64,000 nt of DNA, from contig JACYLU010000008.1 in NCBI GenBank assembly GCA_015272325.1, forward strand, positions 1 through 64,000, in the 5' to 3' direction. Shown here one piece after another: positions 1-64,000 of this stretch; positions within the stretch are counted from its first letter, which is position 1, and every line of letters begins with the position of its first letter. Under the pieces are notes generated by a model. That model was not told the DNA's origin. It worked only from the letters and a program-made list of their open reading frames with translations, and ran no database searches. This DNA is from Synechococcales cyanobacterium C42_A2020_086 (GTDB taxonomy: Bacteria > Cyanobacteriota > Cyanobacteriia > Elainellales > Elainellaceae). Made by a program: the position numbers and the translations under genes.

Positions 1-51
1 AGCCACACAGGAATTGGTCGTTCCTAAGTCAATCCCAACGACTTTTGCCAT
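1..51 (-). CDS. dnaK: DnaK (Hsp70) chaperone, N-terminal 17 codons only
   Basis: The complement of the first 51 bases reads MAKVVGIDLGTTNSCVA, the invariant start of bacterial Hsp70. The GIDLGTTNS stretch is the phosphate-1 loop of the ATPase domain. The rest of the gene lies beyond the left edge. It has the same orientation as the Hsp20 gene about 440 bp upstream, so this end of the window is a heat-shock locus. Cyanobacteria usually carry several dnaK paralogues, and 17 residues cannot say which one this is. Confidence 0.93.
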   Translation of the reverse strand, partial: MAKVVGIDLGTTNSCVA

Positions 52-491
52 CGTCTCCTCCACTGTTCCAAATGTCCCAAAACTGTTTATGGTGCTATCA
101 AGTACGGTGCTATCAAGACGGAGCTTGAAGAGCCTGAGTTCAGTTCTTCTGCAGTTAAAGTCGCTACGATGAACTGAATGGATTTCACAAGATAGCTAGA
201 CTGCAATAGCTTGTAGTTGCGGTTTCAGCTGTAATTCCTTCAGGTATGCTATAAGCAATAGTCCATATGATAGCCTGATGTCACCATATCAAGCGTCAAG
301 CATAACTGGAGATCACCATCCAACTTTGAATTTAGAGAATCAGCCTGTGAGAAAAGGGTAGAACCTAGTTCGGATTAATAGTTCAGATTAAATCAGATGC
401 AAGGGGATCGGTTTTTCAGATTAAAGAAGTTCCTGTTTCCTCTCCCCTTGTGTAGTCAATGGACAAATCACTCAGGATTGGCTGTTCTGAA
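52..491. other. Gap between hsp20 and dnaK
   Basis: No credible reading frame. The part nearest dnaK holds a 12-nt direct repeat (GGTGCTATCAAG at 91-102 and 106-117). I see no CIRCE-type inverted repeat (TTAGCACTC-N9-GAGTGCTAA) and no clear terminator. Confidence 0.5.
91..117. repeat. 12-nt direct repeat, 15-nt period, upstream of dnaK
   Basis: GGTGCTATCAAG occurs at 91-102 and again at 106-117, separated by TAC. It lies 40-65 bp upstream of the dnaK start, where promoter or operator elements would be expected. It belongs to the window-wide class of short adjacent duplications. Confidence 0.8.
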
Positions 492-932
492 TTAACCCAA
501 GTGAACTTTCACAACCTTGTTCTTTTCTTCTTCGGACTTCGGTAAGGTGAGTTTCAGAATGCCATCCTTGTATTCAGCCTGAACGTTATTGTTTTGTACA
601 CGTGCAGGCAGCGGGATCATGCGCTGGAACTTGCCATAGCGGAATTCCGTGCGGGTCATTCCCTGTTCTTCCGTTTTTGTTTCTGATTTTCGTTCGCCAG
701 TAATCGAAACAGACTCTGCCGATACCTGCACATCCAGATCTTTAGCATCTATGCCTGGAATCTCTAGCTTGAGATGAATTGCATCAGGGGTTTCTTCCAT
801 TTCGGCCGGGGGCACAAAGGCAATGCCATTACCAGTTTCGCGAACGGTTGGCATCAGCTCGTCAAACAGGCGATTCATTTGCCGTTGCAGTGTTTCAATT
901 TCCCGAAACGGTTCCCAACGAACGAGTGCCAT
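492..932 (-). CDS. hspA: Small heat-shock protein, Hsp20/alpha-crystallin family
   Basis: A 146-residue ATP-independent holdase that binds unfolding proteins and, in cyanobacteria, thylakoid membranes. The short N-terminal arm (MALVRWEPFREIETLQRQMN) is typical of cyanobacterial class A Hsp16-17. The alpha-crystallin domain spans about residues 40-140 and contains the hallmark GILKLTLPK near 125-133. Full length for the family. The start is well supported: AGGAGG sits 9 nt upstream of the ATG. It is followed in the same direction by dnaK. Confident on family; the hspA symbol is by homology. Confidence 0.95.
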   Translation of the reverse strand: MALVRWEPFREIETLQRQMNRLFDELMPTVRETGNGIAFVPPAEMEETPDAIHLKLEIPGIDAKDLDVQVSAESVSITGERKSETKTEEQGMTRTEFRYGKFQRMIPLPARVQNNNVQAEYKDGILKLTLPKSEEEKNKVVKVHLG

Positions 933-1307
933 AGGACTTTACCTCCTGTAATGAGTTACCTACTTGATGTTGAGTGAACTGTTTAACCTGAATATTTTGA
1001 TTGGCTGAGACAGATCACAGACCGATACTGGAGACAGGTTAGTTGAATCTGTAAGGCAGGCTTTAGCCTGTCACAGTTAAGGTCGTTACTACAAACATTG
1101 AATCTGCGCTAGTGCTGAAACGGGAAACAGATTTCTCCGCAGCCCTGCGAAGATTCAAGATTACAAGATTAAAAGTAGGAAAAAAATCTAAGGACTTTCT
1201 GAGGATCGGCTGGATCGACTCCATCGCTGATTAGAGTGGAGGGTGGGTGAGTCGCTGCTTTAGTCTGATCGTAGGAAAATAAAGGCTAGTAGAGTGGCAG
1301 CGGAACG
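933..1307. other. Divergent intergenic region, hsp20 / response regulator
   Basis: Carries the upstream regions of two divergent genes. No reading frame is supported. No CIRCE-like inverted repeat is seen upstream of hsp20, so HrcA control is not indicated here; other heat-shock elements cannot be judged by eye. Confidence 0.4.
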
Positions 1308-3170
1308 ATGAAACTGCTGATTATCGATGACGATCGCGAAACAACCTCCGCTCTGAGCGCTGTACTCACCGCCCACCAATTGACGGTAGACGTTGCGCCG
1401 GACGCTCAGACGGCACTGGCGCTGCTGCAAACCGTTCCCTACGATTTGATTGTGCTAGATGTGATATTGCCAGATGCAGACGGCATTTCCCTCTGTCGCA
1501 CGATTCGGCAACAGCATCAAACCGTCCCGATTTTGCTACTAACTGCCAAGGATGCCGTGAGCGATCGCGTGGCGGGGTTAGAAGCCGGAGCCGATGACTA
1601 TCTCACCAAACCCTACGATTCGGCAGAACTGCTAGCGCGGATTCGGGCATTGCTGCGGCGGGGCACAATACCGATCACCACCATCCTGACTTGGGGAGCC
1701 TTACAGCTAGACCCTCAAGCCTGCAAAGTCACCTATCAGGGCAATCCGATTAAGCTCACCCCTAAAGAATACAAGCTGCTGGAACTCTTCTTGCGCTATC
1801 CCCAACGCATTTTTGATCGCAAAGCCCTGCTCGATCACGTCTGGTCGATGGACGAATGCCCAGGGGAAGAAGCTGTGACTACCCAAATTCGGGGACTGCG
1901 CCGCAAGTTGGAAGTGGCTGGACTTCCCCATGACCCGATTGAAACGCTGTATGGATTGGGCTATCGCCTGCGAGCCTGGCAGCCAGATCCGTCTTCCCAG
2001 ATATCCCTCGGAGGCGAACAACTAGATGCGGAACAGCAGGACGCGATCGCCGATATTAGACAGATGTGGCAGGAGTTTCAAGGCCGACTCCAGGAGCAGC
2101 TCAGCCTGTTAGAAACAGCGATTCATAACCTGGAAACTCAAACCCTGACTCCTGCGCAGCAGCAGCAAGCACAAACCACAGCCCATCGGCTGATCGGTTC
2201 CCTCAGCGCCTACGGCTTATCCGAGGCTGCCCTCCTCGCCCGCCACATCGAGCGATCGTTCAAAGAGGCTCAAACCGATGCTCAACCGGCAACCGCCCCT
2301 GAATTAGCTGCTCTGCTACAGCAGCTTCGGCAAGCCAGTACCCAATCTCCCTTTGCCAGTTCTCCTCCAACCTCAACCCCATCCCATCCGCCGCTGACCC
2401 ACCGGATTTTGGCGATGACCCCTGATCCAGCCCTATTACAGCAACTCCAAACCGAAGCCCCCAGTTGGGGGTATGATCTGGAAACAGCAACCGACCTCAC
2501 CAGTGCCCGTCAGCAGCTTTTGACCCAAACGCCTGATGCTATCATTCTCGATCTGGACTACCCGGATACCAAAAAAACAGGACTGGACCTCCTGGCTCAG
2601 ATTAAACGCCTGGGTTCCACGCCGGTGCTGGTTTTGACCCAACAGGATGAGCTAAGTGAACGTATTGCCATTGCCCGCCTAGGAGCCGATGCCTGCTTAC
2701 AAAAACCCGCATCTCCTAGCGATGTATTTAGGATAATCAATCGCCTGCTGCACCGCTTTGATCCCATCACTGCCAAGCTGCTGATTGTAGACGACGATCC
2801 TGACTTGCTGGCGCGATTGCAGACTCAACTGCAACCCTGGGGGTTTCAAGTCACTGGGCTGAGTGATCCCAGCCAATTCTGGTCTGTGCTGCAAACCACT
2901 CGCCCCGACTTGCTGCTGTTAGATGTGGCCATGCCCAAATATAGCGGCATTGATCTGTGTCGGGTGGTTCGGTGCGATGCCCATTGGTACGCGCTGCCAA
3001 TTCTGTTCCTGTCTGCCCATGCCGAGGCAGATATCCTGCATCAAGCCCTATCGGTCGGAGCGGATGATTATGTCCTCAAACCGATTGCCGAATCCGATTT
3101 AATTCAGCGGATTTTGCAACGCCTGGGACGCCTGACTTCTGCTGAGAATACTAGCTCAAAAATTGGCTAA
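1308..3170 (+). CDS. Multi-domain response regulator REC-wHTH-HPt-REC-REC
   Basis: A 620-residue cytoplasmic phosphorelay protein. Residues 1-118 are a receiver with acidic pocket IIDDD, phospho-acceptor Asp51 and Lys101. Residues about 125-222 form an OmpR-type winged helix that should bind DNA. Residues about 240-330 look like a histidine phosphotransfer domain, with the candidate His293 in AHRLIGSLSAYGL. A second receiver (365-475) keeps Asp415 but lacks the N-terminal acidic pair (RILAMTPD), so it is probably degenerate. A third (488-615) keeps LIVDDD, Asp539 and the KP motif. A DNA-binding output placed before HPt and two receivers is uncommon. A histidine kinase follows on the same strand and is the likely partner. 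Confidence 0.9.
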   Translation: MKLLIIDDDRETTSALSAVLTAHQLTVDVAPDAQTALALLQTVPYDLIVLDVILPDADGISLCRTIRQQHQTVPILLLTAKDAVSDRVAGLEAGADDYLTKPYDSAELLARIRALLRRGTIPITTILTWGALQLDPQACKVTYQGNPIKLTPKEYKLLELFLRYPQRIFDRKALLDHVWSMDECPGEEAVTTQIRGLRRKLEVAGLPHDPIETLYGLGYRLRAWQPDPSSQISLGGEQLDAEQQDAIADIRQMWQEFQGRLQEQLSLLETAIHNLETQTLTPAQQQQAQTTAHRLIGSLSAYGLSEAALLARHIERSFKEAQTDAQPATAPELAALLQQLRQASTQSPFASSPPTSTPSHPPLTHRILAMTPDPALLQQLQTEAPSWGYDLETATDLTSARQQLLTQTPDAIILDLDYPDTKKTGLDLLAQIKRLGSTPVLVLTQQDELSERIAIARLGADACLQKPASPSDVFRIINRLLHRFDPITAKLLIVDDDPDLLARLQTQLQPWGFQVTGLSDPSQFWSVLQTTRPDLLLLDVAMPKYSGIDLCRVVRCDAHWYALPILFLSAHAEADILHQALSVGADDYVLKPIAESDLIQRILQRLGRLTSAENTSSKIG

Positions 3171-3273
3171 GGAAATAGGATGAATTCAACTGCTCTTTCT
3201 TCCATAAAGTTTAGCATCGATTGCAACAAACCCTTAGAAATATAGGAATAAGGATGTTATGACCTGAAATTTC

Positions 3274-3331
3274 ACCACAGAGGCACAGAGGGCATAGAGA
3301 GTTGCCTCTGTGTTCTCCGTGTCTCTGTGGT
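3274..3331. repeat. ACCACAGAG palindromic repeat, copy 1
   Basis: A 58-bp imperfect inverted repeat; the arms begin ACCACAGAGGCACAGAG and end CTCTGTGGT. It can form a long hairpin. The same element returns at 53587-53644 with identical length, at 54154-54208 degenerated, and as a half-site at 6182-6230. It lies between the multi-domain regulator and the histidine kinase. Confidence 0.9.
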
Positions 3332-3407
3332 AAAACTCTAAAGCACTTGCATATTTCAGCAGCGCTCCAGCGCAAACGACAAACCTGTCCATTTCAGGAG
3401 CAGCATC

Positions 3408-5597
3408 GTGTCTCAGGGGCGGTTTCATCTTCAGAAACGATTGGTGAATGCAGGATTGCTGGTTGCCATTCTGCTGCTTGGCAGTACTGGCGTTGTGGCG
3501 TTTCTCAATGCCCGCCAGTGGCAAACTACCCAAGCGCAAGTCCAGCACACCTACAACGTATTGCTGATCCTAGAGCGGACAAAAACAAACCTGAATGCTG
3601 CGGCGAAAGCACGGCGAGGCTATTGGCTGACTCAGGACATTGACTCTGATTCCAGAATCTTTTTGCAAGACTATCAAACCAGTATCCAACAGACTCAGCA
3701 AACCCTAACTCAACTCCAACAGTTGACGGCAGACCACCCAGCCCAGCAAGCTCGCCTGCAAGAAATCAACACCCTCTGGCGGCAATATCAGGCACTCCAC
3801 CAATCCCAAATCGAGCCATCTCCAGCCGAGAGTCAACCTGAAGCACAATTCTCCACCGAAGACGCTGGGCGAACGTCTTTAGTTCAAGTCCCTGATCGCC
3901 TCCAGCAACAACTCTTTGCCCTGCTCGACCAAATGGGCGCCACCGAGGAACAATTGCTGGAACAGCGCACTGCCGCCACCGCCCGACTCACGCGCACGTC
4001 CAACCATATTCTGGCAATCGCCTATGGCTTGAGTCTGGTGTCCCTGGGAACTATTTATGGGTTGTTGCGACGAGAAGCTAGAAAACGACAGCAGGCTGAG
4101 GCCAATCTCCGCCGCAGCAAACACAAATTTCAGTCTGTGTTTGATGAGCTATACGAATTTGCCGAACTGTTAACACCAGACGGAACCTTGCTTGAAATCA
4201 ATCAGGCACCCCTCGCCTTTGCTCAAGTTGCACGAGAAGACGTCTTAGGCAAACCCTTCTGGGAATTCCCCCTTTGGCAGCAGAGTCCTGAATTAACTGA
4301 GATTGCCAAAACGGCGGTTGGTCAAGCTGCAGCAGGGCACTTCTTCCGCACCGAAGTCACCTTCAAGAGCACTACTGGCCAACCTCATACGTTTGATATA
4401 TCGGTAAAACCCATTTATCGGTCTCAGTCTGAGCAGGTGATGTGGTTAATTGCCGAAGGACGAGACATCACCACCCAGGTACAATTACGGAACGCGCTAC
4501 GGCAGGAACGCAATCGATCGCTTCAGCTCATTAACGGCAGTGTAGACGGCATTGCTGCGTTTGATGAGAACGGTATTTGTACCGTATGGAATCCGGCAAT
4601 GGAGACCCTGACAGGTATTCCCCGAGATCGCGCCATCGGGCACCGTGGGATGGACATTTTTCGTTTCCTCCTGCCAGATTCCTTGCTTCAGCACCTGCAT
4701 TTGGGTACGACGGATACGGTGACGGCGTTCGATTTTTCCCATCCCCAGAATGGACAAATCCGATTGATTGAAGCCTGCTACTCACCTTTACACAACGGCA
4801 GCACGACCGTAACCGGGGGATTAATTGTTTTGCGCGATGTCACCCGACAGCGGGAACTGGAGCGGCTCAAACGAGAATTCATCTCCATCATCAGCCACGA
4901 AATTCGCACGCCCCTGTCTTCCATTCGCGGCGCTTTGGGATTGGTGGCTGAGGGCATCTTAGATGACGATCCCCAAACGGCTAAGGAAATGGTGAATATT
5001 GCCAATAACAACATCGAGCGGTTGGTGAGACTGGTCAACGACATTCTGGCACTGAATCGCCTGGAATCGGGACAAGTGGACTTGAAATTTCAGTGGTGTC
5101 CGGTGACTTCCCTGGTGCAGCAAGCCTTTTCCAGTGTTGAAGCTCTCGCCACTGCCCATCAGATTCGCCTGGAGGCAACCGTACCCGATGATCTTTGGGT
5201 CTGGGCTGATCCCGATTGGCTGGTACAGGTTCTGGTCAACCTGATCAACAACGCTATCAAATTCTCTCCATCCCAAACCGCGATTGCCGTCACCGCAGAA
5301 GCCCTTGCCTCTGAATCCATGATTCAATTTTCTGTCGCCGATCAGGGACGCGGCATCCCGGCAGATAAGTTGCAAACCATCTTTGGCCGCTTCCAGCAGG
5401 TCGATGCATCCGACTCTCGCCAAAAGGGAGGAACCGGCTTAGGTCTGGCGATCTGTCGCCTGATTGTGCAACAGCATGGCGGGCACATCTGGGCAGAGAG
5501 TGAACTGGGCAAAGGCAGTACTTTTTACTTCACATTGCCCTATCCAGAGCAGAAGAAGACAGAAACAAGAGAGCAGAGGGAAGGTTGTTTGAGTTAG
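3408..5597 (+). CDS. Membrane sensor histidine kinase (CHASE3-like, 2xPAS, HisKA, HATPase)
   Basis: 729 residues. TM1 (about 12-33) and TM2 (about 199-221) bracket a helical extracytoplasmic sensor resembling CHASE3. Two PAS domains follow (about 240-355 and 365-480). The H-box is at 491-510 with phospho-acceptor His497 in SHEIRTPLSS. The ATPase shows the N box NLINNAIKF (611-619), G1 DQGRGIP (about 646-652) and G2 GGTGLGLAI (about 674-682), so all catalytic motifs are present. The start is a GTG chosen because it gives a short cytoplasmic tail before TM1; no strong ribosome-binding site is visible. It probably phosphorylates the upstream multi-domain regulator and perhaps the two stand-alone receivers downstream. 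Confidence 0.9.
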   Translation: MSQGRFHLQKRLVNAGLLVAILLLGSTGVVAFLNARQWQTTQAQVQHTYNVLLILERTKTNLNAAAKARRGYWLTQDIDSDSRIFLQDYQTSIQQTQQTLTQLQQLTADHPAQQARLQEINTLWRQYQALHQSQIEPSPAESQPEAQFSTEDAGRTSLVQVPDRLQQQLFALLDQMGATEEQLLEQRTAATARLTRTSNHILAIAYGLSLVSLGTIYGLLRREARKRQQAEANLRRSKHKFQSVFDELYEFAELLTPDGTLLEINQAPLAFAQVAREDVLGKPFWEFPLWQQSPELTEIAKTAVGQAAAGHFFRTEVTFKSTTGQPHTFDISVKPIYRSQSEQVMWLIAEGRDITTQVQLRNALRQERNRSLQLINGSVDGIAAFDENGICTVWNPAMETLTGIPRDRAIGHRGMDIFRFLLPDSLLQHLHLGTTDTVTAFDFSHPQNGQIRLIEACYSPLHNGSTTVTGGLIVLRDVTRQRELERLKREFISIISHEIRTPLSSIRGALGLVAEGILDDDPQTAKEMVNIANNNIERLVRLVNDILALNRLESGQVDLKFQWCPVTSLVQQAFSSVEALATAHQIRLEATVPDDLWVWADPDWLVQVLVNLINNAIKFSPSQTAIAVTAEALASESMIQFSVADQGRGIPADKLQTIFGRFQQVDASDSRQKGGTGLGLAICRLIVQQHGGHIWAESELGKGSTFYFTLPYPEQKKTETREQREGCLS

Positions 5598-5660
5598 AGC
5601 GTTGAGTGATTTACCTATTAACGTGAGTTCGGCGATGTTATCTGTCAGTGTCATTCAGCT

Positions 5661-5908
5661 TCAACTTGACTTCAACCAACCCAATAATTGCTCTACAGTC
5701 AACGCCAAATCAGCCCCAGGCAGACAGGGAAGCCAGGCATCACCCGTCAATTCATCGGGTAAGCAATCTGGACGATAAACCAACACCACCCGCTCATCGG
5801 GATCAATCAGCCAACCCATTTGCTCTCCGTGGCGCAGGCTATGCAAAATATTGCGAGTCACCCTCATTTGACCCTGCTCCGGAGATAAAATCTCAATCAT
5901 CCAGGCAG
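5661..5908 (-). pseudogene. C-terminal fragment of a Uma2-family (DUF820) protein
   Basis: About 80 residues match the C-terminal half of the cyanobacterial Uma2/DUF820 restriction-endonuclease-fold family: WMIEILSPEQGQMRVTRNIL, then GWLIDPDERVVLVY. Full proteins are about 180-200 residues; the N-terminal half with the first catalytic acidic residue is missing. The frame stays open further upstream (LNLLGFLSFAPAW) but no longer resembles the family, suggesting a join near 5905. Probably non-functional. These genes are multicopy and decay often in cyanobacteria. Confidence 0.75.
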
Positions 5909-6367
5909 GTGCAAAACTCAGGAATCCTAATAAATTGAGCAGCCTGGCGTGAAATACGCTCTGTTTTGTTGGGAATGCCGTATTTTCAAAAGATTTTACT
6001 GCCTGCCAAGATAAAACTTGGAGTCATGCCTTTGCTGATTGTTTGTACTCCGTTTTGAAATAGAGTGGTTGCGTAGTAATTAGGGATGAACGGATTTCTC
6101 TGTCCCCGAAAGAGCAATACAGCAAACCGATTACCTATATCTGCATGTATCTCTCCTCTGTCAGAGAGGTTTGTTGAAAAATGAACCACAGAGAACACGG
6201 AGAACACAGAGAAGGAACACAAAGAGGTAAAGAGAAGAAGCTGATGTGACGGGGATTGATAATTTTACCTCTATTGTATGGAACTAGCCTGTTCGATTGT
6301 GCTCTGGCAGAGGAGTTGGGATAAGGGCAGGACTCCACGATCTCAACAAGGAGTATTTCAATATGCT
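5909..6367. other. Debris-like gap with half copy of the ACCACAGAG repeat
   Basis: Between the Uma2 fragment and the next regulator. Positions 6182-6230 hold ACCACAGAGAACACGGAGAA followed by a further CACAGAG match, one arm of the palindromic repeat without its partner. Short open frames here look like repeat translation, not genes. Confidence 0.5.
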
Positions 6368-6769
6368 ATGCCCAATTCCAATCGCTGCATCTTACTGATT
6401 GATGATGAACCTGATCTCTGTCGGATTGTTAAAGTCACCCTGGAACGTCTCAAAGGCTGGACAATTTTGACCGCCAATACAGGGCAGACCGGTTTCGCCA
6501 TTGCCCAAACCCAGCCGCTAGATGCGATTTTGCTCGACTTGAGCCTACCCGATGGTAATGGACTGGAGTGGCTGCAAATCCTGAAAGCGAATTCAGTGAC
6601 GCGATTGATTCCGGTGATTCTATTCACAGCCAGTGACCCCACCGACCTAACTGACCCAACCTCCACAAATGATTTGGAGATAGATTGCTCTGATATTGCA
6701 GGAGTCATCCTCAAACCCTTTAACGTCTTACAGCTCGCCGAGCAAATCATTACCCAACTCCACTGGTAA
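6368..6769 (+). CDS. Single-domain response regulator (CheY-like receiver)
   Basis: 133 residues containing only a receiver. The acidic pair is in ILLIDDEPD, the phospho-acceptor Asp is in AILLDLSLPDG, and the switch Lys is in ILKPFNV. The start is set at the ATG at 6368, preceded by AAGGAG about 14 nt upstream; frames further upstream lack similarity. With no output domain it probably acts by protein contact or as a phosphate shuttle for the neighbouring kinase. An insertion-like loop (SDPTDLTDPTSTNDLEIDCS) precedes the Lys segment. Confidence 0.88.
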   Translation: MPNSNRCILLIDDEPDLCRIVKVTLERLKGWTILTANTGQTGFAIAQTQPLDAILLDLSLPDGNGLEWLQILKANSVTRLIPVILFTASDPTDLTDPTSTNDLEIDCSDIAGVILKPFNVLQLAEQIITQLHW

Positions 6770-7143
6770 ATCGGGTTCGTAGTTCGTGGTAACAACTTCA
6801 GTCGTTGCAAACCATCCCTGTCCCCGACCGAAAGATGCCATACACTCCCCGAAGTGAACGGCAACCTGACTCTCCTCAGCGTTTCCTTAGAATTTTGTTC
6901 TCCAATGGGGAGTAAAACCTGCACTGATTGTGCCGTCTATCTTCCAGGGTGCTTAGCCTATCTCTCTGAATCTCTTGAGGGAGCGGCTTGCTTGTAGAGT
7001 ACTTTATCCCCCTTCAAGGGGAGATGAACTGTTTGCGTAGTACCACAGTAGAAACGCCAAAATTGATACACTTAAACGGTTGAGCCAGCATTACAACCTA
7101 ATCAAGGGTCAGTGGGTACAAGACCTCTCAGTGCAGGAGTGTA
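6770..7143. other. Gap between two receiver genes, with a short protein-like remnant
   Basis: From about 7039 to 7190 one forward frame reads YHSRNAKIDTLKRLSQHYNL, then about 30 more sensible residues, before a stop overlapping the start of the next gene. It has no start codon and I cannot assign it; it may be the 3' end of a lost gene. The rest shows nothing I recognise. Confidence 0.3.
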
Positions 7144-7590
7144 GTGGTGTTCTCAAAACTTGGATCGATGCGGCAACAGAACATGATTGATTCGTCGGTG
7201 ACAACCATTCCAGCCGCAAGGCGCATCCTATTTGTGGATGATGAGTTTGATGTGCGGCGCGTCGTGCAAACCTGTTTGGAAAAAATCGCCCACTGGACGG
7301 TAATTGTGGCAGAGTCCGGGGAAGATGGGCTGCACAAAGCTAGGACAGAAAATCCCGATGCAATCGTTCTAGATGTGATGATGCCAGGAATGGATGGCTA
7401 CCAGTTCCTCCATGCTTTACTGGCTCAACCAGAGACGCAATCGATTCCAGTTGTATTACTAACTGCTAAGGCAGATTCCCTGGAATTGCGGCAGTATGAA
7501 GCCCTGGGAATCAAAGGCTTGATTGGTAAACCCTTTAACCCCCTGACCCTGCATCGGGAAATTGCTGCTTGCTTGAACTGGGTTATTTGA
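7144..7590 (+). CDS. Single-domain response regulator (CheY-like receiver)
   Basis: About 148 residues. Receiver motifs: RILFVDDEFDVRR (acidic pair), AIVLDVMMPGMDGY (phospho-acceptor Asp), LIGKPFNPL (Lys). AGGAG at 7135-7139 suits the paired GTG codons at 7144/7147; the ATGs at 7168 and 7183 have poorer sites, so the start is uncertain within 13 codons. It is a paralogue of the regulator at 6368 (shared GWTI/HWTV and GKPFN/LKPFN segments). No DNA-binding output; probably part of the same phosphorelay. Confidence 0.86.
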   Translation: MVFSKLGSMRQQNMIDSSVTTIPAARRILFVDDEFDVRRVVQTCLEKIAHWTVIVAESGEDGLHKARTENPDAIVLDVMMPGMDGYQFLHALLAQPETQSIPVVLLTAKADSLELRQYEALGIKGLIGKPFNPLTLHREIAACLNWVI

Positions 7591-8100
7591 TGGGCGTTGC
7601 TGAATAGGACTATGATTCACTGAGGGACAGGGACCTCAGCAAACTTGAGGTAGTGTAGTCGCAATCGAATCGAGTGCTTCAGCATCTCTACGGACTTGGA
7701 ATAGCACAACGTCTTGCAATGCAAGCAAGCCAGGTAGTGTCGCATAGAGCTTCGCTCCGCCAAAGGCGTACGCGTGTTTTCTCCCTCCACTCGCGTCATC
7801 TAGGTCACAGATAATTTTGTTTACCTCTTTGCTTGCCGTTCTTACTGATACTGGTTGAACCACATTCGGGACACTGCCTTGGTCTCACCCTGCTTTCATA
7901 CTTTGATTATGCAACGCCTCATTGATTTCGTGCTTGACCCATTGAAGCAGCTTCAAGACGGCATAGCGCTCTAGCTGATTTACTATTTCAACTATTTCAT
8001 ACTAATTTCAACTTTTAATTCTGAATTGGATTCTAGAACTGTAGCGAGTTCATTTATGTCTAAGATTTTCTCAGTTTCTTAGAATGAAATCATTCATCAA
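7591..8100. other. Gap with insertion-sequence debris
   Basis: Contains the transposase zinc-ribbon remnant (7805-7888). Upstream of it on the minus strand an open stretch (VLKLLQWVKHEINEALHNQS, ending near 7890) may be part of the same decayed element. Nothing else recognised. Confidence 0.45.
7805..7888 (-). pseudogene. Transposase N-terminal zinc-ribbon remnant (IS1-like)
   Basis: A 27-codon frame reads CPECGSTSISKNGKQRGKQN, then YL and stop. This CPxCxS-x-KNGxxxGKQNY pattern is the zinc ribbon that opens IS1-type transposases (InsA-like). The second Cys pair and the whole DDE domain are missing, so it cannot be functional. It marks an old insertion next to the two-component cluster. Confidence 0.65.
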
Positions 8101-8331
8101 GTGAAGCTATCTTGTCAGATTCCAGCTGTGCTAGAAAGCATCATTTCCCGTAAAATCATTGCTGCAACTGCTCAAGAAATGGGGATTAGAGTAGAACCTT
8201 CTGAACTTCAGCACGCTGCCGATCAGATCCGTTTAGCAAATCGGCTGCAAAAAGCTGAACATACCTGGCATTGGCTCCAGAAGCACCATTTGTCTCTAGA
8301 TGATTTTGAAGAACTTGCGCAGGCCAACTAA
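8101..8331 (+). CDS. Short protein equal to the N-domain of a PpiC/SurA-like peptidyl-prolyl isomerase
   Basis: 76 residues with a GTG start. KLSCQIPAVLESIISRKIIA, followed by QLQ/ELQ-type helices and LANRLQKAEHTWHWLQKHHLS with DDFEEL, matches the helical N-terminal domain of cyanobacterial PpiC-type isomerases of about 250 residues. It stops exactly where the parvulin rotamase domain should start. It could be a truncated gene or a stand-alone chaperone-like variant. No strong ribosome-binding site is seen. Debris just upstream favours truncation. Confidence 0.6.
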   Translation: MKLSCQIPAVLESIISRKIIAATAQEMGIRVEPSELQHAADQIRLANRLQKAEHTWHWLQKHHLSLDDFEELAQAN

Positions 8332-8418
8332 GTCTTCTGAAAAAAAGACAGTGCAAACCCAAAAGTAAATCTACATTGAATGAGTGAGATATGGAGTGGT
8401 GAATGAGGCACAAGCCTG

Positions 8419-8994
8419 TTACGGAACAGCGATGCGTTCTCCCTGACGCTGGATGACTCGCCCTGCACTGACAAACGAAATTCCTTGATTGCCAGCCGTA
8501 TTGATCATCAAGGCTTCGATGACGGGTTCCGTTACTGAAGTTTTGGCAACCCATTCCACGATAAAGTTAGCCCCAAAGCCACCGCTGCTATCATCCGTGG
8601 CAATAAAATAATCCGCAGAAGCTAGGGGTGGTAGAGCCACTGGATTCTCTAGATAGCTGCGCACTAATTCCCCGTTGTTATTGTAGTAGCGAACTGCGGT
8701 CAAAATCAGTGAATCCTCTAGGTCGGTATTGCGAATGCTCAGGGTTGAAGACAGGTTAATCACCGGGCTGCGATTGTTGAACTGGTAGATGTATGAATAA
8801 ACGGGAACATAAACGGTTTGACCGACGACCACCTGCTCGGGGTTGACCGTCACCGTTTCAAGCTTATTTTCTATCGTTCGACGAGATGAGTCCGTTGGGG
8901 GAGTCACCTGACAGGCACTGAACGTCAGTCCGGCAGCCAGAACGATTGCCAACACCCATCCAGAGAGGCATTGGCGGAAGTGGGTGTATTGCAT
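8419..8994 (-). CDS. DUF3124-family lipoprotein
   Basis: 191 residues. The N-terminus has a hydrophobic signal and a lipobox ending LTFSAC, with Cys28 as the lipidated residue, so it should be anchored in a membrane facing the periplasm. The body (VGQTVYVPVYSYIYQFNNRS, NLSSTLSIRNTD, FIVEWVA) matches the DUF3124 family, a beta-rich domain of unknown function. Full length. It stands alone, with the lysozyme gene divergent beyond a 400-bp gap. Confidence 0.85.
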   Translation of the reverse strand: MQYTHFRQCLSGWVLAIVLAAGLTFSACQVTPPTDSSRRTIENKLETVTVNPEQVVVGQTVYVPVYSYIYQFNNRSPVINLSSTLSIRNTDLEDSLILTAVRYYNNNGELVRSYLENPVALPPLASADYFIATDDSSGGFGANFIVEWVAKTSVTEPVIEALMINTAGNQGISFVSAGRVIQRQGERIAVP

Positions 8995-9395
8995 GCAAAA
9001 CCTCTGGCAGTGCTAGAACACAGATGGTCGTGAATCTTTTATAAATTTATTAGATTTTTTATAGAACAGATTGATCAAAACATATCTAGCAAGGCAATCG
9101 GTTGCTTCACTTTGCTTCCTTCACTTTGCTTCAATGTAGCTGGGTGGCCGGGTCGGAGTTGGGCTGAAGTCACGCTGTGCCGGCCATTCCAACCGCGTCG
9201 ATTCATTGAACAGCTAGCCCAAGGTCGCTGCGGGGTGACAGGCACTACTCATGACGGTCCTGGATAGCTTGAGAATAGCCTTGAATAGTCCTGGATTATG
9301 TTTCAGTTGATTGAGAAAATCCCAAACTGTCCTGACGCGACTTTGCCGGTGTTGTTGGAAGATAGAGTGCTTTGATGGTTTGTTGAGGAGGAAGG
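8995..9395. other. Divergent gap, lipoprotein / lysozyme
   Basis: No gene seen. Positions 9106-9133 carry a 14-bp head-to-tail duplication (TTCACTTTGCTTCC / TTCACTTTGCTTCA). Downstream, a run of related pieces (ATAGCTTGAG, ATAGCCTTGA, ATAGTCCTGG at about 9264-9298) also looks repetitive. Confidence 0.55.
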
Positions 9396-10469
9396 GTGGA
9401 AACCGCTCATTCTGTATCGTTGCTTGCTGCCAGTTTTTCGCCGGCTGTCGCCTCGGAGCCGATGACCCACTACTCCACTTTAACAGGGAGCCTCACGGAG
9501 AACTTGAATTCGGGGGCTGTGCTAGAACAGGGAGGATTAGCAGCCACTCGTTTTAACCCAGCTAGGAATGCCCTTGATCCGACAGCGGCAAAGGGACCAC
9601 CTCGTTTACCATCGCGGCAAGCAGACAGCTCCCTCAACCCGCCTCGTCTGCGTCGCCTTGGAACTGCTCGCCCCGATCCGCTGACCGGGCTGTCCCAGAA
9701 TAGCGCTTGGCTCACGAGCGAAAAAGATGCCGCTACACCTGCCATGACCCGTTCTACTCGAGCCGGCTTACCCTACCCAGGACGACTGCTCTCCTACGTG
9801 CCCGGTGCCCCCTTGCGTTTCGATCCGGCCGTGCGGCAGTGGCAGGAGCGGATGCGGGAACGTGGCTGGTCGATTGCTGTGGATGGACTGTATGGTCCGA
9901 GTAGCGCTCGTATTTGCCGCCAGTTTCAGCAGGAGAAGGGACTAGCTGTCGATGGCATTGTGGGTCCCGATACCTGGGCAGCTACCTTTCGCAGCGATAA
10001 CCTGACGAATCCGCGGCCGAATCCGGGTGCTCCTCTGCGGATCAATCAGCGCGGATTGAATCTGATCAAACACTTTGAAGGACTGGTGCTGACGGCCTAT
10101 CGCGATCCGGTTGGCATCTGGACGATTGGCTACGGTCACACGGGTCCCGAGGTGGGTCCAGGCGATCGGATTACGGCAGCTCAGGCCGAAGCCTTACTGC
10201 GGCAGGATCTGGTTCGGTTCGAGAATGGGGTCCGGAACCTGGTGAAGGTGCCGCTCAACTCGAATCAGTTTTCGGCGTTGGTCTCCTTCACCTTTAATGT
10301 TGGTACCGGAGCCTTCGCCAACTCCACGATGCTGCGACGGCTGAATCAGAGAGACTACCGAGGGGCTGCTGATCAATTTTCCCGCTGGGTCTACGGAGGG
10401 GGGCGAGTGCTGCCGGGATTAGTCCGACGCCGCAACGAAGAACGTGCTTTGTTTCTTGCGCCTGTCTAA
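9396..10469 (+). CDS. Peptidoglycan-binding GH24 lysozyme (phage-type muramidase)
   Basis: 357 residues. Residues 1-140 are low-complexity and Pro/Arg-rich after a short hydrophobic start (possible weak signal). Residues about 145-198 are a PG_binding_1 domain (AVRQWQERM...VDGLYGPSSARICRQFQ...VDGIVGPDTW). Residues 213-355 are a T4-lysozyme-type GH24 domain with the catalytic triad spaced exactly as in T4: Glu228 (HFEG), Asp237 (YRDP) and Thr243 (WTIGYGHT). GTG start behind GAGGAGGAA. It cleaves the glycan strand. No phage genes surround it, so a role in wall remodelling is more likely than a prophage endolysin. Confidence 0.92.
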   Translation: METAHSVSLLAASFSPAVASEPMTHYSTLTGSLTENLNSGAVLEQGGLAATRFNPARNALDPTAAKGPPRLPSRQADSSLNPPRLRRLGTARPDPLTGLSQNSAWLTSEKDAATPAMTRSTRAGLPYPGRLLSYVPGAPLRFDPAVRQWQERMRERGWSIAVDGLYGPSSARICRQFQQEKGLAVDGIVGPDTWAATFRSDNLTNPRPNPGAPLRINQRGLNLIKHFEGLVLTAYRDPVGIWTIGYGHTGPEVGPGDRITAAQAEALLRQDLVRFENGVRNLVKVPLNSNQFSALVSFTFNVGTGAFANSTMLRRLNQRDYRGAADQFSRWVYGGGRVLPGLVRRRNEERALFLAPV

Positions 10470-10689
10470 GAGCGATTCGAGAGGGTGCTCCTTAGGATCA
10501 ACTGAGACTTTACTGATACGACCCAACATTGCGATTCTGTATCACCGATTGCGGAATCAGCGACCGAGCAGATGTATTACACTTGTAATAAATTTTGCTA
10601 TAAAGTCCTCTGACTTCATGGCAAAACTCGCCCATGTACCGGGTCAAACCGGTGACCTCTGCTGTTCACCTCACCGCAGGATTGATCCT

Positions 10690-11079
10690 ATGCAGCCTAC
10701 TCCTTCGCTCAAATCCAATCTGATGTACCAGCGTTTGCAGGCGGCTCTGCATCAAGGGCTAGAGGTGCGGGTAGTGACGGCGGATTGCCGCTTCACTGGC
10801 ATCCCTACATACCTCGACAGCGAGTTTGTTGAAATCTTGTATCTACATACGCCCGATACAGGAGAAGATGTGGATGATGATGAAGAGCCTTACCTACGCT
10901 CGGCTTGGTTGATCCGCCTCTCCGAGGTTACCGCAGTGGGCTACACGGCATCTTGGTCTAAACAGAAACTCAACACGCTAATCAAAGCTAACGATTCCGA
11001 GGCACCCCATCTGTCCGATGATGCCGGCGGTCTTTCCCCGACACCCGACTCGGCTGAAAGGCCATCGCAAGAGCGTTAG
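10690..11079 (+). CDS. Conserved hypothetical protein, Hfq/LSm-like size
   Basis: 129 residues, not assigned to a named family. The core (LKSNLMYQRLQAALHQGLEV, RVVTADCRFTGIPTYLDSEF, an acidic DTGEDVDDDEE loop, WLIRLSEVTAVGYT) has the alternation expected of a small beta-barrel, but this is inference. The C-terminal 35 residues look disordered. Start at 10690, with GCAGGA about 9 nt upstream; an in-frame ATG at 10618 would add 24 residues with no clear similarity. Confidence 0.7.
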   Translation: MQPTPSLKSNLMYQRLQAALHQGLEVRVVTADCRFTGIPTYLDSEFVEILYLHTPDTGEDVDDDEEPYLRSAWLIRLSEVTAVGYTASWSKQKLNTLIKANDSEAPHLSDDAGGLSPTPDSAERPSQER

Positions 11080-11119
11080 TGCCGGTTGCTGCGGCGAGTG
11101 GCCTTGCATGCAGCCGGTC

Positions 11120-12478
11120 TCAACTAGGGCGTTGCTCCCAGGCTTTCATCTTGCCTGGATTGAGCAATCCGTAGGGATCCACTCTTTCTTTGAATCGCAA
11201 CTGTACCGGATCGATGGTCTTTCGGCCGCCGTCTTCCAGAATGTAAGTATGGGGATTGGCAATAAAGGCTCCCTGCTCTTCGTGATATTGAATAATCTCC
11301 CGCAGCCGTTCTGGGGTGGAATAGCGCACAATTTGCAGCGCGGCTGGCTGCACCACGCCGTCTACCCGAATATATTCCAGATGCATCATCACCTCATCGC
11401 CGAAATGATGATACATGTGCTCTAGAAGCCGCAACTGCTTGTCTGCCGGAAACAGGGTTTGCAGGTAGGTAAGGCTGGGATCCACACTGCGGGCATGGAG
11501 GGTGGTGTGATTCCAGGTATATTCATAAATTGCCGTGCCTTTGCTCGCCTCTTGAGCCGTTTTTTGATAGACAATGGTGCCGCCCCACGCCTTGACCATT
11601 TCGCTGAAGGGTTCTAGACACGACTCAGCAATCATCAGCAGCGCACAGTGGCACTCGGGCGGTAGCAGGGTCCGGAATGCTGCAAAGTAGGTGGAAATTG
11701 GTGCTGCGCAGATACAGATCAGCTTTTTGATGATGCCGTCCGCATTGCCCAAGGCTTGTCCAAAGCGAGCAGCCGTCATGAAGTCTGGAAAGGTGACGAT
11801 CAGTTCCGCCCAGGGGTATGCCGGGCCGAGAGGAATCTCCAACTCGGTGATAATGCCGTTGGTGCCGTAGGCGTGGTTCACCTGCTGCACGTCGTCTCCC
11901 CGCAGCTCGATCACGCGAGGCTGGTCTTCCATCGTGACCACGCGCACCGCATGCAGATTGCCGCGATCGCGCAGTTGCCCGTAGGTAATTGAGCCAATAC
12001 CACCACTGCCGCCGCCAATAAACCCACCAATCGTTGCAGTGCGGTAGGTAGAGGGAGCCATACGGATTTCCCAACCGCTCTCCCGCGTGTGTTTATCGAT
12101 GGCGGCCAGTTTGGCACCTGGCTCAACGCAAGCAATACCCGGTCTCACCCACTTGATTGCCTGCATCTTGGTCATGTCCAAAATTACCCCGCCTGCTAGG
12201 GGAATACATTGCCCGTAGTTTCCGGTTCCTGCACCTCGGACGGTCAAGGGAACTCGATGCTGCACACAGGCGGCAGCAACTTGCAGCACCTCAGCTTCGT
12301 TGGCTGGTCGCACGACAAGGTCGCCCACTTTATCGGCCAAGAGCGATTGCAAAATGGGACTGTAGCTGTAGTAATCCTTCGAGAGTTTCGCAACCTGAGC
12401 GGCATCTCGAATGACTTCAATGCCGTTCAATTTGGCTGCAAAGCCATCCCAATCCAACGAGCGACCCATCGCTACCAT
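11120..12478 (-). CDS. FAD-binding PCMH-type oxidoreductase (GlcD/D-lactate dehydrogenase-like)
   Basis: 452 residues. An N-terminal PCMH-type FAD fold: DLVVRPANEAEVLQVAAACV, then PLTVRGAGTGNYGQ (pyrophosphate loop) and APSTYRTATIGGFIGGGSGG (flavin pocket). The C-terminal part resembles the substrate cap. This family oxidises 2-hydroxy acids or sugar derivatives; the substrate cannot be read from sequence. No Fe-S partner subunit (GlcF) is adjacent. Convergent with the gene at 10690 with a 40-bp gap. Confidence 0.85.
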   Translation of the reverse strand: MVAMGRSLDWDGFAAKLNGIEVIRDAAQVAKLSKDYYSYSPILQSLLADKVGDLVVRPANEAEVLQVAAACVQHRVPLTVRGAGTGNYGQCIPLAGGVILDMTKMQAIKWVRPGIACVEPGAKLAAIDKHTRESGWEIRMAPSTYRTATIGGFIGGGSGGIGSITYGQLRDRGNLHAVRVVTMEDQPRVIELRGDDVQQVNHAYGTNGIITELEIPLGPAYPWAELIVTFPDFMTAARFGQALGNADGIIKKLICICAAPISTYFAAFRTLLPPECHCALLMIAESCLEPFSEMVKAWGGTIVYQKTAQEASKGTAIYEYTWNHTTLHARSVDPSLTYLQTLFPADKQLRLLEHMYHHFGDEVMMHLEYIRVDGVVQPAALQIVRYSTPERLREIIQYHEEQGAFIANPHTYILEDGGRKTIDPVQLRFKERVDPYGLLNPGKMKAWEQRPS

Positions 12479-12506
12479 TCCTGATCCTCCGTTCGTCTAT
12501 CTATGA

Positions 12507-12560
12507 ATTCGTTCTGGTTCGTTCTAGTTCGTTCTAGCTAGTTCGTTCTAGTTTGTTCGG
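12507..12560. repeat. 10-bp tandem repeat (GTTCGTTCTA), about 5 copies
   Basis: ATTCGTTCTG GTTCGTTCTA are adjacent, a third GTTCGTTCTA follows, then a 4-nt GCTA interruption, a fourth GTTCGTTCTA and a degenerate GTTTGTTCGG. It sits about 30 bp upstream of the flavoprotein start codon (minus strand), so copy number could affect its promoter. Confidence 0.9.
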
Positions 12561-12796
12561 TCCACATGACGTCCAGTAGCAGCACGTCCAATAGCTCAAT
12601 TGCAGCAGACCCCACCACTCCTGGGAGCCGCCTGAGCTGTTAGGCAATCCATTCGTATCATACTGGCGGATTTTCGTACGGTCCGAGGTCCGGAGAAACG
12701 GGTACCCAGTTGAGAGGCTGGATCCAGCCATCGCAGAATCAACCTCACCCAAGAGTTGTACGATGTAAAGAGAGCTTTACACCGCTGAACGTCTTC

Positions 12797-12820
12797 AGAG
12801 TTTTTAGAGTTTTTAGAGTT
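12797..12820. repeat. 9-bp tandem repeat (AGAGTTTTT), 2.7 copies
   Basis: AGAGTTTTT at 12797-12805 and 12806-12814, then AGAGTTTAA. It lies 20-45 bp upstream of the ATG at 12840, inside the expected leader. Confidence 0.85.
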
Positions 12821-12839
12821 TAAGTGATTCGTTGCTGCT

Positions 12840-13079
12840 ATGGCTATTTTTCGTCAGTATATTGCGCCACTGCTGATTGTGTTGGTGTTCGTTGTGGCAC
12901 TGGTTGCTGTGGGGGCCCGGATCTTTCTGCCCAATGATATGGCCGCCCCAGCTCCCATTGACGAGGTGCAGCCGGCTCAGATGCCGTTGACTCCTCAAAC
13001 TCCTCAAGATGTGGCAGGCATTCTACCAACGCTTGATGTTCTGGTGCGGGGGCTGCCGGATGCCCAGCCTGATGCCTGA
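12840..13079 (+). CDS. Small single-pass membrane protein, conserved in cyanobacteria
   Basis: 79 residues. A hydrophobic helix at about 8-31 (YIAPLLIVLVFVVALVAVGA) is followed by a Pro-rich tail (DMAAPAPIDEVQPAQMPLTP). Function unknown; I recall similar small proteins next to GNAT genes in cyanobacteria but cannot verify this. The stop codon overlaps the start region of the acetyltransferase in another frame, suggesting translational coupling. Confidence 0.75.
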   Translation: MAIFRQYIAPLLIVLVFVVALVAVGARIFLPNDMAAPAPIDEVQPAQMPLTPQTPQDVAGILPTLDVLVRGLPDAQPDA

Positions 13080-13596
13080 TGTGGACCCAGAACCGCGAGA
13101 CATACCGCTCATTCCTGGCTACCGGCTGCGGCGAGGCAGTAGCTTGGATCGCGCCCTGCTGGTGAAATTTATGCAGCGCACCTATCGGGAGTTGGACCCG
13201 CAGCATAGTGGCGACCACTTGGCTCGAACTGTCGAGCAGTACTTTTTGCCAGAACTGCCGCTCTGGTGGGTAGAACCTGAGGCCATCGCCGATGCTACAT
13301 CACGACTGGGTGGCGAAAAACAACGCCCTTCTCCAGTGGGCTGCCTATGGCTAGGGAATTCCATTGATCAGATGACTGGCAAGTGCCACGCCCATGTGTT
13401 TTTGCTGTATGTGCATCCCGATCATCGCCGCCGGGGTATTGGGTCAGCTCTGATGCAGCAGGCTGAAGCCTGGGCAAAGGCTCGGGGCGACTCGCAAATT
13501 GGCTTGCATGTTTTTTGCCGCAACCAGCCGGCTGTGAACTTGTATCAGAAGCTAGGGTATCAGCCTCAGTCGGTTTGGATGGTGAAGCAACTGTAG
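13072..13596 (+). CDS. GNAT-family N-acetyltransferase
   Basis: About 174 residues. The acetyl-CoA loop is HRRRGIGSALMQQAEAWAKA, preceded by the beta4 strand AHVFLLYVHPD and followed by NLYQKLGYQPQSVWMV, the usual end of the fold. The N-terminal segment (YRLRRGSSLDRALLVKFMQR TYREL) looks like a cyanobacterial subfamily feature. Start set at the ATG at 13072, overlapping the upstream gene by 8 nt; the ATG at 13060 is possible. The acceptor substrate is unknown. Confidence 0.85.
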   Translation: MPDVDPEPRDIPLIPGYRLRRGSSLDRALLVKFMQRTYRELDPQHSGDHLARTVEQYFLPELPLWWVEPEAIADATSRLGGEKQRPSPVGCLWLGNSIDQMTGKCHAHVFLLYVHPDHRRRGIGSALMQQAEAWAKARGDSQIGLHVFCRNQPAVNLYQKLGYQPQSVWMVKQL

Positions 13597-13625
13597 TGGT
13601 CTGTCTGCTAGATGCGAGTGGGCGA

Positions 13626-15134
13626 TCACGGCAACCAAAAGTCCGGCAAACGCGATTGAATGAACTGCCGCAGATTGTGATTCAGGATTCTCGCGACCTG
13701 AATGTGGGGTTCATCGGCATCCACGGGTAGGATGGTCGCTGGTTGACCCATGCCAAACCGCCGGATCACCTGATTTGCGGCTTCCAAGCCGGTAACGTAG
13801 GCCTTTTCCTGTGACCAAGAGCCATGGCGACTGATGATCCAATCGCCGCTCATGAATACATTGGGGATGCTGGTATGCACGGGCAGCATCGAGCGGTAGC
13901 TGCCAGGAGCAAAGTGGGTCACGGCGCGAGGTAAACGGATAACGCTGCTGTCGATCACCTGAGCGTGGGCAAATTCGGGGACACAAACTGCTAGATCGCG
14001 CTGGACCTTGGCGATGATTTGCTCATCTTCCATCGGTAAGAGCTGGTTGGCGTGGTAAAAATCGGCTTCGATCACCGTGCCGGGTTCGTCGCGGTATTCA
14101 TCGTGCAGGGCGTTCAGGTCAAAGAAGGTCCAGCCGGTCGTGGCGTCAAAGCCGAAGCAGGCATTGGAGGGCAGCGGCACCGACACCTTGCGGTCGAACC
14201 AGAGTCGCGTTGCCACCACATCCACCGCGCCCAGATTCATCAGGTTGCAGAACTCCGGCCGCCGGTGCAGTTCTGGACTGCTGCTGACAATTTTCTGCAT
14301 CCCGGTAACACCCACCGCCAAGATCACGGCATCGGCCGCAAACGCCTCCTCGCCACACAGGACGGCTGTGGCTGTTCCCGACTCGTCGACCTGCACATCC
14401 GTCATGCGTCGCTGGGTGAACACCTTGCCGCCTGCCTGCTCAATTTGCTCAAGCCAGGGACGAAAAATCCGCTCGCCGACGGTGCCGCGACACCAGACCA
14501 CGTCAAAATTCGGCTGATGCGCCAGGATAAAGTAGTACAGCATTCCTAGAGCGGCCGCTGCCGAGCACTGCTCACCAGGCGCAAACAAGCCCACCAGCAG
14601 CATCGGTTCAAAGGATTCGCGATATAGCCGCGCCGACACCCCAAATTGCTTAAATAACTCCCGTGCCGTTACCGAGTCATAGCGTCGCCAAGCCTCGTCG
14701 GAGTTGTCGAAGTCTACCACCGCATAAAGCAGCGGCAGGGCCGACAGGCGATCGATCAACGGCAAGCGGCGAAAGTTGGGGTAGAGAAACGTGCCCAAGG
14801 GTGTTGGCAGGCGCGGCTGATCTTGGAAAATGGGCGACTCCACCTCTAAGCCGGCTGGAGAATACTGGGAGGAGCGGGTCCAGGGCGTGAAGGGCTGCAA
14901 ACCTAGCTCGTCCATCAGGGCAAAAATATTGCGATAGGGATACCAGAAGCCGTGAATTCCTGCTTCCACGGAGCGCCCACCGGTCGTTTTCCAACCCGCC
15001 ACTAGTCCACCTGGGTAGGGCCCAGCCTCTAGCAGCGTCACATCATATCCCTGCCGCGCCAGATGATAGGTGGCACCTAGGCCAGCCCAACCGGCACCAA
15101 CGACGACTACCCGAGGACGCTGAGCATGGGTCAT
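13626..15134 (-). CDS. FAD-dependent carotenoid-desaturase-like oxidoreductase
   Basis: 502 residues. A Rossmann FAD motif opens the protein (VVVVGAGWAGLGATYHLARQ, then LLEAGPYPGG), and the C-terminal FAD motif is NVFMSGDWI...SQEKAYVTGLEAANQVI. The middle (HGFWYPYRNIFALMDELGL, FEPMLLVGLFAPGEQCSAAA) places it in the phytoene/zeta-carotene desaturase and amine-oxidase superfamily, nearest in feel to ZDS-like proteins. It may act on a carotenoid or other isoprenoid, but this is inference. Convergent with the GNAT gene (30-bp gap). Confidence 0.82.
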   Translation of the reverse strand: MTHAQRPRVVVVGAGWAGLGATYHLARQGYDVTLLEAGPYPGGLVAGWKTTGGRSVEAGIHGFWYPYRNIFALMDELGLQPFTPWTRSSQYSPAGLEVESPIFQDQPRLPTPLGTFLYPNFRRLPLIDRLSALPLLYAVVDFDNSDEAWRRYDSVTARELFKQFGVSARLYRESFEPMLLVGLFAPGEQCSAAAALGMLYYFILAHQPNFDVVWCRGTVGERIFRPWLEQIEQAGGKVFTQRRMTDVQVDESGTATAVLCGEEAFAADAVILAVGVTGMQKIVSSSPELHRRPEFCNLMNLGAVDVVATRLWFDRKVSVPLPSNACFGFDATTGWTFFDLNALHDEYRDEPGTVIEADFYHANQLLPMEDEQIIAKVQRDLAVCVPEFAHAQVIDSSVIRLPRAVTHFAPGSYRSMLPVHTSIPNVFMSGDWIISRHGSWSQEKAYVTGLEAANQVIRRFGMGQPATILPVDADEPHIQVARILNHNLRQFIQSRLPDFWLP

Positions 15135-15299
15135 GATAGGTTGCCTCCTAGATTCCTCTGATGTTCAGCATAGGGGAAAGCGGCTGCAGTTTTGGGCAAG
15201 CTCCTTCCTCTGGCAGATTTTCTCTGGCTTACCCCCTGGGAAAGAGGGTCCTGGAGATTGGCTTCGGTACAGTGCAAATGATGTATTGAGGTTTGGACA

Positions 15300-15791
15300 A
15301 TGGCAAACATAGAAGATGCGATTGTGAATGCCAAAGACAAAATGCCGAACGTGACTCCGGTACCGCCAGGATTTAGCAGCCACGCTACCCCTCACCAGCT
15401 CAAAGCTCGTCTGCAATGGGGAGAGCCGGGATTAACCATTTTGGATGTACGGGATCACGACGCTTTCAATCAGTGTCGCATCCAGGGTGCTATGACCGCA
15501 CCAATGCAGGAAGGATTCGCTGACGGTGCTCGGTTTAGCTTGCCATTGACGCGAGATATTTATGTCTACGGCAATACCGACGAGGAGACTGCTGCTGCTG
15601 CCAATGCTCTACGTCAGGCTGGGTTTCAGCGGGTTGCCGAGCTGCAGGGGGGTCTAGATGCTTGGCGCGAAATTGGCGGCGCAGTAGAGGGATCAGCTAC
15701 CAATCAGGAACCTGGACCAGGGGCTTATACACTGCCAGCTCGGCTTCAGGAATTTGCTCAAGAGCGCGCAAGGGAGAAGCGCATGAAGTAA
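15300..15791 (+). CDS. Rhodanese-like protein lacking the catalytic cysteine
   Basis: 163 residues, one rhodanese domain (about 28-128): LTILDVRDHDAFNQCRIQGA is the CDC25-like first motif and LQGGLDAWREIGGAV the last. The active-site loop, normally CxxGxRS, reads YGNTDEETAAAA, so the nucleophilic Cys is replaced (Gly-Asn) and sulfurtransferase activity is not expected. A binding or scaffold role is more likely. Divergent from the flavoprotein, with a 165-bp gap. Confidence 0.85.
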   Translation: MANIEDAIVNAKDKMPNVTPVPPGFSSHATPHQLKARLQWGEPGLTILDVRDHDAFNQCRIQGAMTAPMQEGFADGARFSLPLTRDIYVYGNTDEETAAAANALRQAGFQRVAELQGGLDAWREIGGAVEGSATNQEPGPGAYTLPARLQEFAQERAREKRMK

Positions 15792-15957
15792 CACTGCGAT
15801 CTATGCAATCGGAGAGATGCCATGTCTTACCGATCCAACTACGCTCATAATTGAGCGACTTACAACGAACAACAGATGCACGTATTCCCTGGCTGTGCCT
15901 GGCTGGGGAATTTTTTTAGGATTGGGGTCAGCAGCTTCAGGATTGAGAACTGCGGTA

Positions 15958-17070
15958 TCAGGGAATGTTTTGCTCCAGCTCAGAGATTTTGGTTTTGACG
16001 GCTTTCCAGGCCTGCTCGTAGAGAAAACGGCTGTTTCCCACATCCTTCAGGGACTTCAGACGTGCAAACATATCGAGCGGCGGATAAATGCTGGGATTGT
16101 TCAAATCAGATGGATTGATCAGCTCCGACTCACGCGCAGTTTGATTGGGTGAACCATAGCGAACGAAATTCGAGATGCGGGCCGAGACACGGGGTTCCAG
16201 CAAAAAATTAATAAACTGTTCCGCCAAGCGTTGATGCGGCGCTCCGCGCGGGATAGCCATATTGTCTATCCAAATAATGCTGCCTTCTTGGGGAATGGTG
16301 TAGCGCAGGTCGGGATTCTCCTGCATTACCTGTAGCATGTCGCCGTTCCATTCAAACGCTAGGTCAACTTCCCCCTGATTCAGCAGCTCCTGACCCGTGT
16401 CGGGAGCAAAGGCCGCAATAGTGGCTTTCTGTTGAATTAGAAAGTCGCGAGCCTGGTTGATTTGCTGCATATCTTGCGTATTGGGGTCATAGCCGAGAAA
16501 CATTAGTACTGCCCCAATTGTGTAGCGCGTATCGTCCATCCAGGCGATTTTACCGGCATACTGGGGCGTAAACATAGCGGTCCAGCTATCGATCTCCTGA
16601 CCAATCACCTCCAGGTTATAACCGATGCCTAGGGTACCCCACTGGTAGGGCAAACTGTAGCGGTTACCCGGATCATAGGTAGGATTGAGAAATGCAGGAT
16701 CCAGGTGTCTTAGGTTAGGAATGTGCTGTAGGTTTAGCTCTGCCAATAGCCCTTCGTTTGCCATTGCTTCCACCATGTAATCGGTGGGAAAGATCAGGTC
16801 ATAGTTGGTGTTACCAGATTGAATCCGCGAGTATAGTTCCTCGTTACTACCATAGGTCTGATAAATAATCTCGACGTTATATTTTTCCTGAAATGTAGTC
16901 AACACGTCTGGGTCAATATAAGTATCCCAATTGTAAACACGAAGAACATCGGCAACAGGCTGCTGCGCCCGAAGCTGCTGCCAACCCCAGGGCATGACGG
17001 TGATCGCCACTACAGTGCCAATTAACAGTGCCCAGAACAACAGCCTATGGGTTATGAGACATTTCATCAT
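15958..17070 (-). CDS. potD: Spermidine/putrescine-type ABC transporter substrate-binding protein (PotD-like)
   Basis: 370 residues. A signal/anchor helix (LLFWALLIGTVVAITVMPWG) leads into a class D solute-binding fold: DVLRVYNWDTYIDPDVLTTF, YDLIFPTDYMVEAMANEGLL, YSLPYQWGTLGIGYN and IIWIDNMAIPRGAP are PotD/PotF-typical. No lipobox Cys is evident, so anchoring by an uncleaved helix is possible. No permease or ATPase genes are adjacent, so the transporter partners must lie elsewhere. The ligand is inferred from family. Confidence 0.87.
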   Translation of the reverse strand: MMKCLITHRLLFWALLIGTVVAITVMPWGWQQLRAQQPVADVLRVYNWDTYIDPDVLTTFQEKYNVEIIYQTYGSNEELYSRIQSGNTNYDLIFPTDYMVEAMANEGLLAELNLQHIPNLRHLDPAFLNPTYDPGNRYSLPYQWGTLGIGYNLEVIGQEIDSWTAMFTPQYAGKIAWMDDTRYTIGAVLMFLGYDPNTQDMQQINQARDFLIQQKATIAAFAPDTGQELLNQGEVDLAFEWNGDMLQVMQENPDLRYTIPQEGSIIWIDNMAIPRGAPHQRLAEQFINFLLEPRVSARISNFVRYGSPNQTARESELINPSDLNNPSIYPPLDMFARLKSLKDVGNSRFLYEQAWKAVKTKISELEQNIP

Positions 17071-17281
17071 TTGTTCAGTATTTTCCTTTACTCGATATTC
17101 TTCTTTGGTGTCCAGACTCTACTTTTCGATCTGAATGTTTTCGATCTGAATGCGTTTTTGATGAATAACAGGTACATTTTTGATTTTTGAAATGTATCCT
17201 AAATACTGCTCTTACATGGTTCTTCTCTTACACAGTTCTTAAATAGTCCTTGTATTAAATTTGCGATCAGATTGATTTCAG

Positions 17282-20200
17282 TCATGGGCACAGCCGAAGG
17301 GCATCAGGATGCGTTTGTAAATAGGCACTGAGCCAAGCACATCCCTGTTGCAGCAGCTCATCAAGATTTTTAACTGTCCACAGACGCACCATGCCGTCGG
17401 TTCCGGCAGTGGCCAGGCTGCGGCCATCGGCGCTGAAGCTGAGGCTGTAGATAGCGCCTGCTTCACTGCGGTATTCTGCGAGCAGGGTGCCGGCGCGGTT
17501 CCACAGGTACACGGTGCCGTCGGCTCCGGCAGTGGCAATAAACTCCCCGTTTGGGCTGAAATCAACCTGGTAGACGGCTCCCGCGTGCCCTTTGAGTTCG
17601 CGCAGCAGGTTGCCCGAGCGGTCCCAGAGACGGACTGTGCCTTCAGAGCCGGTTGTGGCAAAGAGCTTGCCATCGGGGCTAAAGCGGGCATCATAGACAG
17701 CTCCTGCCAGTTCCTGGATTTCCCGCAGTTGCTTGCCTGCCCGGTTCCAGAGGCGAATGGTGCCGTCAGAACCTGTGGTGACCAGGAGTTGGGCATCGGG
17801 GCTAAAATGAACACTTTTGACGCGCCCTTGATGCCCGTGCAGCTCTAGAACCAGCGTGCCATCCAGCGTCCAGAGGCGAGCTACGGATTCGGTGCCCACC
17901 GCCAAAATTTGACCATCGGGGCTAAAGTTGACGCTAAAGGCGCCGCCCTCATGTCCTCGCAGTTCGCGCACGAGCTGCCCATTGAGCCGCCAGATGCGAA
18001 CGGTTTCCTCAAAGCCGCCGGTTGCCAATAGATTGCCATTGGGACTAAAGCTGACGCTCAAGGACCTGCCCTGCAACCCCGAGAACACGGTAATTGGCTT
18101 GCCGCGACGACTCCACAGCCGCACGGTGCGATTCTGCCCGGCCGTTGCTAGGGTATTGCCGTCGGGATGAAAGCGGATGCTGTAGATCTCATTCTGGCGG
18201 CCGCCAAACTCGCGCAGCGGCGAATGAAAGCGCTCCCACAGGCGCAGGCTACCATCGTTGCCGGCTGTGGCGAGCATCAGGCCATCCGAGCTGAAGCTGA
18301 CGCTATTCACCCGGCCCTGATGCCCCTTAAAGTCAGCGAGCTGCTCGCCGCTCTCGTTCCACAGCCGCAGCACGCCATCATCCCCAACCGTAGCGAGCAC
18401 CAATCCATCTGGGCTGAAGCGAATTTGGTTCACCTTGCCCTGATGTTGCCGAAACTCGCTGATTTTTTGCCCAGAGCGCGTCCAGAGGGTAGCCCCATCT
18501 ATGCCTGCCGTAGCCAGCCGCTGGCCATCGGGTCGAAAGCTGAGGCTCGTAACCCAGGTATTGGGTTGGCCAAAGGCAGCAATAGCTTCACCATCGCGTG
18601 TCCACAGCCGCACACCATCTAGCCCCGCACTGGCAAGTGTCTGCCCATCCGGGCTGAAGCTGAGGGCATGGATTTCGCGCTGATGCCCGATCCAACTCTT
18701 GAGCAGGTGACCCGACAGCGACCAAAGGCGAATCGTGCGATCCTGCCCGGCAGTAGCGATCGTTTGCCCATCCGGGCTGAAGCTAACGGCCATGGCAGGG
18801 CCTCGGTGTTCCCGCAGCCAAGCCACTTGCCGACCGGTGGTCTCCCAGAGGCGTACCCCGTCAAAGCCTGCTGTAGCCAACAGCGAACCCTTAGGGCTAA
18901 AGCTAATGCTTCGGATCCAGCCCTGATGCCCCTTCAGCTCGGCCGCCAACCGTTGCTCTCGGTTCCACAGCCGCACGATTTGGTCTTGCCCGGCACTGGC
19001 CAGCAGCGAGCCATCAGCACTGAAACTGACGCTCAGCACCCGACCTTTATGCCCAAGCAGCTGATTTTTCTCGCGGATTCGGTCCAGAATGGACTGCAAA
19101 GCAAACAGCGGACTCGTCGCCGGGTAGCGCTGCAGCGGTCGCCTGCCAACGATCGATTTGAGTTCACGACCCGTTTGCATCGCCGAGAGCAGCGCCTCAA
19201 TTTGCTGAAACTCAAATTGCTGTAGCGCACTAACGCCCGCCTGCTCCAACCGAGTGCCGGCGCGAGCCTCCCGCTGCTGATAGATGGTGCTGCCGGCAAA
19301 AATGCCTGCTAGTCCGGCTAGGGCTAGAGAGGCCATCAGAACCGTCGAGCCAACGCGAATCCGCTGCGTCGCCTGCTGGTTGGCAGTCGCCAGAATCAGT
19401 GCCGCCTGTTTCTCTTGGGTGAGAATCCGCTGCACCTCCTGCTTGGCAAGTTCCTGACTGGCTGCCAAAAACCGGTAGTCCTGGGTGCTGAGATACTTGT
19501 CTGCCGCCCATTCCTGGGCTTGCAGCAACGCGGCTCCCCGAAGGAGACAGGCTTCATCGCGTTCCCCCGATGCTCGCCACGCGGCCAGCGCCTGGGCATA
19601 GGGACGCAGTTCCGCCAGCGCCTGCTCAACCCACTGCCAGTCAAACACGGCGGCATAAACCCGATTGTGGACCTGCAAATGGGACGTTCGATTCACCACG
19701 AGTCCGGTTAGACGTAGCTCCATCTGCTCGCTGCTGCCGTCGCTGGCTAGTCCGCCCATAGGTGAACGTTCTAGAACGCGCTGATATAGTCCCAATAGCT
19801 GCCCAGCCTGAGACTCGTTCTGGAGAATTCGGTCACGGATCGTGCGTAAGTGTTCGGGTTCATCCTGCGCTTCCCAGTTGTCTAGAATGTGGTGCTGCAC
19901 CACTGCTGCAATCCGAACCGCCTCTGTGCCCGCTGCAATTGGGGTATCTAGCTCCTGCACACAGCGACAGACCTTTTGTGTCAAGAAAGGCTGACCACCC
20001 GTCCAGTCTAGAATTTCGGCCAGCACCCGCTCGGGCTGCTCTGTTTTTGCCGCAAACCCAGCAGTAAGAGCACCTTTGGCCTGGGCGAGTTCAAAGCCTG
20101 TTAGCTCAATTGCCTGCCCAATATTGAACGGGGTGCGATCTTTACTCTGGATAAGGTTAGACGGCGTAGCTACCCCTAGTAAACAGAAAGTCAACCGTTT

Positions 20201-20716
20201 GTAGTCAGAATTGTCAGCACGATAGTTATAGCAGGCGCGGATAAAGGCAAAGAAATCATCTTTGAAAGTGACGCGCAAGATACTATCAATCTCATCAATG
20301 AAAATCACAATATTTTGCGAGAAATGTGTCAGCAGCACATCTTCAATAAATTCTTTCAGCCGCTGCACTGGAGAGAGTAGCTCATGCCGCTGCCACCAGG
20401 ATTTAAAGTCTATGGTTCGTGTCAGACCCAGTCCTCGAATGAGTTCTGAAACAATTGCTCCATACCACTCCGTTGGGGTGGCATTGCTCCCAATACCGGT
20501 GATATCGATGGAGGCACATTGAATACCTTCTTGCTTTAACCGTTTCATCATTTGCACTCGCAAACTGGATTTTCCCATCTGTCGCGAGTTAAGAACATAA
20601 CAGTAAATTCCTTGTTTCAGCGCAGCGTATAAATCGTGATCAGCCGGGCGTTCCACATAGGTAGGATGTTGATATTCTAGGGAGCCACCAACCTGATAAT
20701 AGTCGTCACTTAGCAT
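17282..20716 (-). CDS. AAA/STAND-like NTPase with transmembrane helix and 14 WD40 repeats
   Basis: 1144 residues. An AAA-like (AAA_35-type) NTPase occupies about 1-350: Walker A in LNSRQMGKSSLRVQ (about 42-55), Walker B in NIVIFIDEID (about 135-144), and the DRTPFNIGQAIEL segment typical of this family. A hydrophobic helix follows at about 456-478. From about 566 to 1120 I count 14 WD repeats ending xxRLW, enough for two seven-bladed propellers. It should be a membrane-tethered NTPase with a large ligand- or protein-binding sensor. Starts 18 bp after the upstream gene's stop, so it forms an operon with it. Confidence 0.9.
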   Translation of the reverse strand: MLSDDYYQVGGSLEYQHPTYVERPADHDLYAALKQGIYCYVLNSRQMGKSSLRVQMMKRLKQEGIQCASIDITGIGSNATPTEWYGAIVSELIRGLGLTRTIDFKSWWQRHELLSPVQRLKEFIEDVLLTHFSQNIVIFIDEIDSILRVTFKDDFFAFIRACYNYRADNSDYKRLTFCLLGVATPSNLIQSKDRTPFNIGQAIELTGFELAQAKGALTAGFAAKTEQPERVLAEILDWTGGQPFLTQKVCRCVQELDTPIAAGTEAVRIAAVVQHHILDNWEAQDEPEHLRTIRDRILQNESQAGQLLGLYQRVLERSPMGGLASDGSSEQMELRLTGLVVNRTSHLQVHNRVYAAVFDWQWVEQALAELRPYAQALAAWRASGERDEACLLRGAALLQAQEWAADKYLSTQDYRFLAASQELAKQEVQRILTQEKQAALILATANQQATQRIRVGSTVLMASLALAGLAGIFAGSTIYQQREARAGTRLEQAGVSALQQFEFQQIEALLSAMQTGRELKSIVGRRPLQRYPATSPLFALQSILDRIREKNQLLGHKGRVLSVSFSADGSLLASAGQDQIVRLWNREQRLAAELKGHQGWIRSISFSPKGSLLATAGFDGVRLWETTGRQVAWLREHRGPAMAVSFSPDGQTIATAGQDRTIRLWSLSGHLLKSWIGHQREIHALSFSPDGQTLASAGLDGVRLWTRDGEAIAAFGQPNTWVTSLSFRPDGQRLATAGIDGATLWTRSGQKISEFRQHQGKVNQIRFSPDGLVLATVGDDGVLRLWNESGEQLADFKGHQGRVNSVSFSSDGLMLATAGNDGSLRLWERFHSPLREFGGRQNEIYSIRFHPDGNTLATAGQNRTVRLWSRRGKPITVFSGLQGRSLSVSFSPNGNLLATGGFEETVRIWRLNGQLVRELRGHEGGAFSVNFSPDGQILAVGTESVARLWTLDGTLVLELHGHQGRVKSVHFSPDAQLLVTTGSDGTIRLWNRAGKQLREIQELAGAVYDARFSPDGKLFATTGSEGTVRLWDRSGNLLRELKGHAGAVYQVDFSPNGEFIATAGADGTVYLWNRAGTLLAEYRSEAGAIYSLSFSADGRSLATAGTDGMVRLWTVKNLDELLQQGCAWLSAYLQTHPDALRLCP

Positions 20717-20734
20717 CGGATCAGCCCCATAGGA

Positions 20735-22987
20735 TCACAATCGTTCCTGAAAGTAACGGCGATACAATTCACAGCGAGGTGCCACTAAATCTCCCTGGCG
20801 CTGAATCAGCCCCATGCTGTATAGCCTGTAGACATGGGGAATCGGCAACCGCACCGGCTCGATGCTAGACACCGTCTGTTGGACCGCCAGAGCGAGATCA
20901 GGAGATTGCTGCAGCGTCAGCCAGTGACGGCGCAGGTGGTCTTCGTAAATACCAGTTTGCGTGGTTGCTTCCGCCAGCAATTGTTCTAGGGGCAAATCGT
21001 GGCAGATGACCTGATAGAGCGCCCAGCGAATCAGATAGGGATGCCCACCCACCAACGCCATGAGCTGTGCAATTTCCGTCTGCCCCCAAGGCAGCGCATG
21101 TGCCTCAACCAGTGTGGCAACTTGGGCAGGAGTAAACTCACCTAGCTCGACCGGCAGCCCCACATTAAACGGCGACTGGTTGATATCCAGCCGGCCATAA
21201 TCCTCGGTGGAGTGCGCTACGACTAGGCGTAGCTGTTCCCACAGGTCCAAAGTCTTGGCTTCTTCATGCCAAATCCGCAGCATCGAAAAAAAGCCCTGCG
21301 CCACGTCTGGCACTTGAAACAGGCAATCGACTTCATCGAGCGCCAGCACCAGCGGACTCTCAATGGCTTCTAGCAGGTGGTCTTGCACATAGGTCGTGCA
21401 ATTAAAGATGCTGCCGCGGTCGGGGTCCCAGTAGTTATCGAGATAGGCAGGACGCTGCAACTTCTGGCTAATGCAGGCCGAGAACCAGCGCAGAAACCGA
21501 TCCAGCGTACCCAGGGCAGTTTCTTCCGCTTGACGCAGGTTGAGCCGCACGGTCCGATAGCCAAGCTGACTGGACCGATCGACAATTCTCGTCATCAGCG
21601 AAGTTTTGCCCATCTGCCGGGGGGCTTTAATCCGAATCAGAGCACCCGGTTTTGCAATCGCCTGATAGCAGCGCGTTTCGCCCGCTCGTTCTATGTAAAA
21701 CCGTGATCCTAGCTTCACCGAACCTTCGGGTATCTCAGGGAGCAGGGTAGCTTCCTCGTTTAGCAGTTGCGTCTCCGGCTGATTGGAGTATTCTGGCGAG
21801 GCAGGGTCCGTTACCGTCAGCCGTTCTGACCATTCTGGCGCTATACTCTGCCACTGCAACAACGGCAAACAGTCTCTAAACCATTCAATATCCGCAAGCG
21901 GCGTTTGCAGAAGCTGCTCTAGCGTTAACTCTTGGCACCAAATTCGGTACAGGGCGAGCTGCACTAAATAAGGATGTCCCTGAACCAGTGTAGTGAGCTG
22001 AGTCACCTGCGACAGAGTCCAGGTGAAGCCATAACGCTGCACCAGCCAATGCACCTGCTCCACCGTAAAGGGTTTCAGCTCAATGGGCAATCCCACATTC
22101 AGCGGTGATTGATTAAGGCTAGTGGGTAGCGCCGTCTCGCTAGAGTAGGCAATAATCAGCCGCAGTTGTTTCCAGATAGATTGGCTCTTTGCGGCTTCGT
22201 GCCAAGTCCGCAACAGTCCCAAAAATTCGTTGGCCAACTCGGGCGACTGAAAAACCTGATCCAGTTCATCTAGACTGAGGACGATGGGCTGCGGGCTGTT
22301 TGCCAGCAAATATTGCTCGAAGTACACCTTGGTACTGATTTTGCTGCCCAGGGCGTCGTGCCAATAATCGGATAGCTTGTCGGGTAGGTGCAGACCTAAG
22401 GTAACATTCACGCAAAGCCAGCGCAGCAGCAAATCTAGGTTTTGCAGCACCGTCCGATCGGCAAGCTGGAAACTCAGGGGCAACGTTCGGTATCCTAACT
22501 GTTCTGCTTGGTGGAGAATCCGCGCAATCAGCGAAGTTTTGCCCATCTGTCGCGGGGCTTTGATCCGGATCAAGGCTCCTGGCTGCGTAATCATCTTATA
22601 GCAGCTCGATTCTGCAGCAGCTCGCTCCACATAAAACAGGGAGTTCAGGGAGACTTGCCCTCCAGGCAGCTCAGGTTCTAGGATTTGAGCAGCACTGACT
22701 TCCTCTTCGAGGTTGGGCTGGGTGTAGTCTTCCGGTTCTAGTGTGAGCTGGAAGGCTCGAAAGCAGCTTTTGAGCGTCTCTTTATCAACCCCCGTTTCCG
22801 CCTTGAGCATGCGCACTAGCGTATCCACCGAGAGTTGGGTATGCTCGCTCAACTGTTCTAGGGTATAGCGATTTCCCCCATTCTGCTGAAGTTCTGCAGC
22901 GGCTCTGGCCGCCAGAAACTTCTCCAGCCCTTGAGCGGACAAAATTACACCTCGTCGGCGTCTATGGGGGGGACGATTGACCGGCAT
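20735..22987 (-). CDS. HTH-like domain plus two tandem AAA/STAND-like NTPase domains
   Basis: 750 residues. Residues 1-85 (HRRRRGVILSAQGLEKFLAA, then RYTLEQLSEHTQLSVDTLVR and FRAFQLTLEPEDY) form the HTH-like module that heads many cyanobacterial STAND sensor proteins. Two homologous NTPase domains follow (about 105-395 and 430-745). Each has Walker A IKAPRQMGKTSL, Walker B VLSLDELD or VLALDEVD, and LNQSPLNVGLPIEL or INQSPFNVGLPVEL. Both keep the P-loop Lys and acidic Walker B, so both may bind ATP. No sensor repeats of its own. First gene of the operon; a 10-bp duplication covers its start codon. Confidence 0.88.
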   Translation of the reverse strand: MPVNRPPHRRRRGVILSAQGLEKFLAARAAAELQQNGGNRYTLEQLSEHTQLSVDTLVRMLKAETGVDKETLKSCFRAFQLTLEPEDYTQPNLEEEVSAAQILEPELPGGQVSLNSLFYVERAAAESSCYKMITQPGALIRIKAPRQMGKTSLIARILHQAEQLGYRTLPLSFQLADRTVLQNLDLLLRWLCVNVTLGLHLPDKLSDYWHDALGSKISTKVYFEQYLLANSPQPIVLSLDELDQVFQSPELANEFLGLLRTWHEAAKSQSIWKQLRLIIAYSSETALPTSLNQSPLNVGLPIELKPFTVEQVHWLVQRYGFTWTLSQVTQLTTLVQGHPYLVQLALYRIWCQELTLEQLLQTPLADIEWFRDCLPLLQWQSIAPEWSERLTVTDPASPEYSNQPETQLLNEEATLLPEIPEGSVKLGSRFYIERAGETRCYQAIAKPGALIRIKAPRQMGKTSLMTRIVDRSSQLGYRTVRLNLRQAEETALGTLDRFLRWFSACISQKLQRPAYLDNYWDPDRGSIFNCTTYVQDHLLEAIESPLVLALDEVDCLFQVPDVAQGFFSMLRIWHEEAKTLDLWEQLRLVVAHSTEDYGRLDINQSPFNVGLPVELGEFTPAQVATLVEAHALPWGQTEIAQLMALVGGHPYLIRWALYQVICHDLPLEQLLAEATTQTGIYEDHLRRHWLTLQQSPDLALAVQQTVSSIEPVRLPIPHVYRLYSMGLIQRQGDLVAPRCELYRRYFQERL

Positions 22988-23004
22988 GGGTACACATGGG
23001 TACA
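22985..23004. repeat. 10-bp tandem duplication over the start codon of the tandem-AAA gene
   Basis: CATGGGTACA at 22985-22994 and again at 22995-23004. On the minus strand each copy supplies an ATG; the upstream one (ending at 22997) is out of frame with the gene. Confidence 0.85.
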
Positions 23005-23432
23005 GCTATTGGAGCACAGGTGTTGCAACCGACAGGTGGCTAAACTAAACCGCGATCTCCGAACCCACATGGAGCGTAGAGAATCATTCTGAACATCGCC
23101 GACCAGCGCTGGAGAAACAGTTGTAGCCAATCGTTTTCCTTCAGGGGTCTCTAGCGGCTAAGCCAGCTCCACCGAGACAGACTCGATCGGTAAACCCTGA
23201 TCCGCAGATAAGCAGGTTACTTTCCAAGATAAACGAGGTTTTCTGATTTTAGGTGGAGTTTAAGTCGCAAGCCGTTGCCCTGACAACAAAGTTTAAACCC
23301 GCACCACATCTGACTTGGAGCACCGCATCCGCCAATTTGCTTAAGTGCTGCTTAAGTGCCTAAACTGCGATTGTTTCTCTGCGGGAGCGGGGTGATACTG
23401 ACTACAGTTGTTTAGCCCCCCTATCAACACGG
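22988..23432. other. Divergent gap, AAA operon / DUF4278 gene
   Basis: Holds the promoter region of the AAA operon on the minus strand and the 10-bp duplication at its start. No reading frame or RNA recognised. Confidence 0.4.
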
Positions 23433-23654
23433 ATGAAACTCACTTATCGCGGTATCGCTTACACGTCTCCTGCTGCTTCGGTTTCGCTGCAATCGACTAC
23501 GGCTGTGCATCTTCGTCAATATCGAGGCGTATCCTACACGGTCCAACCGGCTCAGATGCTGCTGCTGCCTCAAGTCGCCGAAAACTTAATGTATCGAGGC
23601 GCGTATTACCGATCCGCCACCCCGACAAGGACGCTCAGTTGGGCAACGGCTTAA
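23433..23654 (+). CDS. DUF4278-family small protein
   Basis: 73 residues. Begins MKLTYRGIAYTS, the signature of DUF4278, and repeats the motif as QYRGVSYTV and MYRGAYYRS, three (Y/R)RGxxY units in all. DUF4278 proteins are small, of unknown function, and mostly cyanobacterial. The start is the ATG opening the first motif. No obvious partner. Confidence 0.85.
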   Translation: MKLTYRGIAYTSPAASVSLQSTTAVHLRQYRGVSYTVQPAQMLLLPQVAENLMYRGAYYRSATPTRTLSWATA

Positions 23655-23760
23655 CCCTCGGGCTGCAAGTATGTCATCTAGTTAAGCTGTTTTATCGCCC
23701 TGCTCATTGCTCGGTTTATCGCACTATGACTCGCCCTGATCATCGAGTCTAGAACCAGGG

Positions 23761-23820
23761 TTCGTATAGGTTCGTATAGGTTTATATAGTTCTGCATAAG
23801 CTCGCATAGTTCGCATATCC
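23761..23820. repeat. Degenerate 10-bp tandem repeat, 6 units
   Basis: Units in register: TTCGTATAGG, TTCGTATAGG, TTTATATAGT, TCTGCATAAG, CTCGCATAGT, TCGCATATCC. The first two are identical and the rest drift, as expected of an ageing tandem array. Confidence 0.85.
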
Positions 23821-24022
23821 ATAAGTTCCAGCCCGCTTGGTCTGCTAGCTGCAGCGCTAGGCACATGATAGAGATCCTGTCGGCAAGCTCGTGATTTAAC
23901 CGAGGCGACTTTAAACCCAGGAGCGACCCCAAGCGCTAGCTCTCTATACCCGCTGAGTTATTCTCAATCTAATATTGATCGCGAACTGAGCGAGTCTAGA
24001 ACATCATGGGCACGCCTCTCCC

Positions 24023-24048
24023 TGTTCCTTCCATTTGTTCCTTCCATT
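24023..24048. repeat. 13-bp tandem duplication
   Basis: TGTTCCTTCCATT at 24023-24035 and 24036-24048, exact. Confidence 0.85.
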
Positions 24049-24387
24049 CTGGGATTGTCAAAGCGATGGAGGGGTTCCAGATCCCTCCTGGAGGCTCCTC
24101 TGTCGCCTAGATCCCAAAAACAGCACGCTTTTGCTTCCCCATTCCCCTGGGTCACGATCCAAGGTTCTAGATGACAACCAATCAGATGCCGAGCTGGCTG
24201 CGCGATATTTCTGCCTCTAACGCTGATGCTCATTGAGCCTAGCCCCCGCAGCTTGAGAGACAGATTCATCAGCGCCATCCAGTTTGATCAGCGGCATCTG
24301 AGGAGGGCAGGGAGTCTCAACCTGCCCTTTATTGCCGTTGTCTGGCGTTTTCCCCTCCACGCCTTTCTCACGATGGAGTGTCTTCCC

Positions 24388-24966
24388 ATGTCCTCTTCTA
24401 CCGTCATCAACTCTGAACTCGCCGCCTGCTGGCGCAATGATCTCTCGTGCTGGATCGATCATCTGTTAATTCATCTTGATGCCCTAGAGCTGATTCTGAA
24501 AGCCCACCCCACCTCTCCGAAGCAGTCTCATTCGCTGGCCGCTCCAGAAGAACCAGCACTCCAGCAGTTACTGCAGCAGGCAGTTGGCAACCTGCGGAAT
24601 TCGACCCTGCCTCATTTCTTGCAGGTTACGCTCTATTTGCGGCTAGGCTGTCTCGCGATTCAGTATCGAGTGCTGACAGAACAGCGCGTCGCTCTCGGCA
24701 ACCTCTACCACCTGCTGCTGCAATGGTTGTGGGAATGTGACCCAGATTGGTGGGAGCATTGCCAACTTACAGCGCAGGGCATCACGTCCTCTAATCGGCA
24801 GATTCAAGCGTTGCTGCAACCCATAGAAACAGTGGGTGCCAGTGTTCTCGGAGCACCCATCTCTGATCCCGGTATCCCGGAACTGGGAGAGCAACTAGCT
24901 AGCGGACTGCAATTCAGCCAATTTGGACAACACTTCCTGACTATGCACAGCCGGTTTAACGCCTAG
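24388..24966 (+). CDS. Hypothetical protein overlapping the peroxiredoxin gene
   Basis: 192 residues, not recognised. Mostly helical and Leu-rich (WIDHLLIHLDALELILKA, LPHFLQVTLYLRLGCLAIQY, NLYHLLLQWLWECDPDWWEH). Soluble, with no signal peptide. The start is the ATG at 24388, with GGAG 9 nt upstream. The last 24 codons overlap the 3' end of the convergent peroxiredoxin gene by 72 bp. Confidence 0.6.
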   Translation: MSSSTVINSELAACWRNDLSCWIDHLLIHLDALELILKAHPTSPKQSHSLAAPEEPALQQLLQQAVGNLRNSTLPHFLQVTLYLRLGCLAIQYRVLTEQRVALGNLYHLLLQWLWECDPDWWEHCQLTAQGITSSNRQIQALLQPIETVGASVLGAPISDPGIPELGEQLASGLQFSQFGQHFLTMHSRFNA

Positions 24967-25464
24967 AAACCGTTCCCGCAGGATGCCAGCAGGATCAATG
25001 ATGTAGGTATGCCGCAGGGAGGCATAGCCAAGCCATGATCCGTAAGCCTGACTGACGGTTCCATCGACATCGGCCAGCAAGGGAAACTTCAGCCCTTCGG
25101 AATCACAAAACTCTTCATGGGAGTCCACATCATCGGCGCTGATCCCGATAATTTGTGTGTTGCGAGCAATGTACTTGGGCAAATCCTGCTGAAACCGCCG
25201 TGCTTCTAACGTGCAACCCGGCGTGAAATCCTTGGGATAGAAATACACCACCACCCACTGCCCGCGATAGTCACTTAGAGAAATCGTTCCATCTCCTGAG
25301 TTTGTCGGCAAAGTAAAGTCTGGAGCGGGTTGATTTAGAGGCGGCTGAGGTCCTCCTAGGGCCAAAGCAGGGGCAGTAGCACTCAGCGAGATTGCAAGCA
25401 GCAAGCCCCAGAGATAGAGTCCCTTAAGGAACGTCTTGAGTAGAGTCCGACGCGACAAATTCAT
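24895..25464 (-). CDS. Peroxiredoxin Q/BCP-type with Tat-like signal
   Basis: 189 residues. An N-terminal twin-arginine motif (SRRTLLK) and hydrophobic stretch (LYLWGLLLAISLSATAPALA) indicate Tat export to the thylakoid lumen or periplasm. The peroxiredoxin fold shows APDFTLP, VVVYFYPKDFTPGCTLEARR (peroxidatic Cys in PGCT) and FPLLADVDGTVSQAYG. In classical PrxQ the resolving Cys lies five residues after the peroxidatic one; here that position is Arg. A different Cys (HEEFCDSEG) may substitute. Reduces peroxides using thioredoxin-like donors. Start set at the Tat-peptide Met; upstream in-frame codons exist. Confidence 0.88.
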   Translation of the reverse strand: MNLSRRTLLKTFLKGLYLWGLLLAISLSATAPALALGGPQPPLNQPAPDFTLPTNSGDGTISLSDYRGQWVVVYFYPKDFTPGCTLEARRFQQDLPKYIARNTQIIGISADDVDSHEEFCDSEGLKFPLLADVDGTVSQAYGSWLGYASLRHTYIIDPAGILRERFLGVKPAVHSQEVLSKLAELQSAS

Positions 25465-25831
25465 AGGTACAGGAGAGAGCAATGGCAGAAACAGCAGACG
25501 GGGGTTAACGGAAGTCAAACCAGAGAAGACAACAAAACCCAAAGAGCCATGAAGCTGTGGTTTTTCTTAATACTGTCTTCCTTAATATAAGTTTACAGTA
25601 GGGTTGCTTATTCAGATTCGGTACAGGTTGCTTGGTCAATTGCCCGACGAGTTGCGTTCTCCCCTATAGCTTGCGCCATTTCCGAGATTTACACTCAATA
25701 CCCTGTAGAGCGGCATTTAGAACGGCATTGCTGCAAAAAAAAACAGGCACAGCTTAGCTGCACCTGCCTTCAGTACCCAAGTTGAAACTAAGGAGCAGAG
25801 ACGAGATGGATGTCACTCGGTTGACTCCTGC
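25465..25831. other. Gap between fasciclin and peroxiredoxin genes
   Basis: An A-rich run (about 25735-25743) is followed by GGCACAGCTTAGCTGCACCTG, a possible weak hairpin just downstream of the fasciclin gene's stop on the other strand. No gene seen. Confidence 0.35.
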
Positions 25832-26521
25832 CTACTGCGGCGGCAAGATCACCTGATCGACCGCATGAATCACGCCATTGGTAGCCACAATATCGGGCTG
25901 AATCACGGTCGCATTGTTCACGGTTACGGCGTCTTCACTCACCGTGATGGTCAGGGGTTCACCCGCCGCAGTTTCTACCTCACCCGAGCTGAGGCTGCTC
26001 GACAAATAGGTACCCGGTACAACGTGGTACTTGAGCACTTGCACTAGCGTTTCCCGGTTTTCCGGTTTCAGCAGCTCTTCAACGGTTCCTTCGGGCAGAG
26101 CAGCAAAGGCTTCATTGGTGGGAGCAAACACGGTGAACGGACCTTCACTTCCCAATACCTCAGCTAGTTCTGCTTCAGTGAGGGCAGCGACTAGCGTGCT
26201 AAAGGTTTCGTTTGCTGAGGCAATCTCCACAATCGTGCCACTAGCGGCTGCCAGATTCGAGGGTTGGGCAGGGGTGTCTGCTGTCGGTTGGGGAGCAACA
26301 GGGGTCGTCTCGGTGATCTCAGCAGGTGCTTCTGGGGTCTCAGAAAGATCTGGGCTAGGGGCTTCGAGTTCAGACGAGGTTTCTGGCATTTCGGTCGTGG
26401 GAGTTTCGACTCCGACATTCATCTGAGCGGCTACCGGCAGAGCCACTGCAACTCCTGCCACTAGCAGGCCGGCAAGGCTGATGGTGCGCTTCGCGAAATG
26501 GATCATGCTCAGTGAGTTCAT
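25832..26521 (-). CDS. Secreted fasciclin (FAS1) domain protein
   Basis: 229 residues. Signal peptide at about 1-35 (FAKRTISLAGLLVAGVAVAL PVAAQ), then a Pro/Thr/Glu-rich linker to about residue 95, then one FAS1 domain: TFSTLVAALTEAELAEVLGS, GPFTVFAPTNEAFAALPEGT (H1 motif) and VNNATVIQPDIVATNGVIHAVDQVILP (H2). FAS1 domains mediate adhesion at the cell surface. Start at 26521, 9 nt after an AGGAGG that itself overlaps an earlier in-frame ATG (26539), which argues against the longer form. Confidence 0.9.
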   Translation of the reverse strand: MNSLSMIHFAKRTISLAGLLVAGVAVALPVAAQMNVGVETPTTEMPETSSELEAPSPDLSETPEAPAEITETTPVAPQPTADTPAQPSNLAAASGTIVEIASANETFSTLVAALTEAELAEVLGSEGPFTVFAPTNEAFAALPEGTVEELLKPENRETLVQVLKYHVVPGTYLSSSLSSGEVETAAGEPLTITVSEDAVTVNNATVIQPDIVATNGVIHAVDQVILPPQ

Positions 26522-26873
26522 GGAGATGAGCCTCCTCATGTAAAGGAATTGTAAACTTACGTTTCGTAATATGACGATCCCATAAGTCAGCGGTTCCCGG
26601 TCGCTTCATAAAATCTTTATATCGTTGGTAGAGGATTAGGTTTGAATTTCAAAACTGCTGCGGTTTTTACAGAGATTTGTGATTCAGGGTACAGAGAGCC
26701 ATAGAGCAGAACCAGCAACGGCACAAACTGCTGACGTTAACTTCCTCAAGGGCTGCTGTGCCTAACTATCAAGGCAATATGGTCAAGACAACACGGTATG
26801 CCGGCCAATGCCTGGAAAACTGCTGTAACGTGAAATTGACCCGGCCAATACGGTCAATACCTCAGGACAAACC
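26522..26873. other. Divergent gap, fasciclin / GST
   Basis: No gene. Related short pieces (CAATATGGTCAAGAC, CCGGCCAATGCC, CCGGCCAATACGGTCAATAC at 26773-26862) look repetitive and lie just before the GST start. Confidence 0.4.
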
Positions 26874-27665
26874 ATGCTAGAGCTATATCAATTCGAGCTT
26901 TCTCACTACTGTGAAAAGATTCGCCTGATTCTGGACTACAAAGGATTGCCTTACCGCAAGGTCGAAGTTACACCAGGCGTGGGTCAACTCGACCTCTATC
27001 GCATGTCTGGGCAGCGGCAGGTGCCGGTCCTCAAAGATGGAGCCACGGTGATTGCCGATTCCACTGCGATTGCTCTGTATTTGGAACAAACCTATCCCGA
27101 TCGCCCGATTGTCCCAACTGATTCGCAGCAGCGGGCGCTGTGTTTGCTGCTGGAAGAGTGGGCTGATGAGTCGATTGGTCCCAATGCCCGCAAAGTAATG
27201 CTGGGAACCTTCAGTCGAGATCCGGCATTTCGCAGCGCTATTTTGCCGTCCTCAGCCCCTGGCTTTTTAAAGTCCATTGTGGAGGCGGTTCCTCGGGAAG
27301 CGTTGGATGTGCTGAGTTTGGGAGCCGGACTGGGTCCAGATGTGATACAGGCAGCTCGTAAGGCCATGCAGCAAAATCTGGAATCGCTGAGCGTCTTGCT
27401 GGCTAATCAACCTTATCTTGTCGGCGATCGCCCCACGCTGGCTGATTTTGCCGTAGCAGGGCTAACAATGTACGTGAAATTTCCGACGGGAGCCTATCTC
27501 GATTTACCAGCAACGTTGAAAGGGTTAGGGGTGCCCGGTTTAGCCGACAACCCTGCCTACTCTTCGTTTTGGTCTTGGCGCGACCGCCTCTACGCCGACT
27601 ACCGGAAGCTGGGCAGCGACCCGACTGCCTCTGGTTCAGGACCCACTTCTATTGATATCGAATGA
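26874..27665 (+). CDS. Glutathione S-transferase family protein
   Basis: 263 residues. N-terminal thioredoxin-like GST domain (MLELYQFELSHYCEKIRLIL, with the Ser/Cys-containing active-site turn SHYCEK; then QRQVPVLKDGATVIADSTAI, the glutathione-binding cis-Pro and D/S pair). C-terminal helical domain (YLVGDRPTLADFAVAGLTMY, the N-capping GDxxTxAD motif). Longer than usual (about 200-230) owing to an insertion around residues 110-160. Cytoplasmic detoxification or redox role; substrate unknown. Confidence 0.88.
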   Translation: MLELYQFELSHYCEKIRLILDYKGLPYRKVEVTPGVGQLDLYRMSGQRQVPVLKDGATVIADSTAIALYLEQTYPDRPIVPTDSQQRALCLLLEEWADESIGPNARKVMLGTFSRDPAFRSAILPSSAPGFLKSIVEAVPREALDVLSLGAGLGPDVIQAARKAMQQNLESLSVLLANQPYLVGDRPTLADFAVAGLTMYVKFPTGAYLDLPATLKGLGVPGLADNPAYSSFWSWRDRLYADYRKLGSDPTASGSGPTSIDIE

Positions 27666-27977
27666 TATTGTGTGATATCGGCATGATATCGAGGGATAGC
27701 AGGTAGTCAGCGAGCTTCCGCAACTAGTCGTTCCGGTGTTGCTGTCCGGCTTTAGGGCATCGCATTTAGCAGTAGGGTTCGGGCAGGGATTGAGCCGATC
27801 TGAACCGGTTCCCTACTGCTGCAAGGATAGCGAAAGCCAAATCACCCTCAGATCACGAAACCCGATCACGATAAAGAGTTACACTTCATTGCAAATTGCA
27901 ATAGAATTGCCGCCCATTATGTTACGTTCAATAGCGTTGAATGTACCGTTCAGCGTTCTTGAGAGAGGAAGACTGCC
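27666..27977. other. Gap after GST with GATATC-rich repeat
   Basis: Positions 27653-27694 contain four spaced TGATAT(C/T)G units starting in the last codons of the GST gene (ATTGATATCGA, ATGATATTGTG, TGATATCGGC, ATGATATCGAG). No gene in the remainder. Confidence 0.6.
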
Positions 27978-28178
27978 TTGATCACGAATCTAAAATCCAT
28001 TTCAGAGTCACCCTTGCGTGAAGATTTCAGTGAGTACGTCGCTCATCTCCAGCTTCACATGGCGTTACAAGCTCGTAATCTAGTACCGCGACTCACCCAA
28101 ACCGCCGATAGCCGGGAGCAGCTTCTGCACCAAACCCAGGCTGATTTCGAGAAATTTGTTTCTCGTCAGGTTCTTTAA
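27978..28178 (+). CDS. Small conserved hypothetical protein
   Basis: 66 residues with a TTG start preceded by GAGAGAGGAAG about 8 nt upstream. Sequence MITNLKSISESPLREDFSEY...LHMALQARNLVPRLTQTA...LHQTQADFEKFVSRQVL is amphipathic-helical and hydrophilic, without a membrane segment. Function unknown. A terminator-like hairpin follows. Confidence 0.65.
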   Translation: MITNLKSISESPLREDFSEYVAHLQLHMALQARNLVPRLTQTADSREQLLHQTQADFEKFVSRQVL

Positions 28179-28257
28179 ATCTAGTCAAAAAACACTAAAC
28201 CGAGCCATTTAGGGATAAGATTCAACCTATTAGCTCAGCTTAATATCAACCTTGTTA

Positions 28258-28286
28258 AGTCAGAGTGCTACTGCTCTGGCTTTTTT
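28258..28286 (+). terminator. Rho-independent terminator-like hairpin
   Basis: GTCAGAG and CTCTGGC pair across an eight-base loop and are followed by six T residues. It lies about 80 bp after the small gene ending at 28178. Confidence 0.65.
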
Positions 28287-28342
28287 GTGCTTTCTGGAGC
28301 TTCTCTGCTCATTGAGGTATCGATCGTAGAGAAGCTGTGACC

Positions 28343-28366
28343 GACTCTCACACTGACTCTCACACT
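28343..28366. repeat. 12-bp tandem duplication across a stop codon
   Basis: GACTCTCACACT at 28343-28354 and 28355-28366, exact. The second copy contains the stop codon (28360-28362) of the VOC gene on the minus strand. Confidence 0.9.
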
Positions 28367-28725
28367 GATGCGCTCACCGGAGCGGGTTCATACAAATATT
28401 CAAACCAGTTGCCGTCCGGGTCGCGACCATAAAACGATGCCGTGCCGTCTCGGTGGTCGTGGATAGCCGTTAGATGAACTCCGTTGGCTTTGAGCTGTTC
28501 ATAGGCCGCTTCAACTTCAGCCCGGTCGTGGAAAATAAACCCGAAGTGAGGTCCTGCCTGCTCGTACTGCGGACTCAATAGCGCTAACCCATCTTCACCA
28601 GCCTTGAGGTAGGCCCAATCGGCATCCTTCCAGACTAGCTCCATCCCTAAAGATTGATAGAACTGAGCCGCGCGATCGAGGTCATGCACACAGATAGCAA
28701 CGTGACCAATACGCTTGAGTTTCAT
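28360..28725 (-). CDS. VOC-superfamily (glyoxalase I-like) protein
   Basis: 121 residues, one vicinal-oxygen-chelate domain: IGHVAICVHDLDRAAQFYQS (metal-ligand His plus the D-R-A-x-x-F-Y signature), WAYLKAGEDGLALLSPQ, PHFGFIFHDRAEVEAAYEQL (second His), ASFYGRDPDGNWFEYLYEPA (Glu ligand). Metal ligands appear complete. Reaction unknown (isomerase, dioxygenase or resistance function). Start at MKLKRIGHV; in-frame codons further upstream would encode an atypical extension. Confidence 0.85.
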   Translation of the reverse strand: MKLKRIGHVAICVHDLDRAAQFYQSLGMELVWKDADWAYLKAGEDGLALLSPQYEQAGPHFGFIFHDRAEVEAAYEQLKANGVHLTAIHDHRDGTASFYGRDPDGNWFEYLYEPAPVSASV

Positions 28726-29028
28726 AGAGCAATCTGGCAGCAAATCAGCGGTTTCCAGCCTCCATTGTAAACGAATTGTAAATGTGAACACTCCGCTGTA
28801 TCGAGGATGAAGCATCAGAGCGGCCCGCAACTCAGACGATCAATTCACGGTAAGCTGAGGTGAGATCACCTGAGCTAGCATAATGGCTTTTGGAGGCATC
28901 TGGAGTCATTCCTGGTTCGCCGAGAGGCAGTATGCTCGGTGCAGCCCATCTTGACCCAGAATCATGATTTGCCAGTCCCTAACTCTTGTTTCTACTCTTT
29001 TGATGAGATTGAACTTAGATTGAATGCT
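28726..29028. other. Divergent gap, VOC / secreted protein
   Basis: No gene, hairpin or repeat that I can support. Confidence 0.3.
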
Positions 29029-29484
29029 ATGGTCTCTATAATTCAACCTCTTGCCCTGCGAGGGGTAGTCGTCACTCTCTTGAGCTGCGGCTTGTGGTTG
29101 TGCAGTTGGGTAATAACCCCTGCCGCTTTAGCCCTAACCCAGATTCAGCTCACAGAGTTGTCCTACCATGAGTGTCCTGCCGATCTCGCAGAGGGAGCAA
29201 TCACCTCGGGCGGTACCGCCATGGCAGCCAACTGTTTCATCGTTACCGGCAAAACCAACAACCCCTCGGGCAAGCCAATCTACAATGCCGATATTTATGG
29301 TCGGATCTACGACGCCAACGATAACCCAGTCCTGCAAAATCGTACCCGCTTAGGTGCCATCGACGAGGTCCCGCCGGGTATCGGCACCTTTGAACTACGA
29401 ATTTCGGTGCCGGTCAATCAACCTACGCCACTGAAGCTTGAGCAGTTTAAGGCCTCTGGGTTTGCAGGGACGGTACGGCGTTAA
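29029..29484 (+). CDS. Secreted conserved hypothetical protein
   Basis: 151 residues. Signal peptide at about 1-37 (GVVVTLLSCGLWLCSWVITPAALA). The mature part contains two Cys (ECPADLAEG, ANCFIVTG) that could pair, and beta-rich KTNNPSGKPIYNADIYGRIYDANDN and GTFELRISVPVNQPTPLKLEQFKASGF, which resembles FxLYD-type beta-sandwich domains by eye. Unknown function. The last 38 bp overlap the 3' end of the ArsR gene on the other strand. Confidence 0.75.
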   Translation: MVSIIQPLALRGVVVTLLSCGLWLCSWVITPAALALTQIQLTELSYHECPADLAEGAITSGGTAMAANCFIVTGKTNNPSGKPIYNADIYGRIYDANDNPVLQNRTRLGAIDEVPPGIGTFELRISVPVNQPTPLKLEQFKASGFAGTVRR

Positions 29485-29806
29485 GTGAGGCAGACTGGCT
29501 CGGAGGCTGCATCGACCGCAACACCACATCCAAAAGTCCGGGAAAGAGTTCATCTAGCTCACGGCGGCGCAGGGAATTCAAGTGTTGCGTTCCTTCCTTG
29601 CGGCAGTAGAGCACACCCGCTTCCCGCAGTACCCGAAAGTGATGCGACATGGTCGAGCGAGGCACAGCGCAGTCAAAGGCAGCGCAGGGCAATTCGGGTT
29701 GCTCGGCTAATCGTCTGACAATTTCGAGGCGTACCGGATCCCCTAGAGCATAAAGGACACCCGCCAAGGAAATCGCTTTAGAATCGGGATGATAAAGCGG
29801 TCTCAT
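29447..29806 (-). CDS. ArsR/SmtB-family transcriptional regulator
   Basis: 119 residues, a winged-helix dimer-forming regulator: AGVLYALGDPVRLEIVRRLA (helix 1-2), VPRSTMSHHFRVLREAGVLY (recognition helix with the STxSHH core), CRKEGTQHLNSLRRRELDEL (wing). The classical metal site ELCVCDL is not present; a CAAFDC segment with two Cys just before the recognition helix may be a thiol-based or variant sensor. No exporter gene is adjacent. Confidence 0.88.
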   Translation of the reverse strand: MRPLYHPDSKAISLAGVLYALGDPVRLEIVRRLAEQPELPCAAFDCAVPRSTMSHHFRVLREAGVLYCRKEGTQHLNSLRRRELDELFPGLLDVVLRSMQPPSQSASLNAVPSLQTQRP

Positions 29807-30462
29807 AACATGACACTGCACGAAGATTGAAGAGACGGTTGAAGACAGATGGCATAGGGCATTTATATGGCATTCGCAGGGTATACACAGTTCCAGACTT
29901 TGGGAGCTATAGGATACCCATGCAGACAATATCTATACAATATCTATCTTGTCCATCTATATCCATCTATACAGTATCCGTACTGTACAGGATTGATGCG
30001 ATGCAGTGCCTGTACTATCCAGTTCCGTACTGCTCCGTACAGCACAGTACCCCTATAGCGCCTTACAAGTCACCGATTTGACTCGCGGTGCTGCCATACT
30101 ACAGAACTGGCTTAGATCCAGGACCTGATAGGAAGAGACCCACTGCAATTGGTAGCGCTGCACTAGACTGGAAGCAAAGCCGAGTCGAGAGTCAGTCTCA
30201 GGGTCATTCACACTAAGATTGAGCGGGACCCTACCCAAGACTATACCTACTTCTATTCAGCCTTCCATTCAACCGACTTGACGCAACTCTAGTTGCATTA
30301 TGGCACAGAATTCACTATATTTTAATTATTCGAGATTATTGAAATATGGAATAATATCGAGATACGAAACGCATAGATACGCAATAATAGGTACGGATTA
30401 GATAGATACAGATTAGAGACAGACTAGATACAGACTAGATACGGAACAGTAAGGAGGCAGTT
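29807..30462. other. Long gap upstream of trxA, repeat-rich
   Basis: About 29928-29985 is rich in TATCTAT/CCATCTATA units, and 30408-30440 has an exact 11-bp array. The middle (30060-30300) shows nothing I recognise. The AT-rich part at 30310-30360 probably holds the trxA promoter. Confidence 0.5.
30408..30440. repeat. 11-bp tandem repeat, 3 units, before trxA
   Basis: ACAGATTAGAG, ACAGACTAGAT, ACAGACTAGAT in register. Further ATAGATAC pieces extend left to about 30374. It ends 11 nt before the trxA Shine-Dalgarno (AAGGAGG at 30451-30457), so it forms most of the 5' leader. Confidence 0.9.
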
Positions 30463-30786
30463 ATGTCATCCGTCAATGCAGTGACCGACTCCACGTTTGA
30501 GCAAGAAGTTCTCAATAGCGAGCTTCCCGTTCTCGTTGATTTTTGGGCACCGTGGTGCGGTCCCTGTCGTATGGTTGGTCCCGTAGTAGAAGAAGTGGCA
30601 ACTCAATTCGACGGTCAAGTGAAAGTTGTGAAGTTAGATACGGACCAAAATCCAGGCGTTGCCAGTCAATATGGGATTCGCAGCATTCCCACTTTGATGA
30701 TCTTCAAGGGTGGCCAGAAAGTTGATATGGTGGTCGGTGCTGTACCCAAATCCACGATTGCCACTACCCTGGAAAAGCACCTATAG
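30463..30786 (+). CDS. trxA: Thioredoxin (TrxA-type)
   Basis: 107 residues. Active site [10 protein letters not shown] with the classical CGPC pair; cis-Pro in [14 protein letters not shown]. Starts [16 protein letters not shown]. Preceded by AAGGAGG 6 nt from the ATG. A cytoplasmic disulfide reductase that supplies electrons to peroxiredoxins and others. Very close in sequence to the second thioredoxin at 32369, so the two are probably paralogues. Confidence 0.96.
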
Positions 30787-30866
30787 CTTTTCTGTGGGGG
30801 TAATGGGCGATTACCTGTTAGCCACCTAGATCAGCAGGTTTAGTATTCCTGCTGAGGGAATGAATT

Positions 30867-30918
30867 AGCCGGGAAATCGTTATTTCTTTTATTTCCCTTG
30901 AGGAGTAATCTCCCGGCT
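30867..30918 (+). terminator. Hairpin downstream of trxA
   Basis: AGCCGGGA (30867-30874) and TCCCGGCT (30911-30918) are perfectly complementary, with a 36-base loop. No U-tract follows, so termination is only a possibility. Confidence 0.35.
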
Positions 30919-30997
30919 ATATCCCTAGTACATAATGCTGCTAATGAGTGCGGCTAATAGTAGTGCAGCTGATGGTGGGGCACGGGATTGGCATGCC

Positions 30998-31405
30998 TTA
31001 TGCGAACGAGCGGACGAACAAAACCGCAGCAAAAGCAATTAATCCATAGAATGTCACTGTACCCACAAGTAGCCCTAGGTCAAAAAGACGCAGTGGCTGA
31101 TCTAGAAAATCGTCTCGCTCTAGAGATTTCACGTGATTGTGGTATGGAATCAGAACGGGAATCAGGAGAAAAAGACCTGCGGCAATAGAACCTAAGCCAA
31201 TCGCAGTCGCAATGCCGCGATTAACTATCGGACTATTAGCAGGGAAAGAGCGATTGATCGCCTGAAAAATACTAGGAAATGCAGCCCCAAAGCCAATCAG
31301 CCCCAGAGAAGTTTGAATCCAGCTTGCTAGGGTGCGTTCGGCGGCTTGGCGGTTGCGTTCTTTGGCTAACTCAGTTGTGTCGTTGGTGGGTTTGTGGGAC
31401 GGCAT
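30998..31405 (-). CDS. DUF202/YidH-family membrane protein
   Basis: 135 residues. Three hydrophobic helices: LASWIQTSLGLIGFGAAF, GIATAIGLGSIAAGLFLLIPVLI and LGLLVGTVTFYGLIAFAAVLFV. The N-terminal AKERNRQAAERTLASWIQTSLG is the DUF202 signature (TxLAWxRTxL-like). Function unknown. Start at MPSHK, with an alternative four codons upstream. Confidence 0.85.
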   Translation of the reverse strand: MPSHKPTNDTTELAKERNRQAAERTLASWIQTSLGLIGFGAAFPSIFQAINRSFPANSPIVNRGIATAIGLGSIAAGLFLLIPVLIPYHNHVKSLERDDFLDQPLRLFDLGLLVGTVTFYGLIAFAAVLFVRSFA

Positions 31406-31592
31406 AACAGGCAGCAAAATCTAGGCTCCGGTTCTACCCTATCGTACTGAGCGACACCTCTTGCAGTGGGGGATGCTGGGTGCTGCTTAAAACTCGTTCA
31501 CAGCCGTTAAGACTCTGCGATTGCTATACTTGCCCCATTGCAACAACTTCATAGCGCTTCAATACCGCTTCATTTTTGATTTCAACTGCTCT

Positions 31593-32120
31593 ATGCTCAT
31601 TTCTGCCAGCGTTTATCTTCCCTTCCCGCGACCGCTTGTGTATGCTACCTACCGCGACAAGTTGCCGCAGTTGGTGAATTCTATGTCTACAGTGAAGCGG
31701 CTGGTGTTGAAATCGCGGCAGGAACAGGAAGGAGTGGTATACCAGCAGTATGAGTGGCACGGCAGTGGCGACATCCCAGCCATCATGCGGGCCTTCCTGA
31801 GTGAAGAATTGCTGACTTGGACCGACAATGCAGTCTGGAAAACCAGTGACTTCACCGTTCATTGGACAATTCATCCCCATGCCTTCACAGAGGCGGTCTC
31901 TTGGTCTGGAGTCGATCGATTTTGGGAGGATGGCGAAGGCACTCGGATTGAAACCAAAGGAGAACTCAAAATTGATCCGCACCGACTCAAGGGCGTGCCT
32001 GGATTCTTGTCTGGGCAGGTCAGCCACTTGGCAGAGGATTTGCTGGGTCGGCAAGCAGAGCCAAATTTTGTGCAGATGAGCCGGAGTGTGCAGTCCTATT
32101 TGGAGACAGTGGCGAATTAG
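31593..32120 (+). CDS. SRPBCC/START-like small-molecule-binding fold protein
   Basis: 175 residues. MLISASVYLPFPRPLVYATY opens a polyketide-cyclase-like fold; TVHWTIHPHAFTEAVSWSGV and GEGTRIETKGELKIDPHRLK are compatible with the beta-sheet, and the C-terminal helix is VSHLAEDLLGRQAEPNFVQM. Similar cyanobacterial proteins are conserved without known function. The start is the ATG that begins the fold. Convergent with the second thioredoxin gene. Confidence 0.65.
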   Translation: MLISASVYLPFPRPLVYATYRDKLPQLVNSMSTVKRLVLKSRQEQEGVVYQQYEWHGSGDIPAIMRAFLSEELLTWTDNAVWKTSDFTVHWTIHPHAFTEAVSWSGVDRFWEDGEGTRIETKGELKIDPHRLKGVPGFLSGQVSHLAEDLLGRQAEPNFVQMSRSVQSYLETVAN

Positions 32121-32368
32121 ACCTTTCTGATCTACCAATTCAATCGGTCAGCACCGACTCTGGCAGGATGATAACCTGCACAAGCTTGGACGGGGCTTCG
32201 AGCTGACGGCAGACTTTTGTCACGCCGTAGTGCTATGTCCAACACCAGTGCTCAACAACCATGCCTAGCAACAATAATCAAGCCTCCTGCATAACCGTCT
32301 TTCAGCTTGCGCTGGCAAGACCATTACACAGAAGGCTTTTAGGCTCAAAATTCACCCAGCAGTAAACT

Positions 32369-32689
32369 CTAGAGATATTTTTCCAGGGTATTGGCTAAGG
32401 TCGTTTTAGGAACCGCGCCGACTACCATATCTACCCGTTGTCCACCTTTAAAGATCATCAGGGTGGGAATGCTACGAATCCCGTACTTGCTTGCCACATT
32501 CGGATTTTCGTCGGTATTCACCTTGACTACCTTGACTTGCCCGGCGTACTGCTCGGCAATCTCGTCGACGACCGGAGCAACCATGCGGCAAGGACCGCAC
32601 CACGGTGCCCAAAAATCGACTAAGACGGGAACGTCGCTCCCAATGACTTCTTGCTCAAAAGTTGCATCTGTAACTGCGGCTGCTGACAT
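32369..32689 (-). CDS. trxA: Thioredoxin (TrxA-type), upstream of which lies Yfr1
   Basis: 106 residues with [10 protein letters not shown] and [14 protein letters not shown]. It differs from the thioredoxin at 30463 at scattered positions only. It lies on the minus strand next to the Yfr1 gene and guaB3, the neighbourhood I recall for the ancestral cyanobacterial trxA, so this is probably the vertically inherited copy. Confidence 0.95.
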
Positions 32690-33075
32690 GCCTACAAAAC
32701 CTTTAGCCTATTGATATCTTGTCAGAATCTTACCATAGCGAAAACGGGAACCTCCGACTAGCTACTCTATACAATCAGACATATTCTGATTAAACCTACT
32801 CATCAGCCGCTTTGCTAGTGGATGGGTCGCATCCAAGGCGGAGGTGCATCACCCAAGTCATTGAGAGTCGAATGCGTTCTAGAGTGAACAATCTAGATAA
32901 CAGAGTGAATAATTTTGAACTTCCCGTCCACTCTCTCTGAGAGAGGCTACGATCTGCGGCATCTCTATCTCTCATTTTTTTTAGCCTTGATCCTCTGATT
33001 GGCACTCGGTCTAGGTTGCTCCCATTGCCACTGCGTTCTTGCCTGTTGCTGCCGCTGTCGTGTAAGGAGCTGCCA

Positions 33076-33149
33076 AGAAAGAGGAACCGCCTGAACGGAA
33101 GTCCAGGCGGAGTGTGGTGTGAGGAGTGAACGGAAACATGCGTCTCCGC
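33076..33149 (-). ncRNA. yfr1: Yfr1 small regulatory RNA
   Basis: The complement shows the three parts of Yfr1. A 5' stem GCGGAGAC-GCAT-GTTTCCGT (33149-33130) is followed by a single-stranded stretch with the ultraconserved ACTCCTCACAC (33127-33117), and then a perfect 3' stem CCGCCTG/CAGGCGG (33110-33087) with a pyrimidine-rich tail (TTCCTCTTTCTT). Yfr1 is a short trans-acting RNA of cyanobacteria that base-pairs through this motif with mRNAs, including outer-membrane porin transcripts in marine species. Location between guaB and trxA matches the described synteny. Exact ends are estimates. Confidence 0.93.
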
Positions 33150-33240
33150 TTCCTCCATTGTAAGCGACAGTTATTGTTTTTTCGTAGGTCTTCCAGATGG
33201 ACCCAGATAAACTTATATAACTCTGCTTGACAAGGTGGGC

Positions 33241-34404
33241 TTACTTACCCATGCCAAGCTGCTGCGCTTTCTGATAAACCTTGCCCTCAGTTAACAACGA
33301 CGGTGCGATCACCACTTCCACCTGCTGCATCTCGCGGATATTCTTCGCTCCTAGGGTACCCATACTGGTTTTCAGCGCCCCCAGCAGGTTATGCGTGCCG
33401 TCATCGAGCTGAGCTGGTCCCCGCAGAATTTGCTCTAGAGTACCAGTGGTGCCGACTCGAATGCGTGTGCCGCGGGGCAACACTGGACTGGGAGTAGCCA
33501 TGCCCCAGTGGTAGCCACGACCAGGAGCTTCCTGCGCCCGCGCAAACGGCGAGCCAATCATGACGCCATCGGCCCCGCAGGCAATGCATTTACAGATATC
33601 GCCGCCGGTAATTAGCCCGCCATCGGCAATCACTGGTACATAGCGCCCGGTTTCCTGGTAATAGTCTTCGCGAGCGGCAGCACAGTCAGCCACCGCAGTG
33701 GCCTGAGGTACCCCTACTCCCAGCACCCCCCGCGAGGTGCAGGCTGCTCCCGGGCCAATGCCCACCAGTACCGCCGCTGCGCCTGCCTTCATCAGATTCA
33801 GGGCTACCTCATAGGTAACGCAGTTGCCGAGAATAACCGGCATCGGCATTTCAGCACAGAACCCTGCCAAGTCGAGGGGAGTCACCGATTCGGGTGAGAG
33901 ATGGGCTGTGGAAACCACCGTTGCCTGGATAAAGAACAAATCGGCTCCCGCTTGAGCAACTGCCGCTCCATACTTGGATGCTCCTGCTGGTGTCGCGCTT
34001 ACGGCCGCAATGCCGCCCTGCCGCTTGATGTCTTGTACTCGCCGCTCGATCAGTTCGGGTTTGATGGGTTCAGCGTAGAGTTCTTGCATCAGCGGCACGA
34101 ATTCGTGCTTATCAACGCTAGCAATGCGGTCGAGAATGGGATCCGGGTCGTCGTAGCGAGTTTGAATGCCTTCCAAATTTAAGACCCCCAATGCTCCGAG
34201 CTGGGATAGCGCCACTGCCATCTTTACATCCACGACACCATCCATAGCGCTAGCAATGATGGGAATTTCTCGTTCAATGCCGCCTAGCTGCCAGCGCGTG
34301 TCGGCCAAACTCGGATCGAGCGTTCGCTGCCCAGGAGTCAGCGCAATCTCATCGATGCCGTAGGCTCGCCGGGCAACCTTACCCCTACCAATTTGAATGT
34401 CCAC
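33241..34404 (-). CDS. guaB3: IMP dehydrogenase-related protein, GuaB3 type
   Basis: 387 residues. A TIM barrel without the CBS (Bateman) insert of classical GuaB. Catalytic loop GIGPGAACTSRGVLGVGVPQ with the nucleophilic Cys; phosphate-binding VIADGGLITGGDICKCIACGADGVMIGSPFA; N-terminal IPIIASAMDGVV. This matches the 387-residue GuaB3 proteins of cyanobacteria and actinobacteria, reported to oxidise IMP to XMP with NAD in cyanobacteria. A separate CBS-containing GuaB may exist elsewhere. Neighbours Yfr1 and trxA. Confidence 0.92.
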   Translation of the reverse strand: MDIQIGRGKVARRAYGIDEIALTPGQRTLDPSLADTRWQLGGIEREIPIIASAMDGVVDVKMAVALSQLGALGVLNLEGIQTRYDDPDPILDRIASVDKHEFVPLMQELYAEPIKPELIERRVQDIKRQGGIAAVSATPAGASKYGAAVAQAGADLFFIQATVVSTAHLSPESVTPLDLAGFCAEMPMPVILGNCVTYEVALNLMKAGAAAVLVGIGPGAACTSRGVLGVGVPQATAVADCAAAREDYYQETGRYVPVIADGGLITGGDICKCIACGADGVMIGSPFARAQEAPGRGYHWGMATPSPVLPRGTRIRVGTTGTLEQILRGPAQLDDGTHNLLGALKTSMGTLGAKNIREMQQVEVVIAPSLLTEGKVYQKAQQLGMGK

Positions 34405-34517
34405 GCTTCCTACCCTTCTTAAAACTTTATTAAAGCTAGACTACCAAATTCAGCCGAAACCGGAAGAGAAATTTCAGAGGACCAAGACAAAGCCCCTGGA
34501 AATTTCTGTAGCCCAAA

Positions 34518-35876
34518 CTACATCTCGCTGAATTGCTCGAACAGCGCCGTTAAAATCACATTGGAAAACAGAAAGCCTTCAGGATCGCGGAGCCGAATAT
34601 ATCCCTGCTGCGGCGACGCTAATCCTGCATTGCAGGCATTAGAGCTAGACTGCCCCGCTGCAACTACCTCCACCCAGCCCTGCTGCCCATAGGGGTAGAG
34701 ACACTCCAAAATCTGGCATAGCGCTGCTTCCCCAAACTCCTGCACCAGTTCCGAAATCGCCAACCCCTCTGCCAATCGCAGCCCCAGCATTAGGGTCTCT
34801 AGCAGGCGGTCGGTCTCGGAGATGAGTGGACCGTCGATCTGGCCGCCGGTTTGCTGCTGGATTTGCACCCACTGGTAGTAGTCGCGGCGGGTCCGGGGAC
34901 GGCTAAAGCGCTGCCCCTGTACGTAGCTTGTGGCTCCTAACCCAAAGCCATAGTAAGGGCGATTGCGCCAGTACACGCAATTATGGCGGCACTGGTAACC
35001 CGGTTTGGCATAGTTGGAGATTTCGTAGTGCTGATAGCCTGCCGCTGTCAAGGTGCGCTGCGCCATACGGTACATTTCTGCGGTGCTCTCCTCCGTTGGC
35101 AGAGGGGCAACACCGGGCCGATACCAGCGCTGAAAGGCAGTTCCGGGTTCAATGGTCAGATCATAGATTGACAGGTGGGTGGGTGCCAGGGCAATAGCCG
35201 CAGCTAGGGATTCTTGCCAGCGGTCCAGCGTTAAGTGCGGCAATCCCGAGATTAAATCTAGACTAAAATTGCGAATTCCGGCTCGATTCAGCAGCGCCAC
35301 GGCTTGGTCGATATCGGTAGGGGTGTGGGTGCGCCCGCAGGCTGCCAGCAGGTCCGCTTGAAACGCCTGCACCCCCAGGCTGACCCGATTCACTCCAGCT
35401 GCTCGATAGCCGTGGATTTGCACCCAGTCAAAGGTGCCTGGATCCATCTCTATAGAAATTTCTGCGTCCGTTGCGATCCCAAACTGCTGATCGAGCACCT
35501 CCAGAATGTGTCCCAGCTGGGAAACGGTCAATAGCGAGGGCGTGCCGCCACCCAAAAACACGGTTTGTAGGGGTTGCCCCGACGCCGCCACGGTTCGGAT
35601 TTCCTGACACAGCACCTCAACGTATTCGGCAATGGTGCCAAAGCTACTAACGCCCTGCCGCGCCAGAGGCGGCCGATCACCGACGACAGAAATCGGGAAG
35701 TCGCAGTAATAGCAGCGCCGCCGACAGAAAGGAATATGCAGATAGGCCGACGTTGGCTGATGGTAAGCTAACGCGGCTGTACGGCTCTCTTTCGTTGCAG
35801 GCTTCGGCTCGTCTGCCGTGAAATGCTTCATGCCATCTACCCGTGAGATGCTTTCCATATCTAGAGAGTGAGCCAA
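34518..35876 (-). CDS. hemW: HemW-type radical SAM protein (HemN-like)
   Basis: 452 residues. Radical SAM cluster motif CRRRCYYCDF: Cys51, Cys55 and Cys58 with Phe60. HemN has a fourth Cys at that last position, so this is the heme-chaperone-like HemW and not the true oxygen-independent coproporphyrinogen oxidase. Also FLGGGTPSLLTVSQL, SIEMDPGTF and VNRVSLGVQAFQ typical of the family. Start may be internal (Met16) because the first 30 residues are variable. It probably inserts heme into respiratory proteins. Confidence 0.88.
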   Translation of the reverse strand: MAHSLDMESISRVDGMKHFTADEPKPATKESRTAALAYHQPTSAYLHIPFCRRRCYYCDFPISVVGDRPPLARQGVSSFGTIAEYVEVLCQEIRTVAASGQPLQTVFLGGGTPSLLTVSQLGHILEVLDQQFGIATDAEISIEMDPGTFDWVQIHGYRAAGVNRVSLGVQAFQADLLAACGRTHTPTDIDQAVALLNRAGIRNFSLDLISGLPHLTLDRWQESLAAAIALAPTHLSIYDLTIEPGTAFQRWYRPGVAPLPTEESTAEMYRMAQRTLTAAGYQHYEISNYAKPGYQCRHNCVYWRNRPYYGFGLGATSYVQGQRFSRPRTRRDYYQWVQIQQQTGGQIDGPLISETDRLLETLMLGLRLAEGLAISELVQEFGEAALCQILECLYPYGQQGWVEVVAAGQSSSNACNAGLASPQQGYIRLRDPEGFLFSNVILTALFEQFSEM

Positions 35877-36309
35877 AGCGCTAAATGCATGACATGCACT
35901 CAGTTCAATGCAGCGCTCTAAAAGCTAGGAAACGCTATAAAACACTGCCACAGAACACAATTTCACACCATTCAAATTCAGACACATTCAGAGTCAAATT
36001 CAGATTCAACTTCAGAGGCAATGCGGAGAATGCCGTGCCAATTGTGAAGGATGGAATAGGGGTTGGAACCAGCCCTCAAGCCAACAAACCGTGGCGAAGG
36101 AGGAGCGATATAATGAGGCTGTGCCAACCTGGCTGCTGAGTTGGGTTCTGCACTGCTAGCACTTGTTATGGCATGCTATGGCACTGTTTATGGCACTTGT
36201 TAGCCTTGCGAATCGCCTGCAAACGTTTTTCTAATTGGTTCAGAACTTCACTCAGCATTGGTCTGAATCCCTCATGGGATCATTTCCCTAATCATTCTGG
36301 ATTCAAGTC
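35877..36309. other. Divergent gap, hemW / PIN-TRAM
   Basis: No gene supported. Two short repeat tracts: ATTCAAATTCAGACACATTC-type units at about 35972-36012, and TATGGCA(C/T) units at about 36166-36200. AAGGAGGAGCGATATAATGAGG at 36096-36117 looks like a good ribosome-binding site but opens only a very short frame. Confidence 0.4.
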
Positions 36310-37389
36310 ATGCTCGACGCTATTATTATCGTTTCATTCATCATAGCAGGGGCAGGGATCGGCTTCTACAGCGTTGATTTGCTGCCAACTACCGTTCTGG
36401 ATCAGGTCACGAACCTGGACGGACTCAGCTCCGTGACGGGTGGCTTCGGGGTCTTGATTGGGCTGGTGTTTGGGCTGGTGGCTCAAACCGCGTACCGCCG
36501 GGTCGAACGGAAGGTGCGCCAGATGCCCGTTGACGTGCTGCTGAGTCGATCGGTCGGGCTGGTGCTGGGGTTGCTGGTGGCAAACCTGATGCTCGCCCCC
36601 ATTTTTTTGCTGCCGATCCCGCGTGAGTTTGCCTTTATCAAGCCCTTGGCTGCTGTGCTGGGCAGCGTCATGTTTGCCTTCTCGGGGGTAAATCTAGCTG
36701 ATACTCACGGGCGGGCCTTGCTGCGTCTGATCAACCCCAACAGTGTCGAAACCTTACTCGTCGCTGAAGGTACGCTCAAGCCCGCTGCAACCAAAGTACT
36801 CGATACTAGCTGCATCATCGACGGCCGCATTGAGGACTTGCTCGCTACTGGTTTTCTAGAGGGGCAGATTCTCGTGCCGCAGTTTGTCTTGCAGGAGTTG
36901 CAGCGCCTAGCAGACGGCTCCAACGACCAGAAGCGGGTACGCGGGCGGCGCGGGCTAGATATTCTCAACCAAATGCAGGAAGCGTTTCCTAATCGGATCG
37001 CTATTCACCCGGCAGACTATGAGGATGTGGCTACGGTGGACGCCAAGCTGGTGCGGCTTGCCCAGGAGATCAACGGTACCTTGCTCACCAACGACTATAA
37101 CCTGAATAAGGTGGCTAGCCTGCAGAAGGTGACGGTGCTGAATATTAATGATTTGGCTCAGGCGATGCGTCCGGCCTACCTGCCTGGTGACAGTCTCGAT
37201 CTGAAGATCCTCAAGCAGGGCAAAGAACCCGCTCAGGGTGTGGGGTATCTCGACGACGGCACGATGGTGGTGGTCGAAGAAGGGGGTAGCCACATCGGCG
37301 ATGAGTTGTCGGTGGTTGTCACGGGGGCGCTGCAAACCTCGGCTGGTCGGATGATCTTTGCTCGCCCAGAAGCCTCGGTGGTTGCCTAG
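36310..37389 (+). CDS. PIN/TRAM domain integral membrane protein (YacL-like)
   Basis: 359 residues. Four N-terminal hydrophobic segments (about 3-24, 42-58, 77-100, 103-125), then a PIN nuclease-like domain (about 155-285) with acidic residues in VLDTSCIIDGRIEDLL and VDAKLVRLAQEINGTLLTND, and a C-terminal TRAM RNA-binding domain (GVGYLDDGTMVVVEEGGSHI). Probably a membrane-associated RNase or RNA-binding protein. Its stop overlaps the start of the zinc-ribbon gene, so the two are translationally coupled. Confidence 0.9.
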   Translation: MLDAIIIVSFIIAGAGIGFYSVDLLPTTVLDQVTNLDGLSSVTGGFGVLIGLVFGLVAQTAYRRVERKVRQMPVDVLLSRSVGLVLGLLVANLMLAPIFLLPIPREFAFIKPLAAVLGSVMFAFSGVNLADTHGRALLRLINPNSVETLLVAEGTLKPAATKVLDTSCIIDGRIEDLLATGFLEGQILVPQFVLQELQRLADGSNDQKRVRGRRGLDILNQMQEAFPNRIAIHPADYEDVATVDAKLVRLAQEINGTLLTNDYNLNKVASLQKVTVLNINDLAQAMRPAYLPGDSLDLKILKQGKEPAQGVGYLDDGTMVVVEEGGSHIGDELSVVVTGALQTSAGRMIFARPEASVVA

Positions 37390-37571
37390 TGCGTCTTAAC
37401 CGCAGCAAAACCTGCGTACAATGTCAGCAGGTGGCGTCTGTTCTGTATCGAGTCCGCTACGACGAGTCAGAGCAGTGGAGATTTGTGTGCCCTGTTTGCC
37501 TGCCCACCGTCAAAATCAACAATCCGCACTACACCTATGGCGGCACCTGGAAAGCTAAGAAGAAGCGGTAA
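37389..37571 (+). CDS. Small four-cysteine zinc-ribbon protein
   Basis: 60 residues. Two CxxC pairs (KTCVQCQ near 8-11 and FVCPVCLP near 34-37) and a basic tail (GTWKAKKKR) suggest a zinc-binding, possibly nucleic-acid-contacting protein. GTG start whose first base is the last base of the PIN-TRAM stop codon (TAGTG). Unknown function; coupling suggests a partner of the PIN-TRAM nuclease. Confidence 0.8.
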   Translation: MRLNRSKTCVQCQQVASVLYRVRYDESEQWRFVCPVCLPTVKINNPHYTYGGTWKAKKKR

Positions 37572-37662
37572 TAGGTGCAGAGCGGCACGGCAGAGCATTG
37601 AGGCAACACGGTTCATACCACTTCATACAACAGCGACTCTACATAAGGAGAACCTGACTCTG

Positions 37663-38136
37663 ATGGTGCGGCAACGACAATTGAAGCAAGGATTTCATCG
37701 GTTTCATCAATGGCTCCAGCTGGCAGTGTTTCTGCTACTAGCCATCTCGATGCCCCAACTCGCCGTCGCTCAGTCCGAGATTCGGCGCGGTATCTTGCCG
37801 GTATCGCGACTAGAAGACTGGCAAAATCAGGAAGATATAACGATTTCGAGCGGCTTTCTCGTCGATCTGCAAAACGACCCCAACTTCGACGGCGACTACA
37901 CCTACATCGAGCAGATCGCGGCTGGTATTCTAGAAGGCTACACTGTTGTCAATCGTGCCGGCTACTTTCCTGAGAATGCTGGTATTCCCCGCGATCAGCA
38001 GCTCGCCCTGGCACAAGCTGTCTACTACTTCTATCTGCTGCCCAACGGCAACGGGCTGATTCTCTACCGCTCGCCCACCGAGAACACCTCACGCTACATG
38101 ATTCGCAGACCCGGCGTTGGCTTTCTGCTGCGGTAA
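37663..38136 (+). CDS. Secreted conserved hypothetical protein
   Basis: 157 residues. Signal peptide at about 1-36 (WLQLAVFLLLAISMPQLAVAQ). The mature domain (IRRGILPVSRLEDWQNQEDI, DPNFDGDYTYIEQIAAGILE, LAQAVYYFYLLPNGNGLILY, YMIRRPGVGFLLR) is not assigned. Start at 37663, with AAGGAG about 12 nt upstream. Between the PIN-TRAM pair and psbK, all on the plus strand. Confidence 0.72.
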   Translation: MVRQRQLKQGFHRFHQWLQLAVFLLLAISMPQLAVAQSEIRRGILPVSRLEDWQNQEDITISSGFLVDLQNDPNFDGDYTYIEQIAAGILEGYTVVNRAGYFPENAGIPRDQQLALAQAVYYFYLLPNGNGLILYRSPTENTSRYMIRRPGVGFLLR

Positions 38137-38309
38137 ATTCAGTGCAATTCTAATGACATGGCTATCCGTTGCCTTCATTGCCCGGATCCCTGATCCTAGG
38201 CGTCTTACTTTCAGTAGGGTGTTAGCACCGCAATGCCGCGTTAAGACATCCCCCCGAGTGTGTTACGATATGTGGCAATTATGATTGTGTTGGAGAGGTA
38301 AACGAACTC

Positions 38310-38447
38310 ATGGAAGTGGCGATGCTGCTGGCAAAACTGCCCGAAGCGTATGCGATCTTTGACCCCCTGGTCGATGTGCTGCCTGTGATCCCGGTATTCT
38401 TCCTGCTGCTAGCCTTTGTCTGGCAGGCAGCCGTCGGGTTCAGATAA
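38310..38447 (+). CDS. psbK: Photosystem II reaction center protein K
   Basis: 45 residues, below the length usually called. Sequence starts [20 protein letters not shown]; the mature protein would begin at KLPEAY after removal of an 8-residue propeptide. The rest ([25 protein letters not shown]) is the single thylakoid transmembrane helix with the conserved Trp-Gln-Ala-Ala-Val-Gly-Phe-Arg end. PsbK is a small PSII core subunit. A strong terminator follows, so it is probably transcribed alone. Confidence 0.97.
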
Positions 38448-38480
38448 TAAAACCTAGATGAGATTATTCTAAACACTAAG

Positions 38481-38510
38481 AAAAGGAGCTTCTGATCAGA
38501 AGCTCCTTTT
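38481..38510 (+). terminator. Rho-independent terminator of psbK
   Basis: A 30-bp perfect palindrome (AAAAGGAGCTTCTGATCAGA, then the complementary half) ends in TTTTTCTTG. The stem includes GGAGCTTCTGA/TCAGAAGCTCC. Being symmetrical, it could also serve the convergent GST gene. Confidence 0.92.
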
Positions 38511-38512
38511 TC

Positions 38513-38563
38513 TTGTTAGGTGATTTGTTAGGTGACTTGTTTTGTCAGGTGATCTTGTTAGGC
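38513..38563. repeat. 12-bp repeat (TTGTTAGGTGAT), 2 exact plus degenerate units
   Basis: TTGTTAGGTGAT at 38513-38524, TTGTTAGGTGAC at 38525-38536, then TTGTTTTGTCAGGTGATC and TTGTTAGGCGG. Starts right after the psbK terminator. Confidence 0.85.
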
Positions 38564-38606
38564 GGCGAATCGCTGAAGTAACCCCCCCAGCTCTGTGCTA
38601 TTCCCG

Positions 38607-39164
38607 CTAGCTACTGCGGGCACCAATTGTCTTCTGAAATGCCGGACGATCGGTGACCTGCTTTAGATAGTTGCCAATGGCTGGATAGTCGTCATAGCCG
38701 AGCTTCAGCATCAGGGAAATGTAAGCCAGCATCGAGCCTACCGCTACATCCGCGGCTGTAAACCGATCTCCCACCAAAAACGACTGCTGTTCTAGACAGC
38801 GGCTCAATCCAGAAAACAAACGCGGCGTTTCCCGCTCGCGGCTTGTCTCCACAAAAATACCCGGACCCAGCGTGGCATTGGCAAACAGCACCCACTGGGC
38901 AATTTCTGCTCGCTGCTGTAGGTCCGCTGGCGGATCGTACTGGTCAGCCAGATATAGCAAAATCGCTCCCGACTCCCACAACTTCAGGTTGCCATCGATA
39001 ATCGCCGGCACTTTGCCCATGGGGTTAATCGCTAGAAAGTTGGGCTGGAGATGTTCTCCGGCTTGCAGGTCGAGCAGCACAAACTCGTAGGGAATCTCCA
39101 ATTCTTCTAGATACCACTGGACAATCGAGGCGCGACTGCGAGCACCACCGTATAGTTTCAGCAT
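38607..39164 (-). CDS. Glutathione S-transferase family protein
   Basis: 185 residues. MLKLYGGARSRASIVQWYLE carries the Ser-containing active-site turn; NPMGKVPAIIDGNLKLWESG the cis-Pro and glutathione contacts; FLVGDRFTAADVAVGSMLAY the C-domain N-cap box. Full length for a beta/theta-like bacterial GST. Different subgroup from the GST at 26874. Confidence 0.88.
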   Translation of the reverse strand: MLKLYGGARSRASIVQWYLEELEIPYEFVLLDLQAGEHLQPNFLAINPMGKVPAIIDGNLKLWESGAILLYLADQYDPPADLQQRAEIAQWVLFANATLGPGIFVETSRERETPRLFSGLSRCLEQQSFLVGDRFTAADVAVGSMLAYISLMLKLGYDDYPAIGNYLKQVTDRPAFQKTIGARSS

Positions 39165-39196
39165 AGGTTCAAGTCAATCTAGGTGATGAAAAACAA

Positions 39197-39661
39197 CTAG
39201 AGCACCTGGTGGGTATAAGCATGCTGTTTAACATTGTCTTCGGTTTTAACAATTCGTTCCGAGTTGAGGACCCGTTTGCGCTCCGTTGAGTAGTTGAAGT
39301 CAGTCTTGGTCGTGCCTAGCGGAATATGGGCTTGGGCCTCGGGGTGATTGCGGTAAGTGCGGGCTGCCGCAATGGCGCGAAAGTCGAAGTCATCGCAGAA
39401 TTGAGTTTCCGGCGGAAAGCCGTCTGGAAGCTGAGGCTCGGTTCCCACCAGCACGCTACCCAGGGAGGTTGCGCAAGCCCATTCGTAGGAGGTAGGGATG
39501 CCTTTCACAAGCGCTTCTAGTGCCGCCGAAGGAATGGGTTCGATAATTTTGACCTGATGGACTTCTCCATCGGCTTTGATAAAGCAGGTGGCTAAGCCAA
39601 CCACAAGGTAATCATCAGGCGAGACATCAGGAGCGTTGGGATATGGAGTCGCAGTTGCCAT
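39197..39661 (-). CDS. Conserved cyanobacterial hypothetical protein
   Basis: 154 residues, soluble, without a signal. DVSPDDYLVVGLATCFIKAD, EPIPSAALEALVKGIPTSYE and FDFRAIAAARTYRNHPEAQA look strongly constrained, and I recall similar cyanobacterial proteins, but no function is known to me. Lies 30 bp upstream of the GST on the same strand, so probably co-transcribed with it. Confidence 0.72.
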   Translation of the reverse strand: MATATPYPNAPDVSPDDYLVVGLATCFIKADGEVHQVKIIEPIPSAALEALVKGIPTSYEWACATSLGSVLVGTEPQLPDGFPPETQFCDDFDFRAIAAARTYRNHPEAQAHIPLGTTKTDFNYSTERKRVLNSERIVKTEDNVKQHAYTHQVL

Positions 39662-39861
39662 AGGTGCCGAAGAGTAGAAAGTCGTAGAGAGTCAATGAAA
39701 GGCTCTAGACAAACGATTCAGACGCCAGTCTCGCAAAATACCAGCCGCTACTCTGCCCCTGAACCGCTTTCAGTTTGCATTCTACCCCGTTCTCATCATC
39801 CTCAGTGCGGCATTTCGCTGGCACCCTTCAGTCATACGGCTTTGCCGTTTTGGTCAGGATG

Positions 39862-40848
39862 TTAGCAGTGATTCTCTGCCGTTTCGCTGGCAGCAATGGC
39901 AACGGGGTCGGGGGCGGTCGGTGCTCGTCGGGCCCGAAACATGCCAAATCGACACAGCCCGGTGCCAAAGGCGAGACGCATCAGCAGCAGAGTTGGCACC
40001 TCACGCAAGGATTTGACGAAGCCTGCAACTCCAAACCGGAGCCAACCTTCTGGTCGCACCACACCTTGCCAGATCGAATCGAGCCAGGAGGGCAGCGTGG
40101 GTTCCGTCCAGTCGGCTGTGATTACCTCTCCTGCCACCCATCCAGTGGACTGCAACTGCTCGGCAAACCCTTCAATGCTGGCGAAGGCGGGATGGGCCCA
40201 TTGATCCAGCAGTTGCCGCATCACTAGGCTTTCCCAAAGATTCAGCGGCTTCTGGCGATCATCTCGCTGGTTCCAATCAGCCACGACCAAAATCCCTCCC
40301 GGTTTCAGCACTCGCAGCAACTCGCGGGCGAAAACCGCTTTGTCTGGCATATGAGGTCCCGCCTCGATGGACCACACCACATCAAAGCTAGCGTCAGGAA
40401 ATGACATCGCCATGGCATCATCTACCTGAAACTGAACCGGCAGATCAGCAGGAGTCAATTCTTGGGCCCGTTTGACCTGCTGCGGACTGATGGTAATGCC
40501 AGTGACGGCAAATCCGTAGTCGCGGGCCAAAATCCGGCTACTGCCGCCAATGCCGCAACCTACATCGAGAACAGTAGTACCCGCCGGAAGTTGGTCTAGC
40601 CCGCCCCAGCGCACCATTTCATGCACAAAGTCAGCTTTTGCGACTAGGAAATCTTTACGCCGAGGCGGTGAACCGTAGTGCCCCAAGTGGATATGTTCAC
40701 CCCAGTAGAATTCTAGAATGCCGTCTTCCGTCCATTGGTCGTAGGAATGAGCAACCGATTCAGCGGACTGATAGCGACGGGCCGTTAGCACGTAAAGGGC
40801 AACCCCTACCGTCAGCACGAGCATTCCCAAGAGAGGCAATAAAGGCAT
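39862..40848 (-). CDS. MPBQ/MSBQ methyltransferase (plastoquinone and tocopherol pathway)
   Basis: 328 residues. An N-terminal membrane helix (LLGMLVLTVGVALYVLTA) is followed by a class I SAM methyltransferase: TVLDVGCGIGGSSRILARDY (motif I), FDVVWSIEAGPHMPDKAVFA (motif II region) and LKPGGILVVADWNQRDDR (motif III). The QWTEDGILEFYWGEHIHLGHYG segment and length match the Synechocystis Sll0418 enzyme, which methylates 2-methyl-6-phytyl- and solanesyl-benzoquinol. It acts at the membrane in vitamin E and plastoquinone synthesis. Confidence 0.93.
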   Translation of the reverse strand: MPLLPLLGMLVLTVGVALYVLTARRYQSAESVAHSYDQWTEDGILEFYWGEHIHLGHYGSPPRRKDFLVAKADFVHEMVRWGGLDQLPAGTTVLDVGCGIGGSSRILARDYGFAVTGITISPQQVKRAQELTPADLPVQFQVDDAMAMSFPDASFDVVWSIEAGPHMPDKAVFARELLRVLKPGGILVVADWNQRDDRQKPLNLWESLVMRQLLDQWAHPAFASIEGFAEQLQSTGWVAGEVITADWTEPTLPSWLDSIWQGVVRPEGWLRFGVAGFVKSLREVPTLLLMRLAFGTGLCRFGMFRARRAPTAPDPVAIAASETAENHC

Positions 40849-41234
40849 AGTGAAGAAACCAGAAGTACCAGAAATACCAGAGTAGAGCGTAATCGGGGCC
40901 CATCATACAGCGCGTCAGCGGTCATCGTAGCAGTCATCATGAAGCAATCAACTCGCTGCTGGTTGGACCGGCATCAGTCTCTAAATGTCTATTCCCATAT
41001 CTATAGTCTGCGCATCTTTGCTGAGCAATTCAAGTTGGATGGCACGTCAGGGTGTCATGTTCCAGTCACCTTTGCGGTTCAAGCTAGGTACACGATAGCG
41101 TCAGGCGTGCCCCGAAACTAGCCCAGAGAGCGATCTAGGAAACTCGACCGCTCCTGGCCTCGTCTGAACGCTTCAGCTTGGGAGACACCATCTGAAGTCC
41201 ACCGGGATTCTAGGGATTCTACAGAGGAGGGGAT
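40849..41234. other. Divergent gap, methyltransferase / polytopic membrane protein
   Basis: No gene. Two short duplications: GAAGTACCAGAAATACCAGA at about 40862-40881 and GGGATTCTA twice at 41204-41221, the latter just before the ribosome-binding site (GAGGAGG) of the next gene. Confidence 0.5.
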
Positions 41235-42767
41235 ATGGCCAGATCGAACGTGAGTTCAGGGGTTGGGTATACGCTAATTGTGCTAATTGGCATCCTGTCG
41301 TTTCGGGCCTTCGCCGGATTTCTGTCCCCCAACTTCGATGCTGACCAAGCGGTTCATGTGCTTATGGCCTATGATTTGCAGCTTCCTGAAGACTGGTACT
41401 ATTGGGGGCAGAATCGCCTGGGTAGTCTTCTGCCTATTCTCAGTCATGGGCTGCTTCAGGTTGTGCCTCTGACTCCCATACAGGCAGTCTCCTTTGTGCA
41501 ATATGGGTTTGTGATTGTCGGATTTCTCTGCTATGCCAGTTTGCTCAAGCGACTCTGTTTGAAGGTCATTTTTGCGCTGATTTGGTTTCTGCCGGCTGCC
41601 CCTTTCCAGAAGCTAGTTGAGGTAGCGCATCCTTACGCGCCCCAGTTTGCGTTGCTAGGCATTGCGCTGGTGGCTGCCCATCGCCTCGCTAGGATGACAG
41701 AATCGACCCTCCTGCCGAGAATGCTTTTGAACACCCTGATCATCCTGAGTTTCACCCTGAGCATCTGGGTTTCTGACCTATCCTTGCTGCCTGCTGGTGT
41801 TGCCGCCGTTTGGGCCAGCAAATCAATCCTGTCCAATCACAAGGGGTGGCGACCGCTAGGGCTGGAGTACCTGTGGCAGCATCCGCTCTGTTGGTATAAT
41901 GCGCTGCTACTCGGCTTAGCAGGAGCGTTTCTGGTGTACGTCAAATCCACTGCTTCCCAACGGGACGAGAACTATGGTGTGTTCGCCATTAACGGCTTAG
42001 AAAGCATGGGACAGATTATCGGTTCTGTTCTCAGCAATATAGTCCGTACCGTACTATTTCAAGTCCATCATCCTATCTTGAGCCTCTACTGCTTGGCGAG
42101 TTTAGTTGCCATAGGATCACTGTGTTTCTATTTGCAAAAAGTATATCAAAACACGTATCCATTCTCAGTTCAGTGGTTGTCATTGTTGCTCGCTACAGCC
42201 ATCAGTATGGGCATTTCGATTCTGCTATCCCGCTGGACCTTGATTCAAGGAGTTCCGGCTCGCTATTTTATTGGAATGTATCTGTGCGGCTGGCTAGCGG
42301 CACTACTGACGGTTGATCAACTCGCGGCGACCCGCCAACTTCCTCTAGGGAGCTTACATCGCCTGACAGCATTGCTCTGCCTCACCGCTCTGCTGGGTAG
42401 CTTGAGTTTGCCGCCTTACGTATTCACCCTTGACAAACCTCCCTCGCGTCTGGCTACGCTGCAACCGCTGGCGACGATAGGAAAAGCAGGCTTGATTGGG
42501 GAATATTGGTCGTCCTATCTCTTGTGTATTGCTGCACCTGAGCAATTGAGCTGCACCCCGCACGATCAAGACTTTGCTCGTTGTCCTCGCTGTGTGCAGC
42601 AGGTGTTGCAATCGCCAGTGATTTATCTGGTGAGTAAGGGCTGGTTAGCAGCATTCCCTAGGGAGTTGGAGCAATTTGGTCAACGCCTGCGTCAGCAGCA
42701 GCCTGCTCAGCCAATTGCTGGATACTGGATGGCTCCCTACCGAGTAGTTTCAACTACGAGACAGTGA
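41235..42767 (+). CDS. Polytopic membrane protein, possibly GT-C-type glycosyltransferase
   Basis: 510 residues with about ten predicted transmembrane helices (for example YTLIVLIGILSFRAFAGFLS, LLNTLIILSFTLSIWVSDLS, LLLATAISMGISILLSRWTL). The first external loop carries FDADQAVHVLMAYDL, an acidic pattern seen in GT-C enzymes. The soluble C-terminal 110 residues have a CPRCVQQVL pair. I do not recognise a family; the glycan neighbourhood makes a lipid-sugar transferase plausible but unproven. ATG behind GAGGAGG. Confidence 0.75.
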   Translation: MARSNVSSGVGYTLIVLIGILSFRAFAGFLSPNFDADQAVHVLMAYDLQLPEDWYYWGQNRLGSLLPILSHGLLQVVPLTPIQAVSFVQYGFVIVGFLCYASLLKRLCLKVIFALIWFLPAAPFQKLVEVAHPYAPQFALLGIALVAAHRLARMTESTLLPRMLLNTLIILSFTLSIWVSDLSLLPAGVAAVWASKSILSNHKGWRPLGLEYLWQHPLCWYNALLLGLAGAFLVYVKSTASQRDENYGVFAINGLESMGQIIGSVLSNIVRTVLFQVHHPILSLYCLASLVAIGSLCFYLQKVYQNTYPFSVQWLSLLLATAISMGISILLSRWTLIQGVPARYFIGMYLCGWLAALLTVDQLAATRQLPLGSLHRLTALLCLTALLGSLSLPPYVFTLDKPPSRLATLQPLATIGKAGLIGEYWSSYLLCIAAPEQLSCTPHDQDFARCPRCVQQVLQSPVIYLVSKGWLAAFPRELEQFGQRLRQQQPAQPIAGYWMAPYRVVSTTRQ

Positions 42768-42777
42768 ACGCTACCGG

Positions 42778-43179
42778 CTAACTAGCCTCATCTCTCCTAG
42801 TCTCTGCGAGTAGTCGCTTGGTTTTGGCAACCCGTAGCCGTACCTGCTCGAGTTGAGATTGGTAGGCTGCCTGCTGCTCGGGAGATTCGGGCGTCTGCAC
42901 CTGCAACATCTGCTCGTAGCAGTGAAAAATCTGGAAGGCATAGCTCGACATAGCCCGCTGATCAGCCGATAGCGCTTCGATGCGGCTGACTAACTCGTCA
43001 CAGGTTGCGGTAGCTGGCAGCCCAAAAACATCGGCATAGAGAGGTGGCAGAGGATCTCGCCGGTGCCGCAGCTTCTCCAGCAGAGTGGCTGCCTCGGTCG
43101 AGAGATCTCCATCAAAATCAGCCAACATGTTCAGTAGCTTTAGCAGCATTCTGGACTGTTTGCGAGGCAGCATGGTCAT
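42778..43179 (-). CDS. Hypothetical helical protein
   Basis: 133 residues, unassigned. Charged and helical: MLLKLLNMLADFDGDLSTEA, DELVSRIEALSADQRAMSSY, YQSQLEQVRLRVAKTKRLLA (possible coiled coil at the end). Two or three alternative Met starts within the first ten codons. Convergent with the polytopic gene, 10-bp gap. Confidence 0.6.
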   Translation of the reverse strand: MTMLPRKQSRMLLKLLNMLADFDGDLSTEAATLLEKLRHRRDPLPPLYADVFGLPATATCDELVSRIEALSADQRAMSSYAFQIFHCYEQMLQVQTPESPEQQAAYQSQLEQVRLRVAKTKRLLAETRRDEAS

Positions 43180-43405
43180 AACTGAGAGTGGCAGTCAAGT
43201 GGCAGAGCTTACGAATAGAGCAATTTCAATGCACAGATGCAGTGCATAGTGTACTACAAATCGCTCCCATTGGAGGAATCTCAGCCAGCGATAGATTGGG
43301 TGCCACTTCTAGCGCCAATTAGAGCCAGAAGATAAAGCGTGCAATCAGAGCAACATTCGACATAATGGAACTCCTGTCTTGCATTCATTCCTTGGACTGA
43401 TCTCC

Positions 43406-43645
43406 ATGAAGCTCGTTTTCTACTGCTATATGGCCAAGCGGCCTGTGGAATTTTCCTCCTCTAATCCAGAGCATGATCTGGAATTATTATTCTTTGCTAC
43501 ACCCCCTGTTCCAGGGCAGCGCACTCAATTACGGGGTATGGCTCAACCCGTTGTGATTACGGCGGTGAACCATTGCTGGATGACCCTGGAATTGGCCCCT
43601 GTTGCCTCTGTCGCGGTTGATTGGGAAACGTTGCCTCATTCCTAG
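43406..43645 (+). CDS. Small hypothetical protein
   Basis: 79 residues from the ATG at 43406. MKLVFYCYMAKRPVEFSSSN, LLFFATPPVPGQRTQLRGMA, VNHCWMTLELAPVASVAVDW: compact, probably beta-rich, no membrane segment. Not recognised. No clear ribosome-binding site. Confidence 0.5.
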   Translation: MKLVFYCYMAKRPVEFSSSNPEHDLELLFFATPPVPGQRTQLRGMAQPVVITAVNHCWMTLELAPVASVAVDWETLPHS

Positions 43646-43729
43646 AGCTGATTCCTAGCCAGAACAGCAAGCAAACCACCCCGGTCGCTCAAGGCAGTCC
43701 GTCCTCCTAATAGGGACTAATTGCACCGA

Positions 43730-44782
43730 TTACGTCTCAATTTGGAGGTAATCTAGGGCAAGTTGCAGGGTTTTGAGATCGATTCGGTAGGGGTCTTTCA
43801 TAGGCGACCGCAGTGGGCTACGGGGCTTGTTGCTGAAGTCCAAATAGCGCAGCGTTTCTGGCGTGATCTGCCCACGGACAGCGCACCACTGACCGTTGAG
43901 CAATGGCGCAAACCGGCGGTAGGTTGCCAAACAAAAGCTAGGAGATAACAGCTCGATGAGCTTTACCCCGCTTCCAGGCTGATCAGAGGTTTTCAGACCT
44001 TGATGGTTGAACAGTAAGTTGCTGGTGCCGGCTCCATGAACAGCAACGACCGCTTTCGCATTCCGGCAAATGGACCACTTTTCGCTGGCGGGCAGATCTT
44101 CGAGATAGTACATTGTAAAGCCCCGCTCTTGCAAAAACTGGCTGACTTCGTCGTTGTTGCTCAATCGCCGATTGCCTTTGCGAGCAATGAACACGCGCTC
44201 AGGTGTGTTGGGATTATAACCTTTGATGTCAATACGATTAAATTGCTCTGGCTGAATGCTATCTAGTCCCCAATAGGGCGTAACCTGAACAACATGGCCA
44301 TGAACATCATTATCTGTGCAGATAATTGGAATACCTAATGTACCGTAGATATCATACGGAAGTTTGGAAATATGCTCACGTAAAATAACGTGAATTTTGA
44401 TCTCCTGATCAAAATGTCGTGAAAGTAGCTTTTGTACCCAGAGAACAGCAGTACACACATTTTCAAGAATATGGGCAATGTTTTTATCGGTTTCGTATCG
44501 AGCGTCAAAAACAAATTTTCCCGATAAATCTAGAGTTGAAGTATCTTTGAACGGACGAGTCAGGCTACGATAAAGCTTCCATTTGAGAGTTCCATTTTGT
44601 CTGGCACCTGTATTTCCTGTGGCAACACGGATCTGCACATCAACGGCAGGAGAGTGCTCCTCTGGTAGATAAATATGCTCAATAGTGGGAGTGTAGACAT
44701 CGGCAATACAGGTCGGATAAGCAAACATCATTGTTGGTTTCATCACATATCCGGGAACCTGTTCATGAAGTTGGATATCCAT
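43730..44782 (-). CDS. Glycosyltransferase family 61 (DUF563) protein
   Basis: 350 residues. GT61 motifs: RVFIARKGNRRLSNNDEVSQ (donor-phosphate region), AKAVVAVHGAGTSNLLFNHQ (the HGAG/S-N-L signature) and VKLIELLSPSF. The upstream half (IAHILENVCTAVLWVQKLL) matches the family's N-domain. Cytoplasmic sugar transferase, probably for cell-surface polysaccharide. A 675-bp gap separates it from the divergent GT8 gene. Confidence 0.88.
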   Translation of the reverse strand: MDIQLHEQVPGYVMKPTMMFAYPTCIADVYTPTIEHIYLPEEHSPAVDVQIRVATGNTGARQNGTLKWKLYRSLTRPFKDTSTLDLSGKFVFDARYETDKNIAHILENVCTAVLWVQKLLSRHFDQEIKIHVILREHISKLPYDIYGTLGIPIICTDNDVHGHVVQVTPYWGLDSIQPEQFNRIDIKGYNPNTPERVFIARKGNRRLSNNDEVSQFLQERGFTMYYLEDLPASEKWSICRNAKAVVAVHGAGTSNLLFNHQGLKTSDQPGSGVKLIELLSPSFCLATYRRFAPLLNGQWCAVRGQITPETLRYLDFSNKPRSPLRSPMKDPYRIDLKTLQLALDYLQIET

Positions 44783-45457
44783 TTTGTATCCCTATAAAAT
44801 AATGTTGCCAGTTTCTAGAAGATGGTTCATCTATGCAGCCTGCCTATGTATAAGCGGTAATAGAACCATATACACTTCAATTTTTGATGTAATCATTCAC
44901 CTTCTCACAGCCATGGAAAACTAACGAACTTAGCCTACGTGAGTCGCAAGAGAACTGAGGAGTTGAACTCAGGCTTTAAGTAATCAATGCAACAATACTA
45001 AAAGCCCAAACAAAAGCACCCATCAGAATCTATCTGTGATTTACAGTGACTGAGGTGCTACTAGTGCCACTACTGAAGCAGAAGTCTCTCAGTAGGCGAG
45101 TATATTCCAAATCTGCCGTGTTCTCAAGTTTACATTAGTTCACGGACGCAACTTTTATTAAATCTGAATGAATATGAAAAAAACATGAATTCCAAGCGCA
45201 ATTCCCGAAATTCATGGAGTTTGTCAGGTAGACTGAAACAGATCCATATTCCATGTTGAAACTGAACAATCTAGATAAAAATTTTATACAAGCTCATCTA
45301 GGCATTCAGTATCGATAAGTTTATCGCTTTCCTCTGTGCCTACCGGATTAGCAGCCGAAATTAACCCAGATTCATCTTCTTAGCTCATCTTTGAATCGTA
45401 GAGCAATATGAATAGATTAGTATGAACAAATTGGTATGAACAGATTAGTATGGAGAG
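44783..45457. other. Long divergent gap, GT61 / GT8
   Basis: About 675 bp of AT-rich sequence without a supported gene or RNA. The only structure found is the 14-bp tandem array at its right end. Confidence 0.5.
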
Positions 45458-45463
45458 ATGAGT
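45408..45463. repeat. 14-bp tandem repeat, 4 units, running into the GT8 start
   Basis: In register: ATGAATAGATTAGT, ATGAACAAATTGGT, ATGAACAGATTAGT, ATGGAGAGATGAGT, and a weak fifth, ATGGAGCAGTTAGA. Each unit begins with ATG. The fourth contains the GT8 start codon (45458) and supplies its GGAGA ribosome-binding site. Because 14 is not a multiple of three, unit gain or loss would move upstream ATGs out of frame. Confidence 0.92.
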
Positions 45464-46372
45464 ATGGAGCAGTTAGATTCCAGCCCCATCGTTGTGGTTT
45501 GTTCAGCAGATGAAAACTATGCGATGCCCATGACTGTAACAGTCTACTCTGCTCTTGTTAATTTGCGAAGTCAGCAGTCCAAGATTCTGCTATTCATTCT
45601 AGATGGTGGTATTCAAGAGTCCTCAAAGCGCAAAATTGAGCAGTCTCTTCAATCCCCTCAGCTTGATCTTCACTGGATCAAAATCGACCGAAAGCAGTTC
45701 AACCAACTCCCAGAAACGAAGTACCTGACCCTTGCCACCTACTATCGCCTATCTATAGCAGAAGTCTTGCCAGAACAATACCTCAAGGCAATTTATCTAG
45801 ATAGCGACATGGTTGTCCTAGGGGATCTGCAAGAGCTTTGGGCTATTGACATAGCAGATAACCATCTTCTAGCTGTTCGTAATGGTAACCAAATCGCGAC
45901 AGCACCAGGATTAAGCAACTACAGGGAATTGGGATTGCCCGCTGATGCGCTGTATTTCAATGCGGGTCTATTAGTAGTCAACCTACCAAAGTGGAGAGCA
46001 GATCATATTGGTAGAAAAGCCCTTGAGTTTCTGGCAAAGAACCAAGCAACTATTCAAGAGCATGATCAGGATGCGCTGAATGCGGTATTGGCAGGCAAGT
46101 GGCAAGAGATTGATCCTCGCTGGAATCAACTGTCTCAGCTTCATGTGATTCCACCAGAAGCTGGTTTTTTCGATAGCCCAGAGCGACATCGCGCTGCTCT
46201 GAACGATCCGTGGATTATCCACTATTCTGGTGCAAAGCCATGGCACCTCGGTTGCAACCATCCGGAGATCGCTCGATTTCAGCAGTACCTTGATCAAACG
46301 GCATGGGCGGGTACACGAGATAGCCAATGGAAAAGACTAGGCAGAAAGCTGAAGAAGGCAGTTCGCTTCTGA
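45458..46372 (+). CDS. Glycosyltransferase family 8 protein
   Basis: 304 residues. IVVVCSADENYAMPMTVTVY is the GT8 N-terminus; YLKAIYLDSDMVVLGDLQEL holds the metal-binding DSD; ALYFNAGLLVVNLPKWR and HEHDQDALNAVL-like (IQEHDQDALNAVLAGKW) and WIIHYSGAKPWHLGCN complete the retaining-transferase signature. It probably adds galactose or glucose to LPS or another glycan. Two starts are possible (45458 or 45464) inside the tandem repeat. Confidence 0.92.
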   Translation: MSMEQLDSSPIVVVCSADENYAMPMTVTVYSALVNLRSQQSKILLFILDGGIQESSKRKIEQSLQSPQLDLHWIKIDRKQFNQLPETKYLTLATYYRLSIAEVLPEQYLKAIYLDSDMVVLGDLQELWAIDIADNHLLAVRNGNQIATAPGLSNYRELGLPADALYFNAGLLVVNLPKWRADHIGRKALEFLAKNQATIQEHDQDALNAVLAGKWQEIDPRWNQLSQLHVIPPEAGFFDSPERHRAALNDPWIIHYSGAKPWHLGCNHPEIARFQQYLDQTAWAGTRDSQWKRLGRKLKKAVRF

Positions 46373-46453
46373 ACCTAACTAGACCTTTGAACCCGGCAAC
46401 GGCAGGCAGTTCGCCCCAAACCCATGCCCTAAGCCACTGAAGCAGACGGACTC

Positions 46454-47592
46454 TCAAATAATTCGCGGACCGTGTTTAATTCGATACTGATACACTCGGT
46501 CTGCTATCTTTTGATCAATCACCTGCCAAATGTAGCGCAGCGGCCGCCCGATATGCATTTCAAGGGCTGACTGACGCAGCCATTGCTCGTATCCTTGCGT
46601 GATGGGACCTGCCAGCAGGTGATACCATTCCCGGATAATATGATCAACGGTGTATTCCTGAGCGCGCTGAAAGCTGTTCTCGATCATGGCCAGATAAAGG
46701 TCGGGATTTTGCTGAAGCCGCTTGAGCGCTGCAATCGCTTCCTCTGGCGTGCGGACCTCAATGTAGTCCAGCTCGGATTGTCGCAGGTGTTGATAGGCCG
46801 GTTCGGGCCCCAAAATCGCGGGACATCCCGCAAACCAGGCATTTACTAACTTCAGTGCTGGCTTTAGTGAAATGTCGTATACCGTGTTATTCCGTACTGC
46901 AATCACCACATCGCCCTGAGTATAGTCTGCCCAATCGGAAAACGTGGCTTGCGAATCTTCGGTACTCATCCTGAGCTGTATTCCCAGTTCCCGTAACGCC
47001 GACAGGAATTCTGGTGTTCTAAACGGTGCAGCTAAGTTATAGGAATGCCCTTTGAAGACTAAATTTTTCACCATTGCCCCCCGTGAGGCATCCCGAGGAC
47101 GCAGGTTTGGCTGTGGTCGATGGGGCAAGTAGTGATGATAGGGGTCGCGTACTTGACGATGATTGATCACAATCCATTGATTGCAAAGCTTGGGATAGGG
47201 CGTATCATAGCGACAGCTCACCACATAGCTCTTGAACAGAAGATCTTTAGGCTGAAGATAGTAGTAGGGAATAATGCAGATTTGACTGGGAACCGGATCG
47301 GATACTAAGTGAGCATCGAGTCCATATCGCTTCAGATCCATAGATCCATAAAAGCCTGCGTAGACCACATATCGTGCCCGGTGACGCAAAGTTCATACAG
47401 TGAATCATCAAATGCCAAATCGATGTGATCTGAGCTGACGATGCTAGAAAAATCCAAATCACCATACCACTAGGCTCTGATGTCTCTCAGGGCTTCTAGG
47501 GGCTGCTCTATAGCAGCAGCTTTAAGCATAGGAGTATAGCCCAAGTTTTCTGGACCTCCGAATTTGCGCTGGTACACAAGCACAATCTTCAC
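46454..47592 (-). pseudogene. Disrupted glycosyltransferase-like gene (nonsense + frameshift)
   Basis: Reading from a GTG at 47592 gives VKIVLVYQRKFGGPENLGYT and 20 more residues, then an in-frame TAG at 47470-47472. The same frame continues sensibly (WYGDLDFSSIVSSDHIDLAF, DDSLYELCVTGH) to about 47395, where the coding signal shifts frame into HRARYVVYAGFYGSMDLKRY and stays open to 46454. The long distal part (VINAW/LVNAWFAGCPAILGPEPAYQ, SELDYIEVRTPEEAIAALKR LQQNP) resembles a GT-B transferase. Two lesions suggest a decayed gene, though one could be a sequencing error. Confidence 0.8.
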
Positions 47593-47687
47593 CAAATCTG
47601 GAGATTTACATCAACAACATGTAAATCTTTGGAGAAATTTGCAGCAAAAAATGCAAAGTAACCAAAATAACACTATTTCGGACTGAT

Positions 47688-49208
47688 TTATGCTTCGGGA
47701 GTGAGATCGGGTTGAGGGAATAACATGCGCATCAGTTGCCGCAACGATTGACTGCGCTGCTCGTGAACAAATACTAGCGGTAATAGAGCCGCGAGCCGCA
47801 GCCCGCTAGAGATGACAAATAAACCTAAGAGGCCGCCCGCAATGGGGTACTGAGCGAGCAACCCACCAGCCGTAGTCCCTAGGGCACCACTAATGCCTGC
47901 GAGAGCCGCCACAATTCCAAAGTAGGTAGACTGTCGCTGTATAGGAGCAACCCCGATTTGCAGATTGTTGCTGCATAGATCAATGGCTGCCCAAGTGCCA
48001 CCCGACAGCAAATGCAGCAGCGGCAATCCGAACCAGATCGACCAGCTATTCACCCCGGTCGTGAGCCACAGCAGGGGCGTAATGCCCACCAGCACACCCA
48101 CCGACAGCAACAGGGGGCGGTTGCCAATCCGATCCGCCAGTTTTCCCCAGAATAGCAGCAGCAGTAGATTGGCTGCCGCGCTGAGGCTGTTGTAGAGGGT
48201 GACTAAGCTCAGATCGAGCTTCAGGGTATCTAGCAGGTAAAGGTTGAAAAACGGTGCGCTCAGGTTCACCGCAAAGGTCCAGAGGGTGAGGTAGAGCAGA
48301 AAAACTAGAAAATTGGTGTCTTGCCACACGCTAGGCAGGCAGAGTGTTGGTCGAACAGCAGCTTCAGCGGCTTCAGTCGGAGGACTGACGGGTGGACTCA
48401 CTGGAGGCGCGATCGCATGCTGAACCTGAGGATTAACATCCACCATGAGACTCTGGAACAGGAGGCTAGTGCAGCCCGCTAAAATGCCAAACCCCAAGAC
48501 CACACCGTAGCCCTGGACCACGCCACCCGACCAGTGGGATACCAGCAGCCCCATCAGAGGCACCGAAGCGAGGCTGGACAAATTAGCCGCACTATTGCGA
48601 ACGCCAAAGTAGCGTCCTCGCAGTCGGCGCGGCACGAGCACCGCCATCCAGCTTAGCCAGGAGGCACTGCCCAAAGCGCCTAGTAAATGGCTCAGCAAAA
48701 GGATAATCAGCGTCAGGCGAATTAACGCGGCACCGTGGCTAGGCTGCCAGCCCAACCAGCTCAGATAGCCAATGCCCGCGGCCAATAGCACCCATAGTGC
48801 ACGAGACAAGCCGTAAACCCACAGACAATACCAGTGGCGGCTAGTGGTTTGCTCGGAAAAATAGGCACCAATGGGCTGCAAAAGATTTGCCAACTGAGGA
48901 ATCGACGCCAGTAGCCCAATCTGAGTCGGGTTTGCGCCTAGAGCCAAAAAAAAGCCGCTTAGCAGCGCTCCTCCGGTGGCGTTGGCAAACAGCGTAGCGA
49001 ACACCCCATCTAGGGTAGAAGCTCGCAGACTGCGGCGGATGGCATCTTTCGAGGTTTTCGGATTGGGTTCAAGGGGAGCGGTAGCGGAATTCACCGGCAC
49101 CGGGGTAGTATTTGGGGTAGCATCGGGGGTACCGACAGGCGGTTCGATGCCAGCATGAGTCGCAATAGGCGCTTGAACAGCAGTAAGATTGTCTACAACA
49201 ACGTGCAT
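47688..49208 (-). CDS. Major facilitator superfamily transporter
   Basis: 506 residues with about 12 transmembrane helices after a Pro/Thr-rich cytoplasmic N-terminus of about 60 residues. TLDGVFATLFANATGGALLS opens helix 1; GRYFGVRNSAANLSSLASVP and FWGKLADRIGNRPLLLSVGV (the MFS loop 2-3 type motif, here in the second half) and QRQSTYFGIVAALAGISGAL are characteristic. The central loop is acidic/Pro-rich. Substrate unknown. Confidence 0.87.
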   Translation of the reverse strand: MHVVVDNLTAVQAPIATHAGIEPPVGTPDATPNTTPVPVNSATAPLEPNPKTSKDAIRRSLRASTLDGVFATLFANATGGALLSGFFLALGANPTQIGLLASIPQLANLLQPIGAYFSEQTTSRHWYCLWVYGLSRALWVLLAAGIGYLSWLGWQPSHGAALIRLTLIILLLSHLLGALGSASWLSWMAVLVPRRLRGRYFGVRNSAANLSSLASVPLMGLLVSHWSGGVVQGYGVVLGFGILAGCTSLLFQSLMVDVNPQVQHAIAPPVSPPVSPPTEAAEAAVRPTLCLPSVWQDTNFLVFLLYLTLWTFAVNLSAPFFNLYLLDTLKLDLSLVTLYNSLSAAANLLLLLFWGKLADRIGNRPLLLSVGVLVGITPLLWLTTGVNSWSIWFGLPLLHLLSGGTWAAIDLCSNNLQIGVAPIQRQSTYFGIVAALAGISGALGTTAGGLLAQYPIAGGLLGLFVISSGLRLAALLPLVFVHEQRSQSLRQLMRMLFPQPDLTPEA

Positions 49209-49603
49209 AAGAGCCGGGTGTTTCGCAGTATAAATTGTTCAGTCAACAGGTAGACCCACAAGCAAACCGATGGTTGCACCAAGCCTCAACCTTAGAGTTG
49301 AGTCAACTGATGAACGTAAAGCGGAACGAACAGCTTGAATCGCAGTATGCACGGTTCATCACGATTAACCATATTGACCTTGACACGAAACCGGACGGGG
49401 GTAAGCCTTGTTGAGACTAAGAAGTTGAGACTAAGAAACAGGGAAACAAAAAATAAAAATCCAGTATCAATCCCCCTACCCTACCCTAGCTTTGCCAGTT
49501 TGCAAATCTTTTTGAGCATAGATAGTTCGGTGGGGAATTGACACCCTCCAACCGAGAGATTGTTTTGCGATCTCTGAACCACTCTACTCTATGGTGCGGC
49601 ACT
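49209..49603. other. Divergent gap, MFS / sugar-binding lipoprotein
   Basis: No gene. A 14-bp duplication (TTGAGACTAAGAAG / TTGAGACTAAGAAA) lies at 49411-49438. Confidence 0.6.
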
Positions 49604-50899
49604 ATGATGCGGCGACTTCCCAAAGGCTTGAAACGTCTAATTGTTGCTCTATGGCTAGGATTTTGGATTGCCAGTTTGGTGATTGGCTGCCAGCCTGCTG
49701 CCTGGGACGCTGAACAAGGGGCCGCTCCTCCCGTGGTGCTGAAACTGAGCGGCTGGGGAGCTAGCCCGGTCGAGCAGCAGCGGCTACGGCAAGTGCTGCA
49801 ACACTTTGAAGCTCAGCATCCTACCATTCGCGTTCGGTTTGAGGTGATCGCCGATCAATACATGGATGTGATTAAAACCCGGTTGATTGGCGATGCAGCT
49901 CCAGATGTGTTTTATCTGGACGCTCTGGAAGCTCCCTTTCTGATGGACAAAGGCGTGCTAGAGCCGCTCAATGACTACATAGATGCCTCATTCGCGCTAG
50001 ACGATATTGAGCCGATGCTGCTGCGCCCATTTCAGTTGGATGGGCAGATCTACGGTTTGCCCAAAGACTATTCGACGCTGGCTCTGTTTTATAACCAGAC
50101 AGCCTTCCGCGAAGCTGGGATTCAGCAGCCGCCTCGCACCTGGGAAGAGCTGCAGCAGATCGCGCAGCAGTTGACCCGCGACCGCGACGGGGATGGCACG
50201 ATTGATCAGTATGGCTTAGGCATCACGCCTGAGTTGGCTCGGCTGGCCTATGTGATTCGAGCCTACGGCGGAGAGGTGGTAACGCCGCAGGGCTATGCCG
50301 CCTATGCCTCATCCGCGGCTCAGCAAGGGCTACAACAGATTATCGATCAGTATCGCAATCAGCAGACGGCAGTGCAGCCAGCAGATGTGGGGACCCATTC
50401 TGGCAGCGAAATGTTCGGTCAGGGGAAGGTAGCGATGGTGATTGAAGGCAACTGGGCCATCCCCTTTTTGCAAGACACCTTCCCTGAGCTGGAATTTGCC
50501 ACGGCGGAGGTGCCCCTGATCAACCAACAGCCGGGGACAATGGTGTTTACGGTTGCCTATGTGATGAGCCGGCAGTCGCCGCACAAAGCAGAAGCCTGGC
50601 AGCTCATCTCCTACCTCACCGGACAGCAGGGCATGGCAGAGTGGACCGGGACAGGTTTCGCCCTACCGACGCGCCGTTCAGTTGCAGAGCAGCTCCAGTA
50701 TGACCGCGATCCGCTGCGCTCGGCCTTGGTAGCAGGTGTAGAGTATGCAACGCCTTGGCAGGTAGGTCCCTATCCCCATGCAGTCATGACCCATTTTGAC
50801 AACCAGTTCATCAGTGCGTTGCTAGGCGAGCAGCCGTTGTCGCAGGCCTTGCAGCGGGCCCAAGCGAGCGCGAATGCCCAGATTCAGGCAGCGCAATGA
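49604..50899 (+). CDS. ABC transporter sugar-binding lipoprotein (extracellular solute-binding family 1)
   Basis: 431 residues. Signal peptide with a lipobox (WIASLVIGCQP), then a family 1 solute-binding fold: LKLSGWGASPVEQQRLRQVL, IRVRFEVIADQYMDVIKTRL, DAAPDVFYLDALEAPFLMDK, LPKDYSTLALFYNQTAFREA, GKVAMVIEGNWAIPFLQDTF. Binds a sugar or oligosaccharide. No permease or ATPase genes are adjacent. Start at the ATG pair 49604/49607, which gives a proper signal peptide. Confidence 0.88.
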   Translation: MMRRLPKGLKRLIVALWLGFWIASLVIGCQPAAWDAEQGAAPPVVLKLSGWGASPVEQQRLRQVLQHFEAQHPTIRVRFEVIADQYMDVIKTRLIGDAAPDVFYLDALEAPFLMDKGVLEPLNDYIDASFALDDIEPMLLRPFQLDGQIYGLPKDYSTLALFYNQTAFREAGIQQPPRTWEELQQIAQQLTRDRDGDGTIDQYGLGITPELARLAYVIRAYGGEVVTPQGYAAYASSAAQQGLQQIIDQYRNQQTAVQPADVGTHSGSEMFGQGKVAMVIEGNWAIPFLQDTFPELEFATAEVPLINQQPGTMVFTVAYVMSRQSPHKAEAWQLISYLTGQQGMAEWTGTGFALPTRRSVAEQLQYDRDPLRSALVAGVEYATPWQVGPYPHAVMTHFDNQFISALLGEQPLSQALQRAQASANAQIQAAQ

Positions 50900-50950
50900 A
50901 TTAGGAACTAGCTAGCTCTAGATTACGGATATTTCCTTCTGAGCCTGGCG

Positions 50951-51760
50951 CTACGGGTGCTTGCAAGCATTGGGCGGTTGAAAGCGGTGTAGATCGCGAA
51001 TCACATGCACCCAACCCGCAGTCAAGGCTGCGAGCAACTGCTGCCCCTTTTCAGAGGTAGCAACCGTGGCATCACCCAACACTCCACTACGGCTGAGATC
51101 GCGGATGGCCCAGGCAAAGGGCAGCTTGCCCTCCATGCTCAGCAAACTGTCTGGCGGCACGGGCGGAAATTCTGTCACGGCGGCAGCCATTCGCACCTGT
51201 TCTGGCAAGAGGCTCAGCATCAGGCTGGTTTCAATATCGCCCGCGTGGATACCCCATTCCAACTCTTGGGGGGTAAACAAGTCCACGGGCAACTGCGGCA
51301 CGTTCCATACAAATAAGGGAAAGACTTGCAACTCATCGTAGTGCTGATGCAGATCCCGCGCCACGATCTCCATTATCTGGGGCTGTCCGCCGTGCCCGTT
51401 CACCAGCGCTAGCTTGCGAAATCCAGCCCGGTAGAGACTAGCTCCGACTTCCATCAGCGTTGTCATCAGCGTCTGGGCGCTGAGGGTAATGGTGCCTGGG
51501 AAATGCCAGTGCTCGTTGGATTTTCCATAATAGAGCGGCGGTAGAGCATAAGCGGGAATGTCAGGTTCTAGCTGCTCCAATGCTTTGCCGACCACCGCTG
51601 TGGCAATCGCCGCGTCTACAATCAGCGGTAAGTGGGGACCGTGCTGCTCAATGGACCCCACCGGCTGCAACAGCACCACGGACTCTTTATGGGGCATCTG
51701 CTGAATGTCCGTCCAGGTGAGGTAGGGAAAAAAGCGGTGTGGCGGAATGAAGCTGTGCAT
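50951..51760 (-). CDS. Creatininase-family amidohydrolase
   Basis: 269 residues. Metal-binding motifs VLLQPVGSIEQHGPHLPLIV (Glu and His ligands), KLALVNGHGGQPQIMEIVAR and WGIHAGDIETSLMLSLLPEQ are intact. The family includes creatininase, MftE and formamide hydrolases; without pathway neighbours the substrate cannot be stated. Convergent with the lipoprotein gene, 50-bp gap. Confidence 0.9.
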   Translation of the reverse strand: MHSFIPPHRFFPYLTWTDIQQMPHKESVVLLQPVGSIEQHGPHLPLIVDAAIATAVVGKALEQLEPDIPAYALPPLYYGKSNEHWHFPGTITLSAQTLMTTLMEVGASLYRAGFRKLALVNGHGGQPQIMEIVARDLHQHYDELQVFPLFVWNVPQLPVDLFTPQELEWGIHAGDIETSLMLSLLPEQVRMAAAVTEFPPVPPDSLLSMEGKLPFAWAIRDLSRSGVLGDATVATSEKGQQLLAALTAGWVHVIRDLHRFQPPNACKHP

Positions 51761-52615
51761 AAAATTCTAAAACCCCGCTGAGTGGCGCAAACTAACGTGA
51801 CCGGTTACTGTATGGTCTGGCGAAACTCCCTTACCGACAGAAGAAAATTTGCGACTGATTCTTTAGATTACTACATACAATTATGTATGTTGCCGTTCAG
51901 TAGTCTGAGTGGACGAAAGCGCCGCCTCGACAGTATCCTCGGACGACTGCGAGGGACAAACAAGCGCAAATTCTGCCGGTGAAAGCCTACACACGCTGGA
52001 GTCCTTACCTGGAGCAGGGTTGTCTGTTGGTCAGTGCCAACGCAGCTTCACAAGCCAGCAGCAGAAGAGACCGAAGCATTGACTGGGGTGAAGGTTCCTC
52101 CCAGCACTCACCACCGATTCGTGCATCGTCAAACCTTCGAGTGACCGCAAGTCCAAGGCACGCTTGAGGAGAGGAGGGTGGACGGCGGCAAAGCGCGATT
52201 GCGCACCCCTCAAGGACAACCATGGGTGAAATTACAAGGCAGTGAATCTGCACGAGTGCTGTGTTGCTGCTTTTTTTCAGGACAACGAGCCATGGACTCA
52301 GTGGGTCAACTCAGGCGTTGGCTACCTCAACCAGCGCAAAACATGTTGCTCAGGTTCTGTTACACCGCTGCGCTTACTTGAATGGACAAATCTCAGATTG
52401 AGACTTGCAAGACTGGGATGCACCTGTTTCTCTCACTATGAATGAAATGGAAAAGTAGAAATCAGAATGACTGAATGGAAATTCTGGCAACTATTTTTTC
52501 GTATCAAATTGATTGACAGAAAAAGATTGTCAAAGTTATAGTTGCAAATGGCGGTGAGGCATCGCAAGTCAACTGCCTGCTCATTATTTTTTCATTTTCT
52601 CAGGAGACTAAATCG
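51761..52615. other. Long non-coding or debris region at the left edge of the 52-60 kb island
   Basis: No intact gene. From about 52200 to 52390 pieces of a reading frame split over frames (VKLQGSESARVLCC, FFQDNEPWTQWVNSGVGYLN) look like a decayed gene, but I cannot name it. The GC-rich part at 51960-52210 could fold extensively; its identity is unknown. A promoter-like sequence ends the region. Confidence 0.4.
52513..52542 (+). promoter_or_regulatory. Sigma-70-type promoter with overlapping inverted repeat
   Basis: TTGACA (52513-52518) and TATAGT (52537-52542) are separated by 18 bp. TTGACA also pairs with TGTCAA (52528-52533), so an operator-like inverted repeat covers the -35 box. It would drive the small-gene cluster starting at 52616. 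Confidence 0.5.
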
Positions 52616-52741
52616 ATGGAGGCTTCCGGTAGTAGTTGCAGCTTTGCAGCAACTCGGAAAACTAGTTTGTCTGAACAAGATCCTGCGCGTGGTCTGGGGG
52701 CGATCTATTTGGTGAATCTGCCCGGCGTGACTCTGGCTTAG
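52616..52741 (+). CDS. Small ORF (41 aa), possible leader peptide or first gene of the cluster
   Basis: Encodes 41 residues (MEASGSSCSFAATRKTSLSE, then a mildly hydrophobic end IYLVNLPGVTLA). CAGGAGA lies 8 nt before the ATG and a promoter-like sequence 75 nt upstream. Not recognised. The case rests on signal context only. Confidence 0.4.
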   Translation: MEASGSSCSFAATRKTSLSEQDPARGLGAIYLVNLPGVTLA

Positions 52742-52753
52742 AGTCCTAGATTC

Positions 52754-52800
52754 ATCTCCTGATCGCCACTGGGCACGGCGATTGTACCAATAAAGGAGAT
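52754..52800 (+). promoter_or_regulatory. Hairpin that would sequester a ribosome-binding site
   Basis: ATCTCCT (52754-52760) pairs with AGGAGAT (52794-52800), and ATCGCC (52762-52767) with GGCGAT (52777-52782), so the AAGGAGAT Shine-Dalgarno of the 52806 mini-ORF is buried. CCTGATCGCC (52758-52767) is also perfectly complementary to GGCGATCAGG (52884-52893), giving a competing structure. Confidence 0.5.
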
Positions 52801-52805
52801 GAACA

Positions 52806-52835
52806 ATGCAAAGATTTAGATATCCATCCTCATAG
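52806..52835 (+). CDS. Mini-ORF (9 aa)
   Basis: ATG preceded at ideal distance by AAGGAGAT encodes MQRFRYPSS and stops. It is too short to judge by composition; the strong ribosome-binding site within a hairpin suggests a leader peptide or a truncated gene start. Confidence 0.3.
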   Translation: MQRFRYPSS

Positions 52836-53209
52836 TGGTTGAACTCCCCGGTCTGGACGGGCAATGAGCGTTTCGCCCGAGATGGCGATCAGGGCAGTGT
52901 TGTGCTGCTGAAGAGACAAGTTTGGTAGAAATAATTCTTCTTTTGTGCTGACTAAAGCGGCATTCAGTTCGCTGCAGAAATCAGAGGAACACGATTTCTG
53001 TTGGTTAACGGTGTGTCATTGAATAGCCAGCAGAATTAGGTTGCTTCCTACTAAAAATTTGTCATCTTCCTCATCTTAGACTATCCGTTTGCAATGTCAA
53101 AACGGGCTAATTTTTCATGTCTCGAAACTGAAAATTTAGTCTCCAGATTGTGTTGATTTCTGCAAATTGGTTTTGAGCCATAGTCCTCTTTATTTATGGA
53201 GGTGATGTC
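52836..53209. other. Gap between leader region and the first small gene
   Basis: Holds GGCGATCAGG (52884-52893), the partner of the upstream hairpin arm. Otherwise AT-rich without a supported gene. Confidence 0.4.
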
Positions 53210-53362
53210 ATGTTTGAAGTTTGTTTGTCTTGTGCTGCTGTCGAAGTACTCATGGGAATCTGCCTGACCGAGGTATTAGCAATCGCGCTAGAGCGTGTGC
53301 TGATGGCTGCGTATGAGCAGTCTGTTGAAGATTGTGCCCGGAAGTTTTTCTCAAAGATCTGA
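53210..53362 (+). CDS. Small protein, 50 aa, first of five in a row
   Basis: MFEVCLSCAAVEVLMGICLT then EVLAIALERVLMAAYEQSVE and DCARKFFSKI. GGAGGTGATGTC precedes the ATG (GGAGG at 8 nt). A hydrophobic helix at about 9-33 interrupted by Glu, with a CxxC pair near the start. Not recognised. The ribosome-binding site is nearly identical to that of the next gene. Confidence 0.6.
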   Translation: MFEVCLSCAAVEVLMGICLTEVLAIALERVLMAAYEQSVEDCARKFFSKI

Positions 53363-53398
53363 ACCTAAACGTTTTGCTTGATTAAGGAGGTGAGTGTC

Positions 53399-53578
53399 AT
53401 GTTCGTACTGTTTGAATTCGCTTTTGATCACATCGATGATGTGCTGGCGATCGTTTGCGGTCAGTTTCTCAAAGTGCTGTTTGGACGCTGGATCGATGAC
53501 TGGATGAAGCGTGCAGCCGCCCGCAAAGCTGTTCAGGACGAGCAGCCCGGTGAGCTTTGCCTTCTCCCCTCGATCTGA
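53399..53578 (+). CDS. Small protein, 59 aa, second of the cluster
   Basis: MFVLFEFAFDHIDDVLAIVC then GQFLKVLFGRWIDDWMKRAA. AAGGAGGTGAGTGTC precedes the ATG, mirroring the preceding gene. Amphipathic with acidic pairs (HIDD, WIDD) and a basic patch. Like its neighbour it starts MF and has one semi-hydrophobic helix, so the two may be distantly related. Function unknown. Confidence 0.6.
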   Translation: MFVLFEFAFDHIDDVLAIVCGQFLKVLFGRWIDDWMKRAAARKAVQDEQPGELCLLPSI

Positions 53579-53979
53579 TTTGCTTCACCACAGAGACACA
53601 GAGGGCACGGAGGAGTTGCTCTGTGTTCTCGGTGCCTCTGTGGTAAACACCCCGAGGTTTTTGGGTCATATAACCAGTTGTTTTGGATTGTTTGAAAATC
53701 TGGTAGTGAATCAGAGAAATGTGGGATCTAAATTTGCTGAGGTTTTCAGGATTGACTTACTCGAACTTGAACACGGTCAGATGAAAGACTTTTGGCAATT
53801 GTTACAAATTTTCCCACACTTCTTTAATGCGCTACCGAGTAGAGTTCTCCTCTCGCTGGTGCTAGCTGCTCTGTAAGACTCCGGCAAGCTGGGGGAGTTA
53901 GCGCCTTTCCTGATTCAAGGTTTGATTTGTTTCTAGTTTGTGTTTCGCTTCATTTTTATCTGTGATTTAGAGGTGTTTC
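53579..53979. other. Gap inside the small-gene cluster, with repeat copy 3
   Basis: Contains the 58-bp ACCACAGAG palindrome (53587-53644). An open frame continuing rightward (DLLHHRDTEGTEELLCVLGA) is translation of this repeat and is not a gene. Remainder unassigned. Confidence 0.6.
53587..53644. repeat. ACCACAGAG palindromic repeat, copy 3
   Basis: 58 bp, same length and arm sequences as the copy at 3274-3331 (ACCACAGAGACACAGAG / GTGCCTCTGTGGT). It begins 9 bp after the stop of the gene at 53399, so it could end that transcript. Confidence 0.9.
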
Positions 53980-54117
53980 ATGCTGGTATTAGAAAATGTC
54001 TGGGCAGCACTCTTCGCCGTTACCGCCATCTTTATCGGATACTATGCCGTGATCTATTTCATTGTCGTCATCGTCATGAAGCAAGGCGTTCCTCAACAAC
54101 GTCGCCCCCGGTATTAA
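53980..54117 (+). CDS. Small single-pass membrane protein, 45 aa
   Basis: MLVLENVWAALFAVTAIFIG then YYAVIYFIVVIVMKQGVPQQ and a basic tail RRPRY. Residues about 8-33 form a clear transmembrane helix, cytoplasmic tail positive. GAGGTG about 6 nt before the ATG. Third of the cluster. Unknown function; size and topology resemble regulatory membrane microproteins. Confidence 0.6.
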   Translation: MLVLENVWAALFAVTAIFIGYYAVIYFIVVIVMKQGVPQQRRPRY

Positions 54118-54153
54118 TCCTGTTCGGTAGCGACTCTCTCATCTTTGGCTTGA

Positions 54154-54208
54154 ACCACAAAGACACCAAGCCCACTAAGAAACTCTGTGTCCTCTGTGCC
54201 TCTGTGGT
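54154..54208. repeat. ACCACAGAG palindromic repeat, copy 4 (degenerate)
   Basis: ACCACAAAGACACCAAG pairs imperfectly with GTGCCTCTGTGGT; 55 bp. Lies between the 45-aa membrane protein and the 103-aa gene. Confidence 0.85.
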
Positions 54209-54257
54209 GAAAATTTCCCAACAAACCAAGCGACACATCCGCACGAAGGAGGCAACC

Positions 54258-54569
54258 ATGAAAACGCAACTCCAAAAATTTGCCTGCCCGGTCGCCCGCT
54301 ACCACGGGGTCAAAGATCCGTTCAGCCTGGAATTTAATACTCATCTCCAGTCCTTTGCCCATCAGGTGTCCCTACTGGCTTGCCTACACACGGGTGGCAA
54401 ACTCTCGACCCAGGAAACCTATCAGCAATTGCTGACCCTTTGGGACGAATTGCAGCCCTATCTATCTTTGATTGCCGATGGTGAGCAAAATTCAATGTTT
54501 GCTCAGTCCCCATTGGCACTGAGCGACTTCCTAGGCGATCGCCTCTCTTCTGCCTTTGATGCTGATTAG
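54258..54569 (+). CDS. Small soluble protein, 103 aa, DUF7219-like
   Basis: KFACPVARYHGVKDPFSLEF, NTHLQSFAHQVSLLACLHTG and GKLSTQETYQQLLTLWDELQ follow the pattern P-x-x-RYxG...LxFNxxLQxFAxxV...TGGKLSxxExY...LWxxL that I recall from small cyanobacterial DUF7219 proteins; this is from memory and should be confirmed. GGAGG 7 nt before the ATG. Followed 10 bp later by the next small gene, so an operon. Confidence 0.7.
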   Translation: MKTQLQKFACPVARYHGVKDPFSLEFNTHLQSFAHQVSLLACLHTGGKLSTQETYQQLLTLWDELQPYLSLIADGEQNSMFAQSPLALSDFLGDRLSSAFDAD

Positions 54570-54579
54570 GAGGTGCAGG

Positions 54580-54846
54580 ATGGCGACCCAATTCTCATCG
54601 CTGCGCTCCCAACTGGGCATGGCTTTGCAGCAGCGTTATCGCAGCAAGCGACTGGCATTTCATCTCTACTGCGCTCTAGCCAACCGCGAACCCCTGAAAG
54701 CTCGTCAAGAAATTCTATTGATGCTTGCTCGGAGTGCAGAGCGCTCGGCAGCAACCGATGTCATTCGCTTACTGCGTCTAAATTTGCCCTTACCCGAAGA
54801 ACCTACCTGTAGCAGTTCTCTCTGGCGACAGTTCCTGCTGTGTTAG
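54580..54846 (+). CDS. Small helical protein, 88 aa
   Basis: MATQFSSLRSQLGMALQQRY, then LAFHLYCALANREPLKARQE, ILLMLARSAERSAATDVIRL and LLCC-type end. AGGAGGTGCAGG precedes the ATG. The middle vaguely resembles ferritin-like helices (LYxALAxxExxxxRxEILLxLAxxAERxA) but lacks the metal-binding His, so I do not assign it. Last clear member of the cluster. Confidence 0.6.
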   Translation: MATQFSSLRSQLGMALQQRYRSKRLAFHLYCALANREPLKARQEILLMLARSAERSAATDVIRLLRLNLPLPEEPTCSSSLWRQFLLC

Positions 54847-55001
54847 TGGTTGAGGGGTATTGTCAAGCCGTCCATGCCGCCCTCACCGATGATGGTCGTC
54901 TACCGCTTGATGCCTCTGGATTGACGCCACAGAAACGAATGAGTGGGATTGACGATAGCTTAAAGCGAGTGTCCCAAAAGGGGAACTATCTAAGCCATTA
55001 A
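54840..55001 (+). CDS. Possible small ORF overlapping the previous gene
   Basis: A GTG overlapping the previous stop opens 53 codons (VLVVEGYCQAVHAALTDDGR, LPLDASGLTPQKRMSGIDDS). The composition is protein-like and in a different frame from the 88-aa gene. Either a coupled gene or the frameshifted tail of it. No own ribosome-binding site. Confidence 0.35.
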   Translation: MLVVEGYCQAVHAALTDDGRLPLDASGLTPQKRMSGIDDSLKRVSQKGNYLSH

Positions 55002-55026
55002 GCCAGTTGAAACGCATCCTTGGGCC

Positions 55027-55176
55027 TTTCTGATTCACCAACGCCATCACCAGGCTATCCACCACCAGTGCACGAAACTCCTCCGTTAAATCAAACGTCA
55101 AATGAGGCTCTTTGCGCGGGATAGCTTCTACCGCTTTAAGCCACCCTGCGACACCGGCGGTGAAACAGCACTTCAA
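55027..55176 (-). pseudogene. Fragment of cas1 (CRISPR integrase), C-terminal motif
   Basis: On the minus strand, EPHLTFDLTEEFRALVVDSL and VMALVNQK match the Cas1 C-terminal motif (xLxxDLxEEFRxxxVDxxVxxLVN) that holds a metal-binding acidic residue. The upstream portion (VAGWLKAVEAIPRK) is degenerate and the N-terminal two-thirds and the 3' end are missing. About 50 codons remain of an expected 330, so it is a relic. No cas2, effector genes or CRISPR repeats are found nearby. Confidence 0.7.
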
Positions 55177-55254
55177 GACATCAGCCGCAAAAACCCTGTA
55201 TCAAGAATCGGGTAGAAGTCCCTATTAAACAAGCGGTAGGTCGATTTCGCTAGA

Positions 55255-57204
55255 TTAACCGGTAGTGGCTAGATCTAGCGTGTGTTGTAATAGATCCTGC
55301 CCTTCAGGAAGTTGTCCTGTGTGAAGCCAGTGCTGGAGTTCAGCAGGGGGTTTGACTTGCTCTAGTTGCAATCGCAGCGCTTCGCCCTCCAAAATTTCGG
55401 TTTTCAGCAACGTCTGAGCCGTTTCTTCCAGAAGACTCCGGTTCGTTTGCAGAACCGACAAGGCAATATGGTGAGCACCATCGACGATTTCTTTCACTTC
55501 GCGGTCAATTTCTTCTGCAACTTTGGGACTCACAGAGCGGCGTGGGTTCGGATAGCCTTCCAAAAATTGTTGCTGAATTTTTTCAAATGCCACTGGCCCT
55601 AGGGTATCGCTCATGCCATACAGGGTTACGGCACGCTCTGCCAGATCCGTAGCTTTTTGAATATCATCGCTTGCGCCGGTGGAAACTTCGCCAAAGATCA
55701 GTTCTTCTGCCGATCGCCCCCCCAACAAGGTGGCAATTCGTCCTCGCAGTTCGCTCTCTACCATTAAAAACCGATCCTCTTCGGGCAATTGCAGGGTATA
55801 GCCCAAGGCTCCTACACCCCGCGGCACAATCGAGATTTTCTCGACTTTCCCGGCACCGGGCATCAGTGCCCCAATGAGGGCATGTCCCACTTCATGGTAG
55901 GCAACGGTCTTTTTCTCTAACTCATTTAAGACCCGCGATCGCTTCTCTAAGCCAGCCACTACTCGTTCAATCGCCTCACTAAAATCGGTCATGGTCACGG
56001 CATTTCGGTTTTGGCGGGCGGCTAGGAGGGCAGCTTCGTTCACCAAGTTAGCCAAGTCGGCTCCAACAAAGCCTGGCGTGCGGGCAGCAATTTTGTCTAA
56101 ATCCACATCTGGTGCCAGTTTCACTCGTCTGGCATGAACTTCCAGAATGGCTTTGCGTCCCACCTTATCGGGGCGATCGATTGCAATCTGGCGATCAAAG
56201 CGACCGGGACGACGCAGCGCTGGGTCTAGCACTTCTGGACGGTTGGTTGCCGCTAGGATGATGACACCCGTATTGGCGTCAAAGCCATCCATTTCAGTCA
56301 GTAGTTGATTGAGGGTTTGCTCCCGTTCATCATTGCCCCCCACAAACGGCCCTGCCGCTGCCCGCGATTTACCGAGGGCATCGAGTTCATCAATAAACAC
56401 AATGCAAGGAGCCTGCTGCTTGGCTTGTTCAAATAAGTCGCGCACCCGTGCTGCCCCAACTCCGACAAACAGTTCAATAAATTCTGAGCCAGAAATGCTA
56501 AAGAACGGAACTCCCGCTTCTCCGGCGATCGCCTTTGCCAAGAGCGTTTTACCTGTTCCGGGTGCCCCCACCAACAGCACCCCCTTGGGGATCTTGGCAC
56601 CTAGACGGGCGTAGCGATCGGCATGTTTGAGAAAATCGACAATTTCCTGTAGTTCTGCCTTTGCCTCATCAATTCCTGCGACATCTGCAAACGTAACACC
56701 CGTGTCTCCTTCTGAGTAAATCCGGGCCTTGCTTTTACCAATCGTCAGTGCTGCTGGACCGCCTTGAGAACGGTTAAACAACCATGCCCAAATGCCGAAG
56801 AAAATCAGCGGGGGCACAACCCAGCCCAAGAGGGTGCCGATCCAACCCGTGTTGCTAGGAGGCGGAGCCGCAAATTCCACGCCATGGTCCCGCAAAATCT
56901 TGGGTAAGTCCAAATCGATCGCCACGGGCGTTGTAGCAAAGATGCGTGGCGCTTCGACCTCGCCCGGTTTGGGCTTCAACTGATACTCAATCCGATTCGG
57001 ACTGACAATCGCTCGTGCCACTTGTCCGGCTTCGACCTGCTCAACAAACTCGCTGTAAGGAACTTCTGGCAGTCGCGGCCCCAAGTTGGGGAAAATCAGC
57101 AGGTTTAATAAAAATAGGGTCACTAGAAAAATCAATAGGCTTCCACCCACATCTCTGGGTTTGGGTTGCTTTTGCGATCGTTGGGTTTCAGTTTCCACGG
57201 GCAT
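55255..57204 (-). CDS. ftsH: ATP-dependent zinc metalloprotease FtsH
   Basis: 649 residues. Two TM helices (about 21-41 and 121-143) flank a periplasmic/lumenal domain. AAA module: Walker A GAPGTGKT (213-220), Walker B IVFIDELD (268-275), second region of homology [20 protein letters not shown]. Zinc protease site HEVGH (His437, His441) with the third ligand Asp in [16 protein letters not shown]. All catalytic residues are present. AGGAGG precedes the ATG. Degrades damaged membrane proteins. Cyanobacteria normally have four FtsHs; the groESL neighbourhood suggests an accessory paralogue. Confidence 0.97.
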
Positions 57205-57540
57205 AAGCGCAACCTCCTTTCACAATCCCTCAGTTCGGAAAACCCTCAAAGGTTCAGCAGGTTCTGGACGGGAAACCCTACTTCTGTGAAGAACCCATCG
57301 AAGATTAATTCCTGCATATTTACTGATCAGAGTAGACCATACAAATCTGTAGAAAAGATGAGTACCGTGAACGGAACAATCATCTAACCAGAGCTGTGCA
57401 TCTGACCAGAGCTGTGGACCATTCCTCAGAAAGTCCTCAGATTTGATTGTCAGTTTGTTAGATGTGGGTATGGTGTCAACCTAGACACCCTTGAATGACA
57501 GCCCCAGACGTAAATTGCATATTTGGAGGATGAATACCCT
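57205..57540. promoter_or_regulatory. Divergent ftsH / groESL promoter region
   Basis: An 18-bp near-exact duplication (CATCTAACCAGAGCTGTG / CATCTGACCAGAGCTGTG) lies at 57381-57416. A hairpin GGTGTC-AACCTA-GACACC lies at 57472-57489, about 50 bp before the groES ATG. No CIRCE (TTAGCACTC-N9-GAGTGCTAA) is visible, so HrcA repression is not indicated. Confidence 0.55.
57381..57416. repeat. 18-bp tandem duplication upstream of groES
   Basis: Two adjacent 18-bp units differing at one base (CATCTAACC / CATCTGACC, then AGAGCTGTG). It is the longest unit of this class in the window. Confidence 0.9.
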
Positions 57541-57852
57541 ATGGCAACAGTTAGTTTGAATGTCTCCACGGTAAAACCCTTGGGCGATCGCTTGTTTGTC
57601 AAAGTTGCCCAGGCGGAAGAGAAAACAGCCGGAGGAATTTTGCTACCAGACACCGCCAAAGAAAAGCCTCAAGTTGGCGAAGTGGTGCAGGTTGGTCCGG
57701 GTAAGCGGGATGAGTCGGGAAATCGTATCCCGATGGAAGTCAGCGTTGGAGACAAAGTTCTCTATTCCAAGTATGCTGGCACAGACGTTAAGTTAGGCGG
57801 CGAAGATTACGTCTTACTGTCAGAAAAAGACGTACTTGCCGTTGTTGCATAG
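57541..57852 (+). CDS. groES: Co-chaperonin GroES
   Basis: 103 residues. [40 protein letters not shown] (the mobile loop that docks on GroEL) and [20 protein letters not shown]. Caps the GroEL chamber as a heptamer. Start at the ATG at 57541 with GGAGGATG about 12 nt upstream; an in-frame ATG six codons upstream contains that site and is unlikely. 67 bp before groEL. Confidence 0.97.
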
Positions 57853-57919
57853 GAACTTCTGTTCAGTTTGCGTTTTGTCAACCCATCTACGTTCCTCGTG
57901 ATAGGAGGATGATGATCCT

Positions 57920-59554
57920 ATGGCAAAGACGATTCTGTATGACGATGTAGCCCGTCGTAGCATTGAAAAGGGCATTGATGCTCTGGCTGAAGCAGTTGCT
58001 GTCACCCTTGGACCCAAAGGACGCAACGTGGTGTTGGAGAAAAAGTACGGCGCACCGCAGATTATCAATGATGGTGTGACGATTGCGAAAGAAATTGAGC
58101 TAGAAGACCACGTGGAAAATACTGGGGTTTCTCTGCTGCGGCAAGCGGCATCGAAAACAAACGATATTGCCGGAGATGGAACGACGACTGCAACGGTACT
58201 CGCCCATGCCATGGTTAAAGAAGGCCTGCGCAACGTGGCTGCTGGTTCAAATCCGCTGCTGTTGAAGCGCGGCATTGATAAAGCGACACAGTTCATTGTG
58301 GATCGAATTCAGGAACATGCCCGTCAGGTTGAAGATTCAAAATCCATTGCTCAGGTGGCGACCATTTCTGCGGGCAATGATGCCGAAGTTGGACAGATGA
58401 TTGCCGAAGCGATGGACAAAGTCGGCAAAGAAGGGGTGATTTCCCTAGAGGAAGGGAAGTCCATGCAGACGGAATTGGAAGTCACAGAAGGGATGCGCTT
58501 TGACAAGGGCTACATTTCCCCCTACTTTGTGACCGACACAGAACGCATGGAAGCGGTTCTGGAAGAACCCTATATTCTGATTACCGATCGCAAGATCACG
58601 CTGGTGCAGGACCTCGTTCCAATTCTGGAGCAAATGGCACGGGCCGCCAAGCCACTCCTCATCATTGCCGAAGATATCGAAAAAGAAGCATTGGCAACTC
58701 TGGTCGTGAACAACATGCGGGGTGTGCTGCGTGTCTGTGCCGTCAAAGCGCCAGGGTTTGGCGATCGCCGTAAAGCCATGCTGGAAGACATCGCCGTTCT
58801 GACTAACGGTCAGGTGATCAGTGAAGACACGGGCTTGAAGCTGGAAAACGCCAAGCTGGAAATGTTGGGTCAGGCGCGTCGTGTCACTATTACTAAGGAC
58901 GACACCACGATTGTGGCTGAAGGCAATGAAAAGGCCGTTAAAGCCCGCTGCGAACAAATTCGTCGCCAAATCGAAGAAACCGACTCGTCCTACGACAAAG
59001 AAAAGCTGCAAGAACGATTGGCGAAGCTGGCAGGGGGTGTGGCAGTCATCAAAGTGGGAGCCGCAACGGAAACCGAATTGAAAGACCGCAAACTCCGACT
59101 AGAAGACGCCATCAACTCGACTAAAGCCGCTGTGGAAGAAGGGATTGTGCCCGGTGGTGGCACCACCTTTGCTCACCTTGCACCTCAACTCGAAGAATGG
59201 GCAAAGAGCAACCTCCAAGATGAACAATTGACCGGTGCGATGATTGTGGCGCGTGCCCTCTATGCACCCCTGCGTCGGATTGCGGATAACGCCGGCATGA
59301 ATGGCGCGGTGATTGCAGAACGGGTACGAGGACTCTCTTTCGATGAGGGCTATGATGCCGCCAAAGATACGTTTGTGAATATGTTTGAGGCTGGCATTGT
59401 TGACCCTGCGAAAGTGGCTCGTAGTGCCCTGCAAAACGCCGCATCGGTAGCGGGAATGGTGCTTACCACCGAGTGCATTGTCGTCGATAAACCAGAACCC
59501 AAGGAAAAAACTCCTGCTGGTGCCGGAGCAGGCGGCGGTGACTTTGACTACTGA
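57920..59554 (+). CDS. groEL: Chaperonin GroEL (Cpn60)
   Basis: 544 residues, full length. ATP site motifs [19 protein letters not shown] and [19 protein letters not shown] (with the catalytic Asp), [20 protein letters not shown], and a Gly-rich C-terminus [11 protein letters not shown]. The tail ends in the GGDFDY typical of the groESL-operon copy (GroEL1 type) of cyanobacteria, lacking the GGM repeats of E. coli GroEL. Whether it is the housekeeping or an extra copy cannot be told here, though the island context suggests an extra one. Confidence 0.97.
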
Positions 59555-59597
59555 GGTAGCAACTGAAACTGGTTAGGTCACACTAACCCGATTGCTG

Positions 59598-59632
59598 AGG
59601 AGGGGATGTATCGTTTAATTGATACCCCTCCT
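59598..59632 (+). terminator. Hairpin downstream of groEL
   Basis: AGGAGGGG-ATG-TATC pairs with GATACCCCTCCT (12 bp with a 3-nt bulge). Long and stable but without a U-tract; a likely transcript end or stabiliser of the groESL mRNA. Confidence 0.6.
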
Positions 59633-59730
59633 TAAGAGTGTCTGTAAAAGTGTCTGTACCTCTGCCATTAAAAAGGGAATAAAAGTTGGTGCTGTAGGGA
59701 GCACGCCTAGTGAGAGAGGCAACCCGTTGA

Positions 59731-59777
59731 AATGTGACACTCCTAATTTCCTCTGAATTGACAGGAAGTGTCACATT
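59731..59777. repeat. 47-bp inverted repeat (AATGTGACACT arms)
   Basis: AATGTGACACT (59731-59741) and AGTGTCACATT (59767-59777) are perfect complements, with TCCT/AGGA extending the arms. The arrangement is like abutted ends of an insertion element or a small MITE-like unit. No transposase is present. Confidence 0.65.
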
Positions 59778-59966
59778 AAGCTTGACTATTGCACGGCAAG
59801 TCGATGCCCCATTTAGTCGCATTGAGCCAACACTGGGAGCTAATACTGGCGGCTGTTGCGGGTCTGGTCTTTCTCGGAGCTGCCTATCTGGGCTAAACAG
59901 CAGCAGGCTATGCCGTAGTAACGCTAAATGCTGACTGGCACGTCCCCCTGTCGCAGTTTACCTTTG

Positions 59967-60146
59967 ATCTACCTTTCCGTTGCAGTCAGTGCTGCTTGGA
60001 CAAAGGCTGATCGGGATTCCGCTACCGAGCACTGCGATGATCAAATCACAATCCCGCAATTTGGTATGGTGGAATCGCTGAATATGCTGACTGCCGCCGT
60101 TGCCATCTATGAATCTCTGCGGCAGCACTCGTGGACGGCAACCTAG
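59967..60146 (+). pseudogene. C-terminal fragment of a TrmH/SpoU-family RNA methyltransferase
   Basis: Sixty residues ending in DDQITIPQFGMVESLN, then MLTAAVAIYESLRQ, match motif 3 of SPOUT methyltransferases (IPxxGxxxSLNVSVAxxxxxYE). The SAM knot's first motifs (N-x-G and GxE) and the catalytic N-terminal half are absent. A truncated copy rather than a gene. It marks the right edge of the accessory segment. Confidence 0.7.
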
Positions 60147-60211
60147 CCGCCTTCGTGCAAGGCATTCCAGATAACGGATGCCTGCCTCCTTTGTTTCACC
60201 TGCTGTTGCCT

Positions 60212-61006
60212 ATGCCACCCCATCGTCTCCTGACCCTGCTCTCGGATTTTGGTCTCAATGATGTTTATGTTGGTGTTCTCAAGGGCGTGATTGCCCAGAT
60301 TAATCCAGCGCTGATCCCCATTGATCTAACGCACCAGATTCCACCGCAGAATATCCAGGCAGCCCAGTTTAACCTCATGAATGCCTACCCCTACTTTCCA
60401 GCAGGTACCGTGCATGTGGCGGTGGTTGATCCGGGCGTGGGAGGTGCAAGACGGGCGATTGCCGTGGAGTTGAGCGACGGGCTACTGGTCGGTCCCGATA
60501 ACGGGCTGTTCACCGGGCTGCTTGCTTCGACGGCCATCGTTCAAGCGGTGCAGCTCACAAAGCCTCAGTATTGGCGCGTGCCTGAACCGAGCAACACCTT
60601 CCATGGCCGCGATATTTTTGCGCCGGTGGGTGCTCATCTGGCCAGCGGTGTGCCAATCGCTGAGGTCGGAGAGATCATTGACCCCGAAACCTTGGTCCGT
60701 CACGCTCTCCCAGCCTGCACACCCACTCCTAATGGGTTTACCGGCAGTATTCAGCATATCGATCGCTTTGGCAACGTAATCACCAGCATTCCGGGTGAGG
60801 TGGTGTGCAACCGCCGCTGGTCGGTTCGGCTAAGGAAGCGAGTCATTCCAGGCTGCCGCACCTACGGGGATGTCAAAGTCGGAGAGCCGCTGGCGTTGGT
60901 GGGTAGTCACGGCTGGGTGGAACTGGCAGTGAATGGAGGAGATGCTCACTTTCAACTGCGGCTAACCTGGAATGATCCGGTGCAGGTGGTGATTGAAAGC
61001 GGCTGA
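60212..61006 (+). CDS. SAM hydrolase / hydroxide adenosyltransferase (DUF62)
   Basis: 264 residues. LLTLLSDFGLNDVYVGVLKG contains the catalytic Asp region; VHVAVVDPGVGGARRAIAVE, LLVGPDNGLFTGLL, SNTFHGRDIFAPVGAHLASG and IQHIDRFGNVITSIPG are all hallmarks of the fluorinase/SAM-hydroxide adenosyltransferase family. It hydrolyses SAM to adenosine and methionine using water. Start at 60212 because the fold begins six residues later. Confidence 0.9.
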   Translation: MPPHRLLTLLSDFGLNDVYVGVLKGVIAQINPALIPIDLTHQIPPQNIQAAQFNLMNAYPYFPAGTVHVAVVDPGVGGARRAIAVELSDGLLVGPDNGLFTGLLASTAIVQAVQLTKPQYWRVPEPSNTFHGRDIFAPVGAHLASGVPIAEVGEIIDPETLVRHALPACTPTPNGFTGSIQHIDRFGNVITSIPGEVVCNRRWSVRLRKRVIPGCRTYGDVKVGEPLALVGSHGWVELAVNGGDAHFQLRLTWNDPVQVVIESG

Positions 61007-61043
61007 AAGAAGAATGGGATAAGAGTGGGCAATGCCGCTTCCT

Positions 61044-61069
61044 GATCTGTAAGCCGGATCTGTAAGCCG
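61044..61069. repeat. 13-bp tandem duplication
   Basis: GATCTGTAAGCCG at 61044-61056 and 61057-61069, exact, upstream of the DUF2301 gene. Confidence 0.9.
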
Positions 61070-61136
61070 GTCGGCGGCAGGACACAGCATTCCAAACACA
61101 GTAAAGTAAGAAGAAAGCACAACTCCACCAAGGGCA

Positions 61137-61814
61137 ATGACGATGAATGCGCACGCAACAGCGGATCGATCTGAGCCAGTTTATCAGGGGCAGTTCGGCG
61201 AGTTTACCATTACCTCCCACGATCGCCGTGAGGTCATCATTTATCGAGCAGGGCTAATGGTGGCAGCGCTGTGTTTCGTGAGCGGCGCGGTGCTGGTGCT
61301 GTGGCAGGGCAATCATCCGCTGGTGCAGTCGCTACTGACGCCGCTCTACACTGGCTTTGTGGTGGGGCTAGGAGTTAGCCTGCTGACGATTCATATCTAT
61401 ATGGCAGTGCTGCACCGCATGCTGCAAGTCTTCTGGCTGATTGGGGCGATTGCGGCGGTGGTTATTGCCCATGCCGATCCCCAACCCTTTGCGCTCACAG
61501 TGTATCACCAGCCTCTGACTCTGCTGGGCATTGGTTTCACCTTTGCTGCCCTCACCGGCATTTTCTTCAAGGAAGCGTTTTGTTTTAACCGTTTAGAAAC
61601 GAAGCTGCTGACGCCGCTAGTGCCGCTGCTGCTGTTGGGCCATCTCACAGGGCTGCTGCCGCTTGGGGTAGAGCGAGGACTGTTGGCCGCTTGGGCGGTG
61701 CTGTTTGCTGTGTTTGCAGTGCGTAAGGCCGTGCAGCCGATTCCGCCGGATATTGGCGACAAGAGCGTGTTTGCCTATCTGCGGCAGCAGCGCTCGCCCA
61801 AATCAGCCAATTAG
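61137..61814 (+). CDS. DUF2301-family integral membrane protein
   Basis: 225 residues, about six membrane helices (AGLMVAALCFVSGAVLVLWQ, LYTGFVVGLGVSLLTIHIYM, LGIGFTFAALTGIFFKEAFC, and others). The EFTITSHDRREVIIYRAGL and TGIFFKEAFCFNRLETKLLTP signatures fit the DUF2301 family of cyanobacteria. Function unknown. The 13-bp duplication lies in the upstream gap. Confidence 0.88.
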   Translation: MTMNAHATADRSEPVYQGQFGEFTITSHDRREVIIYRAGLMVAALCFVSGAVLVLWQGNHPLVQSLLTPLYTGFVVGLGVSLLTIHIYMAVLHRMLQVFWLIGAIAAVVIAHADPQPFALTVYHQPLTLLGIGFTFAALTGIFFKEAFCFNRLETKLLTPLVPLLLLGHLTGLLPLGVERGLLAAWAVLFAVFAVRKAVQPIPPDIGDKSVFAYLRQQRSPKSAN

Positions 61815-61982
61815 CGCCGATTAGCTCCGTCACGTCAGACAACCCCATCTTGCTTCATCAAGCCCTCAGCAGTTGAGCAAGATTTGGCGAAGGCAGCGTT
61901 CGATCCAGCGAAACGTCCGGTTTTTCGGCTCTATGCTCGTACATAAACCGTAAAGACGCTAGTGGGCTGGCGACTGCTCGAC

Positions 61983-62654
61983 ATGCGCAGAAAGTATAGA
62001 AAGCTAGGAAAAATCAACTTGCTGCACCGCACAGAACTCTGGATGCCCACGCTGCAAGGCTGGGTAGCTCTGATGATCTGCCTGGGATTCCTCGGTTTTC
62101 TGACGACGGTTAATCTCTACCCATTTCTAGCCATGAATGCTCCCGTCAACGCCAAAATCCTGGTGGTAGAAGGCTGGCTCCCCGACTATGCCCTCAAGCA
62201 GGCCGTGACCGAGTTTCGCCAGGGAGCCTATCAAACAATCGTGACGGTGGGTCCGCCCGTTGCTGTCGGCAGCTATCTCACTGGCTACAAAACCTACGCC
62301 GACGTTGCGGCCGCAACACTGGAATTGCTGGGCGTGCCGCCTGAGCAGATTGTAGCAGTACCGGCTCCCTATGCAGACGTGAATCGCACCCTAACAGCGG
62401 CCGTTACCTTCAAAAACTGGCTGACCCGCAATTACCCAACGGTGAAGGCGGTGAATCTGTTCAGCCTTGGGCCCCATGCGCGGCGGAGCTGGCTGCTGCT
62501 GCGTCAGGCGTTGGACCCGACGGTGAAAGCGGGGGTAATTGCCGTACCGTCGATGGATTACGACCCCGAACGCTGGTGGCGCTATAGTGCCGGAGCGCGC
62601 GCCGTGATCTCGGAAGTGATTGGCTACTGCTATGCCCGCTTGACGACGCTGTGA
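61983..62654 (+). CDS. DUF218/YdcF-like membrane-anchored protein
   Basis: 223 residues. One N-terminal helix (WVALMICLGFLGFLTTVNLY) anchors a soluble domain that begins NAKILVVEGWLPDYALKQAV and contains VTVGPPVAVGSYLTGYKTYA and AVNLFSLGPHARRSWLLLRQ, similar to the DUF218/ElyC/SanA envelope family. Start at MRRKYRKLG (61983); the GTG at 61962 is an alternative. Confidence 0.72.
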   Translation: MRRKYRKLGKINLLHRTELWMPTLQGWVALMICLGFLGFLTTVNLYPFLAMNAPVNAKILVVEGWLPDYALKQAVTEFRQGAYQTIVTVGPPVAVGSYLTGYKTYADVAAATLELLGVPPEQIVAVPAPYADVNRTLTAAVTFKNWLTRNYPTVKAVNLFSLGPHARRSWLLLRQALDPTVKAGVIAVPSMDYDPERWWRYSAGARAVISEVIGYCYARLTTL

Positions 62655-62784
62655 TTTAGCCCTGGTCTAGCCCAGTTCAAAGTTGCAACAACGCTGGGTG
62701 GCTTTTGGGAATACTGAGCCTGGAATCGGTGAGTGACTTGTGCACAGGCGGCTGGGTTAGCAGTTTCAGGCAGAGGAGGATCCG

Positions 62785-63939
62785 TTGGCAGAAGAACGCG
62801 CATTCTGGTTGGCCTGGTCTCAGGTAAGCGGCATCGGAGCTGTCCTAATTCGGCGGCTACATCAGCATTTTGGCAGTTTGGCTCTTGCTTGGGAAGCCAG
62901 TCCTGCTGACCTAGAGGCAGTGGAAGGATTCGGTCCTCAAGTTGCGGCTTTGGCAGTGCAAGGGCGACGCAGCATTGACCCTGAGCTGCTGTTGGACCAA
63001 CATCAACAGGACAACCCCGAGTTCTGGACACCAGCCGATGCTGCCTATCCTCGACTGCTGTGGGAAATCCCCGATCCGCCGCCGGTGCTCTACTATCGCG
63101 GGCAGATGGATCAGCTGGATCATCTAGACCATCACCGCATGCCGCCCGCTGTTGCGATTGTTGGCACTCGCGGCCCGACGGATTACGGCAAACGCTGGAC
63201 GCGTCGCCTCAGTATGGCTCTGGCGCAAGCCGGCTTCACGATTGTCTCAGGACTGGCCGAAGGCATTGACACCGAAGCGCATCAGAGCTGCCTATCGGTT
63301 GGAGGACGCACCCTAGCCGTCATGGGCACCGGCGTTGACGTGATCTATCCACCGTTCAATCGCAGATTGGCCGAGCAGATTACCCACAACGGACTGCTGC
63401 TGAGCGAGTATCCCGCCGGAACGCAGCCAGACCGAGTAAATTTTCCCCGCCGCAATCGCATTATTGCCGGACTCTGCCAAGCCACGCTGGTGATCGAAGC
63501 ACCTCAAAAATCTGGCGCTCTGATTACCGCTCGCCTAGCCAACGACTACGGCCGCGAGGTGTATGCGCTGCCTGGCAGTCTAGACAACCCCCGCGCTAGA
63601 GGCTGTCTGGAACTGTTGAGTCAGGGAGCGCAGCTCATCTTAGGTGAGGCGGCTCTGCTGCAAATGCTGGATACTCTACCGCCGCTCAGTGCTGCTCCGG
63701 TTCCTGCTGCCCAACTGTCTCTGTTCGCGGTCGCTCCGCCCCTGCCCCCTGAGCCGACGCCGCCCCTAGACCCCGAGCTAGAGCAGGTCTTGCAAGCCGT
63801 TGCCTCGGAACCCATTGCTGTGGATCGGATTGTGCAGCAGGCAGAGCTAGCCACGGGAACAGTGCTGAGTGCCCTCGCGCAGTTAGAGCTAATGGGACTC
63901 GTCTCCCAACTCCCAGGAATGCGCTACCAGCGAGCCTGA
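62785..63939 (+). CDS. dprA: DNA processing protein DprA
   Basis: 384 residues. A TTG start lies behind GAGGAGGA. An N-terminal SAM/HhH-like domain (VSGIGAVLIRRLHQHFG, LEAVEGFGPQVAAL) precedes the Rossmann core: VAIVGTRGPTDYGKRWTRRL, TIVSGLAEGIDTEAHQSCLS, LAVMGTGVDVIYPPFNRRLA, FPRRNRIIAGLCQATLVIEA, SGALITARLANDYGREVYAL. The C-terminal winged helix is present (about 325-384). It loads RecA on incoming single-stranded DNA during natural transformation. Confidence 0.95.
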   Translation: MAEERAFWLAWSQVSGIGAVLIRRLHQHFGSLALAWEASPADLEAVEGFGPQVAALAVQGRRSIDPELLLDQHQQDNPEFWTPADAAYPRLLWEIPDPPPVLYYRGQMDQLDHLDHHRMPPAVAIVGTRGPTDYGKRWTRRLSMALAQAGFTIVSGLAEGIDTEAHQSCLSVGGRTLAVMGTGVDVIYPPFNRRLAEQITHNGLLLSEYPAGTQPDRVNFPRRNRIIAGLCQATLVIEAPQKSGALITARLANDYGREVYALPGSLDNPRARGCLELLSQGAQLILGEAALLQMLDTLPPLSAAPVPAAQLSLFAVAPPLPPEPTPPLDPELEQVLQAVASEPIAVDRIVQQAELATGTVLSALAQLELMGLVSQLPGMRYQRA

Positions 63940-64000
63940 GTTAGTTCTGAGAATCTTGCGAATTTTGAGAAGCCGGCGACTGAAGCGACGACTGAGGGGA

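What the first reader, a model, noticed from the sequence alone, without database searches (positions are those of the whole stretch)
17282..22987. Two-gene operon: tandem-AAA HTH protein plus membrane AAA-WD40 protein
Three related NTPase domains are divided over two genes 18 bp apart. One protein has an HTH-like head and two NTPases but no sensor; the other has an NTPase, a membrane anchor and 14 WD40 blades. This looks like a split STAND-like sensor in which the WD40 protein perceives a signal and the tandem NTPase relays it. No classical effector (nuclease, caspase, TIR) is fused, so output is open: signalling or defence.
Basis: partly seen in the sequence, partly recalled or inferred. Interest (0 to 1): 0.6.

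Follow-up and report, generated by a model that had tools for sequence, protein, structure and literature searches.

The report
Split cyanobacterial NLR-like sensor-output pair
Two neighbouring cyanobacterial genes appear to form a receptor split in two, one protein sensing and the other acting, both built on the same ATP-driven switch that plant and animal immune receptors use; many cyanobacteria carry versions with swapped sensors and swapped outputs.

Summary
Two minus-strand genes, 18 bp apart, encode an HTH-like protein with two AAA_35 NTPases (P0002, "S") and a divergent AAA_35 NTPase with a membrane helix and two seven-bladed WD40 propellers (P0001, "W").

Relatives show a general pattern. 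In 13 chosen cyanobacterial genomes, 52 of 63 W genes have an S gene within 5 kb (about 0.73 expected); 51 of 62 S genes have a W. Across 63 pairs the S and W NTPases co-vary (r 0.67; within-genome shuffles at most 0.36). W carries exchangeable inputs (WD40, CHASE2, dCache-HAMP-PAS, GAF, FHA, TPR, kinase), S exchangeable outputs (TIR, caspase, trypsin, cyclase, GGDEF, kinase, HTH). The NTPase fold is STAND (SSO1545, NLRs, CED-4).

Best reading: a split NLR. W senses; S acts through mixed STAND assembly. Here the output slot holds an HTH, and the WD40 part probably lies outside the cytoplasm. P0002 is a chimaera: AAA2 is cognate to P0001, HTH-AAA1 comes from another S lineage.

Against: in the one close relative the two orthologues lie on different contigs; no fused S-W protein was found; no interaction, output or defence was tested. 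A new variant of a known kind.

The parts
20735..22987 (-). S gene (P0002, 750 aa): HTH-like head + two AAA_35 STAND NTPases; predicted output subunit
   Evidence: ORF; AAA_35 x2
22715..22963 (-). HTH-like head of S, aa 9-91; occupies the output slot
   Evidence: weak Pfam HTH hits, below cut-off; conserved among S heads of this type and also found before NB-ARC/NACHT in two proteins of G039
21851..22666 (-). AAA1 of S, lacking the C-terminal winged-helix part; from the S lineage that partners dCache-HAMP-PAS W proteins
   Evidence: 366.7 bits, Pfam positions 2-273 of 331; tree
20744..21730 (-). AAA2 of S, full STAND module with winged helix; cognate of P0001
   Evidence: 459.9 bits; model pLDDT 93.3; STAND fold; tree
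20717..20734 (-). 18 bp between S stop and W start
17282..20716 (-). W gene (P0001, 1144 aa): divergent AAA_35 + membrane helix + WD40; predicted sensor subunit
19403..20707 (-). W-type AAA_35 NTPase region, aa 4-438 (Pfam match 19811-20686)
19298..19354 (-). predicted membrane helix, about aa 455-473
   Evidence: hydropathy 1.92; low model confidence here
18224..19081 (-). WD40 propeller 1, aa 546-831
17369..18223 (-). WD40 propeller 2, aa 832-1116

Best explanation
The two genes encode a split NLR-like receptor. W (P0001) is the sensor arm: a cytoplasmic STAND NTPase, one membrane helix, and two WD40 propellers that probably lie outside the cytoplasm. S (P0002) is the output arm: a homologous STAND NTPase carrying the output module, here an HTH that most likely binds DNA or recruits a partner. 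A signal on the WD40 part opens the W NTPase; nucleotide-loaded W then nucleates a mixed W-S STAND assembly through the cognate AAA2 domain, which clusters or releases the HTH head and changes transcription. SHOWN by sequence or model: domain content, STAND fold of AAA2, recurrent pairing, co-variation of the two NTPases, exchangeable inputs on W and outputs on S, and the chimaeric origin of P0002. INFERRED: physical W-S contact, nucleotide control, extracytoplasmic WD40, DNA binding by the HTH, and the signal.
For: Pairing: in 13 genomes 52 of 63 W have S within 5 kb, 48 with S upstream on the same strand, against about 0.73 expected; 51 of 62 S genes have W. In 80 regions chosen around S, 69 of 82 S ORFs have W in the region, 59 codirectional downstream, 11 of these with the -4 overlap (start codons are mechanical first starts). 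Co-variation over 63 pairs: Mantel r 0.67, within-genome permutations mean 0.17, maximum 0.36 of 2000; nearest neighbours agree in 33 of 63, permuted mean 5.8, maximum 15. Inputs on W: WD40, CHASE2, dCache-HAMP-PAS, RR-PAS, GAF, FHA, HisKA, TPR, kinase. Outputs on S: TIR, cyclase, kinase, receiver, GGDEF, trypsin, caspase, LuxR- and Cro-type HTHs. In seed-based tallies TIR is in 67 of 165 S, WD40 in 68 of 141 W, and 112 pairs show 42 combinations. Fold of AAA2: PABY2304/SSO1545 (Z 20.2, 20.1), RPP1 (17.9), CED-4 (17.6). Topology: more positive charge on the NTPase side in 43 of 55 WD40-type W with a helix; one plasmid W carries a cell-wall amidase after its WD40. The sister group of AAA2 in the S tree matches that of P0001 in the W tree.
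Against: In the closest relative found (MAG RM1_2_2) the orthologues of S and W are on different contigs. 11 of 63 W and 11 of 62 S have no partner within 5 kb; 13 of 82 S ORFs are alone in their region; 22 of 82 S ORFs in the named loci have no W within 3 kb, 7 of them at a locus edge. No fused S-W ORF exists among the ORFs examined. Linked genes share history, so co-variation does not prove contact. The HTH is below Pfam cut-offs and its best PDB match is E 0.078. Of WD40-type W, 4 of 55 helices have the reverse charge pattern, 8 (P0001 among them) are balanced, and 13 of 68 proteins show no helix by this measure. 29 of 141 W have none of the seeded input domains. No complex was modelled.
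Confidence: 0.6

Rival explanations
1. A dedicated anti-phage (or abortive-infection) system: W recognises a phage component, S kills or halts the cell. The HTH version would be an adaptor or a regulator that recruits a killer encoded elsewhere.
For: Output types on S (TIR, caspase, trypsin, cyclase, CHAT-like) are found in bacterial conflict systems (a similar list in passages of PMC7159879). A Glu six residues after the invariant Ser of the TIR domains, the position I recall as catalytic, is present in 57 of 67. Relatives of P0002 occur on 43 plasmid records. The same HTH head precedes NB-ARC/NACHT in two proteins of G039.
Against: Inputs such as dCache-HAMP-PAS, CHASE2 and GAF, and outputs such as GGDEF, are typical of environmental signalling. 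PADLOC gives P0002 only weak matches (best 19.3 bits, E 9.4e-5), and P0001 only a HEAT-ARM model in its WD40 part. No recurrent third gene. No phage test was done. The window pair itself has no recognised toxic domain.
Confidence: 0.25
2. General environmental signal transduction: a two-component logic built on paired STAND ATPases, W in the place of a histidine-kinase transmitter and S in the place of a response regulator.
For: W sits at the end of input chains that I recall from histidine kinases: dCache-HAMP-PAS-W (L057), RR-PAS-W (L075), Pkinase-AAA_16-GAF-(PAS)-W (L180, L213). S outputs include HTH, GGDEF (GGEEF motif in 4 of 5) and class III cyclase.
Against: The commonest S domain in the tally besides the NTPase is TIR, 67 of 165, and proteases occur, which points to conflict rather than housekeeping. 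No regulatory link to a stimulus was shown.
Confidence: 0.3
3. Co-transcribed paralogues without a joint mechanism: S and W each work alone and are kept together only by history.
For: Lone S and lone W exist; the window's pair is split in RM1_2_2; no fused protein was found.
Against: Frequent linkage across genera against about 0.73 expected, matched phylogeny far above within-genome shuffles, a division in which W carries mainly inputs and S mainly outputs, and both orthologues kept in RM1_2_2 after separation.
Confidence: 0.12

Closest known systems
STAND NTPases / NLRs (Apaf-1, CED-4, plant NLRs, bacterial Avs)
   Same: STAND fold with winged helix; WD40 or TPR sensors; TIR, caspase and HTH output domains in related pairs
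   Different: Sensor and output are on two proteins, each with its own STAND domain, instead of one chain
nSTAND2 two-gene system (Kaur et al. 2021, PMC8195603, section 15 read)
   Same: Operon of two STAND NTPases with variable effectors on one of them
   Different: There one NTPase is described as inactive and its effectors are mostly GT4 or HEPN. Here Walker A is GK[ST] in 81 of 83 S and 69 of 69 W, Walker B is eroded in part of S only, outputs are TIR, cyclase, GGDEF, HTH and others, and inputs vary too
[quoted passage not shown] 2020, PMC7159879, passages read)
   Same: An overlapping list of effectors (TIR, cNMP cyclase, GGDEF, HTH)
   Different: No recurrent third gene beside the pairs; two genes, both STAND
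Two-component systems
   Same: Variable inputs on one protein and variable outputs on the other, encoded side by side; W ends several kinase-like input chains
   Different: The conserved coupling modules are ATPases, not a histidine kinase core and receiver
'Npun2340/2341 family' of the MNS clade (named in PMC8195603, citing Leipe et al. 2004)
   Same: A STAND family whose name gives two consecutive gene numbers, which may be an S-W pair (my guess, not tested)
   Different: Could not be compared: the 2004 paper is not held

Membership tests
Pfam AAA_35 (PF14516) | Match above the curated cut-off (27 bits) | tested here: met
   459.9, 366.7 and 103.6 bits
STAND NTPase class | NTPase plus helical and winged-helix subdomains in the Cdc6/ORC-related arrangement | tested here: met
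   P0002 aa 405-750: 2qen Z 20.2 (4.1 A, 305 aligned), 2fna_A 20.1, RPP1 7crc_B 17.9, CED-4 4m9s_A 17.6. AAA1 lacks the winged-helix part; the P0001 NTPase was not tested alone
STAND NTPase class | Intact Walker A and B | tested here: met
   All three domains of the window. In the family W keeps DE in 68 of 69; S has DE in 51, DD in 11, neither in 21 of 83
NLR (effector, STAND and sensor in one chain) | All three in a single protein | tested here: not met
   Divided over two genes; no fused S-W ORF among those examined. So not filed as an NLR, though it may work like one
nSTAND2 two-gene system | Two STAND genes in one operon | tested here: met
   Two adjacent codirectional genes; recurrent pairing. 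Co-transcription was not tested
nSTAND2 two-gene system | One partner with eroded NTP-binding motifs | tested here: not met
   Window: motifs present in all three. Family: Walker A GK[ST] in 81 of 83 S and 69 of 69 W
nSTAND2 two-gene system | GT4 or HEPN effectors | tested here: not met
   Neither is in P0002 nor among the families listed for 27 other S proteins scanned with Pfam; the other S proteins were not scanned with Pfam
Two-component system | Histidine kinase and receiver domains | tested here: not met
   None in P0002 or in P0001 aa 1-557; the rest of P0001 is two propellers. Some W and one S in other genomes carry HisKA or a receiver
VMAP ternary system | vWA and MoxR genes beside a VMAP gene | tested here: inconclusive
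   No recurrent neighbour family in 160 loci (largest outside AAA_35: 15 loci, an ABC transporter by eye); vWA and MoxR models were not searched for
Known anti-phage system | Match to a PADLOC model or measured protection | tested here: inconclusive
   Only weak or WD40-region PADLOC hits; no phage assay

The most novel reading that the evidence does not exclude
Cyanobacteria run a third kind of two-component signalling in which the coupling step is the mixed assembly of two homologous STAND ATPases rather than phosphotransfer. W is a plug-in transmitter that replaces the histidine-kinase core behind dCache, PAS, GAF, CHASE2 or WD40 inputs, S is a plug-in receiver that drives TIR, protease, cyclase, GGDEF or HTH outputs, and new circuits arise by swapping heads, as the HTH-NTPase fused onto the cognate NTPase in this window shows.
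Probability: 0.3. Interest if true: 0.88.

Novelty: new variant of a known kind. Interest (0 to 1): 0.68.

Why it matters
If right, it shows that the NLR logic of sensor, ATP switch and effector can be cut in two and traded as cassettes, in the same way as histidine kinases and response regulators. It gives a testable function to AAA_35, a family widespread in cyanobacteria whose members are annotated 'AAA-like domain-containing protein', 'hypothetical protein' or 'TIR protein' in the plasmid rows listed. It would also place immune-type effectors (TIR, caspase) and ordinary regulatory outputs (HTH, GGDEF, cyclase) under one shared switch, bearing on how immune receptors and signal transduction are related.

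Tried and rejected
Simple tandem duplication of P0002's NTPase: rejected. The halves are 47% identical; AAA1 groups with S proteins of dCache-HAMP-PAS pairs (support 0.848, and 0.978 one node deeper) and AAA2 with L135-L138 and L156 (0.94), then L139 (0.895).

A third conserved gene: clustering of 1767 ORFs in 160 loci found none. Apart from the AAA_35 cluster and one of kinase-AAA_16-W proteins (9 loci), no family exceeded 15 loci.

A fused S-W protein as proof of contact: none found among the ORFs examined.

Named relatives with P0002 alone: the first scan found none.

PDB sequence searches: none for P0002, only the RecA P-loop for W, nothing significant for the HTH. The pdb_via list for the whole P0001 model was filled by propellers and did not test its NTPase.

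M9-like HTH: this is my own label, given by eye. None of the five such S proteins scanned with Pfam gave an HTH match (L061, L082; L098; L058, L066), so their HTH nature is unconfirmed. CHAT-like rests on one Pfam match below cut-off (20.9 against 24, L055). The Cro-type match of L103 is below cut-off too; that of L063 is above.

Literature (open PMC papers only): searches found no description of this pair. Leipe et al. 2004 is not held, so prior description there cannot be excluded. Seen: PMC8195603 passages and section 15; PMC7159879, PMC7517822 and PMC11119718 passages only; all others as search listings.

Sampling limits: the 80 regions were chosen around strong S hits, so S-centred counts are biased. 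The W-centred count uses all matches listed for 13 genomes that I chose; S and W were told apart by Pfam score (200 and over; 60-140 plus one of 50.4), and 9 of 135 matches were set aside as fragments or off-family. The chance figure 0.73 is a crude density estimate. Tallies use seeds, are redundant, and miss types not seeded (29 of 141 W and 6 of 165 S have none; some are cut off by a contig end).
Full report
WHAT IS THERE. Two minus-strand genes 18 bp apart match the finding. P0002 (20735-22987) has an HTH-like head and two AAA_35 NTPases; P0001 (17282-20716) has a divergent AAA_35 NTPase, a hydrophobic helix at about aa 455-473 and 14 WD40 blades. I call the P0002 type S and the P0001 type W. 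The two types are homologous (profile comparison 99.8%) but separable by Pfam score: I set S at 200 bits and over and W at 60-140 (one of 50.4).

PAIRING. The host genome has 13 AAA_35 matches: five S-W pairs, the window's included, and two lone S. In 13 chosen genomes, 135 matches were sorted into 63 S domains (62 genes), 63 W and 9 set aside. 52 of 63 W have S within 5 kb (48 S upstream codirectional, 3 divergent, 1 convergent; about 0.73 expected by a crude estimate), and 51 of 62 S genes have W; 11 of each have none. In 80 regions chosen around S, 69 of 82 S ORFs have W in the region, 59 of them codirectional downstream, and 13 have none. In 80 named loci, 60 of 82 S ORFs have W within 3 kb, 15 have none, and 7 without are at a locus edge (the 15 include both pieces of the broken L135 frame, and L137 and L156, whose W lies about 4-6 kb away). 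One Chloroflexota plasmid has the pair in reverse order, 10 bp apart. By Pfam, 101 of 291 genomes of the phylum have a match, 92 over the cut-off.

CO-VARIATION. For 63 pairs, distances between S NTPases and between W NTPases correlate (r 0.67; within-genome shuffles mean 0.17, maximum 0.36 of 2000). Nearest neighbours agree in 33 of 63, against a mean of 5.8 and a maximum of 15 when shuffled within genomes. Linkage alone can produce this, so it supports a long-lasting partnership rather than proving contact.

EXCHANGEABLE ENDS. W carries inputs: WD40, TPR, FHA, GAF, PAS, CHASE2, dCache-HAMP-PAS, RR-PAS, HisKA, kinase; some W have none that Pfam recognises (L070, L100, L143). In L180 and L213 it ends a Pkinase-AAA_16-GAF-(PAS) chain, where I recall a histidine kinase core in known cyanobacterial proteins. 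S carries outputs: TIR alone or behind a cyclase, kinase, CHAT-like, trypsin or caspase domain; GGDEF; a receiver; LuxR- and Cro-type HTHs; and an M9-like head that I call HTH by eye only. Tallies: TIR in 67 of 165 S, WD40 in 68 of 141 W, 42 combinations in 112 pairs. Motifs look kept where checked: GGEEF in 4 of 5 GGDEF, and a Glu at the position that I recall as catalytic in 57 of 67 TIR. Walker B is DE in 68 of 69 W, but in only 51 of 83 S (11 DD, 21 neither), which suggests that W does the regulated hydrolysis.

FOLD. AAA2 (P0002 aa 405-750) is modelled at pLDDT 93.3 and matches archaeal STAND ATPases (2qen, Z 20.2), the NLR RPP1 (17.9) and CED-4 (17.6). P0001 folds as two seven-bladed propellers; the NTPase-propeller arrangement and the membrane region are not confident (pTM 0.54, aa 442-479 below 50).

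TOPOLOGY. In 55 WD40-type W with a helix, 43 have more positive charge on the NTPase side, 4 the reverse and 8 equal; 13 others have no helix by this measure. P0001 itself is balanced, 2 against 2. One Nostoc plasmid W has an N-acetylmuramoyl-L-alanine amidase after its WD40. The first and the last of these favour WD40 outside the cytoplasm; this remains inference.

THE WINDOW'S OWN TWIST. Among the ORFs examined, two S domains in one protein occur only here and in RM1_2_2. AAA2 groups with S of L135-L138 and L156 (support 0.94), then L139 (0.895), and P0001 with W of L136-L139 and L156 (0.99). AAA1, which follows the HTH, groups with S of dCache-HAMP-PAS pairs (0.848) and with two further S of the same HTH type (0.978). 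So P0002 looks like an HTH-NTPase from another S lineage joined to the NTPase that belongs with P0001. No dCache-type W is among the five W of the host genome. In MAG RM1_2_2 the S orthologue (71%) keeps the upstream neighbour, and the W orthologue (79% and 67.5% in two pieces) keeps the PotD-like neighbour on another contig; the break is between S and W. The reading frames of both are broken in that assembly (contig title gives coverage 4.5 for the S contig), so errors of sequence or assembly are possible. Both parts are retained, but this counts against strict linkage.

MECHANISM. Most likely W senses, its NTPase opens, and W with S forms a mixed STAND assembly that activates the output head. 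For this window the output is an HTH, so transcription control, or recruitment of a further effector, is most likely. Defence and general signalling both remain open; the mixture of inputs and outputs suggests that the cassette serves both.

KNOWN OR NEW. STAND proteins and a two-gene STAND operon (nSTAND2) are in print (PMC8195603). I found no description of this S-W pair in the searches listed under Tried and rejected. I rate it a new variant of a known kind.

Noticed in passing
L043, L078, L082, L083, L091, L094 (W proteins): HisKA with its SHELRTPL phospho-acceptor kept but the protein ends without a recognised HATPase_c; of the seven HisKA-bearing W only L149 has HATPase_c (Pfam for L043, L078, L082, L094 and L149; L083 and L091 by seed search only)
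   Followed up: partly
L263:7124-11449: W protein on a Nostoc plasmid with WD40 followed by Amidase_3
   Followed up: partly
L180:11040-16679 and L213:13794-20015: Giant Pkinase-AAA_16-GAF-(PAS)-W proteins near S genes
   Followed up: partly
L125, L127 (G039): The same HTH head as P0002 precedes an NB-ARC/NACHT domain in large proteins
   Followed up: partly
L093 and G023:C6:1661367-1689384: Cluster of six W and two S matches within about 28 kb
   Followed up: no
L262: Candidatus Chlorohelix (Chloroflexota) plasmid with the pair in the order W then S, S being kinase-AAA_35-LuxR HTH
   Followed up: partly
window 15958-17070: PotD-like periplasmic binding protein (name by eye) downstream of W; kept beside the W orthologue in RM1_2_2
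   Followed up: partly
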